Below the pieces are notes generated by a model. The model searched no databases, was not told where the DNA came from, and saw only the letters and a list, made by a program, of their open reading frames with translations. From a virus: a stretch of DNA of 39,418 nt. Shown here one piece after another: positions 1-39,418 of the stretch (position 1 is its first letter; every line of letters begins with the position of its first letter). The stretch lies in the IMG/VR virus record IMGVR_UViG_3300029953_000079, positions 1 to 39,418 of that record; one strand, written 5' to 3'. The translations under genes were made by a program, and so were the position numbers.

Positions 1-62
1 ACATCCACATGGTCACCATGGCCGACAGTATAATGACCCGGCTCTGTAATTTTAATACTCAT
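1..62 (-). CDS. 51-bp-repeat protein A, N-terminal part (continues at 38765-39383)
   Basis: These are the first 20-odd codons of array protein A. The gene starts at the ATG at 60-62, reads leftward off the window start, and resumes at 39383. The encoded N-terminus begins MSIKITEPGHYTV and is identical to that of the neighbouring copy that starts at 1064. The upstream A/T-rich context (AATAAAAATATG) is the same for both and has no clear SD. Across the join the complete product would be 226 residues. The function is unknown. Confidence 0.65.
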   Translation of the reverse strand, partial: MSIKITEPGHYTVGHGDHVD

Positions 63-104
63 ATTTTTATTGCTCGTTGTCCGGAAATACGGTGGTTTCG
101 AAAA

Positions 105-1064
105 TTAATCAGGCAAAACGGACGTGTCGTACGTCACGACCTCACCCCCGGACTGGGTGATGACCGGGGCGGACGTTTCCCGCGTCCAGACCTCACCCCC
201 GGTCATGGTGATGACCGGGGCGGACGTTTCCCGCGTCCTGACCACGCCCCCGGTCATGTGGATGACCGGCACGGACGTGTCCCGCGTCCAGACCACGCCC
301 CCGGTCATGTGGATGACCGGCACGGACGTGTCCCACGTCCAGACCACGCCCCCGGACTGGGTGATGACCGGGGCGGACGTGTCGTACGTCACGACCTCAC
401 CCCCGGTCATGGTGATGACCGGCACGGACGTTTCCCGCGTCCCGACCACGCCCCCGGACTGGGTGATGACCGGGGCGGACGTGTCCCGCGTCCCGACCCA
501 GCCACCGGACTGGTGGATGACCGGGGCGGACGTGTCGCACGTCACGACCTCACCCCCGGTCATGGTGATGACCGGGGCGGACGTTTCCCGCGTCCAGACC
601 TCACCCCCGGTCATGGTGATGACGGGGACGGACGTTTCCCACGTCCAGACCACGCCCCCGGACTGGGTGATGACCGGCGCGGACGTTTCCCGCGTCCAGA
701 CCACGCCCCCGGACTGGGTGATGACCGGCGCGGACGTGTCGTACGTCACGACCCAGCCACCGGACTGGGTGATGACCGGGGCGGACGTGTCCCGCGTCCC
801 GACCTCGCCCCCGGTCATGGTGATGACCGGGGCGGACGTGTCCCGCGTCCCGACCTCGCCCCCGGTCATGGTGATGACCGGGGCGGACGTGTCCCGCGTC
901 CAGACCACGCCCCCGGTCATGTGGATGACCGGGGCGGACGTTTCCCACGTCCTGACCTCGCCCCCGGTCATGGTGATGACGACCCCCACACCCGTGCCGT
1001 GGACATCCACATGGTCACCATGGCCGACAGTATAATGACCCGGCTCTGTAATTTTAATACTCAT
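105..1064 (-). CDS. 51-bp-repeat protein B, predicted beta-solenoid, function unknown
   Basis: The product has 319 residues: a unique N-terminus of about 27 residues followed by 17 tandem units of 17 residues, for example VITMTGGEVRTWETSAP. Variation is confined to a few positions: T or H, MT or QS, E/V/W, R/W/G/V, and W/R/Y/C followed by D or E. The units look like a small set of sub-blocks reassorted. The protein ends in TSVLPD, the same last residues as the exonuclease upstream, so its 3' end was taken from that gene by recombination. Regular Gly-Gly turns and alternating beta-prone residues suggest a solenoid or fibre; this is inference. The leftward frame is preferred because it has a conserved start, fits the operon direction, and in copy A ends in unique sequence. 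The rightward frames are open only because of the repeat. Confidence 0.6.
   Translation of the reverse strand: MSIKITEPGHYTVGHGDHVDVHGTGVGVVITMTGGEVRTWETSAPVIHMTGGVVWTRDTSAPVITMTGGEVGTRDTSAPVITMTGGEVGTRDTSAPVITQSGGWVVTYDTSAPVITQSGGVVWTRETSAPVITQSGGVVWTWETSVPVITMTGGEVWTRETSAPVITMTGGEVVTCDTSAPVIHQSGGWVGTRDTSAPVITQSGGVVGTRETSVPVITMTGGEVVTYDTSAPVITQSGGVVWTWDTSVPVIHMTGGVVWTRDTSVPVIHMTGGVVRTRETSAPVITMTGGEVWTRETSAPVITQSGGEVVTYDTSVLPD
123..990 (-). repeat. 51-bp tandem repeat array (array B)
   Basis: About 17 direct repeats of 51 bp. Each contains a core like GGTGATGACCGGGGCGGACG with alternative flanks. Because 51 is divisible by three and the units lack stop codons in several frames, long overlapping open frames occur on both strands. 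There are no unique spacers, so this is a coding minisatellite and not a CRISPR array. Confidence 0.9.
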
Positions 1065-1128
1065 ATTTTTATTGCTCGTTGTCCGGAAATACGGTGGTTT
1101 CGAAAATTAATCAGGCAAAACGGACGTG
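935..1128. repeat. 194-bp block duplicated across the window junction
   Basis: This stretch is identical to 39316-39383 joined to 1-126. It holds the last codons of the exonuclease gene, the short intergenic gap, and the start and first repeat of an array protein. Both copies end at the octamer CGGACGTG (119-126 and 1121-1128), which also recurs inside the 51-bp repeats. That is the expected product of unequal recombination between the exonuclease 3' end and a repeat unit, giving a tandem duplication with a 1002-bp period. Reads or a chimeric molecule from a mixed population could also explain it. Confidence 0.8.
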
Positions 1129-2003
1129 CGGTTGTATGGCACCCTCATTTTGATCGGTTGAACCCCCTGCGGGTAGCCTGGCCAAGCGTTAAGCTTCATA
1201 CAATGGATCAACAGTCCCAGGTTTCGGCGATATTCGCGACGACCGTTTTCGATATCTGTCGTGTCCATGGCGAATAGCTGAATCGAATGCGGTGCGGATT
1301 TTTCCACAGCAATGAACACGAAATGATCTTTTTTATCGCTTGGGTTGCATGCGTTCCACAGATCCAGGTAATAGGCCGCCTGCACGTAATAGCGGCGAGC
1401 CCACAACACCCGGTCAAACTCACAGGCGCGGGCATCTTGGCAGGTCTTGATGTCCACCAACGCCGGGCCGGGGCACACCCAGTCCATGCGAGCCTTGCGC
1501 AACACCATACCTTGCTCCGTGTGGAAGCGTTTGAAAACCGACACCTCGGATTTGCCTTCACGGAATGCGATTTTGCAGGTCGGGTCTTCGGTGACGGCAT
1601 TGACAACGCCGTCCATGGCGCGGATCGCGTCGGGTTTCATAGGTCGTAGCCCTGCGGCTACCTGGGTGGCCTTCCACGCCTGGCAAACCTTGGCGTTGCC
1701 GCTCCATGGCTTCACCTCATTTTTCTCGTTTGTGTAGGTCTCCGGGTAGGCCACAATGCCCGGCAGGGGTTCTCCGGGCGTCAGAATGCGACTATGCACC
1801 ATCCGGCCAACGAAAAGCGCATCGGTGTCCTCGACAGGGTTGTCGAACGCGGCTATGAAATGCGCTGGACTACCCGGCTCCTCGCCGTCCATCGCAATGT
1901 GTTTCAGCATGGAGTTTGACACCCCGGATGCGCTCCTGTAGTCCGCGTCAGGTACGTCGTAAACAACTCCCTCTTGGCCGTCGGTGAAGTTTGGTAGATT
2001 CAT
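1107..2003 (-). CDS. RecE/exonuclease VIII-like PD-(D/E)XK nuclease
   Basis: Predicted 5'-3' double-strand DNA exonuclease for phage recombination, working with the annealing protein just upstream. Numbered from the longer GTG start at 2039, the RecB-type nuclease motifs are in order: Gly-Arg-Met-Val-His (His82), Glu165 in SEVSVF, Asp186 in RKARMDW, the DIKT motif (Asp196, Lys198), and Gln220 with Tyr224 in QAAYY. I prefer the ATG at 2003 (298 residues) because the conserved part begins soon after it. The alternative GTG adds 12 residues. The final residues TSVLPD are shared with array protein B, and the shared DNA is the recombination joint. Family assignment is firm; 5'-3' polarity is from family knowledge. 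Confidence 0.8.
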   Translation of the reverse strand: MNLPNFTDGQEGVVYDVPDADYRSASGVSNSMLKHIAMDGEEPGSPAHFIAAFDNPVEDTDALFVGRMVHSRILTPGEPLPGIVAYPETYTNEKNEVKPWSGNAKVCQAWKATQVAAGLRPMKPDAIRAMDGVVNAVTEDPTCKIAFREGKSEVSVFKRFHTEQGMVLRKARMDWVCPGPALVDIKTCQDARACEFDRVLWARRYYVQAAYYLDLWNACNPSDKKDHFVFIAVEKSAPHSIQLFAMDTTDIENGRREYRRNLGLLIHCMKLNAWPGYPQGVQPIKMRVPYNRTSVLPD

Positions 2004-2104
2004 GTTTTCAAAAAGCCGCCCAGATACTTTGACCGGCACACCTTGCGGTTGGCCGGCCTGGTTTTGAGGTCTTTTGTCAGGCTGTCGCCACGGCTTAAAA
2101 TTGT

Positions 2105-3178
2105 TTACTGCTTTTTGGCCTTTCCAAAGGCACTTTTGACTTTCGCCCAGTCGTTATAAGCGGCGACCAGCTTGGATTCGGCCATCGTTGCGACTTCCTC
2201 CAACGATCCAAGGGAATCGTCCCAGCCGTACGAGGCACGGGCGAAATCTAGGAATGCCGCCTCGTTGATGCCGGCCAAATTAAGTAATTCACGCATGCCC
2301 CAGACGTAATTGATCGTTGTACCGACAGCGGATTGAGGACTGGCAAGCGGCGCTGGCGTGTCCATTGGCGGCGCGTCGTCAGGCGGCCGCTTGGTAAACA
2401 TGGCAGCAGCATCCGCCGGCGTGGCGGCCTTCTGGTTGAAAACCTCATCAATGGAGGTGTCGCCGTCTTTGATGGCGTTCGCATATCCAATCAAGATTTC
2501 CAATTGCTCAAGCCCGATGTCCGCGGGCGTCTTGGCCCCCACGACAGCCAGCACCTTGTCTTTTGATACGCCCATCTTGGTAAAATGGGCCATGGCATCA
2601 GCCCGGCGCGTCACCAGCGTCTTTGCATCCCCTACCGCCACACGCTTCGCGGCTTCATAGATCGGCTTCACTAGCGCCAGCGGGACGACGCGGAAGGTGG
2701 CATTGCGTAGTGCGATTGAGCAAGCCGCGTTGCCAGTCATCACGACCATGTCATCAGAATAGCGTCTCCCCTCCTTCGTGGTGACCCGACGCTGCACCTC
2801 CACGCTGATGCAGACATTATTCTGAAGGTCATGGCAGACGCCCTGGGCGGTAATGATTTTCCCATCGTCGGCAATGACTCGGGCCCCCGCCCGCAGGTTT
2901 TGGTATGTGCTGATGGCGATTTCAGCCATCCGGATGGACGGCCCCTGGATAGGTTTCCCGTCGCCACCCCTGCGCCCAGGGAGGGTGAAGAAACATCCCG
3001 CCGCCGTCTCAGTGTCGAGCGTGGCGAACGAAAGCATTTGGGCCTTCACGGTTGAAAGTTGGCGCGGATATTTTTTCGCGGTGGCGATTTGCACGTCGAT
3101 TGACGCGCGCTCCATCTGCTCGAGGGCCGACGTCTCGACGACGTCAAGGGATTGCGATTCGTAGTTTTCGTTGTTCAT
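2105..3178 (-). CDS. Putative phage single-strand DNA annealing protein (RecT/Erf-like role)
   Basis: The product has 357 residues. The N-terminal two thirds resembles a widespread phage protein found beside RecE-like exonucleases. It has the run SIDVQIATAKKYPR near residue 27, GPSIRMAEIAISTY, a later ITAQGVCHDL, and a basic RRVTTKEGRRY segment with NAACSIALRNA after it. The last 100 residues are a Pro/Ala-rich linker and an acidic helical tail, as is common in annealing proteins that bind a partner. The call rests on this resemblance and on the position between the regulator and the exonuclease; no catalytic motif proves it. It could instead be a related DNA-binding protein of unknown mechanism. 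Confidence 0.6.
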   Translation of the reverse strand: MNNENYESQSLDVVETSALEQMERASIDVQIATAKKYPRQLSTVKAQMLSFATLDTETAAGCFFTLPGRRGGDGKPIQGPSIRMAEIAISTYQNLRAGARVIADDGKIITAQGVCHDLQNNVCISVEVQRRVTTKEGRRYSDDMVVMTGNAACSIALRNATFRVVPLALVKPIYEAAKRVAVGDAKTLVTRRADAMAHFTKMGVSKDKVLAVVGAKTPADIGLEQLEILIGYANAIKDGDTSIDEVFNQKAATPADAAAMFTKRPPDDAPPMDTPAPLASPQSAVGTTINYVWGMRELLNLAGINEAAFLDFARASYGWDDSLGSLEEVATMAESKLVAAYNDWAKVKSAFGKAKKQ

Positions 3179-3219
3179 TTTTGCCTGTGGTTGTTGGTTG
3201 TTGGTTTTTGTTGCGGAAA

Positions 3220-3420
3220 TTAGCGCAGAACCTGCACGGGCACGATTTCAGACAAATTATCGGTCAGGCCAAATCTGATGCGATGCAGCTCGGCAGCGGT
3301 CCTGCTGTCGAATTCCGTCGGCTGTTCTACTTTGCGATAAAAGATACAGCCATGCAATTCAATGAATTCGATCGGCTTTCCGTGGACTTTGATGATATAC
3401 TTGGTCATATCGTGGTTCAT
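3220..3420 (-). CDS. Small early protein, unknown function
   Basis: The product has 66 residues (MNHDMTKYIIKVHGKPIEF...). I recognise no family. The start codon overlaps the stop of the upstream regulator as ATGA (3417-3420), so the two are translationally coupled. An internal ATG four codons in is an alternative start. The sequence reads as a compact alpha/beta protein with mixed charge. Its position between the regulator and the annealing protein suggests an early accessory role. Confidence 0.6.
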   Translation of the reverse strand: MNHDMTKYIIKVHGKPIEFIELHGCIFYRKVEQPTEFDSRTAAELHRIRFGLTDNLSEIVPVQVLR

Positions 3421-3608
3421 GACTTCGTGGATCGGCGGATTATTGCAATGGCGGCTACCTGCATGGGCTGGGCCGGGGCGGACCGACCGGATTCCCAGTT
3501 GCTGACGGTCCCTTGACTCACATCCAGCAGGGCGCCCGCGGCGTGCTGGTTTAAGCCCGCGTTCTTCCTGGCCTTGACCAAGGAGGCTCGAAATTGTTTT
3601 ACTCGCAT
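3417..3608 (-). CDS. Cro/CI-type helix-turn-helix regulator
   Basis: A 63-residue, single-domain XRE-family DNA-binding protein. The helix-turn-helix covers roughly residues 18-42: the first helix around NQHAAGALLDV and the recognition helix in SQGTVSNWESGR, where the Trp-Glu-Ser-Gly-Arg ending is typical of the family. The ATG at 3608 is preferred over an in-frame TTG at 3617. It is the first gene of the leftward early operon and lies just downstream of an A/T-rich promoter region with an inverted repeat, so self-control is likely. There is no oligomerisation or cleavage domain, which fits a Cro-like protein more than a full CI repressor. Confidence 0.8.
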   Translation of the reverse strand: MRVKQFRASLVKARKNAGLNQHAAGALLDVSQGTVSNWESGRSAPAQPMQVAAIAIIRRSTKS

Positions 3609-3650
3609 TGAAATCAATTTATTAAAAATGAATAATTTTGCAACTATTAT

Positions 3651-3678
3651 TTATTACGTATAGCGCGTAAGGTGTAAA
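3651..3678 (-). promoter_or_regulatory. Candidate early promoter with operator-like inverted repeat
   Basis: Reading leftward, TTTACA (3678-3673) and TAATAA (3656-3651) are separated by 16 bp. The spacer contains TTACGCGCTATACGTAA (3670-3654), an inverted repeat of TTACG/CGTAA around a 7-bp centre that reaches into the -10 box. The site lies 40-70 bp upstream of the regulator gene. A second weaker pair (TTGCAA, 16 bp, TAAATT) lies closer to the start. The -10 match is poor, so the exact promoter is uncertain. An operator for the adjacent regulator is the simplest inference. Confidence 0.4.
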
Positions 3679-3710
3679 ATAATAGCGAAATTACAGGGGT
3701 TTACTGGGTC

Positions 3711-3735
3711 TTAGCATACAAAAAAAATATGCTAA
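3711..3735. promoter_or_regulatory. A/T-rich inverted repeat after the giant virion gene
   Basis: TTAGCATA and TATGCTAA form a perfect 8-bp inverted repeat around a 9-base A-rich loop, six bases beyond the stop codon of the 1967-residue gene. It could act as a weak 3' hairpin for the end of the late operon. However, the stem is A/T-rich and no U-tract follows on the relevant strand, so an operator or mRNA-stabilising hairpin is as likely. Confidence 0.35.
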
Positions 3736-3740
3736 AATCG

Positions 3741-6700
3741 CTACTTCGGCAGCGAGTCGAATTTCGATTTTAAAGCCGCGCGGTCTTGTATAGCCTGCTG
3801 ATATGCCGCCCACTGCGAGTCCGTCAGTTGCGCTTTAAACTGCGCTTCACGGTCCGCGCTCCCGGTGAATGGGGATTCCCGTTGATACCTCGCCTCGATG
3901 TGGGCCGGGGTGTGGCCTTCGGCGACGAGCGCTTTGTATTCGCGTTGCGCGGCGGCGGAGTCGCCAGCTTGGAGGAGATTATCCAACCCCTTGTACACGC
4001 TTTGCTGGTAAACCTCGGCCTCGCGGTTCGCCTGATATTCCTGGGCTTTCGGATCGGGGTTATTTCGGTTGAACTGCGCGGCAGCATCGTACATCTGCGT
4101 GGCGGGGGTGTACTGGCGGCTGGACAAACCCACCTGGGCGGCGGCCAGAGTGCCAAAGGGAGTTTCCCCGCGCTTGGCGGCTCCAGGGCCAAAGCCGGTC
4201 GTGCCGATGGGTGCCAGCCAGCCAAGGGTGTCACGCAAAGCTCGCTCCGCCGCCCGACCGACGCCGGTTCGCGCAACCGTGTCAATGCGGGTTCCAAAGC
4301 GCATGTCGCGGCCGGTAATCACATCGGCGATGGTATGCGGCAGGGGTCCGAGTCGGCCGGCCATAAACGCACCGGGGTCGCTGACCATGTGGAACATATC
4401 TGCCACCAAGGAGCGGATGGAATAGGCGCGGCCTTTGTAAACCACGGAAAGGGCATTTTCCGGCTCCCAATGGGAGTCGCCATTGTTCAGGCTGGCATTC
4501 ACCACTCGGGCCAGGGCATACATGGCGGCAGCCTGTACGACGATAGCGCGGCGCTGGGCTCCCCCGTACTTGGTGAATGCCTGGGCGGTCTGTTTGAACT
4601 CACTACCCAAGAAATCCGGCGCGAGGCAAATAAGCCGGTTGAAGTCCATCATGGCTTTGCTGGTACCCAAGAGCCGGTAATTTTGAAGGCCAAAAGCCGC
4701 GTTGGTTTGGTGCGCCGATATTTCAGAAATCTGGTCCGGGGTCAATTTTTTGCCGTAAAGTTTGGTGTTCGCTTCATTGAGCGCCAAATAATTTTTCATC
4801 TTCATTTTCGGTAAGACATCTTTGAAGATGAAATCCGTCATCCGGCCAGCCACGCGCCCGAGGCCGGGGACGTGTGCCCACAGGCCGCCGTGTGCCCCGG
4901 TTTGGCCTTCCTCGAAGTCCACGCGGTGCGACCCAAAGCCAAGTTCGACGCCATTCCGAACGCCTGCGGCCTGCTCGGGGTTGGTCATGTCGAGCTTAAA
5001 ATCTTTCGTAATGGGGTTTACGCCGTTCCAGACTGAGTGCGTTGCCACGTTGAAAAGGTGGAACATCCCCAAAGCCATTTTGGAGTTTTTCAGGAATGAA
5101 GAGACGGAGAGCGCGGCGTGGCCGGCTGCTCCCCATGGCGTCCGTCGCATGGTTGGGCGTCCGTCCGGTCCCACCGGCCCCGGCTCAGCCTGCCGCCACT
5201 TCGTCCCGTTCAGCTCGTTATTGAGAAACTGGAAGTGGTCCGGGTGAACAAGGAAATCACCTTTGACCAGAACCGGGTTGCCGTGGGGGTCGCTGCCTTT
5301 GTATTGCCACCCCTTCAACGCCCAGTGGTCAATGGCGCGATACGGACGGCCATCCTTGGTCACCGCATCGCCCGGGCGGCGGGTGGCGTCCACCAGCAGG
5401 CGTTTTTTACCCGTGGGCAACACTTCGTAATGGGCATCTCCGGAGATTCTGACGACCGGCGTTCCGTCAGCGCTCTTGGCGTCCTTCAAACCCCAGATGG
5501 CCGCGCGGCTGGAAAGATTCTTGTGGAAAGCTTCGTTGTAGACGGCCACCAGTTTCCCAACGTCCATGTCTTTGGGCTCACCGCCCCGCATGATGCCGTC
5601 AAAATAACTGGGCGTTTCCCTTTGAAGTGAAAAGAATGGGTCGCGCGGATCCAGCTTGGCGCGGAAGTTTCCGGCGCTGCCTTTGCCGGCGGAGGATTCA
5701 TCAGCTTTCGGGGGAGTCTTCCAAATTTGGGGCACGCCGTAATTCTCGCGGCCCTTGTCGATCATGCCGACGTTTTTGGCGTCCTCGAGCTTTGTCTCGA
5801 AGTCGGCTATGATCTGCCGCCCAATTTCCTTTTCGCCGTCGGTGAGTTTCAGGGCCGCGTCCCACACCGGGACATGCTTGCCGCCCGCCACTGCTTCAAG
5901 GTCGGCCCGTTGGGCGCGAAGTGTGCCTTCGTCGCCATTAGCATCAACCCACGCGCTGATAGCCCGGCGGCGAACAGGGTTGGAGACTTTGGATTCAATG
6001 GCCTTGATCCAGCGATATGTTTCATGGCCGGTCTGCTGATCGGCGGCAAACCAATCTTTCATCACCTCGCGGAAATGGGATGAAATCGGCGGATCGTAGA
6101 TGCCGGATTTGAGCGCAGCCCAAGCGGCCCGGACACCACGGGCGGCTTTCTGGTAAGCGTCCTTGGCATCGCCGATGGCGTTCGCAGCAGCGCGGGCAAT
6201 GTTCATCCGCTCCGACATCGGCACTTTGGGGCTGTCAATGTCGGATTTTTCAAGCTTGTCCGTCAAATCCCGCAACGACCTGCCCACCGGCATCATCTGA
6301 TCTTTTGGCAGTGTGCCATCCTCCTGGGCGGCCTTCCACGCATCGGCGAAGGCTCCCTCCGGCATCTGGCGAAACTCATCGTTGTAGCTGTCCATTTCCT
6401 GCCTGGCTGCCGTGCGGGGGTTGGGCTCGCCAACAGCATCGGCAGCGGCCTTGCGCTTCACGACGCCCGCAAATTCATCAATCCGGCTGCGGATGTACCC
6501 CGGCGAGCGCAAAAGCTTTTCGCGCGCGGCCATGGCGGCCGCTTGGGCGTCACGGCGTTCCTGCTGCATCTCGGGCGTGACGCCGCCCTTGCCGGCCGTG
6601 GCGTGGCTCTCCACGTCCAGATTGTCCTTGGGATTGGCTTCCTGTTGCGCGTTGCGAATCGCCTCATTGGCCGCCACGCTGCGGGCGTTGGCGTCGGCGG

Positions 6701-9644
6701 CGTCCTGCTTGAGCTTTTTCCAGTCTACCTCGGGCTCCGCGGGCGGTTCGTTGGCGGTGGCATCTTTGGCGAGGCGCAGCTTGGGTTTGGTTGCCTCACC
6801 CAGGGCCTGGCGCGCGCCGTCCTCGTCAAAATTTCCCGTGTGGTTCTGGCGAATGTGGTCAATCGCCGCGCTGATCGCGTCCGCCACCGTTCCACCAGCC
6901 CGGATGGCGGCTTGCGCCACGCTGACCGCCCGGTCCCACAAGTCAGCAGCGATGCCGAAGGCGTGAAGCTGGCCACCCTTGGCGATGCCGGTTTTTAGGG
7001 ATTCGAGGGAGTCGGCGATGGATCTGGCTTTGTCGCCGATGGATTTTTTAGTCTCTTCCGTGCCTAGCTTCATCACGCGCTCAAGTTCGCTACCAGGCTC
7101 CGCGTGCCCCTCTCGGTCGCCCTGCAAAAACTTCAAGGCCGCATCCTTCAACATTTGCCGGTTGGTCCCCGGCAAATCAAACCCGAACAGGCGCTTGAAC
7201 GCGGCGCGGGCCGCATCGAACACCTGGGCGAAAACTCCCCGGTTGGCGTCGCCTTTGACCAGCCGGGCGATAGCCGCTTCCTCCCGGATCGTCGCGGCGT
7301 CCACGGGGAGGCCCTGGGCGAGCCTTGTTTTACGCTCCGCTGCCATTTCCTCCGGTGTGACCAAATCACGCACCGCCTGCCACGCACGCTGCAAGGCGGG
7401 GTCATACCAGACACCGTGAAAGCCTTCCTCCAGGATCACCGCCTTGGCGCGTTCCGGCGTGCTGATTCGTGCGGCGTTGACGGTGATTTTGTTCCGGCCT
7501 TCGATTTGCGCTCCCCACGGGGCGGATTCATCACGGATTACGCGGACTCCGGACGGGAGTTCGCCTTTGGGGTCTGTGCCCATGGCGCTGTGAACGGCGG
7601 CGGTGGCGTTTTTCAGGTCGCTGGCCTTTTGAAAAGCGGGCTTCGCCCGGACGGACGCTTTCACCGGGCTTTCACCTGCGGTGTCTTCTGGGTTGGCTAA
7701 TTCGGCAACCTGTGGTGCGGATTTCAACGGGTTGGCATTCTTCGCCTGCAACTCGGCCAACCGGGCCGACTGCGCCTTGTTCAGACCAAACGCTTCCTGG
7801 ACAGTTTCGAGGGCGTCCTGTTCGGCGGCGTCACGCGATCGTTCCGCGATCGTTCCGCGATCCTTCCGCGATCCTTCCGCGATCGTTCCGCGATCGTTCC
7901 GCGATCCTTCCGCGATCGTTCCGCGATCGTTCCGCGATCCTTCCGCGATCGTTCCGCGATCGTTCCGCGATCCTTCCGCGATCGTTCCAGCCTCATCTGA
8001 TGGCGGTAAAATGGACAAAGGCTGCTGAAGCTTTGTCCCTTGGAACTGCTGTTGAGCTTCCGCCACGTCATCCGCCGTCACAGGCTTTACTTCGACTTCC
8101 CCGGATAGGCCGCTGGCCGCCATGCGGGCCTGCCGTTCGTTGGAAAAAAGGCCGTAAGGCTCGCCGTCCTGGGTCACGCCCCACTTAGTCGCCCCCTCAC
8201 CCGCCGCCGGCTCGCCCCCAACCACCATTGGAGGCGCGGCCACCACCGGTGCCGGCGTCGGTTCCGCCCCCTCGGCTGGTGCCTTGGCCTGGGGGTTAGG
8301 AAGAGAAAGGGAAGCTGCGGGGGATTCGAGTGGCTCCGAAGGCGTGCCATCATCTGCCGTCATTGACGGCGGTTTGACGGTTGACGGCTTGGCTGGCTGC
8401 ACCTGATTGGCGGTCATCTCCTTTTGGAGTGATGCCAAGTCAGCCAGCGTTACCGGCTTATCTGGCGTCGCGGCTGCCTTTTGGGCAATGGTGGGTTCTG
8501 CTGACGGGGTTCCCGTCGACGCCGCTTTGTCAGCAGACAGCGGTTTGGACTGGTCAGATAGTGCATTTTGTTGAACCGCATTTGCATTTTGTTCAATTTC
8601 CGGTGCATTTTGTTGGACCGCGTTGGGGTCCGCTTGCAAGTCCGCCATCATCCGCGCCACAATCGGGGGATACTTCACGCCGGCTGCTGTAGGCGCGGTC
8701 GGCTCGCCCTGGGGCACAACTTCATCCGCCGGGGCCTTGAAACCCCCACCAGCGGGCAGCGGGGGGGCAGCAGGCGGCATTTCTGGCGGTTGCTCGGCTT
8801 TCCCAAATTGGTGCCGATCACCCATTCCACCAAGCAAAAACATGCTCCCGACGTTCCCAACGGCGTCAATCAAGGCGTCTTGGCGCTGTTCGGGCGGCAA
8901 CTGGCTGATCGTGGCGATTTGGTCGGCTCCAATGAGACCAGCCGCCCCTCCGGCTCCGCCGAGTTTGTTGAGGACCGCCAAAGCAGCATCATTCGATACC
9001 CCCGCTTTGCTGGAGATGGCTTCCGTGATGGCCCCCGTATATTTCCCAACGGTGGGCAGCAGGGTCGCAATCACGGCCTGCTTGGGGTCAAATCCTTCGG
9101 GAGTTGATCCCCAAATGATTGGCGCAGCCTCAGGGATCGCCATATTGGCGGCCAGTTGGGGGACAGACTCCACGATCCCCTTGCCGGCCGCTACAATCGC
9201 CCGCTGGTAGGCTGGCATGGTGCGGATGGTGTCCTCAAGGGGAACATCCTGGCTGGCCTGCTGCGATTCGGCGTTCGACATCCCCGGCGGCAATGGGCTA
9301 AACTCTTCGGCGGTGTGCTCCATCGCCCGCGTGGGGGCCTCGTAAAGAAACTTCCCGGCCGCCTGAAAACCTTGGCCAATTCCGGCCGCTATCCGGCCTT
9401 CGGGAGTTTCTTGAAGTTGCTCCCATGTGGCCGCCCAGTTGCCACCGGCCTGTGGTGGTCCTCCTGCCGTGGTGGCGTGATTGAGAAGTACGTGCCGAAG
9501 GCTGCTCTCCGGGGTGATCGCGGGAAGGTCACCGCTCGGCGCGCGAAATCCGCCGCCGGAAATAACTTCGTCATCCGGCGCTCGAAAACCGCCGCCGGGC
9601 GCTGGGGCGTCCATCACTTCATCGTCTGGCGCTTTAAAGGGCAT
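3741..9644 (-). CDS. Giant virion-associated (DNA-ejection / polyvalent-type) protein
   Basis: The product has 1967 residues and is the last gene of the late operon, directly after two smaller ejection-type proteins. The N-terminus repeats FKAPDDEV/FRAPDDEV-like motifs. It is followed by an Ala/Pro/Gln-rich disordered stretch to about residue 640, including an 11-residue tandem repeat (GTIAEGSRNDR). Around residues 735-750 lies ILEEGFHG, which resembles the metal-binding helix of peptidase-like domains found in large phage polyvalent proteins, although the usual second His is not obvious. The remainder is long helical sequence with a short hydrophobic stretch near residues 1705-1730 (IVVQAAAMYALARVV). 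The likely role is an internal protein injected with the DNA. That role is inferred from size, position and composition. Confidence 0.65.
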   Translation of the reverse strand: MPFKAPDDEVMDAPAPGGGFRAPDDEVISGGGFRAPSGDLPAITPESSLRHVLLNHATTAGGPPQAGGNWAATWEQLQETPEGRIAAGIGQGFQAAGKFLYEAPTRAMEHTAEEFSPLPPGMSNAESQQASQDVPLEDTIRTMPAYQRAIVAAGKGIVESVPQLAANMAIPEAAPIIWGSTPEGFDPKQAVIATLLPTVGKYTGAITEAISSKAGVSNDAALAVLNKLGGAGGAAGLIGADQIATISQLPPEQRQDALIDAVGNVGSMFLLGGMGDRHQFGKAEQPPEMPPAAPPLPAGGGFKAPADEVVPQGEPTAPTAAGVKYPPIVARMMADLQADPNAVQQNAPEIEQNANAVQQNALSDQSKPLSADKAASTGTPSAEPTIAQKAAATPDKPVTLADLASLQKEMTANQVQPAKPSTVKPPSMTADDGTPSEPLESPAASLSLPNPQAKAPAEGAEPTPAPVVAAPPMVVGGEPAAGEGATKWGVTQDGEPYGLFSNERQARMAASGLSGEVEVKPVTADDVAEAQQQFQGTKLQQPLSILPPSDEAGTIAEGSRNDRGTIAEGSRNDRGTIAEGSRNDRGTIAEGSRKDRGTIAERSRDAAEQDALETVQEAFGLNKAQSARLAELQAKNANPLKSAPQVAELANPEDTAGESPVKASVRAKPAFQKASDLKNATAAVHSAMGTDPKGELPSGVRVIRDESAPWGAQIEGRNKITVNAARISTPERAKAVILEEGFHGVWYDPALQRAWQAVRDLVTPEEMAAERKTRLAQGLPVDAATIREEAAIARLVKGDANRGVFAQVFDAARAAFKRLFGFDLPGTNRQMLKDAALKFLQGDREGHAEPGSELERVMKLGTEETKKSIGDKARSIADSLESLKTGIAKGGQLHAFGIAADLWDRAVSVAQAAIRAGGTVADAISAAIDHIRQNHTGNFDEDGARQALGEATKPKLRLAKDATANEPPAEPEVDWKKLKQDAADANARSVAANEAIRNAQQEANPKDNLDVESHATAGKGGVTPEMQQERRDAQAAAMAAREKLLRSPGYIRSRIDEFAGVVKRKAAADAVGEPNPRTAARQEMDSYNDEFRQMPEGAFADAWKAAQEDGTLPKDQMMPVGRSLRDLTDKLEKSDIDSPKVPMSERMNIARAAANAIGDAKDAYQKAARGVRAAWAALKSGIYDPPISSHFREVMKDWFAADQQTGHETYRWIKAIESKVSNPVRRRAISAWVDANGDEGTLRAQRADLEAVAGGKHVPVWDAALKLTDGEKEIGRQIIADFETKLEDAKNVGMIDKGRENYGVPQIWKTPPKADESSAGKGSAGNFRAKLDPRDPFFSLQRETPSYFDGIMRGGEPKDMDVGKLVAVYNEAFHKNLSSRAAIWGLKDAKSADGTPVVRISGDAHYEVLPTGKKRLLVDATRRPGDAVTKDGRPYRAIDHWALKGWQYKGSDPHGNPVLVKGDFLVHPDHFQFLNNELNGTKWRQAEPGPVGPDGRPTMRRTPWGAAGHAALSVSSFLKNSKMALGMFHLFNVATHSVWNGVNPITKDFKLDMTNPEQAAGVRNGVELGFGSHRVDFEEGQTGAHGGLWAHVPGLGRVAGRMTDFIFKDVLPKMKMKNYLALNEANTKLYGKKLTPDQISEISAHQTNAAFGLQNYRLLGTSKAMMDFNRLICLAPDFLGSEFKQTAQAFTKYGGAQRRAIVVQAAAMYALARVVNASLNNGDSHWEPENALSVVYKGRAYSIRSLVADMFHMVSDPGAFMAGRLGPLPHTIADVITGRDMRFGTRIDTVARTGVGRAAERALRDTLGWLAPIGTTGFGPGAAKRGETPFGTLAAAQVGLSSRQYTPATQMYDAAAQFNRNNPDPKAQEYQANREAEVYQQSVYKGLDNLLQAGDSAAAQREYKALVAEGHTPAHIEARYQRESPFTGSADREAQFKAQLTDSQWAAYQQAIQDRAALKSKFDSLPK
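7835..7988. repeat. 11-bp minisatellite, 14 units, inside the giant virion gene
   Basis: Fourteen consecutive units of GCGATCSTTCC, in which the seventh base is mostly in the pattern G,G,C. The 11-bp unit is not a multiple of three, so each 33 bp (three units) encodes one 11-residue repeat, GTIAEGSRNDR, near residues 555-602 of the leftward protein. One triplet is irregular (units 3 and 4 are both the C form). This suggests slippage by single 11-bp units, which must have been compensated to keep the frame. Confidence 0.9.
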
Positions 9645-9653
9645 CGCCTGGGA

Positions 9654-10664
9654 TTATTTACCGCGCTTCACCGCCGCCCGGCCATAGGAATCCACATAGT
9701 TAGCCCACGGCGGCAGGGCGTCATATTCTTCCTGCGAGTTTACGACCGGGCCTTTTGGCTCGGCGGCTGGGTTCGCTCCGCCTTTACCGATCAGAGCGTT
9801 CACCTTGGCCAATGCTTCATCGGCATTTGTTCCCCGACTTGAGTTTGCCAGATATTGCTTGAATGCAGCATTCAGAACGCCAGGAGGTAGCGTCTGCGGC
9901 TTTCCAGCCGCTCCCGGCTTGGGTGGTAGCGGAGGGACTGAGGCAATCGGCTGTGCGGGCGCGGTAGCGCCAGGCGCGCCTGCGGCGGCCACCGAACCGG
10001 GCGAAAAGTCCGCGTCCTGCTCGGCCGGGTCCGCGTCCTGCTCGGCCGGCAGTGCGGCTGCCAAGTTGCCTTGCGGCGCAAAGCGCTGCTGGCCAGGGTT
10101 GAGCGTCACACCACCAGTTCCCAATGGCTGCCCCGACGGTGTCATCGCGGTTGCGCCGCTGGGCACAATCAGCGGCCGGGCCGCCGTCGTGGCGTTGTCA
10201 GCCGCATTATTAGCCACTGCCACTGGGTTCACGACGTTTGCGGCCCCTTGCACGTTCCCACCCCGAGCGAGCAGCATCCCCAAATTACCAGCCATGGTCT
10301 TTTGCACGTCCCCTTCGTTGTGGCCGGTCAAAGCGGCCAGTGCGCCTGTGTACTGCCCGATGGCAGGGTCTTGCAGATCCCCCTTCATTAGCGCGTCGGT
10401 GGCGACCGGCGTGATGTTTTGCAGGGCTTGGACCAAATTGAGTTTCTGGTTAATGTCCGCGGCCTTGGCTTTCTCGGTTTCTGTCTGGGCCCCTACCAAC
10501 CCCGTGCGAGCGGTCGCCTCGTCGGTGTCCGCGTTCGCCTTGTCTGCTTGCGCCCCGTAAAGGCCCGCGCGGGCCTGATACATTGGTAGCCGCGCGAGGC
10601 CGGCCCCAAGATTGCGCAATCCGTTGTTCAAAGGCGCCGCTTGTGAATCCCAGTATTGGCTCAT
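9654..10664 (-). CDS. Putative internal virion / DNA-ejection protein
   Basis: The product has 336 residues, starting MSQYWDSQAAPLNNG. I chose the ATG at 10664 because an earlier in-frame start would overlap the upstream gene. The first 120 residues are Ala/Glu/Lys-rich and helical, with coiled-coil character (GAQTETEKAKAADINQ). The middle is Ala/Gly/Pro-rich and contains a direct duplication of PAEQDAD. It sits between a gp14-like protein and the giant virion protein, the place where podoviruses encode ejection proteins. No enzymatic motif is visible. Confidence 0.55.
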   Translation of the reverse strand: MSQYWDSQAAPLNNGLRNLGAGLARLPMYQARAGLYGAQADKANADTDEATARTGLVGAQTETEKAKAADINQKLNLVQALQNITPVATDALMKGDLQDPAIGQYTGALAALTGHNEGDVQKTMAGNLGMLLARGGNVQGAANVVNPVAVANNAADNATTAARPLIVPSGATAMTPSGQPLGTGGVTLNPGQQRFAPQGNLAAALPAEQDADPAEQDADFSPGSVAAAGAPGATAPAQPIASVPPLPPKPGAAGKPQTLPPGVLNAAFKQYLANSSRGTNADEALAKVNALIGKGGANPAAEPKGPVVNSQEEYDALPPWANYVDSYGRAAVKRGK

Positions 10665-10672
10665 ATGGTCTA

Positions 10673-11389
10673 TTAGTAAAAGGGTTGGGCCGTCAGCGAG
10701 TCCCACGCGGTGGCCTGCCCGATGTTGTTGGATGCGCCGGTGCTAAATTCTGACGCAATCGCTGAATTATTCGCGGCGGACGTCGCCCCACCGGTTGCCG
10801 AGCCGCCTGCCATTCCGGCACTGGCCGCTCCAGCCATGCCGGTCACGGCACCTAACGCCGATATCAGACTGCCCCAGCCGCTGAGCTTGTCACCCTTCTG
10901 GCTGGCGACCTGCATTTCGATCGGCATTAGGCTGGCGTCACCCTGGCTAAAATTGTTGAGAATTCCCAACTTCTGGCTGGCTTGGGCGTTCTTGATGCTT
11001 TGTTGCGTCTCCCAATCCTGATAACTCCCAGCCTTCGCCTGGTTCCCTGCCACAAGATTGCTCCAAGCGGTGCCGGCAGTGCCAGCCCGGCCACTACCAC
11101 CCCCGGTAGGCGCGTTGGCCTGCGCAATCGGCACGGCGGCGGATTGCAACGCCTGTGTGAGATTGGTCCTTGCTGCTGCCCCGGCTGTCAGTTGGTCATT
11201 GGCAACCTGCGGCGTGGATTTGGCAATCGAATTGGTGGTGATCGCGTTGGCCTGTTGCTGGAGGCCTTGTTGTTGGGCATTTTCAGCGGCCCTGGTCTTT
11301 GCCATGGCGCTTTTGGCCTCCTGCTGTCCGGCGATACTGAGGGACGTCCCCGCCACGGCCAATCCGGCTCCAACAAGTGCTAACGGCAT
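10673..11389 (-). CDS. gp14/gp7-like internal virion protein
   Basis: The product has 238 residues. The N-terminus is hydrophobic (LALVGAGLAVAGTSLSIAG) and is followed by Ala/Gln-rich helix. The C-terminal half contains a Gly/Ala-rich hydrophobic stretch (ISALGAVTGMAGAASAGMAGG). This build is typical of small membrane-active ejection proteins of podoviruses. It is one of the few genes with a strong SD: AAGGAGG six bases before the ATG. That SD overlaps the end of the GNAT-like gene, whose stop lies inside this gene's start region, so translation is coupled. Confidence 0.6.
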   Translation of the reverse strand: MPLALVGAGLAVAGTSLSIAGQQEAKSAMAKTRAAENAQQQGLQQQANAITTNSIAKSTPQVANDQLTAGAAARTNLTQALQSAAVPIAQANAPTGGGSGRAGTAGTAWSNLVAGNQAKAGSYQDWETQQSIKNAQASQKLGILNNFSQGDASLMPIEMQVASQKGDKLSGWGSLISALGAVTGMAGAASAGMAGGSATGGATSAANNSAIASEFSTGASNNIGQATAWDSLTAQPFY

Positions 11390-11880
11390 AAATCCTCCTT
11401 CGTGGCCTCGACCAGCATAACCACGTGGTCAATACCGTCTTTGAGCCAGTTTTTGGACGCGACACCAATGGTTCTCCACCCGCACCTCCGAGCGAACCAA
11501 TGGCTCTCCGGCAAGCACACTGGGCACATGCTCACTAGTTTTTTGACGTCTGGGTTTTGAAAAACGAACTTCATTGCCGCCCGACCGGCGACCACCGCCG
11601 AAGCGCCCCGGCAGCTTGGCAGCATGAATGTGTGAACCTCGAACACCCCGGCGGGTTGCGCGTAACAGATGAAGCACCCGGCGAGCTGGCCGTCCACCAG
11701 GGCAAGCGGAATGAGGTTCTCTGGGTTTTCCACGATGCTGCGGACAATCTCCCGCAGCTCGTCAATAGGCTTTGTCAGCCACTCATCGTCGCACACACGC
11801 GCGAACACCGCCCGGTCGGTGATGATCCGCCACACAGTTTCCACATCCCTCGTTTCGGTGATGGTAATCTCGGGTATCAT
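11380..11880 (-). CDS. GNAT-fold acetyltransferase-like protein in the virion cluster
   Basis: About 166 residues. The pattern fits a GNAT fold: an N-terminal ITITETRDVETVWRII strand-helix, a central LIPLALVDGQLAGCFICY, then VFEVHTFMLPSCRGASAVV, where the acceptor-CoA loop would lie, and HWFARRCGWRTIGV near the C-terminus. Small GNAT-like proteins are known among podovirus internal virion genes, T7 gp13 being one, and the position before the gp14-like gene fits. The start is the ATG at 11880, one base after the upstream stop (TGACATG). An ATG at 11895 is an alternative. Whether it is catalytic is unknown. Confidence 0.6.
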   Translation of the reverse strand: MIPEITITETRDVETVWRIITDRAVFARVCDDEWLTKPIDELREIVRSIVENPENLIPLALVDGQLAGCFICYAQPAGVFEVHTFMLPSCRGASAVVAGRAAMKFVFQNPDVKKLVSMCPVCLPESHWFARRCGWRTIGVASKNWLKDGIDHVVMLVEATKEDLCR

Positions 11881-11881
11881 G

Positions 11882-12475
11882 TCACGATGCGCCATAGTTG
11901 CTGTTAAGCAGGCCAAACCAAGCACTCCCACCACCGGCATTATTTTGAAACGCCTGTGCCGTCTTGTTGGCCAGATACTCATTGGACCAGTCGGAAAACA
12001 GGTTTCCTAACGGCTGAATCGGGGAGGGAGCTCGCATTTGCGAGGCGGCCGCCTGCGCTTGGGCGCTAATGGCTGAAGGGGTGCCCCCCTGCTCAAGCTG
12101 CTGGTAAAGCTGGCCTTTTTGCGTCTGCACGTTGGATTGAAGGGTGTTTTCCGCGTTTTGGGCGTTGTTGGCCACTTGCGATTCGCCGGCGTTGAGTTGC
12201 TTCCCCAGGCTGGCCGTTTCCTGTTGAGCCGCGCTCCCGGTCATGTTTCCGCCCCGCGCCAGCGCATACGTGAGGTTTTTTCCCGTCGTCTGGTATTGGT
12301 CCATCAGCTGCGGCATCTGGGCCGCTGTGACGGTTTTGCCATATTTCGAGTAAAATGCGGGGTCGAATCCGGCAAACTGTTGGTCCACCTGTCCTTCGCC
12401 GGCCGTGATATTAGCCTGGCGCGCCGCCTCTGTGGCCGCCGCGCCGCCGTCGCCAGTTCCGCCGAATAAGCTCAT
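11882..12475 (-). CDS. Virion-associated protein, unknown
   Basis: The product has 197 residues and starts MSLFGGTGDGG. It contains FDPAFYSKYGKTVT and a long Gln/Ala/Asn-rich helical region (residues about 80-150) with coiled-coil character, as in podovirus internal or tail-needle-associated proteins. It is the first gene after the 12.5-kb terminator and starts the last transcription segment of the late region together with the GNAT and ejection genes. I chose the ATG at 12475 because the longer frame would run through the terminator hairpin. Confidence 0.55.
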   Translation of the reverse strand: MSLFGGTGDGGAAATEAARQANITAGEGQVDQQFAGFDPAFYSKYGKTVTAAQMPQLMDQYQTTGKNLTYALARGGNMTGSAAQQETASLGKQLNAGESQVANNAQNAENTLQSNVQTQKGQLYQQLEQGGTPSAISAQAQAAASQMRAPSPIQPLGNLFSDWSNEYLANKTAQAFQNNAGGGSAWFGLLNSNYGAS

Positions 12476-12518
12476 AAAATAAAAAACGGCGGTTGCACTC
12501 TTGCGAGAGCAACCGCCG
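12476..12518 (-). terminator. Intrinsic terminator inside the late region
   Basis: Reading leftward, CGGCGGTTGC pairs perfectly with GCAACCGCCG. Inside it a short second stem closes a GCAA tetraloop, and the hairpin is followed at once by TTTTTTATTTT. It lies between the gp10-like gene, which stops at 12582, and the next gene, which starts at 12475. It should end or attenuate transcription from the head, tail and lysis genes before the ejection genes. Confidence 0.85.
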
Positions 12519-12581
12519 CCGAACAAAAACAAACCGCGTTACACAGCCACAGTAGCCTAGACCAACCGATCACGCAACTGA

Positions 12582-14066
12582 TTATTTCTCCGCCCCCTGC
12601 GGCGGATTAGCGATGTGCATCAGTGCATTGCTGAGCCGTGCATAGCCCGTGCCGTACTCCGAGAACTGAAACGCGTAATGCGTCCCCTTCGCTGAGTATG
12701 GAATGCGCCGATACCTGAACGTCGAAAGATTGTTAAGATACACCTGCCGAAATACGTTGTCAACATAGTCCGCGCTGCAAGATATGCCCCACGTCCCTTG
12801 CATGGCGGATTCCACGGCGGAATACTGTTTGATATTCCCAGGCAGCCCGGAGTCAATGTATGGCGTGATGGCTTGCACCCCGCAGTTCTCGTATACCGCG
12901 TTGCTGGGGCCCCCATACTGGAAAATATTGTTATTGGTGTCCCGGACCCAGACCTGGCCCTTGAATATTTCGAACTTTTGCGGCACAAACCAGTTTATCA
13001 GATTAAGCACCCCGGTGTAGACCGCGTTGTTGGCGTTCCCTGTCACCGTCAACGTTGTCACGCCGGCCACCACTGTAATTATGGTCCCAAGCGTGAAAAT
13101 CTTACCATTATACGTCATTGCAACTTCATTTGCCCCTGGATTCCACGCGTACTGGCTTCCCGGCGTCAACCCTGAGTAAATCACAATAACCGCGCCAGAC
13201 GCAGGATAATGCGTGACCAGGGCCGAAACGAACGTCTGAAACGTGGGAAGGTAGGTTGACCACGCGGCCACACCCGAACTCGTAAAGTACGAAAACGCAT
13301 AAATCAAACCGGTTGTCCCGCTCGCCGGATCGTCGGCTGGTGACGGAATGTAGAGCCAATAACGGTTCGCCGACGGGTCAGTGATGCCGCAGGCGGTCGC
13401 CTTAAGCGCGTCACTCAACCCCGCCAAGGCCGACTGAATGAGCATGTCAATCGGAGTTCCAATATCCGCGATGATCGCATTATTGCTAGCGTCCCGCACC
13501 CTGATAGAGCGAACACCCGAATCGTATAGCATATAAACATCCATGTCCCCGATGGGCTGGACGGATAATGGTGCCATGGTCCCGATGTTGGGCAGAATTT
13601 GGACAGCCTGAAAGTCCGCCGGGTTGGGGTCAACTATCCAGATCTGGACATAATCACGGCAAACCATCAAAAGATTCCCTTGGAATGGGGCCATTGCTTG
13701 CAAGCTAGCCGGACTGGCAAACCAGTTGCTCGCCGTCACAAATCCGTTGCCGGCCGCGTTAGGATCGTTCCAGGTCTGGGGGAGACCTAACGCGCAAAAA
13801 TAGAACGATGACCCGGCCAGAGCATAAATGCGGTCTTTAAACGTGAAGCAAAAAGTCGGCTGAACACCTGACGCATAACCACCACCTATCTGGGTTTGTA
13901 TTCCAGTCAGTTGGTCGGTGCAAATGACGGTCACCTGGTCGTTTAATTGGGGAGAATAAACCACCGAAAACAAAAACTCATTACCCATCCCGTCCTGGGC
14001 GTCAGTGCCTCCGCTTAGAGGATTCGCGGACGTGTTCAATGTGGAGTTGGTCGGGTTGGCCGCCAT
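12582..14066 (-). CDS. P22 gp10-like packaged-DNA stabilisation / tail hub protein
   Basis: The product has 494 residues. The N-terminal 250 residues read as a beta-propeller of the gp10 family: FKDRIYALAGSSFYFCALG, then FQGNLLMVCRDYVQIWIVDP, VQILPNIGTMAPLSVQPIGD and YDSGVRSIRVRDASNNA in that order. In P22 this protein closes the portal after packaging and links it to the tail. Residues about 293-350 hold an extra segment (GLTPGSQYAWNPG ... AGVTTLTVTG) that closely resembles one in the 326-residue head-tail protein at 21-22 kb, so it is probably an inserted module. It follows the 919-residue gene by three bases. Confidence 0.7.
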   Translation of the reverse strand: MAANPTNSTLNTSANPLSGGTDAQDGMGNEFLFSVVYSPQLNDQVTVICTDQLTGIQTQIGGGYASGVQPTFCFTFKDRIYALAGSSFYFCALGLPQTWNDPNAAGNGFVTASNWFASPASLQAMAPFQGNLLMVCRDYVQIWIVDPNPADFQAVQILPNIGTMAPLSVQPIGDMDVYMLYDSGVRSIRVRDASNNAIIADIGTPIDMLIQSALAGLSDALKATACGITDPSANRYWLYIPSPADDPASGTTGLIYAFSYFTSSGVAAWSTYLPTFQTFVSALVTHYPASGAVIVIYSGLTPGSQYAWNPGANEVAMTYNGKIFTLGTIITVVAGVTTLTVTGNANNAVYTGVLNLINWFVPQKFEIFKGQVWVRDTNNNIFQYGGPSNAVYENCGVQAITPYIDSGLPGNIKQYSAVESAMQGTWGISCSADYVDNVFRQVYLNNLSTFRYRRIPYSAKGTHYAFQFSEYGTGYARLSNALMHIANPPQGAEK

Positions 14067-14069
14067 AAA

Positions 14070-16829
14070 TTAAGGGTAATACGGGTATCCGAAATAACTC
14101 ACATCCATTTGACTCGACGTCACAGAATTCCCAAGCGAGTCGGTGACCGCGCAGTAAATCACTCCTAAAGGGTTTGGTGACGACTTTTTTATTTGAAACG
14201 TCGCCACCGCCGCGTCGTTGGTCACTATTTGCAGATGTAAAGTGGGGTCGGTTGTGGTGCCGATATACCAATTAAAGGAATAGGGAGGATAGCCTCCAGA
14301 AACCGTGCATGCCGCCTGCCCTTGGCCGAAGTTCTCACTGTTGATCGGAATAGCCAAAATTGCCGGAATCGACGCGGTCAAAGCGCCAACCCCCAACTGA
14401 TTAGCGATGATGTTTACTCCATCAGTGGTGCAAGTCAGCGGCACCGGAGCATCCAAACTGGTGACAGTGAGCAGCGACAAATACAAAATGTTCCCGGACG
14501 CCACCGCTGTGACGTACTGGTTCACATTCAAATAACCTCCGCTCCCGTTAGGGACGGTGGTCGGGGTCGTATTGCCGTTAATTTTAGCAGCTAGTGCTAT
14601 CACCAGGGCTGCAACCGTTGTAGATTGGCTGATTGTTGTGCCAATAACTTCGGTCGCGTTCACCGTAATACTCGAAACGCTCCCCTGGACCGTAGTTTGT
14701 TGAACGAATGAAAACCCGCCGCTGTCCACGCAAATTTGGCCGCTCGAAACAACAGCAATGGCCGCACCATTGGCCACGCTGGCGTATTTGCTGCTGTTGA
14801 TCACCACGGTTTGATTTTTAGCCTTCGCGGTGAAACCTGATGTTGCCGTGTAAGCGTTTATGGCAACCGCCACGGACTGAGAAAACTGCAACAAGGTCTG
14901 GCCGTTGCCGTACAAAACAGGGGATGCCAAAAGCGGTTGGCCAGCGGTGGGGGAGTTGGCTGTTCCCGCCCCGTTTGCCAGGGTCGCGCCTGAAAGAGTC
15001 AAATTTGCACCTCCAGCGACGACCATGCTTATTACGTTGCCACCACTGCCAGGAGCTCTTGCTATAATTACGGCAGCCCCATTCTGCGCGGTCGGCACCG
15101 CAAAAACCTGTTGGTGTTCGGATGAAACCTGGTTATCGACCCCGTATGTTCCGGTCCCGTTAATTGCGTTGATGAGGGTTTGCATGGTGTCACCGGTGGT
15201 CGCCCCGATAAGTAGACTACCCTCGGCCGGTGTGCCTGGCAGAACCGTGACAAAAGTATACGTGTAGGCCCCGATGGCCAGGGTAGAATTGTTGGCTGGA
15301 AGCGAGCCGTTTGGCGTGATGGTGCCAATGGCGGCTATAGGGCCAACGTAAATGTTGGTGATGCCGTTATTAGCGCCACCATTTGCCAGCGTCGAGCCTG
15401 ACGCTGTTAAGTTGGTTACCCCGCTTTGCGAAATCCCGACCGTGTTGCCGGATGTTCCTGGCACCACGGCGGCTAGAGTCAGCACGTTGCCGTTTACCGA
15501 TGCTGTGACGGACGGATTGGCCGAACCTCCACCGTACATGTAATACCCCCCGCCGCCGTTGTAGTTGATTCCGTTCTCTAAATTAACAATGGTCGCAGCC
15601 GCGGTAGACGCTCTAAGTATATCATAAGTGTTGTTTAACGAAGTCACAAATTTGTAAGTAATTCCACCAATAGTGACAGTCGAATTTGCGGTGGGACTTG
15701 TGCCGTTGGTTGTAAGCGTCCCGGAGGCATACACGGAAGCGGACCCCGCGTTGATAGCAAACTGACCCGTGGATGGCGTGCCGTAAACCGTGCTGAATGA
15801 GGTCTCCACGATTTCTTCCATGTTCACGCCGGCGATGTTGTTTTCCACGACGCTAGAGGCCAGCAAGACTTTTGCCGTGATGGTGAACGTCGGGTTGGGT
15901 GTTTGGATGAAGTTTGAAGCCGCCACATTGGCGTTGGCCGTCGTGCTGGCGTAGTAATTCGTTCCGGACCCCACGGTCGCCCCAATGGCCAGAAAAAGGT
16001 TCTCGGCGGTCGCCAGGGCGGTTGCGCCGATTTGGACGTCAAAGGCCGCCAACATTGTTATTTTGAAGCGGTAGATCTGCTCCCCGATGCTCACCGTTGA
16101 TCCGTCTGCCGGATTGTTTCCGGTGTCATTTACAACGGTCGCCGTCGAATAGTTTGTGCTGGCCAAGGTGGCGACGGTAAAATTGCTGCCCGACTGAACG
16201 GCCAGGGCGGCTGAAAAGGTCGCGCCGGGCAAAGAGTAAATGTCGAGATTCGATCCATTGGCGAAGGCGGTGTAATTGCTGGTGAGGCCCACAAGGCTCT
16301 GTAGGGCCGTCGCGAGTTTTGACCCGCTTCCGGCCATGTAGGCGAGCACCACTCCCGCGACAAAATCAGGAACCAAGGTGCCGTTGTAATAGCAGTACAC
16401 GCCACCATCCGCAAATTGAGCGATGGCAAACGGGAAATCTCCAAACAGTTCAGAATCCACGATCGCTATCAAATTGTGTGTGCCCTGGGCATAGGCTGTT
16501 AGGGCAAGCACGGCGGGATGAGTGAGCATCTGGTAAGCCAGCGGTGCGGGCGGCCAGTTTGCCGCCGGCGTGCTCGCCGTGGGGGGCACCCCCGCCGCCA
16601 GGCTGCCTGACCCAAAAACGTAAATCTGGCTGACACCAGCGCAAACACCAAAGGTTGGGTAGGTGCTCCCATATCCGATGGCCGTCTGCACAAAAGCCTT
16701 GCGCTTCTCAATTTCAGCCCCCTGGTTGATGTGGCAGTTGGTAGCCTGAATCAATGTCCCGGCCGGGAGGGCCAGCGACATTTTTCGGGTGTCGAGACCT
16801 CCTCGAAAATCTGTTATGGTCTGATACAT
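14070..16829 (-). CDS. Large tail protein with internal beta repeats and Ig-like C-terminus
   Basis: The product has 919 residues. The N-terminal 50 residues (FRGGLDTRKMSLALPAG ... GAEIEKRKAF) match a conserved phage tail/connector signature. From about residue 230 to 620 there are three tandem domains of about 120 residues, each opening with a strand like NSTVTIGGITYKF and two closing with SGSTLANG or SGATLANG. The last 80 residues look Ig/PKD-like (GGYPPYSFNWYIG). The likely role is an extended fibre or decoration of the tail hub, made beside the gp10-like protein. It starts at TGACATG, one base after the upstream stop. Confidence 0.6.
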   Translation of the reverse strand: MYQTITDFRGGLDTRKMSLALPAGTLIQATNCHINQGAEIEKRKAFVQTAIGYGSTYPTFGVCAGVSQIYVFGSGSLAAGVPPTASTPAANWPPAPLAYQMLTHPAVLALTAYAQGTHNLIAIVDSELFGDFPFAIAQFADGGVYCYYNGTLVPDFVAGVVLAYMAGSGSKLATALQSLVGLTSNYTAFANGSNLDIYSLPGATFSAALAVQSGSNFTVATLASTNYSTATVVNDTGNNPADGSTVSIGEQIYRFKITMLAAFDVQIGATALATAENLFLAIGATVGSGTNYYASTTANANVAASNFIQTPNPTFTITAKVLLASSVVENNIAGVNMEEIVETSFSTVYGTPSTGQFAINAGSASVYASGTLTTNGTSPTANSTVTIGGITYKFVTSLNNTYDILRASTAAATIVNLENGINYNGGGGYYMYGGGSANPSVTASVNGNVLTLAAVVPGTSGNTVGISQSGVTNLTASGSTLANGGANNGITNIYVGPIAAIGTITPNGSLPANNSTLAIGAYTYTFVTVLPGTPAEGSLLIGATTGDTMQTLINAINGTGTYGVDNQVSSEHQQVFAVPTAQNGAAVIIARAPGSGGNVISMVVAGGANLTLSGATLANGAGTANSPTAGQPLLASPVLYGNGQTLLQFSQSVAVAINAYTATSGFTAKAKNQTVVINSSKYASVANGAAIAVVSSGQICVDSGGFSFVQQTTVQGSVSSITVNATEVIGTTISQSTTVAALVIALAAKINGNTTPTTVPNGSGGYLNVNQYVTAVASGNILYLSLLTVTSLDAPVPLTCTTDGVNIIANQLGVGALTASIPAILAIPINSENFGQGQAACTVSGGYPPYSFNWYIGTTTDPTLHLQIVTNDAAVATFQIKKSSPNPLGVIYCAVTDSLGNSVTSSQMDVSYFGYPYYP

Positions 16830-16830
16830 G

Positions 16831-17373
16831 TCAGGTCGTCAAGGTGACCGTGATAAAGTTGCTCTGCACATTGCCGTTGTCCATGTAATAGAGCATAACC
16901 GGCACCCCGGTCAACGGTGTGCCTGTCGGTGTGCCTCCGTCCCCGTTAGATGCCCACACGGCGCTCAGTTGGGTCGAGCTGACAAAAGTGGGTGTGAAAC
17001 TTACCCCGTTACTGTCCATACCACCTGCAAAATCCTCGACCCAGATCGTCCCTAAACTTGCCGCAACAAAACCGGATCCTTGCACCACAATGGAGGATCC
17101 TGTGTGGGCTGGAATTAAAACGGACGGGGAGACTGAAGTTATGACGTAACCAACTCCGGGGTCGACGGAAGTGTAAACAGAAGCAGAGCTTTTAGAAAAG
17201 TTTTGTAGTTCGACCAGGACAGCGTTTGGGTTCCAGCAGGCGTGCGCTATAAGGACAACCTCATAGTTTCTGAACGTAATTACATTGCAGGTTCCGGCCC
17301 CGTTGCCTAAACTCCAATACACCCCTCCTTCAAGGTTGACCACATCACCGTTGGTAAAACAAAAAAGTTTCAT
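16831..17373 (-). CDS. Structural protein with IPT/TIG-like domain
   Basis: The product has 180 residues. The C-terminal half (VITSVSPSVLIPAHTGSSIV, then VQGSGF, and STQLSAVW) has the pattern of an IPT/TIG Ig-like fold, which is common in phage tail and surface proteins. The N-terminal 70 residues are beta-rich and unrecognised. The start overlaps the stop of the upstream peptidase gene as ATGA. It is probably a minor virion or adhesion protein; no enzymatic motif is visible. Confidence 0.5.
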   Translation of the reverse strand: MKLFCFTNGDVVNLEGGVYWSLGNGAGTCNVITFRNYEVVLIAHACWNPNAVLVELQNFSKSSASVYTSVDPGVGYVITSVSPSVLIPAHTGSSIVVQGSGFVAASLGTIWVEDFAGGMDSNGVSFTPTFVSSTQLSAVWASNGDGGTPTGTPLTGVPVMLYYMDNGNVQSNFITVTLTT

Positions 17374-17963
17374 TTTTGGGATGGTGCGCCGGGAGGGCTG
17401 GAAGGAACATTCCCAGCCGCCGGGGCGGCTTCGTCCCCGGTCCTGGCAGACTGCCCGGCGTCAGCCAGAGGTTTACGGGCGTTGTACACCCAAATCCGCT
17501 TCAACAGCGGAGTCACGAGAAAATCAGACGGGCAAATGTCCCCGTCGTAGTAGTCCAAGCTGAACAGCGGCGCCTTCGCCGCTGTAAAAAACGCCGCGCC
17601 AAACTGAGAGCAAATAAACCCATGCGTCGGCACATTAATCAGGTAGAAACGTAGTAGATCGCCCCAATTATACGGCTGGCCGTCAACGGACTTGAACCAA
17701 ATCATGCCCTGCGCGAATTGTTCCGGCACGAAAGCGATGGGCCGTAGAACATAACGTAGACCATCCGCCCTAAAAAGATATTGCCCCACACCAGCACCAT
17801 TCCGGCTGGCGATGGACCTTAGACCTCCGGCGTATATCTCGACGTGCGATACATCAGACCATGTGCGAAATTGTATCAATCGAGATACGATGTCGCTTCC
17901 ACCGTATAGCAGCACATCTCCGGGTTGTAAATCCGGGAATGTGCTTAGATCAAGATGCTTCAT
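17370..17963 (-). CDS. Circularly permuted NlpC/P60 (YiiX-like) cysteine peptidase, likely endolysin
   Basis: The product has 197 residues. A GDVLLYGG motif at residues 15-22 is followed by SHVEIYAG with the candidate catalytic His40, and by FICSQF with candidate Cys118. His before Cys is the order of the permuted NlpC/P60 group (YiiX-like). YNWGDLLRF (about residues 98-106) is also typical of that group. The tail of 35 residues is Pro/Ala-rich. It lies directly downstream of a lipoprotein and two small membrane proteins, overlapping by ATGA, which makes a lysis cassette. The likely substrate is peptidoglycan cross-links, but members acting on other amide or ester bonds exist. Confidence 0.7.
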   Translation of the reverse strand: MKHLDLSTFPDLQPGDVLLYGGSDIVSRLIQFRTWSDVSHVEIYAGGLRSIASRNGAGVGQYLFRADGLRYVLRPIAFVPEQFAQGMIWFKSVDGQPYNWGDLLRFYLINVPTHGFICSQFGAAFFTAAKAPLFSLDYYDGDICPSDFLVTPLLKRIWVYNARKPLADAGQSARTGDEAAPAAGNVPSSPPGAPSQK

Positions 17964-18349
17964 TGCCCTTGCGCGGAAAGGAGCTGGTTCGTTCCATGCG
18001 CATCCGACGCCGACGCACCGCCGGTCGTTAGTATGCTGCCATCAAATGACCAATCAGAAACATTGACACCGGCGTTTGTACCAGCATTGCCAGAAGAATT
18101 CTGCTTGCCTTGTCCGGATGTGGCGACCGCAATTTCCGGGGCGTATACTTTGTTGGTTGATGTGGCTTGAATAACCGTCGTTGCATCAATCCTGCCAACA
18201 GCGAAGACACAACCAATTTCAGAGCCTTGACCAACCGGGACGCCCAGCTTTGTATAAAACATATCTCCGCCAATGTGTTCAACCGCCTGCTGGCCCGCAC
18301 AGCCGCAAAAAAATGCGGATAGCATGATGAGTGGAATTATTTGTTTCAT
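17960..18349 (-). CDS. Small lipoprotein of the lysis cassette
   Basis: The product has 129 residues. The signal sequence MKQIIPLIMLSAFFCGCAG has a lipobox-like end with the lipidated Cys at residue 17. The mature part is hydrophilic and low in helix, and ends Ser/Gly/Asn-rich. It overlaps both neighbours by ATGA. An outer-membrane spanin-like role is possible from position, but no matching inner spanin with a periplasmic coiled coil is obvious, so I leave the function open. Confidence 0.6.
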   Translation of the reverse strand: MKQIIPLIMLSAFFCGCAGQQAVEHIGGDMFYTKLGVPVGQGSEIGCVFAVGRIDATTVIQATSTNKVYAPEIAVATSGQGKQNSSGNAGTNAGVNVSDWSFDGSILTTGGASASDAHGTNQLLSAQGQ

Positions 18350-18597
18350 TGTGTTTTATTGCCCTGGGTTAGTTTGTTCACTTCCGAGTTATACCGGGCT
18401 TGTATATCAACGGGAGCTTGTGGCACATCATTAGCCGATGGCGCAAGGTTGTGAAGGATGGCGGTTGCACCGGTGATAGCACCGGCAAAGATTGCCATTC
18501 CAAGCGAGCATCCGCCTTGGATGGACATCATGGTTACGCTGCCGCCACTCGTAAATGCAGTCAGCAAAAGTAAAATCCACTTATTAGATTGATCCAT
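18346..18597 (-). CDS. Small two-helix membrane protein, holin candidate
   Basis: The product has 83 residues from the ATG at 18597, one base after the upstream stop (TGATATG). There are two hydrophobic segments, KWILLLLTAFTSGGSVTMMS (about residues 6-25) and LGMAIFAGAITGATAIL. They are followed by a polar tail, the topology of class II holins. It is immediately downstream of another small membrane protein and upstream of the lipoprotein and peptidase. Either of the pair could be the holin and the other an antiholin; this is inference from size and place. Confidence 0.55.
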   Translation of the reverse strand: MDQSNKWILLLLTAFTSGGSVTMMSIQGGCSLGMAIFAGAITGATAILHNLAPSANDVPQAPVDIQARYNSEVNKLTQGNKTQ

Positions 18598-18598
18598 A

Positions 18599-18811
18599 TC
18601 AGTCCTCATCGTTTGTTTGCTCAAAGAAATGTGTGTTGTTGCGGTTGCGCCAATTGGCCCGAAGTATCAATACCCAGACCGCAAGTCTGACCAAAATAAA
18701 ACAAAGCGTGGCCACGGCAATGGAACCCTCTATCACGGCATTGAAGCGACCCGCCGTGATGGCAGCCAAAAGGCCGCCCAAACTAATCCCTGCTTCCCAG
18801 TGGTCACGCAT
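18599..18811 (-). CDS. Small membrane protein, holin/antiholin candidate
   Basis: The product has 70 residues from the ATG at 18811; a GTG two codons earlier is an alternative. One weak hydrophobic stretch (ISLGGLLAAITAG) and one strong one (IAVATLCFILVRLAVWVLIL) precede a basic then acidic tail (RANWRNRNN ... TNDED). It lies between the fibre-like gene and the second membrane protein, and forms the first gene of the lysis cassette. No family is recognised. Confidence 0.55.
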   Translation of the reverse strand: MRDHWEAGISLGGLLAAITAGRFNAVIEGSIAVATLCFILVRLAVWVLILRANWRNRNNTHFFEQTNDED

Positions 18812-18824
18812 ATTCACGTTTGGT

Positions 18825-20267
18825 TTACGGATACATTTTTGCCTGAATTAATGTTGGCTGCGTGCCATTGGTGATCGCCATCACTTCATACATCCTCAAC
18901 GGAACCGATCCTGCTGTGGTTGACGGCTCTGGCCACTGGCCAAATGACGTACCACATAGAGCGATGCCCGGTTGGCTGGGGAATGCGTTTGTTAGCGCAC
19001 CAACGCCAATTGTCACCGCCACCCCGCCGCTGTATGATACCATAAGCGGGCACGGGTAGCTATTTGTCCACATGACCACCCCGCCAACATTTCCACTCAA
19101 TGTCACCGGAAACACTGGCGCGGCATTGCTCAGGGACGATCGCATACCATACACACTGTATATTACATTCGGGCCACCAGCAACAAAATATCCACCACCG
19201 TCACCGATTACATTTGCAGTAATATGCATACCGTTAATATATTGGTTTCCGCCTATCTGCACCGAGCCGTTTCCACTATCGGACATATATCCCAAAGCGA
19301 AAGCCTTAGAAACTGAATTGGAAAAATACCCGGTTCCGTTGTAATTTCCATTCACCGTCAGATTGCTGACAACCGTCGTTGCATTGGTATTCATCAGCAC
19401 GACGCCAGTGGCCGTCGGATTAAATCCTGTCGTAGGAGAATTCGTCGCAATGTTAACCTTGGTGTATTGGACTGGCAACGGGCCGGTGAGGTTCGCGGCG
19501 TTGATCGAGGAGCCGGTTGTCAGGATAGTGTTGGCGGCCGGCAGGTTGCCGGTGCCATCAACAAATGCCCCTCCAACTGTGAAATTTCCGGACAAATAGC
19601 CGTAGCCGGGATAGGAGCCATTGTAGCCAAAATAGTCCCCATAGTTGTCCTTGAGCCCCAAGCTCGTTGAGACAACACCCCCAACACCATCCAGTGTGGC
19701 AAACAGACCATTAGAGAGGTTGGTTAGTGTAACCACACTGTTGGAAACCAACAGATAAACCGACGGCCCCACTCCGAACCAGCCGTTGCTTAAGATGCCA
19801 GCCGAAGCCGGTCCAACTAGAGCCTGCGCTTGCAAGTTGATTAAGTTCTCCCCATCGCCGACGTAGGGGGTCAACGATACCACCCCCTGCGCCACAAGTG
19901 TGCCGGAGGCATTGACCACAAATGGCTGGCCGCCAATTCCGTAGTACGACAACCCGCCGTTCACCCCATTTAAGTTAATACCGCCAATGGTGAGTGGCCC
20001 CGGCGCTCCATTTGTGACCGCGCCGACGGTATTGAAATAGTTGGAGACCACAGTATTGGCTATGTTGGTAACAACGACTGCGGTTACCCCGTTTGAACCC
20101 GTATTATATCCCGCCAGCGTGGCTGGACTGACATACGGAAACGTTGCCGTTCCAGCGTTCACCTGGGCCTGAGTGGCTGCTGGGGGCACTGGCTGTTGCG
20201 CAGGCAGTAGCCACGGCAGCATAATAGCCGCAAGCGTCAACGCGATGATCAGAATTATTTTCCTCAT
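18825..20267 (-). CDS. Tail-fibre-like protein with N-terminal signal/anchor
   Basis: The product has 480 residues. The N-terminus (MRKIILIIALTLAAIMLPWL, then LPAQQ) looks like a signal peptide. The ATG at 20267 has an AAAGGA SD that overlaps the upstream stop. Next comes ATQAQVNAGTATFPYVSP, a motif often seen at the start of fibre domains, then Asn/Gly/Val-rich beta sequence with VVSNLTVNGNYNG-like segments. The likely role is receptor-binding fibre or spike. A cleavable export signal on a cytoplasmically assembled fibre is odd; see findings. Confidence 0.6.
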   Translation of the reverse strand: MRKIILIIALTLAAIMLPWLLPAQQPVPPAATQAQVNAGTATFPYVSPATLAGYNTGSNGVTAVVVTNIANTVVSNYFNTVGAVTNGAPGPLTIGGINLNGVNGGLSYYGIGGQPFVVNASGTLVAQGVVSLTPYVGDGENLINLQAQALVGPASAGILSNGWFGVGPSVYLLVSNSVVTLTNLSNGLFATLDGVGGVVSTSLGLKDNYGDYFGYNGSYPGYGYLSGNFTVGGAFVDGTGNLPAANTILTTGSSINAANLTGPLPVQYTKVNIATNSPTTGFNPTATGVVLMNTNATTVVSNLTVNGNYNGTGYFSNSVSKAFALGYMSDSGNGSVQIGGNQYINGMHITANVIGDGGGYFVAGGPNVIYSVYGMRSSLSNAAPVFPVTLSGNVGGVVMWTNSYPCPLMVSYSGGVAVTIGVGALTNAFPSQPGIALCGTSFGQWPEPSTTAGSVPLRMYEVMAITNGTQPTLIQAKMYP

Positions 20268-20269
20268 AT

Positions 20270-20995
20270 TTATCCTTTGGAAACCGACCCGTATTCCGCC
20301 TGTAAATTCCACTGGCCGCCCGTCGAGGCGGTGTAGCTGTTTTGGGTGCTCGATCCGTACAGGTAAACGCCCTGTGTTTGCGTGCTCGTCGACGGAGTAT
20401 TGCCGGCCGTTCCGGACCTTGGATGGATCCCTTGTTTCCCAAATTTTAAAACCCGGATCTGTCCGGTGGTGAAAGTATATTCGAAAAGCGGTTTGGCCCC
20501 CGCCGCCGGAGAGGACGACGTGAATAATTGCAGGTATAGCGTCCCCGCGTTGTTGTTTTGCGCCGTGATGGCAAAAAGATTCGTGTTCGGCAGCCCGTCC
20601 GCGTAAACCACCAGGGAATCAACCGCGGTTGTGGTGTCACCGGCAAAGGTGGTCCCCGCAGGCTCTTCAACGACGTCCATTTCCACAGTGATGTCAATGG
20701 TCTGCGCCGACAGCGTCAGGGTTTCCTGGGTGGAACTGACGGCGGCATAGATGCCATTGGCGAACTCCAGCGAGCCAATCGACTCATCAACGTAAAACGG
20801 GGCCCCCACATAAAGCGGGATGGCAGCGATGACGGGCGCGGTGCCGTTCGCCGGTACAGGCTGGCCATTACTGTCGAAAATCATCAACCATTGTCCGTTG
20901 GCACTCCCGTTAAAATTTCCGCGGACACGATGCACCCCAACGCTATGTGTGGCGATCTGCGCGCTGGCGACGTTGAAAAAAGGAACTGCTTTCAT
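20270..20995 (-). CDS. Virion-associated protein, unknown
   Basis: The product has 241 residues starting MKAVPFFNVASAQIATHS. It is beta-rich, with a central TLSAQTIDITVEMDVVEEPA and a Gly/Ser/Thr-rich C-terminus. No family is recognised. It sits between a head-tail protein and the fibre-like protein and probably belongs to the tail or its adhesion apparatus. The upstream context is AAAAATATG with no clear SD. Its stop is two bases before the fibre gene's start. Confidence 0.5.
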   Translation of the reverse strand: MKAVPFFNVASAQIATHSVGVHRVRGNFNGSANGQWLMIFDSNGQPVPANGTAPVIAAIPLYVGAPFYVDESIGSLEFANGIYAAVSSTQETLTLSAQTIDITVEMDVVEEPAGTTFAGDTTTAVDSLVVYADGLPNTNLFAITAQNNNAGTLYLQLFTSSSPAAGAKPLFEYTFTTGQIRVLKFGKQGIHPRSGTAGNTPSTSTQTQGVYLYGSSTQNSYTASTGGQWNLQAEYGSVSKG

Positions 20996-20999
20996 ATTT

Positions 21000-21980
21000 T
21001 TAGTGTGATGCGTTGACCGCTATTACCGGCCGCCCTCTGCCGGTCTCAAACCCTTCGATGTAGCGACTTCCGCCTGAAAGGTTGAATTTTTCAAACTTGT
21101 TGGGGTAGGACGCCTGCAAAGATCGCAAGTGGGCCTGCGCTTTGGTGATTTTTGCCTGCGCATCCCCCAGGCTTTGCCGGGCCAGGATTTCGGCCGCCGT
21201 GAAGAGCACCAATAACAGATCGTCAATGACGCAAGTGTCGGTGTCGTTTTGCATCTGCGTGATCGGCAGCAAACCTGCCAGCTCCAAAGATTGTGGAACC
21301 GACGGGATCGGCCATGTTTCGATCATCATGCCAACGGCGTTCAACTGCCCGGTGAATGGCAGAGAGTTTGCGGCTCCGGTGGCTGCGGCGGTCGTCACAC
21401 CGGAAACGGCGGTGAACGTCCCCTGTCCGGAATACGTGGCGCCGTTGTAAGTCAGGCTGGACTCGTTGACACCCGGCGACCAGATATATGTTTGGCCCGG
21501 CAGAAGTCCGTTGTAAGTCAGAGTGGACGCCCCGCCGCCAGGGTAGGTTCCGGCAGGGGCACCGACCAGCGACTGATTATTTTTCAGGTCCCACTTCATG
21601 GCCGGCACCCCCGCCACCCCGTAGGCGGAATTGTAGATGTTGTATTCCGGCTGGCCGATACCGAAAGTTAGGGTGTACCGGAAATTATTGAAATTGACGT
21701 AAGCGTGAGTCTCGGGGGAATCCAGGTCGATAAGTTTGGTGAGCGGGGTTCCACCAACCGGGGTTGCCGTAGGAATATACTGGGCCCCCACAACAAGCGG
21801 GACTTCAACCTGGGTGCGTCCCCGCAGGTAGGCGTGTTGCCGGGCGAGAAATGCCTGCTGGTTGTTGAGCAGTTGATTGTTCACCTGAATGTTGGCGCTG
21901 GAGATAGTTTCGTCCATCTCCGCGCCCACTTCGCAGTTAAGCATCTGTCGCAACGTCGCCAATGGGGTTCCGATTGGCAT
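21000..21980 (-). CDS. Putative head-tail adaptor protein
   Basis: The product has 326 residues. The N-terminus (LATLRQMLNCEVGA, then NIQVNNQLLNNQQAFL) and the C-terminus (DDLLLVLFTAAEILARQSL, then DAQAKITKAQAHLRSLQASY) are helical. They resemble podovirus connector or adaptor proteins encoded between the capsid and tail genes. A beta-rich insert at about residues 148-212 (GLLPGQTYIWSPG ... SGVTTAAATG) closely resembles one in the gp10-like protein. The adaptor assignment is by position and helix pattern only. Confidence 0.5.
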   Translation of the reverse strand: MPIGTPLATLRQMLNCEVGAEMDETISSANIQVNNQLLNNQQAFLARQHAYLRGRTQVEVPLVVGAQYIPTATPVGGTPLTKLIDLDSPETHAYVNFNNFRYTLTFGIGQPEYNIYNSAYGVAGVPAMKWDLKNNQSLVGAPAGTYPGGGASTLTYNGLLPGQTYIWSPGVNESSLTYNGATYSGQGTFTAVSGVTTAAATGAANSLPFTGQLNAVGMMIETWPIPSVPQSLELAGLLPITQMQNDTDTCVIDDLLLVLFTAAEILARQSLGDAQAKITKAQAHLRSLQASYPNKFEKFNLSGGSRYIEGFETGRGRPVIAVNASH

Positions 21981-21987
21981 CGTCGAT

Positions 21988-22755
21988 TCAGTGAGTCAGG
22001 TTGAGTAGTTCGTTCACCGCCGCCAGGGCATTGGCCACCTTAGGCCGGCCCTGGTCGTCGGATTCCAGTTCTGCCTTCAGAGACAGCAGCGTCTTACGGT
22101 CGGCGGTCTGGTAGTCCTCCAAAAAGTCCGACTTGCTGACGCGGTCCTTCTGGCTTGATCGCTTCGCCTCAGCGTCCAAAATGGCCGCCGCGATCTCGTT
22201 TTTCTGGTCGGTCGATTTGACCCGCAACTTGAGGTCAACCGCCCGCTGGACCAGCTCGAAGCGTGACAATTTAACCAATCCGTCCACGCTGGTTGTATCG
22301 ATGGTCTCAGCGTTGTCAGGCAGGATGCCGGGCAGTCCAAGGCGTTCGAGCACCTCATCAAACGTCTGTGGGAGGGCCACCATGGCCGACTCGCCGAAGG
22401 TCTGCGCAAAGGCAGGTTTCGAGCCTTTGATGTGCGGAATGGGCGCGACATACTTGCGCTTCAGGCGCGCAATTTCCTCCTGGTCCGTCCGTTTGTGGGT
22501 CACCGGAGGCACCTCTGGTTTGGCTGGCACGACCTTCCCACTTTGCTGGTTGAAGTACTCCGGTTCGCCAGCACGGCCTTCTTGCTCAACCGTCACGGCC
22601 TCGCCGGGTTCCAATTGCAGATCTGGGCCGATTGGTGTGCCTTGGGACTCTTTGAAGTGGAGTTCCCGTAATACCACCAACTCGGCCGGCGTCACCCCGC
22701 GCAATGGAACAGAGTGAAACGGATGGAGGGTAAGGGTAAATTTTGCCGTTTGCAT
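21988..22755 (-). CDS. Late protein of unknown function
   Basis: The product has 255 residues, charged and mostly helical in the second half (ILDAEAKRSSQKDRVSKSDF, then LLSLKAELESDDQGRP). The N-terminal 100 residues hold short beta segments (FTLTLHPFHSVPLRGVTPAE). It lies between the exported protein and the adaptor, where many podoviruses encode a head-completion or assembly factor. No family is recognised. The start context is AAAATTATG. Confidence 0.5.
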   Translation of the reverse strand: MQTAKFTLTLHPFHSVPLRGVTPAELVVLRELHFKESQGTPIGPDLQLEPGEAVTVEQEGRAGEPEYFNQQSGKVVPAKPEVPPVTHKRTDQEEIARLKRKYVAPIPHIKGSKPAFAQTFGESAMVALPQTFDEVLERLGLPGILPDNAETIDTTSVDGLVKLSRFELVQRAVDLKLRVKSTDQKNEIAAAILDAEAKRSSQKDRVSKSDFLEDYQTADRKTLLSLKAELESDDQGRPKVANALAAVNELLNLTH

Positions 22756-22795
22756 AATTTTCGAATAATTTGTCAGAGAGAATTTACAAACCGGC

Positions 22796-23569
22796 TCAAT
22801 TCGCGACCGAGGGTTTCCAGCCGGTGATGCCAGCGCTTATGATCTGGATTCCCGCGTTGATGTTTGTCTGGCTCCAAGCGTTTGACACGCTGTTGTAGGA
22901 TCCCGAGTAGTTGGTGAAGGATACCCCCGTGTTGCAGCCCTGATCCTTGGTTGTCAGCTTGAGGCTAAGCGCAAAGGCCCCCTGCAGGAAGGATGTCGGT
23001 AGGTTTGTGGAGATGGCCCAGAGGTCGTAACCCGCTGCGTTTGTGCTGGCGGCCGTGTTGGTGACCGTAAATGTCCAGGTGTTTTGAGCGGCTGTATTCA
23101 GTTGCGAATAAATGCCCGGCAGACCGCCATCCACTGACGCGCCCTTATAGTAGGCGTAGCTGGTCAACGTTATGACGATATTGTTTGTGCTCACGCCGTT
23201 GGTGATAGCGTTGTCGGTGGCCACGAAGTTGAACGCCACAGACGGCACCGACCCGTCGCGGTTCACCCACAAACCGACGTCGCTAAGGCCATTTCCGATC
23301 GTCCAAAGAGGCGCATTGCCTGACACCGGCGGATAGGTGGTGGAGTTCGTTTGATAGAACGATTTGACGAACACCATGTTCGTCAACGGGTTCCCGTTCC
23401 AGGTGGCACCGACAAACAGATTCGTGGTGCTGCCTGCGGCGGGGGCCCACGGCAGAATCAACTGTGTCCCGTTGATGAATGACTCGTACGTGGGCGTCTG
23501 CGCCGCCACGGGCGAAACCATGGTCGCCAACAAGGCGGCCGAGAGGAAAATGTTTTTGGTAACTTTCAT
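22796..23569 (-). CDS. Exported beta-rich protein encoded behind the capsid gene
   Basis: The product has 257 residues. The start at 23569 gives a clear signal peptide, MKVTKNIFLSAALLATMVSP, with a likely cleavage after VAAQ (Ala-Gln-Ala-type site). The mature part is beta-rich with many Asn/Thr/Ser and one Cys (DQGCNTGV). The position just after the capsid gene is where decoration or tail proteins usually lie. A Sec-type signal would send the protein out of the cytoplasm, so it may be a secreted moron or a virion protein that loses its leader. A longer frame starting inside the capsid gene is rejected. Confidence 0.6.
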   Translation of the reverse strand: MKVTKNIFLSAALLATMVSPVAAQTPTYESFINGTQLILPWAPAAGSTTNLFVGATWNGNPLTNMVFVKSFYQTNSTTYPPVSGNAPLWTIGNGLSDVGLWVNRDGSVPSVAFNFVATDNAITNGVSTNNIVITLTSYAYYKGASVDGGLPGIYSQLNTAAQNTWTFTVTNTAASTNAAGYDLWAISTNLPTSFLQGAFALSLKLTTKDQGCNTGVSFTNYSGSYNSVSNAWSQTNINAGIQIISAGITGWKPSVAN

Positions 23570-23636
23570 ACTTTTTTCGAGTTTATTTCGGTTGGTTTGA
23601 ATTGGCCGGCGGAGCGATCCCTCTGGCACAAATTGG

Positions 23637-24725
23637 TCAGTTGATAACACCTTTGTAATTGCAATCCATCTGGCGAACCGTGAGGCATCCCCGGTCGGTG
23701 GTGGAAAGTAGCATAACGAACGCGTCATACGGCTGGTTTTGGTTGGTGACCTTGCCCCATTGCCCCTTCTGCGGCCGCAAACGCAATTTGTCCGAATCCC
23801 ACCAGTAAATGCTTTTGGCCTCGCCGATGAGGTCTAGTGTGGGATCATACTCGATGTCGTACTTGTCCATGCGGATTCCCTTAACGGTGATGCCGGTCTT
23901 TTCGTCCGTCCAGCCCGTTACCGAGTTCATTCCCTTCGCGCGCGCCTCCCGGTTCAAGGCATCAATCAGGTCAGAGCCGGCCAAAAAAACATCCGGCTGG
24001 CCGCCGTATCGACACGATTGGATGTAGTCGTGGGTGATGGTCTCTGTCAAGGTCTGGTCGGCCTTGCTGTATTGCAGCTTGCCAAGGGCGTTGCCGACGC
24101 CGGTCCGTGCGATGTGGCGCCACCAGGGGTTGGCCCGGCTGATGCCAACGCAGGTGCCTGCGGTCGGATCGTCCGACAAAATTGACTTGATGCCGGCAAT
24201 GGCCAATGGGTCTTGGGTCCCATCCTGCCAGAGAGTGGCGTTTCGGCCGTACTCGATGGATTCACCATAATCAGCTTTCTTGAGCTCCAGGGCATTGAAG
24301 AGCGCAACCTTGTCATCCTTGGACGGTTCGCTCGCGCGGTTGTTGTTGACCACCACGCCTTGGAACATGAGTTCCTCATGGGTGATTTCCAAACCGGAGT
24401 GCATCCACCGCACCGGGCAGGTCGTCTGGATGGCACCGTTACTGATGTTAAACGAGAGCGTGTTGCTGCCGGTGATGCCGATGTAGTTGGCAGGAAGGTC
24501 ACGCATCAAAGCGCCCTGCACAGGCTCGCGCACGTTTGCCGGCGGCTGACCGTTGGCGCTGGCGTTCGGGCCGGCCGCGCCGAACTCAAGTTTCTTCTCG
24601 TACAGCTTCCGCAGCAGCGGCTTTTTCTGAACATGTTGAAGGATTTCCTTCGGGTCCCCAGGGTTGATAAAATCTTCGATGGTGGAGGCCGCAACGTCCC
24701 CCGCGATGGCGACTGAAATAGGCAT
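23637..24725 (-). CDS. Major capsid protein (HK97-fold expected)
   Basis: The product has 362 residues. It follows the scaffold gene by about 40 bases, as in P22-like genomes. The sequence pattern fits a tailed-phage coat protein: a helical N-arm (DPKEILQHVQKKPLLRKLYE), a central RWMHSGLEITHEELMF, a long helix ALELKKADYGESIEYGRN, then DVFLAGSDLIDALNREARA and a C-terminal YDIEYDPTLDL. No protease is encoded next to it, so assembly with a non-cleaved scaffold is likely. The start context is AACAATTATG. Confidence 0.75.
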   Translation of the reverse strand: MPISVAIAGDVAASTIEDFINPGDPKEILQHVQKKPLLRKLYEKKLEFGAAGPNASANGQPPANVREPVQGALMRDLPANYIGITGSNTLSFNISNGAIQTTCPVRWMHSGLEITHEELMFQGVVVNNNRASEPSKDDKVALFNALELKKADYGESIEYGRNATLWQDGTQDPLAIAGIKSILSDDPTAGTCVGISRANPWWRHIARTGVGNALGKLQYSKADQTLTETITHDYIQSCRYGGQPDVFLAGSDLIDALNREARAKGMNSVTGWTDEKTGITVKGIRMDKYDIEYDPTLDLIGEAKSIYWWDSDKLRLRPQKGQWGKVTNQNQPYDAFVMLLSTTDRGCLTVRQMDCNYKGVIN

Positions 24726-24763
24726 AATTGTTTATTTGGTTGTTGCGGCCTTTGCCTTGGGCG

Positions 24764-25927
24764 TCAGAGTCCGTGTCGTCGCTTGGCATCCTCATACCGA
24801 GCTTCATACTTTTCTTCTGACGTTTGTGGCAGGTGCCGCGTGTTTCTTGACAAGCCCGTGTCCCGCGTTGGGGAGATTGCCTGACGCCGGGGCCGATACC
24901 TCGCGGCGTCGGCTTTGGCATCTCTGTATGCCTTTTCCAGAATCTGAATGCCCTCAGCCGCTGTGAACGCCCGCTTTTCCCGCTCGATGAAGTCGCGGGC
25001 CTCAAGCTGCGCGAATTTGTCAAACGTCGGCTGCACCGCGCTAAAGTCCGGGTCAGCTTTAGCTTTTGCCGTTGTCCAGGCGTGTTCGGTCTGGTTGATT
25101 TCGGCGTTAACCGCCTGCATCCGCGTGGCCTGTTCCCGCCGCTGCGCCTCTTGGCGTTGCTGATCGGTCTGGACCGTTATGCGCTTAGCGGTTGCCCGGT
25201 GGGTTTCCAACTCGGTCAACTCACTTTTGCGCTGCGCCGCGTACTCAGGGGTAATGGCACCGTCCGCGAGGTCTTTGTCAACCTGCTGCACCGCTGTTAA
25301 CAGGTCTGCCGATTGTATCACCAGCCCGGCGCGCTTCTCGGCATCGGCCAACAGCGTCTTCAGCATCGGAATTGACCCGGCCGGGTCGGCGTTGTACTGC
25401 CGAATAAACGCTTGTAGATTTCGGAAACCCTGCTCGCTGCCGCTCTGAGCGATGAGGTCTTGGACTGCTTCCACAGCCGGGCGACTGGCCAGCAAATCCC
25501 TCTGCATGGTCGTCTCCCGTTCCAGCATCGTCCGCAACGTTTGCCGCACCTTTGCGCCTTCCACCTTCCCGACTTTATCACCTAGGGCCGTCAGCTCTTT
25601 CCACTCGGTCCGTTCAGTAAACGGCTTTGGTATTTCAGATTCATGTGAAAGATCATCCGGTGTTTTACCTCCGACGGTGGCCTCGGCTGGCTTGTCTTCT
25701 GCCGGTGCCTCCGCCGGCGGTTCTTCCGCCGGTGCCTCGGGCTTACCCTGCGTCTTGGCAAGGTGCTCATCAAATGAGGCAACTGCAATCTCGTCTGGTG
25801 AAGGGGGCGAATCTTCCTCTGCCGCCACGGTGGACGAATCCGCTACTAGAGCGTCCGGGTGAGTTGCAACTGTCCCACCTTCCAGTACGGGTGACGAAGC
25901 CGCGGGAGCGTCTGCTATTTGAGGCAT
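24764..25927 (-). CDS. Scaffolding protein
   Basis: The product has 387 residues and lies immediately upstream of the capsid gene. The first 110 residues are acidic and Ala/Pro/Glu-rich (APAEEPPAEAPAEDKP). The rest is highly helical with coiled-coil character (YAAQRKSELTELETHRATAK, then TDQQRQEAQRREQATRM) and ends in a basic tail (RYEDAKRRHGL). A basic C-terminal tail is what binds coat protein in P22-type scaffolds. The call rests on composition and gene order rather than sequence identity. Confidence 0.7.
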   Translation of the reverse strand: MPQIADAPAASSPVLEGGTVATHPDALVADSSTVAAEEDSPPSPDEIAVASFDEHLAKTQGKPEAPAEEPPAEAPAEDKPAEATVGGKTPDDLSHESEIPKPFTERTEWKELTALGDKVGKVEGAKVRQTLRTMLERETTMQRDLLASRPAVEAVQDLIAQSGSEQGFRNLQAFIRQYNADPAGSIPMLKTLLADAEKRAGLVIQSADLLTAVQQVDKDLADGAITPEYAAQRKSELTELETHRATAKRITVQTDQQRQEAQRREQATRMQAVNAEINQTEHAWTTAKAKADPDFSAVQPTFDKFAQLEARDFIEREKRAFTAAEGIQILEKAYRDAKADAARYRPRRQAISPTRDTGLSRNTRHLPQTSEEKYEARYEDAKRRHGL

Positions 25928-25960
25928 AATTCAGTTTGGTTGATTTGTCAACTTGGTTTG

Positions 25961-26356
25961 TTAAATTTTTTCTGACAATAATCGCTCCATGGACCGAACG
26001 ACACCCAGAAACAGGGCGTCCTTGACCTGCTGCTGTGCGGGCAGGTCCGTGTACGGAACGATGCACGGGTGCGTCTTCGCGGTGGCGTCCTTGGCTAGGC
26101 CATACACCCAACCAGCCGCCACTTTTTCCGCCATCCATGATTCGTGACTGTCGCTAGCCTGGCTGTCTGGGTGATTCAAATGGTAGTGAACCCCAGTGGT
26201 GGCGCTTTGCCGCTGCCATTCCGGGGCGTCTGCCCAACTGGGTTGGGACAGGTCGCCGATAACTTCGCAAAACGCGCGGTTGGTTTCGTGGCAAACTCTG
26301 GCTATATCTTCAATGGTGAAGCATACGGCCGGTTCAGGGTGTTTAGGTTGTAGCAT
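25961..26356 (-). CDS. RyR-domain protein
   Basis: The product has 131 residues from the ATG at 26356. It opens with FTIEDIARVCHETNRAFCEV. The last 65 residues carry the RyR-domain signature (Pfam PF02026 type): SHESWMAEKVAAGWVYG, then KDATAKTHPCIVPYTDLP and VKDALFLGVVRSM. RyR-domain proteins are common in phage genomes, but their role is unsettled. Related domains in bacterial conflict systems have been proposed to bind nucleotides. The gene sits between portal and scaffold, so it may be expressed late, either as a minor structural component or as a host-interaction factor. Confidence 0.8.
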   Translation of the reverse strand: MLQPKHPEPAVCFTIEDIARVCHETNRAFCEVIGDLSQPSWADAPEWQRQSATTGVHYHLNHPDSQASDSHESWMAEKVAAGWVYGLAKDATAKTHPCIVPYTDLPAQQQVKDALFLGVVRSMERLLSEKI

Positions 26357-26381
26357 ATGAATGTATACTGGTGATGGTTTT

Positions 26382-28769
26382 TTACGGATGTGCATTGGGA
26401 AAGGACTGGTTGGGGGCGGCTGCAAAAGCCGGGGTCGCTGCGACCTTATTGTCGTGGGCGGCCTTCACGGCGACACCGTGTCCGATTTTGTTTATGAGTC
26501 GGGATGCCGGCGGCGCGGGTTTGATGCCGAACTGTTGGACGGCCTGCTCTTGTTCCTCTGGGGGAAGGTCGGCAACGTTGAGCGACATAGCCAGCGAAGG
26601 AGGTTTCTGAACGGGGGCCTGCTGCGCCGGTGGCGCGATGACCTGGGCGGGCTGCAAAAACTCGTCCACGTCGAGTTTGTCCCCAAGCCGGCGGACACCC
26701 TCTTTGATGAGCGGCTCCAACGACAACCCCGCCGCCTTCATCATATCACCGACTTGCGGCGCGATCACTTGGAAATTGTTGAGGTCCGCTTGCTCATTCG
26801 GTCGGCCGGTGGATCCCGCCTCGATCTTGAAGAAAATGCTCCTGGCAACATCCTCTCTGGCCACATCTGCCCAGGTCGCACCCCGCCCGACCAACTCCTT
26901 GACGGTCTCAGAGTCCATTTCCTGGACCAACATTTCCCAGTCCATTTGTGCCAGCGTAGAAAATGCGAAATCAAAATCGTCGATGTTGCTGCCGACGGAC
27001 GTCGCTCGCGCCTGGGCGGCGATGTTTTGACCGGTCGCCTTTTCGTCCGGGCGCTGGGCTCCGATGTCGCTTGGTTGTTCGCCGGTGGCCAGCATCATGG
27101 CCTGACTGCTCGCGGCGTTGTCATACATCTTCGGGTCAATCGGTTGCGTCGGTATCGGCTCAATGAAGTCGGCAATTTTTTCTCCGGGTTGTATGTTTTC
27201 CATCATCAAAAGATCATGTGCATTCCGAGGACTAGCCAGTTTGAGCGCGTCATTTTGTCCACTCGTGCTAGCGAACTTCGATTTAACGGCCGTCCACCCC
27301 GGACGGTTTGCCACCCGGTGCTCACGCAAACCCTCCCCGGCCGTGTTGATGTCCTGTTGCATCGGCATTGCCAGCCGGATGTGAGACCGCGGGAAGATCG
27401 TCACATCCGCCTGCGGATCGTTTTCCTCGACGACCTGCCGGTTGAAAGTGATCGGAATGATGGTCCAAAAGCGTGACACCGGTGGGCTCTGCTGGCCTGG
27501 CTCCTTGATGAAATCGCGCACCCCATCAATCACCGTATATTGCAACCCAGTCGTTTTGTCCTGGATTTCCCACACGCACACCTTGGCGCTCTTGGCCATC
27601 TGCGCTTTGTCTTGCTGATCGAAACTCTGGGCGGTCTGCCGCTTGTAGCTGCCATCAAGGTTTATGTAGATTTTAGCGCCCGCGTCCCGCAGGTTGATCT
27701 TGAATTTAGATTCGGCTTGCTCGACCGTCATCATCAGTTCATGGGCAATGCGTGATGCCCCGGTGAACTCCCACAGGCAGGTACAGTTCGGGTCCACGAG
27801 CACGGATGTGGAGGCGAGCCAATCGTGTACCACCCCTTCATCGCCGGCCACGGGCGGCGGTTGCTGGGCCTGCATGTCGGCTATTTCCTGTTGGATGGTC
27901 TCCCTCATTTTTTTGGCCTCGAAAACCTTGGCGTCGTCCTCTCCGGTGGTGTCCTGCTCGACGGTCTGGAGCTGGGCTTGCAGTGTGGCCACCCGGTCAG
28001 AAAATTCCATGTCGTTCGCCGTCGTTGTCGCAACCGATTCCATGTCCCGACGATACATAGCCTTAATATACGCCACCCTCGAAACCAGAATTTGGGAGGT
28101 CGCCTGCTTCGCCGACACCAGCATGTCAGGTGATTGACTCCGCCACTGTTGCGCCACCAGCATCTCGCCGGTGTGAGCTATCTTTTTGTACAGGTTTTTT
28201 TCCTGCATGCCGCGCTGGTAATCTGTCAAAATGTCTAGCGCTTGAGTGACCTGGGGTGGTGGCGCGGGCACTTGCACCCCTTGACCGATGAGGGCTTCGG
28301 CCTGGGGCTTGGCGGCGTGAAATGCTGCGGCAATCTGCTGGGCCGCGTCAATGGTGGCTTGGTTACCGTCCCAGAGCTCAAATGTGAGACGCTCCTCAAG
28401 GACGGCCTCGGGAACGGGATTTTTCGCGTAAAGGCTCGCCGTCATCCGATTGACCATTTGCTGAACCACATCCCCTTGGTAGGGTTCTCGTTGACCCGTC
28501 CTGAGCTCGTAGTTGGTCGGCCATTGCTTGCCGGCCGCAAACCGCTGTTCCTCGCGCATTCGGTCGAATACCGGGCGCCAGAATTCTCTTGTGTCGGAAC
28601 ACCATTTAGTGAGCTCCTCGACCATGGCCCCTCGACTACGGTCCTTTGGCTCGCTGGCCAGCGGGTTGTCGGTCGGTCGCTGCCCTGTCAAAATGATCTT
28701 GCCGGCGGTCTTCACCCGGTCAACAAAACCGAGCGGAGCGGATTGCACTGTGGTCGAAACGTTGCTCAT
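26382..28769 (-). CDS. Portal protein (P22 gp1-like)
   Basis: The product has 795 residues, close to the 700-800 typical of P22-type portals. The N-terminal region has TKWCSDTREFWRPVFDRM and REEQRFAAGKQWPTNYEL, followed by the characteristic VNRMTASLYAKNPVP. The middle holds a long helical region, and the C-terminal third is Gln/Pro/Ala-rich, where the barrel helix ends. The dodecameric portal forms the DNA entry vertex and docks terminase. The start at 28769 follows the terminase stop by four bases (TAAAATTATG). Confidence 0.85.
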   Translation of the reverse strand: MSNVSTTVQSAPLGFVDRVKTAGKIILTGQRPTDNPLASEPKDRSRGAMVEELTKWCSDTREFWRPVFDRMREEQRFAAGKQWPTNYELRTGQREPYQGDVVQQMVNRMTASLYAKNPVPEAVLEERLTFELWDGNQATIDAAQQIAAAFHAAKPQAEALIGQGVQVPAPPPQVTQALDILTDYQRGMQEKNLYKKIAHTGEMLVAQQWRSQSPDMLVSAKQATSQILVSRVAYIKAMYRRDMESVATTTANDMEFSDRVATLQAQLQTVEQDTTGEDDAKVFEAKKMRETIQQEIADMQAQQPPPVAGDEGVVHDWLASTSVLVDPNCTCLWEFTGASRIAHELMMTVEQAESKFKINLRDAGAKIYINLDGSYKRQTAQSFDQQDKAQMAKSAKVCVWEIQDKTTGLQYTVIDGVRDFIKEPGQQSPPVSRFWTIIPITFNRQVVEENDPQADVTIFPRSHIRLAMPMQQDINTAGEGLREHRVANRPGWTAVKSKFASTSGQNDALKLASPRNAHDLLMMENIQPGEKIADFIEPIPTQPIDPKMYDNAASSQAMMLATGEQPSDIGAQRPDEKATGQNIAAQARATSVGSNIDDFDFAFSTLAQMDWEMLVQEMDSETVKELVGRGATWADVAREDVARSIFFKIEAGSTGRPNEQADLNNFQVIAPQVGDMMKAAGLSLEPLIKEGVRRLGDKLDVDEFLQPAQVIAPPAQQAPVQKPPSLAMSLNVADLPPEEQEQAVQQFGIKPAPPASRLINKIGHGVAVKAAHDNKVAATPAFAAAPNQSFPNAHP

Positions 28770-28773
28770 AATT

Positions 28774-30360
28774 TTACGCCCAGCCGGCTGTGTTTGAGGT
28801 TTTCTTTTCCTGCTTGCCAAAATTGTGCCACGCGAACGTCCCGCGCTCGGGGAGGTCGTTTTTCTTCGGCCCCTCAGCCGATACCATCCGGTCCATGCCC
28901 ATGCCCAACATCGCCAGGGCTGCCACCAAATCGTCGTGTTTTCCCGGAAACGCCAACAATTGGTTTTCGGCCTCCGGCCATTGGGGCCAGTCCGACGGCC
29001 AAAAAACTTCCCCGCGGGCCATCATCCCGCGGATGGAGGAGGACCGAGCGACCAGGTCCCGGCTTTCCGAGATCGAATCGTTCAGCGGGAAATAGCAGTG
29101 CTCCTCATTCATGCGCCGTCGAATGAACGGCTCCAGGCTGCCGGAGATTGCATCCCGCGCGGCCCACCATTGGGCAACTTGCCGGCGCTTGGCAATCGCG
29201 AACATGGCATCGACAATTTTGTCCGTGGTCGCCTGCTGCCACCAGGTGTCAGACAGCACGTAGATCGCTCCCGTCGGGTCAATTCCAACCACCAGCAGAC
29301 AGGTTGCATCGTTGCGCTCTCTCGCGCGATAGGCGTGGTCGGACGACACGTAAATCCGCAGTTGCTTCGGCAATTCGGAGGCTTTGTACGTTTTGAGCCA
29401 CGACTTTCGGAACCATGTCCCCTCCTGTGGCCTCGGGTGGCACTGGTACTGAGTTTGAAAATCCTCCCGAATAATCTCGCTCGCGTTATTGCGCATGTCC
29501 GCGAAAAACTCGCGCCCGAATTTTTGCGGCCAAAGCGCGGCGTCCTTCGGCCGGCTCAGCGGATCGCCGGGCCCCTCGGACAGCGCCGGGAGGCGAATGC
29601 GAGTCCATCGCGCGGACTCTTTGGCGTCGTGGTGGGGGTTGGTCGGGTCAAAAATTCTGCCTTGGACGTCATCCTCGTTGCGCCGGCTGCCGATCATGAC
29701 GATGGGACAAGATTCATCGTTCAGGCGGCTCTTGCAATCCACGTTGTAGGCTCTCCATTTCGCGTTGCGCGTAACCTCGCTGGTAGCATCCTCAGAATTT
29801 TTGAACAGGTCATCCACCAGCAACCAGTGACCACCCACCCCGGCCCCAAGCCCACCGCAGCCGGAAAATGTGATGGTCCCGCCGGCGACCGATTGCAGCC
29901 GGTCAGACGCTCTGGAATCGGACCGCAGCGCGGCACCCGGCTCGTCCCCGAACACCGTTTGGAATCCCGGTCCTTGCCAGTAGTCACGCACGTCCCTTCC
30001 GTGCTCCGTCGCGAGTGTGTCTGTGTGGGTCAAGACGATGCCGCTTTTGTAGGGAGCCCGACCCATCATCCAGCAGGAGAACTGCCTAATCGCAATTTCC
30101 GATTTTCCATGGCGCGGGGGCACCTCGATCTCCAGCCGGTTGATTTCACCTCGGGCAACGCGCTCCAGCGCATCGGCAATCAGCCGGTGGTGAGCAACCC
30201 ACTCATACCGAGAGAGTCGGGAGTTGAACCTGTCACCAGGGTGTGGTGTGTTCAGCCGCGCGAACTCCACCAGGTCATGTCGCGCGAGCTCGGCGGCAAC
30301 AATGCGCTCCTCGGTCAGGGCCAATTGACGGGCGGTCAGCATGAGCACCATCCAGCGCAT
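28774..30360 (-). CDS. Terminase large subunit (ATPase and nuclease)
   Basis: The product has 528 residues. The packaging ATPase has a Walker A-type loop VPPRHGKSE at residues 80-88 and a Walker B LLVDDLF at 180-186. The RNase H-like nuclease domain begins near residue 337 (VSSDHAYRARERND, Asp341), and a later HDDLVAAL supplies a C-terminal acidic pair. The start codon ATG at 30360 overlaps the upstream stop (TGATG); a GTG one codon earlier is possible. It drives ATP-dependent DNA translocation through the portal. Both motor and nuclease appear intact. Confidence 0.92.
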   Translation of the reverse strand: MRWMVLMLTARQLALTEERIVAAELARHDLVEFARLNTPHPGDRFNSRLSRYEWVAHHRLIADALERVARGEINRLEIEVPPRHGKSEIAIRQFSCWMMGRAPYKSGIVLTHTDTLATEHGRDVRDYWQGPGFQTVFGDEPGAALRSDSRASDRLQSVAGGTITFSGCGGLGAGVGGHWLLVDDLFKNSEDATSEVTRNAKWRAYNVDCKSRLNDESCPIVMIGSRRNEDDVQGRIFDPTNPHHDAKESARWTRIRLPALSEGPGDPLSRPKDAALWPQKFGREFFADMRNNASEIIREDFQTQYQCHPRPQEGTWFRKSWLKTYKASELPKQLRIYVSSDHAYRARERNDATCLLVVGIDPTGAIYVLSDTWWQQATTDKIVDAMFAIAKRRQVAQWWAARDAISGSLEPFIRRRMNEEHCYFPLNDSISESRDLVARSSSIRGMMARGEVFWPSDWPQWPEAENQLLAFPGKHDDLVAALAMLGMGMDRMVSAEGPKKNDLPERGTFAWHNFGKQEKKTSNTAGWA

Positions 30361-30620
30361 CACTCCATCGGGTCAGCAGCGTTTGGGGTGCCGAGGGTAG
30401 GCGCGTAAAAGCCGGGCTGGCCTGCGGCCTGGGCGCGGGCAACCTTGTCGGGACGCATGAGCGGTTGGATCGCCCTGTCGGGTTTGTTCGCGGCCAGGGC
30501 GGCGTGGTGGCTGGCCAGCGCGGTGAAAATCTTAGCCAGGTTGCCGTGGGAAAGGGCTGGTGCCGTCGGCGTCGGGGCCGTCACGCGGCCGGAGGGAATT
30601 TTGGAGGATGGAATTTTCAT
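30360..30620 (-). CDS. Small protein between terminase subunits, unknown
   Basis: The product has 86 residues, Pro/Ala-rich and basic at the N-terminus (MKIPSSKIPSGRVTAPTPT), with a short helical middle (NLAKIFTALASHHAALAANK). No family is recognised. Both ends overlap neighbours (ATGA upstream, TGATG downstream), so it is translated in step with the terminase genes and may assist packaging. Confidence 0.55.
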   Translation of the reverse strand: MKIPSSKIPSGRVTAPTPTAPALSHGNLAKIFTALASHHAALAANKPDRAIQPLMRPDKVARAQAAGQPGFYAPTLGTPNAADPME

Positions 30621-30862
30621 GGATTTTTGGCTTTTGCGGCGGCAAACCGTTTTTCAACCTGCGCCTCCGGGGTGGCGCCAGACTGATCGTGCTCGTGCAG
30701 GTGCATGAGCGTGAGAGCCAGCCGGGCGCGGTGACCCAAGACCCCGGCAGCGTGCTCATGCTTCCGCGCGAATGACTCGGTTGACATGCCCGCGCGCTTT
30801 GCCGCAGCGCGAAACACCCCATGGTGCTTGATCGCACCGGAAATCCACTGGTGCTCGCTCAC
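30617..30862 (-). CDS. Small basic helical phage protein, unknown
   Basis: The product has 81 residues, with the pattern MSEHQWISGAIKHHGVF ... AAKRAGMSTESFARKH, and several His residues later. Similar small proteins with WI-x-GAIK-x-x-G followed by basic helices are common in tailed phages, but I know no function. It is coupled to both neighbours by ATGA overlaps and lies between the two terminase genes. Confidence 0.6.
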   Translation of the reverse strand: MSEHQWISGAIKHHGVFRAAAKRAGMSTESFARKHEHAAGVLGHRARLALTLMHLHEHDQSGATPEAQVEKRFAAAKAKNP

Positions 30863-31335
30863 GCGGCACCCCCTTCCTCCAGCGGCAACGCGCGGAGCCG
30901 CGCCAGTTCGGCCCGCAGTTCGGGCAGGCTTCTTTCTTCGGGGGCCTTGGCCGTACCAACCTGCACCGAGTTGTGGAGTGTCACAGCGACATCAGGTCGA
31001 TCATTCCAGTCCTCTCGACAGCAATTTTTCAGCGCGAAAATAATCGTGGTGGGGCTCCCCTCCCTGAAGGCCGCGAGCCGCCGCTCCCAGAAAAGCTGCC
31101 GTTTCGCTTTCCCGGATTTTAGGGCGCCGAGAAACTCCGGGTACTTGGCCGCCCACGCAAACACTGTATCGCGGTCGCGGTCAATGCCAGGCATTCCCGC
31201 CCAAGCCGCGAACGTGAAACCACGGGACATTGCGGCCACGAGCGACGCGCAGAGATCGGGCCGGTAGCCCGTTGGCCGGTGAGCCGGTCTGGGTGGGGTG
31301 ATCACCCCATTGACATTTTTCCGTTTCTGCTTCAC
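30859..31335 (-). CDS. Terminase small subunit
   Basis: About 158 residues. The DNA-binding region reads YRPDLCASLVAAMSRGFTFA, then AWAGMPGIDRDRDTVFAWAA and KYPEFLGALKSGKAKRQLFWERRL, the usual small-terminase pattern of a helix-turn-helix followed by an oligomerisation helix. I chose the GTG at 31335 because it overlaps the stop of the small upstream frame as GTGA and begins just before the conserved part. The frame remains open to 31536, but the extra part is the repeat block and the parS palindrome, and would need a TTG start. The C-terminal 35 residues are acidic and Leu-rich, suited to binding the large subunit. Confidence 0.7.
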   Translation of the reverse strand: MKQKRKNVNGVITPPRPAHRPTGYRPDLCASLVAAMSRGFTFAAWAGMPGIDRDRDTVFAWAAKYPEFLGALKSGKAKRQLFWERRLAAFREGSPTTIIFALKNCCREDWNDRPDVAVTLHNSVQVGTAKAPEERSLPELRAELARLRALPLEEGGAA

Positions 31336-31574
31336 ACGGCAAAAATTGCCCAATTTGGCGACAATGTCAAGCGCCGCCGCTGTGCGGGTCGTGGGGAACC
31401 CTCGCGCGCGCGCGCTCCCCGGCGATGGCGATGGCGATGGCGATGGCGATGGCGATGGAGGCAGGAATCCGCAGGATTCCGCAGGATTCCGCAGGAATCC
31501 GCAGGATTCCGCTGCGGATTGTTCCACGTGGAACAATTTACCTTTTTTGTGTCGTTAATCGCACGCCGGCGCAT
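31332..31574 (-). CDS. Possible leader frame upstream of small terminase
   Basis: The product would have 80 residues, starting MRRRAINDTKKVN. In favour: the ATG has the A/T-rich context used elsewhere (AATAAAAATG), it is the first such start after the late promoter, and its stop overlaps the small-terminase GTG as GTGA. Against: most of it translates simple repeats (HRHRHRHRHR from GGCGAT units, NPADSCGI repeats) and the parS palindrome. It may be a translated leader rather than a functional protein. Confidence 0.35.
   Translation of the reverse strand: MRRRAINDTKKVNCSTWNNPQRNPADSCGILRNPADSCLHRHRHRHRHRHRRGARAREGSPRPAQRRRLTLSPNWAIFAV
31393..31518. repeat. Dispersed composite repeat, copy 1
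   Basis: The order is GGGGAACCCTCGCGCGCG, a CTCCCC hairpin arm, six perfect copies of GGCGAT (31421-31456), GGAG, five copies of GCAGGAWTCC (31461-31510), then GCTGCGGA. A copy with the same order, the same six GGCGAT units but three GCAGGAWTCC units lies at 36563-36665. This copy abuts the parS palindrome and lies in the leader of the small-terminase gene. Confidence 0.9.
31518..31537. promoter_or_regulatory. parS-like centromere site (perfect 20-bp palindrome)
   Basis: ATTGTTCCACGTGGAACAAT is a perfect palindrome. Its central 16 bases, TGTTCCACGTGGAACA (31520-31535), match the bacterial chromosomal parS consensus TGTTTCACGTGAAACA with only the two symmetric changes T to C and A to G, which are seen in natural parS sites. 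Its translation in one frame gives FHVEQ, the tell-tale of parS within coding frames. No parA or parB gene is visible, so the site would bind host ParB. It lies between the late promoter and the small terminase gene. Confidence 0.8.
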
Positions 31575-31661
31575 TTTTATTGCGTGGCGTTATTTCGGTG
31601 TATTATTTGTTTATCTTCCATTATTCGTGATAAAACCGCGAATGTTTTAGGTGTATTAATT

Positions 31662-31693
31662 ATTATAGTTTGTAAGTCGTTGATTATCAACGA
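31662..31693 (-). promoter_or_regulatory. Late-operon promoter with overlapping palindromic operator
   Basis: Reading leftward, TTGATA (31690-31685), a 17-bp spacer and a perfect TATAAT (31667-31662) form a strong sigma70-type promoter pointing at the terminase genes. The -35 box lies within TCGTTGATTATCAACGA (31677-31693), a perfect inverted repeat with an 8-bp arm and one central base. Such an arrangement is expected for a repressor operator blocking polymerase. The repeat differs from the one at the early promoter, so the binding protein is not obvious. Confidence 0.65.
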
Positions 31694-32049
31694 GATAAAG
31701 TTGCAGATAATTGTGGACACATAAATAGAATCATGCGATAGTACAGGTGTCGGGGGGCACAACCTCCGGCGGATGAGGGCGGTGAGGCAAGGGCCGAATC
31801 CCGCAGATGTCAGAATGCAGACGGTGTGGCGAACTCTATGGGCCACGGTAAATAATCCATCGGTAATTTTCGGGTAAGCCCCCGCGTGAAAGGGGGGCCG
31901 GATTTGCAAGAACTGCAAAACACCGGGACGAGACGAAAATTGCGGTAATGCGGCATACGAAAGAATGAATCTTTCGTATACGGTGACAAGCCCGAAAAAA
32001 CGCAGAGTCAAAAACCAAAAAGCCGGGCGACCGGCGGAAAGAAAATAAT
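31694..32049 (+). other. Structured leader/intergenic region before the rightward operon
   Basis: About 350 bases without a convincing gene. Hairpins visible on the + strand include GCCCCC/GGGGGC around 31877-31897, a perfect 10-bp stem ATACGAAAGA/TCTTTCGTAT with a 5-base loop (31955-31979), and the GNRA-type hairpin at 32022-32044 just before the first gene. The first 150 bases are G-rich. No known riboswitch or tRNA was recognised. I could not place a convincing rightward promoter; TTGCAG (31701) and TAGAAT (31726) are 19 bp apart, which is too long to trust. Confidence 0.45.
32022..32044 (+). repeat. Leader hairpin element, copy 1 (GCCGG-GCGA-CCGGC)
   Basis: GCCGGGCGACCGGCGGAAAG and the next three bases occur identically at 32022-32044, 34169-34191 and 34499-34521. 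Each is a 5-bp GC stem with a GCGA (GNRA) tetraloop, followed by a purine-rich GGAAAGAAA run. At the first two copies an ATG follows within about 10 bases, so the purine run can serve as the ribosome site. The third copy precedes a decayed frame. Confidence 0.9.
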
Positions 32050-32457
32050 ATGAGAAGCTCACAAGAAATGGTGGAATTGGTCCGCGCCGGCGGCGCGGAT
32101 GTTCGGAAAATCTACGGTGGCGAAAGCTACCGTAGCGGAGGGGTGCTGGTGGTGCACCCTGTCGGTTACTGGGACCAACCGGTCCCGGTACGGGTGGAGA
32201 CGGCCCCCGAGAAAGCGTGGGACGGCACTGGCTACGACGGCCGCGGCCGTCGTTGGGACATCATCCGGCTGGTGCCGGATGCGGCCGGGATGGTCCCGGT
32301 GACCCGCGGCCAGTGGTCGAAACTAGATGAATCCGACCGGGCGGTGGTCGGCGGCGGGGGCTCCTCCAGGTCGGAGGATGGAGCGGTTCATTTCGGCCGA
32401 CCCGGGGCCGACCGGAAAAGCGACATTTCCGGCCTGCTGGCCGGACTGACCGGGTGA
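32050..32457 (+). CDS. Short paralogue of the Csx16-domain protein (domain lost)
   Basis: The product has 135 residues and is the first gene of the rightward operon. It differs at only 11 of 134 positions from the N-terminal part of the 229-residue protein at 32840. The domain itself (SSQEMVELVRAGGADVRK ... HPVGYWDQPVPVRVE ... GTGYDGRGRRWD) is unrecognised. After the TGA at 32455 the DNA still reads PVVVTKM and a stop, which is the first strand and the last residues of the paralogue's Csx16 domain. The 252 bp between them are missing, flanked by TGGTCAC. So this is a real expressed-looking gene with a trimmed C-terminus. Confidence 0.7.
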   Translation: MRSSQEMVELVRAGGADVRKIYGGESYRSGGVLVVHPVGYWDQPVPVRVETAPEKAWDGTGYDGRGRRWDIIRLVPDAAGMVPVTRGQWSKLDESDRAVVGGGGSSRSEDGAVHFGRPGADRKSDISGLLAGLTG

Positions 32458-32497
32458 TCGAGCACGCCGGTGGTGGTCACAAAGATGTGACCCGCCG

Positions 32498-32577
32498 GCC
32501 GGGAGCGCATCCCGGCTTTCACTCCCGCCCCCAAAAAACAAGGGGGCGGAACTGAGAGAATAAACAAAAAAACAAAC
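32498..32577 (+). repeat. Intergenic hairpin pair between rightward genes
   Basis: GCCGGGA/TCCCGGC around GCGCA is followed by CCGCCCCC/GGGGGCGG around an A-rich loop, then the segment GAACTGAGAGAATAAACAAA. The first hairpin recurs at 33537-33555. The second has relatives at 33561-33588 and 34433-34461 in which the loop is replaced by a CCGGCTTGAGCCGG stem. The A-rich segment recurs at 34462-34493. These look like mobile or recombining intergenic modules. Confidence 0.75.
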
Positions 32578-32584
32578 CTACAAT

Positions 32585-32806
32585 ATGAAAATCTGCGCAG
32601 TATACAACACGGACGGAATTATGGAATTCAACCTGAGGCCAGCCGGCCCGATGCTGGACGGTCGGCAACTGCCGGTCGGGCGGGTAACGTTTGATGGAGT
32701 CCACGCTAAAATGCGCGGACTTGGTGAGTTCCGGCTTTATGCATCGGACAAATTCGGGGAATTCAGCCAACGAACCAGGCTGAATATTTTCCCCGTGCAA
32801 GCCTAA
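32585..32806 (+). CDS. Small protein, unknown (rightward operon)
   Basis: The product has 73 residues (MKICAVYNTDGIMEFNLRPA...). It is mostly beta-type with a basic C-terminus. No family is recognised. It lies between the two paralogues. The stop TAA is followed at once by a CCCCTCCCGG-type hairpin. The upstream sequence is A-rich with no clear SD. Confidence 0.5.
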   Translation: MKICAVYNTDGIMEFNLRPAGPMLDGRQLPVGRVTFDGVHAKMRGLGEFRLYASDKFGEFSQRTRLNIFPVQA

Positions 32807-32839
32807 CCCCCCTCCCGGCTGACGCCGGGGAATAAAAAT

Positions 32840-33529
32840 ATGAGAAGCTCAAAAGAAATGGTGGAATTGGTCCGCGCCGCCGGCGCGGATGTTCGGAAGA
32901 TCTCCGGTGGCACTAGCTACCGGAGCGGAGGGGTGATGGTGGTGCACCCACTCGGTTACTGGGACCAACCGGTCCCGGTCCGAGTGGAGACGGCCCCCGA
33001 GGGGGCGTGGGACGGAACTGGTTACGACGGCCGGGGCCGTCATTGGGACATCATCCGGCTGGTGCCGGATGCGGCCGGGATGGTCCCGGTAACCCGGGGC
33101 CAGTGGTCGGAACTGGCTGAATCCGACCGGGCGGTGGTCGGCGGCGGGGGCTCCTCCAAGTCGGAGGATGGAGCGGTTCATTTCGGCCGGCCGGGGGCCG
33201 ACCGGAAAAGCGACATTTCCGGCCTGCTGGCCGGACTCACCATCACCGTCCCGCCGGTGGTGGTCACGCGGCACCCAGCTTTGGTCGCTCTCTTGCGGGA
33301 GCGCGGGCTGGTGTCCGGCGACTGCCGGGTGATAGATCACGCTGGCCCGGATGACGTCCGGGGGCAGGACGTAATCGGAGTCCTGCCGCTGTCCCTGGCC
33401 GCGCTGGCCCGGACAGTCACAGAGATTCCCCTGAATCTCACCCCCGAGATGCGGGGGAAGGAGTTGGACCTGGAGACGCTCCGGCGCATTGCCGGAGAAG
33501 AGGTGAAATACATGGTCACAGAGATGTGA
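32840..33529 (+). CDS. Fusion protein with C-terminal Csx16-like (ring-nuclease family) domain
   Basis: The product has 229 residues. Residues 1-134 are the unknown domain shared with the gene at 32050. Residues 138-226 match the Csx16 family (VVA1548-type CRISPR-associated proteins): VVVTRHPALVALL (Arg144-His145), VIDHAGPDDVRGQDVIGVLP with LSLAA after it (Gly180, Leu182-Pro183), and IPLNLTPEMRGKEL (Arg205-Gly206-Lys207-Glu208-Leu209). Csx16 has been grouped with CARF-like ring nucleases that remove cyclic oligoadenylate in type III CRISPR immunity. A phage copy would therefore be a plausible anti-CRISPR. I match the family pattern from memory; activity and ligand are inference. The start follows a CCCGGC-TGAC-GCCGGG hairpin. 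Confidence 0.7.
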   Translation: MRSSKEMVELVRAAGADVRKISGGTSYRSGGVMVVHPLGYWDQPVPVRVETAPEGAWDGTGYDGRGRHWDIIRLVPDAAGMVPVTRGQWSELAESDRAVVGGGGSSKSEDGAVHFGRPGADRKSDISGLLAGLTITVPPVVVTRHPALVALLRERGLVSGDCRVIDHAGPDDVRGQDVIGVLPLSLAALARTVTEIPLNLTPEMRGKELDLETLRRIAGEEVKYMVTEM

Positions 33530-33566
33530 CCCGCCCGCCGGGAGCGCATCCCGGCTTTCACTCCCG

Positions 33567-33708
33567 CCCCCGGCTTGAGCCGGAGGCGGAACTGAAAACG
33601 CGGGCAACCGCCGGCCCCGGCTTGAGCCGGAGGCGGAACTGAAAACGCGGGCAACCGCCGGCCCCGGCTTGAGCCGGAGGCGGAACTGAAAACGCGGGCA
33701 ACCGCCGG
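33567..33708 (+). repeat. Three 47-bp tandem repeats with CCGGCTTGAGCCGG hairpins
   Basis: Three consecutive 47-bp units lie between the Csx16-fusion gene and the next gene. Each contains the near-palindrome CCGGCTTGAGCCGG, then AGGCGGAACTGAAAACGCGG and GCAACCGCCG. They are followed by a single CCCGG-CCGAA-CCGGG hairpin and an A-rich start region. Non-coding; the same hairpin recurs singly at 34440. Confidence 0.9.
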
Positions 33709-33741
33709 CCCCGGCCGAACCGGGAAAACGAAAGAAAAAAT

Positions 33742-34146
33742 ATGACAAAGCAACTATTCGAAGCACTCAGGTCGTGGACAGCGATGGTCGAATGCTGGCT
33801 GGAAAAACAGCATAACACCACGGAAGATCAGGACATAATCCTAAAGCGGATCAATAACTTCGGTGTAGGTATACGACTACGAAGTCCAGAGGCTGGGAGA
33901 TTCCACCAATTGCCAGATGGTGATTTTCTTGAATGGACACAAACTCCACCAAGTCAATCCGGTGATTACTGGTGGTGGAATGAAGATGGCAGGCCGATTC
34001 TTATTGCTATCGGAATTTCGGGGGGCACTGGGGAATGCTTCGCCCAAATAGGCCAATACGGATGGACGGTAGCGCAACCCGTGAAGGAAATGGGCGGGTA
34101 TTGGATGCTGGAGGAAGGCCCGTCATTACCTGTCGTGAAGGGATAG
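33742..34146 (+). CDS. Unknown protein (rightward operon)
   Basis: The product has 134 residues. There is a helical N-terminus with LEKQHNTTEDQDIILKRI, then a Trp-rich middle (PSQSGDYWWWNEDGRP) and ISGGTGECFAQIG. The repeated Trp/Gly-aromatic pattern recalls small phage proteins of DUF551-like style, but I cannot assign it. It lies downstream of three tandem hairpin repeats with the start context AAAGAAAAAATATG. Base composition is less GC-rich than the flanking repeats, as if the gene was acquired. Confidence 0.5.
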   Translation: MTKQLFEALRSWTAMVECWLEKQHNTTEDQDIILKRINNFGVGIRLRSPEAGRFHQLPDGDFLEWTQTPPSQSGDYWWWNEDGRPILIAIGISGGTGECFAQIGQYGWTVAQPVKEMGGYWMLEEGPSLPVVKG

Positions 34147-34195
34147 TCACCTAACCAAATAACCAACAGCCGGGCGACCGGCGGAAAGAAAAAAT

Positions 34196-34402
34196 ATGAA
34201 CAATACAAAAATCGAATGTGAAAACGATCGCCGGGCTTTTCGCGAAAAAATGGAAAAAATGATCCGCTTCGCCGATGGGTACTACTACATCGGCGGCTGC
34301 CAGCCAGCCACGAGCACCGGGCGCTATGCGACACGAGAGGCGGCAATAAGGTACCAGATGGACTGCTTTGCCCGCGAACTAACCCCGCCGTTTGCGGCTT
34401 AA
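34196..34402 (+). CDS. Small protein, unknown (rightward operon)
   Basis: The product has 68 residues, with a charged N-terminal helix (ENDRRAFREKMEKMIRFADG) followed by YYYIGGCQPATSTGRYATRE. No family is recognised. It is preceded by the second copy of the GNRA-type leader hairpin (34169-34191) and followed directly by TAACCCCTCCCGG and a GGCCGGT/ACCGGCC hairpin. Confidence 0.5.
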   Translation: MNNTKIECENDRRAFREKMEKMIRFADGYYYIGGCQPATSTGRYATREAAIRYQMDCFARELTPPFAA

Positions 34403-34524
34403 CCCCTCCCGGCCGGTTAGTCACCGGCCTTTCACTCCCGCCCCCGGCTTGAGCCGGAGGCGGAACTGAGAGAATAAACAAAAAAAACAAACCAAAAAGC
34501 CGGGCGACCGGCGGAAAGAAATAG

Positions 34525-34587
34525 ACAGAAAAAGTTGTTTTGCGCGTTGCGCACCGCGTTTACCACTGGTGCCCGCGATTCAACTAA
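34525..34587 (+). pseudogene. Decayed cassette remnant
   Basis: The third copy of the leader hairpin (34499-34521) is followed not by an ATG but by ATAGACAGAAAAAGTTG. An open stretch of 20 codons (reading EKVVLRVAHRVYHWCPRFN at its end) then stops at a TAA followed by the usual CCCCTCCCGG hairpin. The flanks are those of a complete gene cassette, but start and body are missing, which suggests deletion of a small gene. The call is inferred from layout only. Confidence 0.35.
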
Positions 34588-34620
34588 CCCCCCTCCCGGT
34601 TCGCCGGGGAATATACAATT

Positions 34621-34890
34621 ATGAAAAAAATAACAATCGGCAACGAGTCCAGCCGTGATTTATCACAACATTCCGTCGGCGCCGCGGACGGGGAGGTCTG
34701 GCTGTGGGGACCGGAAACCAACAATTATGGATCGCGTCAGTGGGGGGTGAATGAGGGTCGTTACGGGAGCGCGTACAGCACGGCCACATTCTGGAGCCGG
34801 ACCGAAGCGGTTGCCGAAGTTCGCCGGTTGCGCAACCAACGGGCGGGTTCCAAATCCGTCGAAAATTTCATAGCCTGTTCCGAATATTAA
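34621..34890 (+). CDS. Small protein, unknown (rightward operon)
   Basis: The product has 89 residues (MKKITIGNESSRDLSQ...), with a Gly/Trp-rich middle (DGEVWLWGPETNNYGSRQWG) and a basic helix (EAVAEVRRLRNQRAG). No family is recognised. Upstream is a CCCGG-TTCG-CCGGG hairpin (UUCG-type loop); directly after the stop is another CCCCTCCCGG hairpin, so it is a typical cassette of this operon. Confidence 0.5.
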   Translation: MKKITIGNESSRDLSQHSVGAADGEVWLWGPETNNYGSRQWGVNEGRYGSAYSTATFWSRTEAVAEVRRLRNQRAGSKSVENFIACSEY

Positions 34891-34927
34891 CCCCTCCCGG
34901 CCGAACCGGGAAATAAGAAATAAAAAT

Positions 34928-35215
34928 ATGAGAGTTGTTTCGAATACTAAAAAGTTGCGGGTGGAGAAGACGCAAAAAGGCGATTTGTATTTGTGCTTGT
35001 CGAGGGATCAGGTCCGAACGATGAGCCGTGCGGTTGCGAGAGTCCCGAACTCCTCATCCGTGATCATAACGATCATTCCGCGTTTAATGGAGTTCGAAAA
35101 CGGCGACTTGCAAATTCCTAGTTTGGAGTTTCTGCGAGAGTTTGTGGTGAGCTGCGAGTGCGAGCGCCAGTTGCAAAGGAACATGCACGCTTTTCCTGAT
35201 GGGGGGCTCGCGTGA
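34928..35215 (+). CDS. Small protein, unknown (rightward operon)
   Basis: The product has 95 residues. There is a basic N-terminus (NTKKLRVEKTQKGDLYLCLS), then RDQVRTMSRAVARVP, a hydrophobic strand SSVIITIIPRL, and a helical end. No family is recognised. The start context is AATAAAAATATG after a CCCGG-CCGAA-CCGGG hairpin. The last codons overlap the next gene's GTG start as GTGA. Confidence 0.5.
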   Translation: MRVVSNTKKLRVEKTQKGDLYLCLSRDQVRTMSRAVARVPNSSSVIITIIPRLMEFENGDLQIPSLEFLREFVVSCECERQLQRNMHAFPDGGLA

Positions 35216-35559
35216 GAGCTACAAATTACGGCAGCCTCTGTCTCTACTTCACGGGCGAATACCTGCGACCCGCGACGAGAGCCGAGTGGATGGACAGCAT
35301 GGAAGCAGAGACCCGCAATATTGGGAGCGGGTCAGGTGTTATAAACATAGGCGGCCAATCCGTCTATGTGGTCGGGGGCCCGCGACCACCACGGAAACGC
35401 GGACGGCCACCATTGGATGGCCTAGCTGCTGGGGAGATCGTAAAGCTGCGGGTTACCCGCAAGCGGAAAGCCGCGTGGGTATCCCACGCGCAGACCAAGC
35501 ACCAGACCTTGACGCAGTCCATAACGGATGTGATGGACAGTGCTGTGGAGGGTGGCTAA
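35212..35559 (+). CDS. Small AT-hook-like DNA-binding protein candidate
   Basis: The product has 115 residues with a GTG start coupled to the previous stop. The N-terminal half (FTGEYLRPATRAEWMDSMEA, GVINIGGQSVYVVGG) resembles small phage/plasmid proteins I have seen but cannot name. Residues about 58-68 read PPRKRGRPPL, an AT-hook core (Arg-Gly-Arg-Pro), followed by a basic region. It is the last gene of the operon and converges with the helicase-loader gene, the two stop codons overlapping. Confidence 0.5.
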   Translation: MRATNYGSLCLYFTGEYLRPATRAEWMDSMEAETRNIGSGSGVINIGGQSVYVVGGPRPPRKRGRPPLDGLAAGEIVKLRVTRKRKAAWVSHAQTKHQTLTQSITDVMDSAVEGG

Positions 35560-36131
35560 ATCGTCGCGTAGCTGGGGACGGCAGTTAAATCGACCACGAC
35601 GGACGTCCTCAGCAACCGGTCCTCGATGCGTTTGTCAAATCGATCACCCCATCGGTCGGCAGCGATGTTCGTTGTCACAAGGGTAAATTTACGTCCTCGT
35701 CGGCTCAGAATCTGGCACGCGGCATCGGCGCACAGTTTCCAAGGGTCCGTCTCGGCCCCTAGGTCATCCCACAACAGGAGGTCAGAGGCAACGGCGTCGG
35801 TAATCGGCCAGTCCTGTTTACGTGCTAATTCAGTCGAAATCGTCGGCCAAAACATGTATTGCACAGAGGGGATTTTGTTGATCCAGTCGCCGTTGGTTTG
35901 ACTGCGTTTTTGATGTGCCAGCGTGGCCGCTCCACGGGCGAAGTGTTCGACGGCTTTGAGTAAATGAGTTTTGCCACAGCCCGAATTACCAACCAAAATC
36001 AATAAAACTCGGTCGGTATTCGCTCCAAAAATCCAGTCTCGGCAAAAAAATTGAACTTCATCCGCCGCTTTTTTCAGGTCTGGATGGTGTAGTCGCAGGC
36101 GCAGAAATTTTTCCTGCCAGGTTTCAGACAT
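35556..36131 (-). CDS. DnaC/IstB-like helicase loader ATPase
   Basis: The product has 191 residues from the ATG at 36131, which has an AAGGAGG SD nine to ten bases upstream inside the preceding gene. A longer frame exists, but its extra part lies in that gene. AAA+ motifs: Walker A GNSGCGKT (48-55), Walker B LLLWDD (118-123), sensor 1 LVTTN (151-155) and an arginine-rich RIEDRLLR (168-175). It should load the host replicative helicase at the phage origin together with the initiator upstream. It is the last gene of the early operon. Confidence 0.85.
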   Translation of the reverse strand: MSETWQEKFLRLRLHHPDLKKAADEVQFFCRDWIFGANTDRVLLILVGNSGCGKTHLLKAVEHFARGAATLAHQKRSQTNGDWINKIPSVQYMFWPTISTELARKQDWPITDAVASDLLLWDDLGAETDPWKLCADAACQILSRRGRKFTLVTTNIAADRWGDRFDKRIEDRLLRTSVVVDLTAVPSYATI

Positions 36132-37020
36132 TTTCTGGTCCTCCTTGTGCGGCTCGTTCCGCGGCATAGCGGGTCTCCCGTTCGGAGGCTCGACGTTTGA
36201 TAACATCGGCGGTGGTAGCCTGTCCGGGAGGAGGTTTGCACACGCCGAAATTTCTAGGATTTGGTTTTTCACCATTGCGGTTAGCGATTCCATGCTTGCC
36301 CCTTTCCCTGTCGGTCTGGATTTGCCGCTCGAGGGCTGCGCGCCAGTCGACGACCGGATTGCGGCCCCACATCCATCCGGCCGCCGAGAGAGCCAGCCAG
36401 GCACCGCGAGCTTCGGGCTCGGTGTAGGTGGCGCCACTCGCTCGGGAATCGGCCAGCCATTTTTGACAATCCTCAAATTTTGGATGGAAAATTCCGCCGC
36501 CGGCGTCCTGGGGGGGAGGTGCCGGGGGCGCGGTCATTTGCTGCCATTTGCTGTCATTTGTCGGGGAACCCTCGCGCGCGCTCCCCGGCGATGGCGATGG
36601 CGATGGCGATGGCGATGGCGATGGAGGCAGGAATCCGCAGGAATCCGCAGGATTCCGCTGCGGAATGACAGTTTTTGACTCTTTTGGCGGGTCTGGCCAC
36701 CTACTTCGCCCCCGCGCACGTTCTTGCCATTGAATGACTTGTAAATATTTCCGACCGTCAACATCGTAAAAGAAAACGAGTCTGGCGTCGGCAAGTTGCT
36801 GGCAAAGCGCTGCGGATTCCTGCGGATTGACAGCAAGTTGCGGGTTTTGCTCATTCCAGACCGCAAAAGCCTCCGCCCAAAGGACTGAATTTCGCCCGTC
36901 GTGACGACCATAATCATCGACCTGGGTGAGGATGGAAATGTAGAGCCGGCAAGCAACATGTGAGACCGCATTCCAGCGCGGGCTGGTGCGGATTCCTGGG
37001 CGTAAAAAACGTTGGGGCAT
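36124..37020 (-). CDS. Phage replication initiator-like protein (winged-helix)
   Basis: The product has 298 residues. The N-terminal domain (RWNAVSHVACRLYISILTQV, DDYGRH, QQLADARLVFFYDVDGRKYLQVIQWQ, then RPDP-like WPDPP) is the typical phage initiator/DnaD-like N-terminal pattern. A Ser/Pro low-complexity linker at about residues 125-155 is encoded by copy 2 of the dispersed repeat. The C-terminal part has a Trp-rich helix (ARGAWLALSAAGWMWGRNP) and a basic tail. It is paired with the helicase loader; the genes overlap by eight bases. The origin is not identified. Confidence 0.7.
   Translation of the reverse strand: MPQRFLRPGIRTSPRWNAVSHVACRLYISILTQVDDYGRHDGRNSVLWAEAFAVWNEQNPQLAVNPQESAALCQQLADARLVFFYDVDGRKYLQVIQWQERARGRSRWPDPPKESKTVIPQRNPADSCGFLPPSPSPSPSPSPSPGSAREGSPTNDSKWQQMTAPPAPPPQDAGGGIFHPKFEDCQKWLADSRASGATYTEPEARGAWLALSAAGWMWGRNPVVDWRAALERQIQTDRERGKHGIANRNGEKPNPRNFGVCKPPPGQATTADVIKRRASERETRYAAERAAQGGPENV
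36563..36665. repeat. Dispersed composite repeat, copy 2
   Basis: Same order as copy 1 at 31393: GGGGAACCCTCGCGCGCG, CTCCCC, six GGCGAT units (36587-36622), GGAG, three GCAGGAWTCC units and GCTGCGGA. It is in frame inside the replication initiator gene, where it encodes the SPSPSPSP linker. Unlike copy 1 it is not followed by parS. Confidence 0.9.
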
Positions 37021-37038
37021 AATCAGGGAAAAATTTGG

Positions 37039-37593
37039 TTACAATTTTCGAAATTTGTATACCCACACTGGTGGGTTTGACGGCCACGAGTCGGGGCCGT
37101 TGATTTTCTCCCAGAGAGTCAAGTAACTATTTTTTGGAAATTGAAACGAGTAAGCGGAAACGTGCGTTTCAGAAAACCGATAATTGCGGAATCCGAAATC
37201 CGCCATTGTTGCCCCGCCAATTCTGACAATTCTGCCAACGCCCTCGGCCAGGGCTTCGTCGTCGCTGATGTCTTGCAGCCACTGCACATTCACGGCGGTC
37301 AACTCCAGCGTGATCCGGCTGGCGACGCGGGGCATAAATATAGCTGGTGTCCATTTGCCAAGCGGACCGCAGATACCCCCGCCAATGCACCGGAGGTTAT
37401 TGTTTGCGTCCGCCCGGTTTATCACCCCATGACAATCTGGGCAAATTTGAAACGTCTCCTTGACCCAAATCCGGTCGCCGGGTCGGCCGATCGGTTTCGA
37501 GTCCGGCTTCATGATGCGTCGAGTCTCCGTCTTTCGCCCGGCGAGGATGGCGCGGACCATTTCCGCACGGAAAAGCAGGGGTGTGGTTTTCAT
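37039..37593 (-). CDS. ASCH-domain protein
   Basis: The product has 184 residues. The family pattern is clear: LLFRAEMVRAILAGRKTETR at the N-terminus, RPGDRIWVKETF, then WTPAIFMPRVASRITLELTA, VQWLQDISDDEALAEGV and WEKINGPDSWPSNPPVWVY. A Cys-rich insert (CPDCH ... CIGGGICG) may hold zinc. ASCH proteins relate to RNA-binding or nucleoside-modifying folds. The phage role is unknown. Its start overlaps the RusA stop as ATGA. Confidence 0.75.
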   Translation of the reverse strand: MKTTPLLFRAEMVRAILAGRKTETRRIMKPDSKPIGRPGDRIWVKETFQICPDCHGVINRADANNNLRCIGGGICGPLGKWTPAIFMPRVASRITLELTAVNVQWLQDISDDEALAEGVGRIVRIGGATMADFGFRNYRFSETHVSAYSFQFPKNSYLTLWEKINGPDSWPSNPPVWVYKFRKL

Positions 37594-38066
37594 AGTTCCT
37601 CACACTCCTTTATCTCAATAAAACAGCCTGGGCGCGGATCGTCAATGTGCGGGTCGTGGCAGGTGTAGAGCTTAACAATCCGCCCGTCGCAGACCTGCTT
37701 GTCATCACCCCAAATTCCCAAGTTGGTCAGCGCGTCCAGGACCGCCTTGTCGGCATTGTCGCGATCGGGCTTGCTCGTATGCCACTTCGGGGTGTTGGGC
37801 TTCAAGGTGCCGTCCTTGCGGTAATGCGCCTTGGGCCTTGGGAAGTAGAATGTCAGGTTGACACACAGGGGGCCTTGCCACGGGCGCGGGATGCATGGTT
37901 GCTCTGATTCCGTCCACGCCTTGCGCGCTTCGGTCCGGACAATCATTTTCCAGTCGTCGGCGTCTTTCGGCATATAGATTTGGGCGAAAGCGCCCATCGC
38001 CCGGGCGCGGGCGCGCGGGCTGGCCACTGGCAGACCGGCGCAAAAGAAGGTGAGGGGTGGGCGCAT
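37590..38066 (-). CDS. RusA-like Holliday junction resolvase
   Basis: The product has 158 residues. The signature KPDRDNADKAVLDALTNLGI (Asp101, Asp103, Asn104, Lys107) and the following WGDDKQV (Asp121/122) match the RusA metal-binding and catalytic residues. RusA acts as a dimer that cuts four-way junctions made by the phage recombination pair encoded further upstream, or resolves packaging substrates. I chose the ATG at 38066, which follows an upstream TAA by two bases, as elsewhere in this genome. Confidence 0.82.
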   Translation of the reverse strand: MRPPLTFFCAGLPVASPRARARAMGAFAQIYMPKDADDWKMIVRTEARKAWTESEQPCIPRPWQGPLCVNLTFYFPRPKAHYRKDGTLKPNTPKWHTSKPDRDNADKAVLDALTNLGIWGDDKQVCDGRIVKLYTCHDPHIDDPRPGCFIEIKECEEL

Positions 38067-38068
38067 AA

Positions 38069-38233
38069 TTAGAGAACCTGTTCGGGGTGTTGAAAGCAAA
38101 TGCGGCTGGCCTCTTTTTCGGGCACCGCATTGATGCGGGTTTCCATGTGTTCCCAGTCGGCATTGGTCCCGACGAATTTTGTTGGTTTATCCCGACTTGA
38201 TTGCCGGAAATTATTTGTTCCGCATCTTGTCAA
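38069..38233 (-). CDS. Possible small early protein, unknown
   Basis: The frame has 54 codons from a TTG at 38233; a 25-residue product from the ATG at 38146 is also possible. It ends VPEKEASRICFQHPEQVL. Its stop codon is two bases before the RusA start, the same tight spacing seen between real genes here, and the peptide composition is protein-like. No family is recognised. Without it the 144-base gap before RusA would be empty, which is unusual in this compact operon. Confidence 0.35.
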   Translation of the reverse strand: MTRCGTNNFRQSSRDKPTKFVGTNADWEHMETRINAVPEKEASRICFQHPEQVL

Positions 38234-38588
38234 TATTGCGCTTCATTCGCTTTGCGCCCTCGGCATCAATCGTGACGCTGGTTTCGACGGTGCTGATGGT
38301 GACGCTTGAAACGCCGCTGGGCACTAACTCCGGCTGATTCGGATCGTCAATCTTGAAACAGGATTCCGCCTGCCGCTTGACGGACCAGGATAACTTGTTG
38401 CTAACCGCGTGCTCGTCGGGGTTGATGGTGATGGCTAACGACAGCGTCAATTTGGGCGGTTTGTCATCGTCCTTGGCGAGCTCGACGATTGTTGAAAAAT
38501 CGGCGTCAATATCGGTCGCGTTAGACTCGATTAGCCGCTGTAAATGCAGCGGGCTTTCAATGGTTATTTTTTGGAGTATGGGGCTCAT
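38211..38588 (-). CDS. Early protein of unknown function
   Basis: The product has 125 residues from the ATG at 38588. The sequence is beta-rich and acidic (TIESPLHLQRLIESNATDID, KPPKLTLSLAITINPDEHAV, then VSSVTISTVETSVTIDAEG) with a basic tail (KRMKRNIDKMRNK). No family is recognised. It lies between two small unknown genes and the resolvase in the early operon. Confidence 0.55.
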   Translation of the reverse strand: MSPILQKITIESPLHLQRLIESNATDIDADFSTIVELAKDDDKPPKLTLSLAITINPDEHAVSNKLSWSVKRQAESCFKIDDPNQPELVPSGVSSVTISTVETSVTIDAEGAKRMKRNIDKMRNK

Positions 38589-38601
38589 AGTTTTTGGTTG
38601 T

Positions 38602-38763
38602 TTAGTGTTTCTGCAAATAGATGGATGGACCCCACCAGCGGACAGGATGGCCACCAATTGGGATAATCCGCAAGCCGATGATGCTGACGCCCGGCAATTG
38701 GAATTTCCAAATCCCAAATTTGCGCGACCAGCCGTGTCCGATAGGGAATTTAGGGAATTTCAT
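38602..38763 (-). CDS. Short aromatic/basic peptide, unknown
   Basis: The product has 53 residues, MKFPKFPIGHGWSRKFGIWK and onward, rich in Phe, Trp, Ile, Pro and Gly. The ATG follows the stop of array protein A by one base (TAACATG), so translation is likely coupled. No transmembrane helix is clear. No family is recognised. Confidence 0.5.
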   Translation of the reverse strand: MKFPKFPIGHGWSRKFGIWKFQLPGVSIIGLRIIPIGGHPVRWWGPSIYLQKH

Positions 38764-38764
38764 G

Positions 38765-39418
38765 TTAAACCTCTTCCGTTTTAGCGTCCGTTTGGATGAC
38801 CGGTTGGGACTCATCGAACCTCTCGACCACACCCCCGGACTGGGTGATGACCGGGGCGGACGTGTCCCGCGTCCTGACCTTGCCACCGGTCATGTGGATG
38901 ACCGGGGCGGACGTGTCGCACGTCACGACCTTGCCACCGGTCATGTGGATGACCGGGGCGGACGTGTCGCACGTCACGACCTCACCCCCGGTCATGGTGA
39001 TGACCGGGGCGGACGTTTCCCGCGTCCTGACCTCACCCCCGGTCATGGTGATGACGGGGACGGACGTGTCCCACGTCCTGACCTCACCCCCGGTCATGGT
39101 GATGACGGGGACGGACGTGTCCCACGTCCAGACCACGCCCCCGGACTGGGTGATGACCGGCGCGGACGTGTCGTACGTCACGACCCAGCCACCGGACTGG
39201 TGGATGACCGGGGCGGACGTGTCGCACGTCACGACCTCACCCCCGGTCATGGTGATGACCGGGGCGGACGTGTCGTACGTCACGACCTCACCCCCGGTCA
39301 TGGTGATGACGGGGACGGACGTTTCCCACGTCCTGACCTCGCCCCCGGTCATGGTGATGACGACCCCCACACCCGTGCCGTGGACATCCACATGGTCACC
39401 ATGGCCGACAGTATAATG
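38765..39418 (-). CDS. 51-bp-repeat protein A (5' end wraps to 1-62)
   Basis: With the wrapped 5' end this is a 226-residue protein: the same unique N-terminus as protein B, then ten 17-residue units and a degenerate last one ending VVERFDESQPVIQTDAKTEE. It has unit types not found in B (GGKV forms) and lacks others, so the arrays have diverged or been reshuffled. Because its C-terminus is unique and not borrowed from the exonuclease, A is probably the original gene and B a duplicate. Unknown function; predicted repetitive beta fold. Confidence 0.6.
   Translation of the reverse strand, partial: HYTVGHGDHVDVHGTGVGVVITMTGGEVRTWETSVPVITMTGGEVVTYDTSAPVITMTGGEVVTCDTSAPVIHQSGGWVVTYDTSAPVITQSGGVVWTWDTSVPVITMTGGEVRTWDTSVPVITMTGGEVRTRETSAPVITMTGGEVVTCDTSAPVIHMTGGKVVTCDTSAPVIHMTGGKVRTRDTSAPVITQSGGVVERFDESQPVIQTDAKTEEV
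38826..39370 (-). repeat. 51-bp tandem repeat array (array A)
   Basis: About ten units of the same 51-bp repeat as array B, with variants GACTGGGTGATGACC and GTCATGTGGATGACC at the variable positions. No unique spacers. Collapse or expansion of this array in the assembly is possible. Confidence 0.9.
39384..39418. repeat. Terminal overlap: window end equals window start
   Basis: These 35 bases are identical to positions 1-35. Joining the ends after removing one copy gives a molecule of 39383 bp and restores one uninterrupted leftward frame: start codon at 60-62, stop at 38765-38767, 681 nt, divisible by three. The natural reading is a circular or circularly permuted genome rather than a linear fragment. 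The overlap lies inside a larger 194-bp block that also occurs at 935-1128, so the join is repeat-mediated and the number of intervening copies is not certain. Confidence 0.85.

Follow-up and report, generated by a model that had tools for sequence, protein, structure and literature searches.

In cluster K mycobacteriophages, a repeated element (SAS/ESAS) is found before the starts of many gene families; about half of the copies have an inverted repeat just upstream, and the function is unknown (PMC3203893). The operon reported here lies in a 39,418-nt stretch of viral DNA (IMG/VR record IMGVR_UViG_3300029953_000079), hereafter called the window. Like SAS/ESAS (PMC3203893), the operon has inverted repeats adjoining the starts of unrelated genes. 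The repeats have a different sequence, however, and the window adds stop-side hairpins, further modules (type C), and a ribozyme candidate; moreover, SAS/ESAS belong to one cluster, whereas the hairpins in the window are common to lineages with few shared genes (PMC3203893). With up to two mismatches, the 13-bp SAS GGGATAGGAGCCC has 2 matches in the window compared with 1.04 expected, and none in the operon. In T4-type phages, promoter early stem-loop (PeSL) cassettes are repeated intergenic stem-loops with promoter-terminator motifs, credited with gene shuffling between phages (PMC4503421). Here too, the same cassette hairpins are found beside different genes in different phages; unlike in the PeSL cassettes (PMC4503421), all gaps of this operon are free of sigma-70-like promoter sites and terminator-like sites on the + (coding) strand, although the sigma-70 consensus may not be that of the host. 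Phage T4 has intercistronic C(UUCG)G hairpins, and those in the window are likewise very stable, short, and located between phage genes. However, the TTCG loop in the window is closed by a G-C pair, and CTTCGG shows no enrichment there (28 occurrences, 25.6 expected). The features of the operon are as follows.

31942..32013, + strand: candidate twister ribozyme arranged as type P1 but lacking stem P1 (Rfam RF03160)
32022..32044, + strand: type A start hairpin before gene 1 (repeat and hairpin search)
32050..32457, + strand: gene 1, 135 aa, paralogous to gene 3 but lacking the Csx16 domain
32498..32516, + strand: stop-side hairpin, 40 nt past the present gene 1 stop
32522..32555, + strand: C module with A-rich apex
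32585..32806, + strand: gene 2, 73 aa, no family; no hairpin 10-17 nt before its start, the only such case
32811..32830, + strand: type B hairpin, loop TGAC, between the gene 2 stop and the gene 3 start
32840..33529, + strand: gene 3, 229 aa; Csx16 domain at residues 141-226
33537..33555, + strand: stop-side hairpin, 7 nt past the gene 3 stop
33561..33715, + strand: C module continuing into a 47-nt tandem array (3.2 copies), every unit with CCGGCTTGAGCCGG and GCGG-GCAA-CCGC
33710..33724, + strand: start hairpin, loop CCGAA, 17 nt upstream of gene 4
33742..34146, + strand: gene 4, 134 aa, no family
34169..34191, + strand: type A start hairpin before gene 5
34196..34402, + strand: gene 5, 68 aa, no family
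34411..34429, + strand: stop-side hairpin after gene 5; 3 of 7 pairs differ on both sides from those after genes 1 and 3
34435..34469, + strand: C module
34499..34521, + strand: type A hairpin with no ATG after it
34524..34587, + strand: remnant of a cassette gene, an 18-codon open frame without ATG, ending in TAA before a type B hairpin (read from the sequence)
34592..34609, + strand: type B hairpin, loop TTCG
34621..34890, + strand: gene 6, 89 aa, no family
34893..34911, + strand: type B hairpin, loop CCGAA
34928..35215, + strand: gene 7, 95 aa, no family; overlapping with the following frame, with no hairpin beyond

An earlier note on this DNA had stated that nearly every gap holds members of GC-rich hairpin families, and we found at least one perfect GC-rich hairpin in all seven gaps between 32008 and 34927. 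These gaps, 718 nt in total, contain 15 such hairpins, compared with a mean of 2.8 and a maximum of 8 in 1000 dinucleotide shuffles; with the tandem array collapsed, the count is 13 (shuffled mean 1.9, maximum 7). In the minus-strand module, the gaps (455 nt) contain none. Type A comprises three identical 23-bp copies (at 32022, 34169, and 34499) with the GNRA loop GCGA followed by GGAAAGAAA. Its 19-bp core has three matches in the window with up to three mismatches (0.04 expected), and no copy lies anywhere in the window outside the gaps. The identity of these copies is as the note had it; their position before starts holds for two, and the third precedes the remnant rather than an ATG. Type B was correctly described as TAA followed by CCCCTCCCGG...CCGGG, with three copies that differ in their loops. 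Among the three CACTCCCGCCCC modules of type C, CCGGCTTGAGCCGG was expected throughout and is present in two, the other having the A-rich apex; the middle module runs on into the tandem array. The feature as a whole, placed by the note at 32020-34925, is real, but its beginning lies upstream, at the candidate ribozyme (31942).

The placement of these hairpins is not random. Six of the seven ATGs have a hairpin 10, 12, 13, 14, 16, or 17 nt upstream, with an A-rich leader in between, and the distances in a second phage are 10, 12, and 13 nt; gene 2, with no start hairpin within 17 nt, is the exception. Stop codons are followed by a hairpin after 4-8 nt in five cases, a rule that fails after gene 1 and gene 4 (22 nt for the latter). 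Every copy is oriented in the sense of transcription. The two-sided changes in the stop-side hairpin keep the pairing, and the sequence downstream is unchanged; the type A copies are identical and so provide no covariation. Predicted openness of the start regions is higher in the operon (0.83, seven starts) than at 18 minus-strand ATG starts of ORFs that we picked for comparison (0.54; Mann-Whitney p 0.0018), although the difference may stem from the A-rich leaders instead of the hairpins.

On balance, we lean slightly toward the view that the hairpins are RNA insulation or stability elements doubling as recombination homology, in an early operon with portable stem-loop frames. The small genes, presumably expressed early, would each be framed on the start side by a hairpin 10-17 nt upstream of the ATG and then an A-rich leader, and on the stop side by a hairpin right after the stop codon, often extended by a C module. 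Acting in the mRNA, the hairpins would stop folding between adjacent genes so that starts remain open, and would shield the ends made by processing, such that any gene placed in a frame could be expressed. The twister-like ribozyme would cut the leader 103 nt upstream of the first ATG, creating a 5'-hydroxyl end before the first hairpin. Since the frames resemble one another, they may also serve as homology for gene duplication, loss, and exchange. The earlier note had offered modular exchange and shared post-transcriptional control as alternatives. They are not mutually exclusive, and each is partly supported: the latter by the fixed spacing, single orientation, paired stem changes, open starts, lack of terminators and promoters, and ribozyme candidate, the former by type A and B hairpins beside unrelated genes in two lineages and by the re-sorting of frames in the window, for which homologous recombination is a plausible mechanism.

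A possible but rather doubtful reading is that the hairpins are chiefly recombination substrates, namely, boundary repeats through which phages exchange small genes, expression being hardly affected, as in the T4 PeSL cassettes. Genes 1 and 3 are near-identical paralogues (91% identity over 437 nt; dN/dS 0.30 over 132 codons) whose similarity begins immediately 3' of the hairpin, yet the 5' hairpin is of type A in one and type B in the other; their 3' flanks are the same (97% over 59 nt), and gene 1 has internal deletions relative to gene 3. The C modules are mosaic, C1 matching C3 at its head and C5 at its tail, and a decayed cassette at 34499-34587 retains both frames. The differing 5' hairpins and the mosaic modules show that frames have been shuffled against genes within the window. 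In the lineage of G001 and G003, two A and two B copies are found among unrelated genes, and only a few diverged genes are in common with the window. These hairpins come from only two independent lineages, which weighs against our preferred reading: L005 matches the window at 99.98% identity, and in the part they share, as far as compared, G003 and G001 do not differ (100%). Apart from such near-identical copies, terminase relatives have about 40% identity or less. Exchange by homology alone, however, needs neither hairpins nor fixed spacing to ATG and stop, a single orientation, or stem changes that preserve pairing, and the type A homology spans only about 23-38 bp.

Loosened hairpin patterns matched 93, 10, 11, 11, and 14 stretches of the viral collection. 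Among about 300 loci, multiple start hairpins are confined to the two lineages, in keeping with our preferred reading of RNA elements that double as homology. Matches elsewhere were single and scattered and were judged to be chance; L083 and L101, with one match each of two loose types at least 7.9 kb apart, were dropped. At the DNA level, the region has no match in a phage database of 50,697 records, and a query of 44 bases containing a single type A copy found weak partial matches only, in phages.

It is distinctly unlikely that type B is a translational coupling switch, in which the 3' arm covers GGGGA before the next start until the hairpin is opened by a ribosome that terminates at the TAA 4-8 nt upstream. 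All three B copies in the window do sit between a TAA and the next ATG, and the predicted openness of positions -18 to -11 is 0.25, 0.27, and 0.58 at starts 32840, 34621, and 34928. However, most other genes of this phage have no clear Shine-Dalgarno motif by eye, so covering GGGGA may not matter, and type A leaves its GGAAAG uncovered. At the starts 32050, 32840, 34196, and 34621, the hairpins lower the predicted openness of these positions (to 0.25-0.49), which counts against our preferred reading, as type B could hold initiation back instead of promoting it.

Binding sites for one RNA- or DNA-binding regulator, of the phage or the host, that co-controls these genes would explain the uniform type A copies with their GNRA loop in both lineages; the loops and stems of types B and C vary so freely that no single recognition sequence emerges, and no candidate binder was found among the proteins scanned, which makes this explanation very unlikely. 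A host-wide or selfish repeat of REP or MITE type that invaded the phage is hardly credible despite the repetition, the palindromes, and the presence in two phages, as type A is confined to the gaps in the window and searches gave no match in 84,980 GTDB species genomes (type A slightly loosened) or 387 genomes of the L198 phylum (two mismatches), neither set being known to include the host, or in 8 further genomes (three mismatches). The earlier note had named such a match as evidence against its proposal; none was seen in these genomes. The orientation of the hairpins and their distance to the ATG also give no hint of an integron cassette array.

The note had further regarded the small genes as anti-host cassettes, which gains support for gene 3 only. 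Profile scans matched no family for genes 2, 4, 5, 6, and 7. For gene 3, tblastn against the phage database (50,697 records) gave no match, and the predicted structure was unusable (mean pLDDT 33.9). Among solved structures, a search by sequence yielded nothing beyond weak similarity to designed ankyrin-repeat proteins. Residues 141-226 match Pfam PF09652 with 53 bits (cutoff 25) and PADLOC Csx16 at 6e-14, and the protein scores 20.9 bits with NCBIfam TIGR02620, under the cutoff of 46.35. The domain is 44-48% identical to Csx16 proteins of Deinococcota plasmids and 25% identical to an archaeal one. Ring nuclease activity of Csx16 has been described (PMC12409355), and judging from these matches the C-terminal domain of gene 3 is a candidate cA4 ring nuclease, and the protein probably blocks a bacterial immune signal. 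Unlike Csx16 itself, it is fused to an N-terminal part of about 135 aa without family match, of which gene 1 is the stand-alone version.

More tentatively, and on the whole improbably, the frames may form a mobile RNA framing kit, shared by phages that have few genes in common and headed in one of them by a P1-less twister, that makes inserted small genes expressible and anti-defense genes such as the ring nuclease tradable by frame recombination. Should the frames prove to be portable expression units, they would provide a sequence handle for small anti-defense genes in uncultured phages, namely, those between hairpins, and would explain the continual swapping of tiny phage genes without loss of expression. 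Likewise, a natural P1-less twister heading a phage operon would allow a direct test of the role of self-cleaving ribozymes in phage mRNAs.

The twister candidate directly precedes the first hairpin. It scores 36.2 bits with RF03160, below the Rfam gathering score of 67.2, with an E-value of 2.2e-5 (all Rfam families, 4.2 kb) or 5.0e-8 (RF03160 alone, entire record); the next-best match has only 13.6 bits. Rfam matches to HIV, HCV, and miRNA models were taken as chance, and an osmY-like match at 17564 was read and then set aside. The 201-nt leader upstream of the ribozyme has no clear structure (z -1.56), and the second phage (L119) has no Rfam family at E 2 or better. Like type P1 twisters, the candidate has the UAA, P2, GC, P3, P4, and L4 core (UAA ... 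GC ... CGGU..CAAGCCCG ... GAG); unlike them, one conserved U is A and the four pairs of stem P1 are unformed. Stem P1 has been reported as dispensable for twister cleavage (PMC5408937), and the candidate may well be active, with a predicted cut between 31946 and 31947. The T1 pseudoknot between L4 and L1 is kept by two-sided changes, the consensus CCC/GGG being GAC/GUC here as read from the alignment.

The rightward run of small genes (32050-35588) lies between the terminase genes and a gene for a DnaC-like loader in this viral record of 39,418 bases, and the operon is putatively early, a label drawn only from its position and small gene size. In family searches, no convincing match was found for genes 1, 2, 4, 5, 6, and 7, with gene 3 as the sole exception. 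The main features are as follows.

28774-30363, leftward: terminase large subunit
Leftward: terminase small subunit candidate
31942-32013, plus strand: candidate twister ribozyme without stem P1, directly upstream at the operon head (twister-P1 model, 36.2 bits)
32050, 32585, 32840, 33742, 34196, 34621, and 34928, rightward: starts of genes 1 to 7
32050-32457, plus strand: gene 1, a paralogue of gene 3 without the Csx16 domain
32840-33529, plus strand: gene 3, a Csx16 domain (ring nuclease family; residues 141-226) fused to an unknown N-terminal domain
35556-36476, leftward: DnaC-like loader

The earlier note had reported GC-rich hairpins of a few families in nearly every gap, and this description holds: every one of the seven gaps between 32008 and 34927 contains perfect GC-rich hairpins, defined by a stem of 5 or more and a loop of 3-9. 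The families comprise type A (three identical 23-bp copies), type B (three copies following TAA, with loops TGAC, TTCG, and CCGAA), and the C family (three modules). The feature is real and non-random. The 718 nt of operon gaps hold 15 hairpins (20.9 per kb, vs. 2.5 per kb elsewhere), compared with a mean of 2.8 and a maximum of eight in 1000 dinucleotide-keeping shuffles; with a 47-nt tandem array collapsed, 13 were observed vs. 1.9 in shuffles (maximum 7). No such hairpin was found in the 455 nt of leftward-module gaps checked.

The placement of these hairpins is regular. At six of the seven starts a hairpin ends 10-17 nt upstream of the ATG, the exception being gene 2, and the corresponding spacings in a second phage (G001/G003) are 10, 12, and 13 nt. 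On the stop side, the distance to the hairpin is 4-8 nt for genes 2, 3, 5, and 6 and for a decayed cassette frame (7 nt). Genes 1 and 4 break this rule, with distances of 40 nt and, as counted on the sequence, 22 nt. Between the stop-side hairpin of gene 5 and those of genes 1/3, three of seven pairs differ with both sides changed and pairing kept, and the stretch downstream is identical; since only two sequence types are involved, the kept pairing is suggestive.

Every hairpin copy is oriented with transcription, and the coding strand of all gaps has no promoter-like or terminator-like site; the closest promoter-like sites are upstream at 31684-31742, and another is within gene 4. Predicted openness from -10 to +2 averages 0.83 at the seven operon starts vs. 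0.54 at 18 leftward ATG starts (p = 0.0018, computed on rounded values), with similar averages at -18 to -11 (0.54 vs. 0.53). Evidence of more than one type favors a role at the RNA level; the hairpin function itself is inferred.

The candidate ribozyme has E-values of 2.2e-5 (all families, 4.2 kb), 2.1e-4 (window), and 5.0e-8 (family alone) against twister-P1 (RF03160), and the runner-up place in the record scores 13.6 bits. Its score does not reach the gathering cutoff of 67.2, which may be explained in part by the model not scoring pseudoknots. P2 is fully paired, and in the pseudoknot T1 the L4/L1 pair reads GAC/GUC vs. the consensus CCC/GGG, so that in our reading of the alignment pairing is kept by a two-sided change. 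One conserved U is replaced by A, and stem P1 is missing; P1 is described as dispensable for twister cleavage in a review (PMC5408937). A strict descriptor, fitted to 31942-32013, matched only this place and its copies in 6.5 Mb of both-strand sequence. With stricter filters, none of 115 bacterial genomes had a twister match at E ≤ 0.01, a weak control, as nothing scored anywhere. The second phage has no comparable match; its best place reaches 16.2 bits and lies at a different location on the opposite strand. PMC10085705 reports an enrichment of bacterial twister and hammerhead ribozymes in the vicinity of certain genes, with the strongest signal at genes related to Mu-like phages.

Inside the window, a 437-nt stretch shared by genes 1 and 3 shows 91% identity and begins just 3' of the hairpins, yet the 5' hairpins of the two genes differ (type A before gene 1 and type B before gene 3). 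The dN/dS of the shared part is 0.30 (dS 0.156), which suggests selection on it. The N-terminal domain of gene 3 also exists alone, as gene 1, from which the Csx16 part has been lost; direct repeats D12 and D17, traces of that part near the gene 1 end, indicate internal deletions. The C modules following genes 1, 3, and 5 form a mosaic: C1 has its head in common with C3 and its tail in common with C5, and the apex is the same in C3 and C5. Furthermore, at 34499-34587, type A and type B hairpins frame an open remnant of 18 codons. Swapping, duplication, and decay at such frames would leave this pattern.

Residues 141-226 of gene 3 score above the Pfam cutoff for Csx16 and match the PADLOC Csx16 models; the NCBIfam cutoff is not reached. 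Judged from its sequence, gene 3 is a possible type III anti-CRISPR. In PMC12409355, degradation of cA4 by Csx16 is demonstrated, and two phage genomes out of 28,114 are reported to carry Csx16, so phage Csx16 is already known though rare. Its fusion to an N-terminal domain that exists on its own as well is not known to us from earlier work.

Exact type A copies are present in three more viral records. L005 is a near-copy of the window (99.98% over 8250 bases), and G001 and G003 are a single lineage (100% over 10,496 bases), whose small-gene run holds two type A and two type B copies. When window proteins were compared with the G001/G003 sequence (L119, L311, and L312), identity was 37% for a protein of 184 aa, 41% for a frame of 66 aa at 3417-3617, and 46% for a 78-aa stretch of the 1967-aa protein; a few other matches were short. 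For the terminase no match was obtained in that sequence, and no cassette gene matched beyond the hairpin sequence itself; the hairpins are therefore common to both lineages and the cassette genes are not. With two lineages, the evidence for mobility is thin. At 9506-9532 of L119, from the second phage, a type B hairpin falls within the last part of an open frame; the frame has CAA in place of the TAA stop and ends beyond the hairpin. By eye, a long GC hairpin (CGCCGGGC...GCCCGGCG; L119, ~8815-8845) is seen after the stop of the gene that precedes the first type A copy, and it resembles the window's stop-side hairpins.

A literature search for intergenic hairpins among phage early genes found no paper. 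The closest described counterparts are the start-associated sequences (SAS/ESAS) of cluster K mycobacteriophages for the start-side hairpins (PMC3203893) and the promoter early stem-loop (PeSL) of T4-type phages for the shuffling (as described in PMC4503421).

Other repeats are also present in the record. A direct repeat of ~100 bases (95% identical; 31393-31492 and 36563-36658), with the units GGCGAT and GCAGGAWTCC in tandem within it, flanks the operon and the DnaC-like gene. Positions 1-35 are identical to 39384-39418, which makes a circular or repeat-ended genome probable, and coding-compatible 51-base tandem repeats are found at both record ends (119-980 and 38824-39361). An 11-base tandem repeat of 14 copies (7834-7988), the unit of which is not a multiple of three, lies within the leftward frame of 1967 aa.

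Follow-up and report, generated by a model that had tools for sequence, protein, structure and literature searches.

The 39,418-base window, meaning the whole stretch of DNA analyzed here, is an IMG/VR virus record that encodes large and small terminase subunits, a DnaC-like helicase loader, a replication initiation protein and a RusA-like resolvase. The phage origin claimed in the first-pass annotation agrees with the source of the record and with its terminase and replication genes. Nearly the same sequence recurs on a 9.5-kb contig from metagenome 3300029954, at 99.97% over 7.4 kb. The gene of interest lies inside an island of small plus-strand open reading frames (ORFs) at about 32.05–35.56 kb, flanked by minus-strand packaging and replication genes. 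Such islands are usual sites of accessory and counter-defence genes. Several of the island ORFs begin with an A-rich leader (e.g., AAAAATATG), and repeated GC-rich hairpin elements lie between them. The features at the locus are as follows.

32012–32044, plus strand: 33-nt GC-hairpin leader element 5' of the stand-alone copy (repeat family D6; recurs at 34159 and 34489)
32050–32457, plus strand: stand-alone copy of the N-terminal domain, 135 aa
32465–32532, plus strand: putative relics of a deleted Csx16 domain, 3' of the stand-alone copy (repeat families D14 and D7)
32585–32806, plus strand: small candidate ORF of 73 aa between the two copies (from the ORF list only)
32840–33529, plus strand: fused gene, 229 aa, an orphan N-terminal domain joined to a Csx16 domain (ORF and family match)
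32840–33241, plus strand: N-terminal orphan domain, residues 1–134 (second copy at 32050)
33260–33517, plus strand: Csx16 domain, residues 141–226 (PF09652; DNA-level match to 33260–33517)
33266–33274, plus strand: TRH motif, residues 143–145, candidate cA4-binding or catalytic site (R144 and H145 99%–100% conserved)
33338–33340, plus strand: conserved histidine H167 (89% of viral and 100% of cellular relatives)
33377–33388, plus strand: GVLP motif, residues 180–183 (G180, L182 and P183 99%–100% conserved)
33452–33466, plus strand: RGKEL motif, residues 205–209 (R205 and G206 98%–100%, L209 98%–99% conserved)

An antisense ORF at 32849–33766 was rejected as a coding frame because the plus frame has both a family match and a constrained copy of its N-terminal part. 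No type III CRISPR locus was found at or near the fused gene, which is surrounded by phage genes, and Rfam produced no match anywhere in the window.

Several other repeats were observed. A hairpin-bearing 47-bp unit is repeated 3.2 times directly past the Csx16 gene (33564–33715), and a shorter piece of it occurs again at 34438. The two ends of the window (1–1277 and 38796–39418) have 35 identical bases in common within a 51-bp repeat array; therefore, ORFs 9–1277 and 38796–39416 may form one repeat protein over a circular join. An array of GGCGAT hexamers with a 10-bp GCAGGATTCC-type array behind it is present at two sites (31421–31512 and 36587–36658; about 95% identical over 100 bp), one within the small terminase ORF and the other within the replication-initiation ORF. 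Fourteen repeats of an 11-bp unit, CGCGATCGTTC, are located at 7834–7988 inside a 1967-aa ORF.

Csx16 family membership, conserved residues and predicted fold

The C-terminal half of the fused protein had been annotated as Csx16-like from its motifs, and profile searches confirmed this homology. Pfam PF09652 (Cas_VVA1548/Csx16) matched residues 141–226 with a score of 53 bits against a gathering cut-off of 25 bits (E = 4.1e-14; profile positions 2–90 of 91), and three PADLOC Csx16 models also matched the 229-aa protein. The outcome with TIGR02620, the model named in the first-pass annotation, was mixed: nearly the full model length aligned over the same stretch, but the score of 20.9 bits fell below the NCBIfam cut-off of 46.35 bits. 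The window protein is thus a member of the Pfam superfamily and not of TIGR02620. PF09652 was the only family returned by a Pfam scan up to an E value of 1, and DUF1874 (AcrIII-1) was absent.

All of the RH, GxLP and RGKEL residues cited earlier were found in the window protein, and the putative active site is intact. Among the relatives compared (61 viral and 82 cellular), R144, H145, G180, L182, P183, R205 and G206 were each conserved at 98%–100%, with R144 and H145 present without exception in the viral set; loss of the Arg-His and RGKEL residues, which had been raised as an objection to the annotation, was not seen among these relatives. The viral clade does depart from two positions that are fixed in cells, with leucine instead of alanine at 148 and replacement of the tryptophan at 151. 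To our knowledge, no mutational study has mapped the catalytic residues of Csx16.

AlphaFold2 modeled the Csx16 domain from 52 aligned sequences with a pLDDT of 96–98, as five strands with intervening helices, and this model supports a five-stranded Rossmann-like fold. Structures aligned to it with VIA-align include cA4- or cA6-bound CARF domains (Cam1, PDB: 8t65, Z 4.4; Cad1, PDB: 9c68, Z 4.1; SiRe_0806, PDB: 9jxx, Z 4.0), but these matches are weak and tied with methyltransferases. Foldseek found nothing at an E value of 0.001 in the PDB or BFVD, and a sequence search of the PDB produced DARPin hits alone, apparently by chance. The N-terminal domain was mostly at a pLDDT of 35–70 in the full-length model, and the stand-alone copy reached 38.

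The N-terminal domain and its duplication

The N-terminal 134 residues had been described as a domain of no recognized family, and scans of four libraries left that description standing: Pfam, NCBIfam and PADLOC gave no match, and all PHROGs hits were sub-threshold. The only relatives detected in viral contigs came from the same phage, named phages yielded a single chance hit (E = 9), and no relative was found in the loci retrieved. The C-terminal extension of the nearest Csx16 relatives (contigs L032 and L094) was compared with this domain, and no relationship was detected (hhalign probability 2%).

A second copy of the domain, overlooked in the first-pass annotation, stands alone upstream and shares 91% DNA identity over 437 nt with the fused gene in its N-terminal portion. 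Behind this first copy, 16 nt at 32465–32480 are identical to 33252–33267, where the Csx16 portion of the second copy begins, and 59 nt at 32474–32532 are 97% identical to 33513–33571, which comprises the last codons of the second copy and downstream sequence. The two pieces meet at TGGTCAC. The simplest reading of these repeats is that the entire fused gene was duplicated and the Csx16 domain was then lost from copy 1, probably by deletion between the two sites with TGGTCAC. An additional event is suggested by a weaker piece of 21 nt.

The two N-terminal copies differ at 11 residues, compared with 20.4 expected under random placement of the same substitutions (0.02% of trials were as low). 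Their dN/dS is 0.29, a pairwise value in which the constraint is not assignable to either copy separately, and it speaks for a functional N-terminal domain that is not bound to Csx16.

A virus-side clade of Csx16

Motif scans of IMG/VR located relatives of the Csx16 domain in 66 contigs, and a second alignment and an earlier scan contributed a further 15 and 1, respectively, for a total of about 82 viral contigs, some of which are the same phage sampled repeatedly. The closest are 71%–75% identical to the Csx16 domain of the window. The same alignment, used with one motif only, found no relatives in 84,980 prokaryote species genomes, and tblastn queries with the window protein and a further two members of the clade detected none in 50,697 phage records. 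In the reverse scan, motifs of the cellular type identified 95 relatives in genomes versus two in viral contigs. A motif-free Pfam search of 299 Acidobacteriota and 396 Actinomycetota genomes matched 14; profile scores assigned all 13 placeable ones to the cellular type, and, in a tree that included these matches, a single change separates cells from mobile elements.

The virus-side clade, with 61 viral and 2 plasmid rows, received an SH-aLRT support of 98, and a larger tree with 74 viral rows (distinct domains) and 2 plasmid rows gave 99; both trees were built by a quick method from about 100 columns, with most rows obtained by motif. The branch between this clade and cellular Csx16 measures 0.88 to 1.14 changes per column.

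Gene neighborhoods were also compared. The Cas10 palm domain was absent from all 50 viral records carrying the clade, and it was present in all five cellular genomes tested. Pfam families among 50 neighbors of cellular Csx16 included RAMPs (10), Cas_NE0113 (8), adenosine deaminase (7), Card1 (4), Cas_APE2256 (4) and Cas1 (2), and Csx1-type genes are part of this set. Among 105 neighbors of viral Csx16 are genes for a terminase small subunit, an integrase, a family A DNA polymerase and a DNA methylase; in the 25 of 27 families listed, no Cas family was present except a second Csx16 gene on one contig (L062). Terminase_6N was detected in 19 of the 50 viral records at an E value of 0.001, with 11 over the cut-off; phage identity is supported for some of these contigs rather than for every one. 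No conserved neighbor of viral Csx16 was found, and the largest neighbor cluster appears to consist of antisense frames of Csx16 itself.

Viral members are mostly about 90–130 aa long, and at least a dozen are longer by 50 or more residues, although these lengths are approximate because starts were picked by eye from open frames. The additions comprise a MarR-like winged helix (L077; E = 4e-4, under the Pfam cut-off), cysteine-rich CxxC N termini (L028/L059, L049 and L064) and large C-terminal extensions (L018, L032/L094, L066 and L081). The fusion in the window is thus one instance of a wider habit.

Two large viral contigs carry tandem arrangements. Contig L062 (261 kb) has two adjacent Csx16 genes at 9938–11293, the second of which is extended N-terminally by about 190 residues. 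In contig L092 (321 kb), a duplicated region at 3751–6155 contains a pair of truncated Csx16 copies, an arrangement that recalls the duplication and loss in the window; an intron was considered for this split gene and rejected, as it reads as two truncated copies and lacks an Rfam match.

Among 28,114 phage genomes, two had earlier been reported as Csx16 carriers (PMC12409355). The family and the cA4 activity of one cellular member were already known, and what appears to be new here, judged from sequence, is a virus-side clade in about 80 metagenomic contigs that was missed by named-phage collections. No account of this clade or of its fusions was found in the open-access journal papers searched that mention Csx16.

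Proposed function and relation to known systems

One purified cellular Csx16 fully degraded cA4 and left cA6 untouched (PMC12409355). Because the family-wide residues are intact, we infer that the window protein probably removes cA4 during infection. The gene would then encode a phage counter-defence protein, a type III anti-CRISPR that works as a cA4 ring nuclease and whose accessory domain is removable, and we assign this reading a probability of roughly 0.7. In an infected host, Cas10 of type III CRISPR would produce cA4, which switches on CARF effectors; the virus-clade Csx16 domain would bind and linearize cA4 so that the effectors stay off, and the N-terminal accessory domain, able to stand alone, would probably add targeting, oligomerization or a second anti-host activity. 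This anti-type III reading is supported by the cA4 activity of the cellular enzyme and by the lack of Cas10 in the 50 viral records; it is weakened by the missed TIGR02620 cut-off and the low Z scores of about 4. Given its place in a clade spread over about 80 viral contigs, the gene probably helps the phage to silence a host alarm.

The viral domain might instead act as a sponge that binds cyclic oligoadenylates without cleavage, with an equal effect on the host. Sponges are a known viral strategy, the poorly active Csx15 has been discussed as one (PMC12409355), and the viral substitutions at positions 148 and 151 point the same way; we nevertheless consider a sponge unlikely because the viral clade keeps every residue common to the active cellular family, including the invariant R144 and H145. 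Slightly less probable again is that the clade targets another cyclic nucleotide or defence, such as the cyclic trinucleotides of CBASS, which would make it a counter-defence protein but not an anti-type III CRISPR. The long branch to cellular Csx16 and the window's lack of a known type III CRISPR host favor such a target, but the conserved core is the same as that of the cA4-specific Csx16 (PMC12409355), and a fold shared with CARF domains would suit linear or cyclic oligoadenylates. A third possibility, that function resides in the N-terminal domain and that the Csx16 domain is decaying or incidental, as retention of the former alone in copy 1 and the dN/dS might imply, is very improbable because the Csx16 domain of copy 2 is intact in every conserved motif and recurs in many unrelated phages that lack this N-terminal domain.

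A broader version of the cA4 ring nuclease reading is more speculative. The viral branch of Csx16 could be a large and old group of type III anti-CRISPRs with a modular build, pairing a cA4 ring nuclease with accessory domains that can be exchanged; in the window, the accessory domain would work both fused and alone, as a two-part cassette, and would have a new, independent anti-defence activity. We hold this extended proposal only tentatively. If the viral proteins are active, they would join AcrIII-1 and AcrIII-2 as another widespread class of cA4 ring nuclease in viruses, which would point to type III CRISPR as a common pressure on uncultured phages, and the varied added domains would be concrete candidates for novel counter-defence functions.

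In common with CRISPR-associated Csx16, the window protein has a PF09652 match over the cut-off, the RH, GxLP and RG.EL residues and a predicted five-stranded core. It differs in being phage-borne, in lacking Cas10 or cas neighbors, in belonging to a separate clade below the TIGR02620 cut-off and in its N-terminal fusion. The only Csx16 genes located in named phages are those of the Methanobacterium viruses Drs3 and PhiF3, which are likewise virus-encoded and annotated as Cas_VVA1548/Csx16, but these are unfused genes of archaeal viruses on long branches outside the clade of the window protein. Its nearest relatives in named records are Deinococcus pDEIPR02 (47%) and Allomeiothermus pMESIL02 (39%), both within the virus-side clade; these are plasmid-borne, and the stretches that were read contain no gene annotated as cas. 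The pDEIPR02 protein is Csx16 alone, and pMESIL02 (L007, 6004–8019) encodes a 671-aa protein that opens with a virus-clade Csx16 domain. AcrIII-1 (DUF1874) and AcrIII-2 (a viral SAVED protein) are viral blockers of type III CRISPR that degrade cA4 (PMC12409355; PMC12751052), but they belong to other protein families than the window protein, and neither was matched in the Pfam scan. A comparable fusion habit is seen in phage and plasmid Crn4b (PMC12830947), members of a ring nuclease group, Crn4, with a fold reported to be unrelated to those of other ring nucleases.
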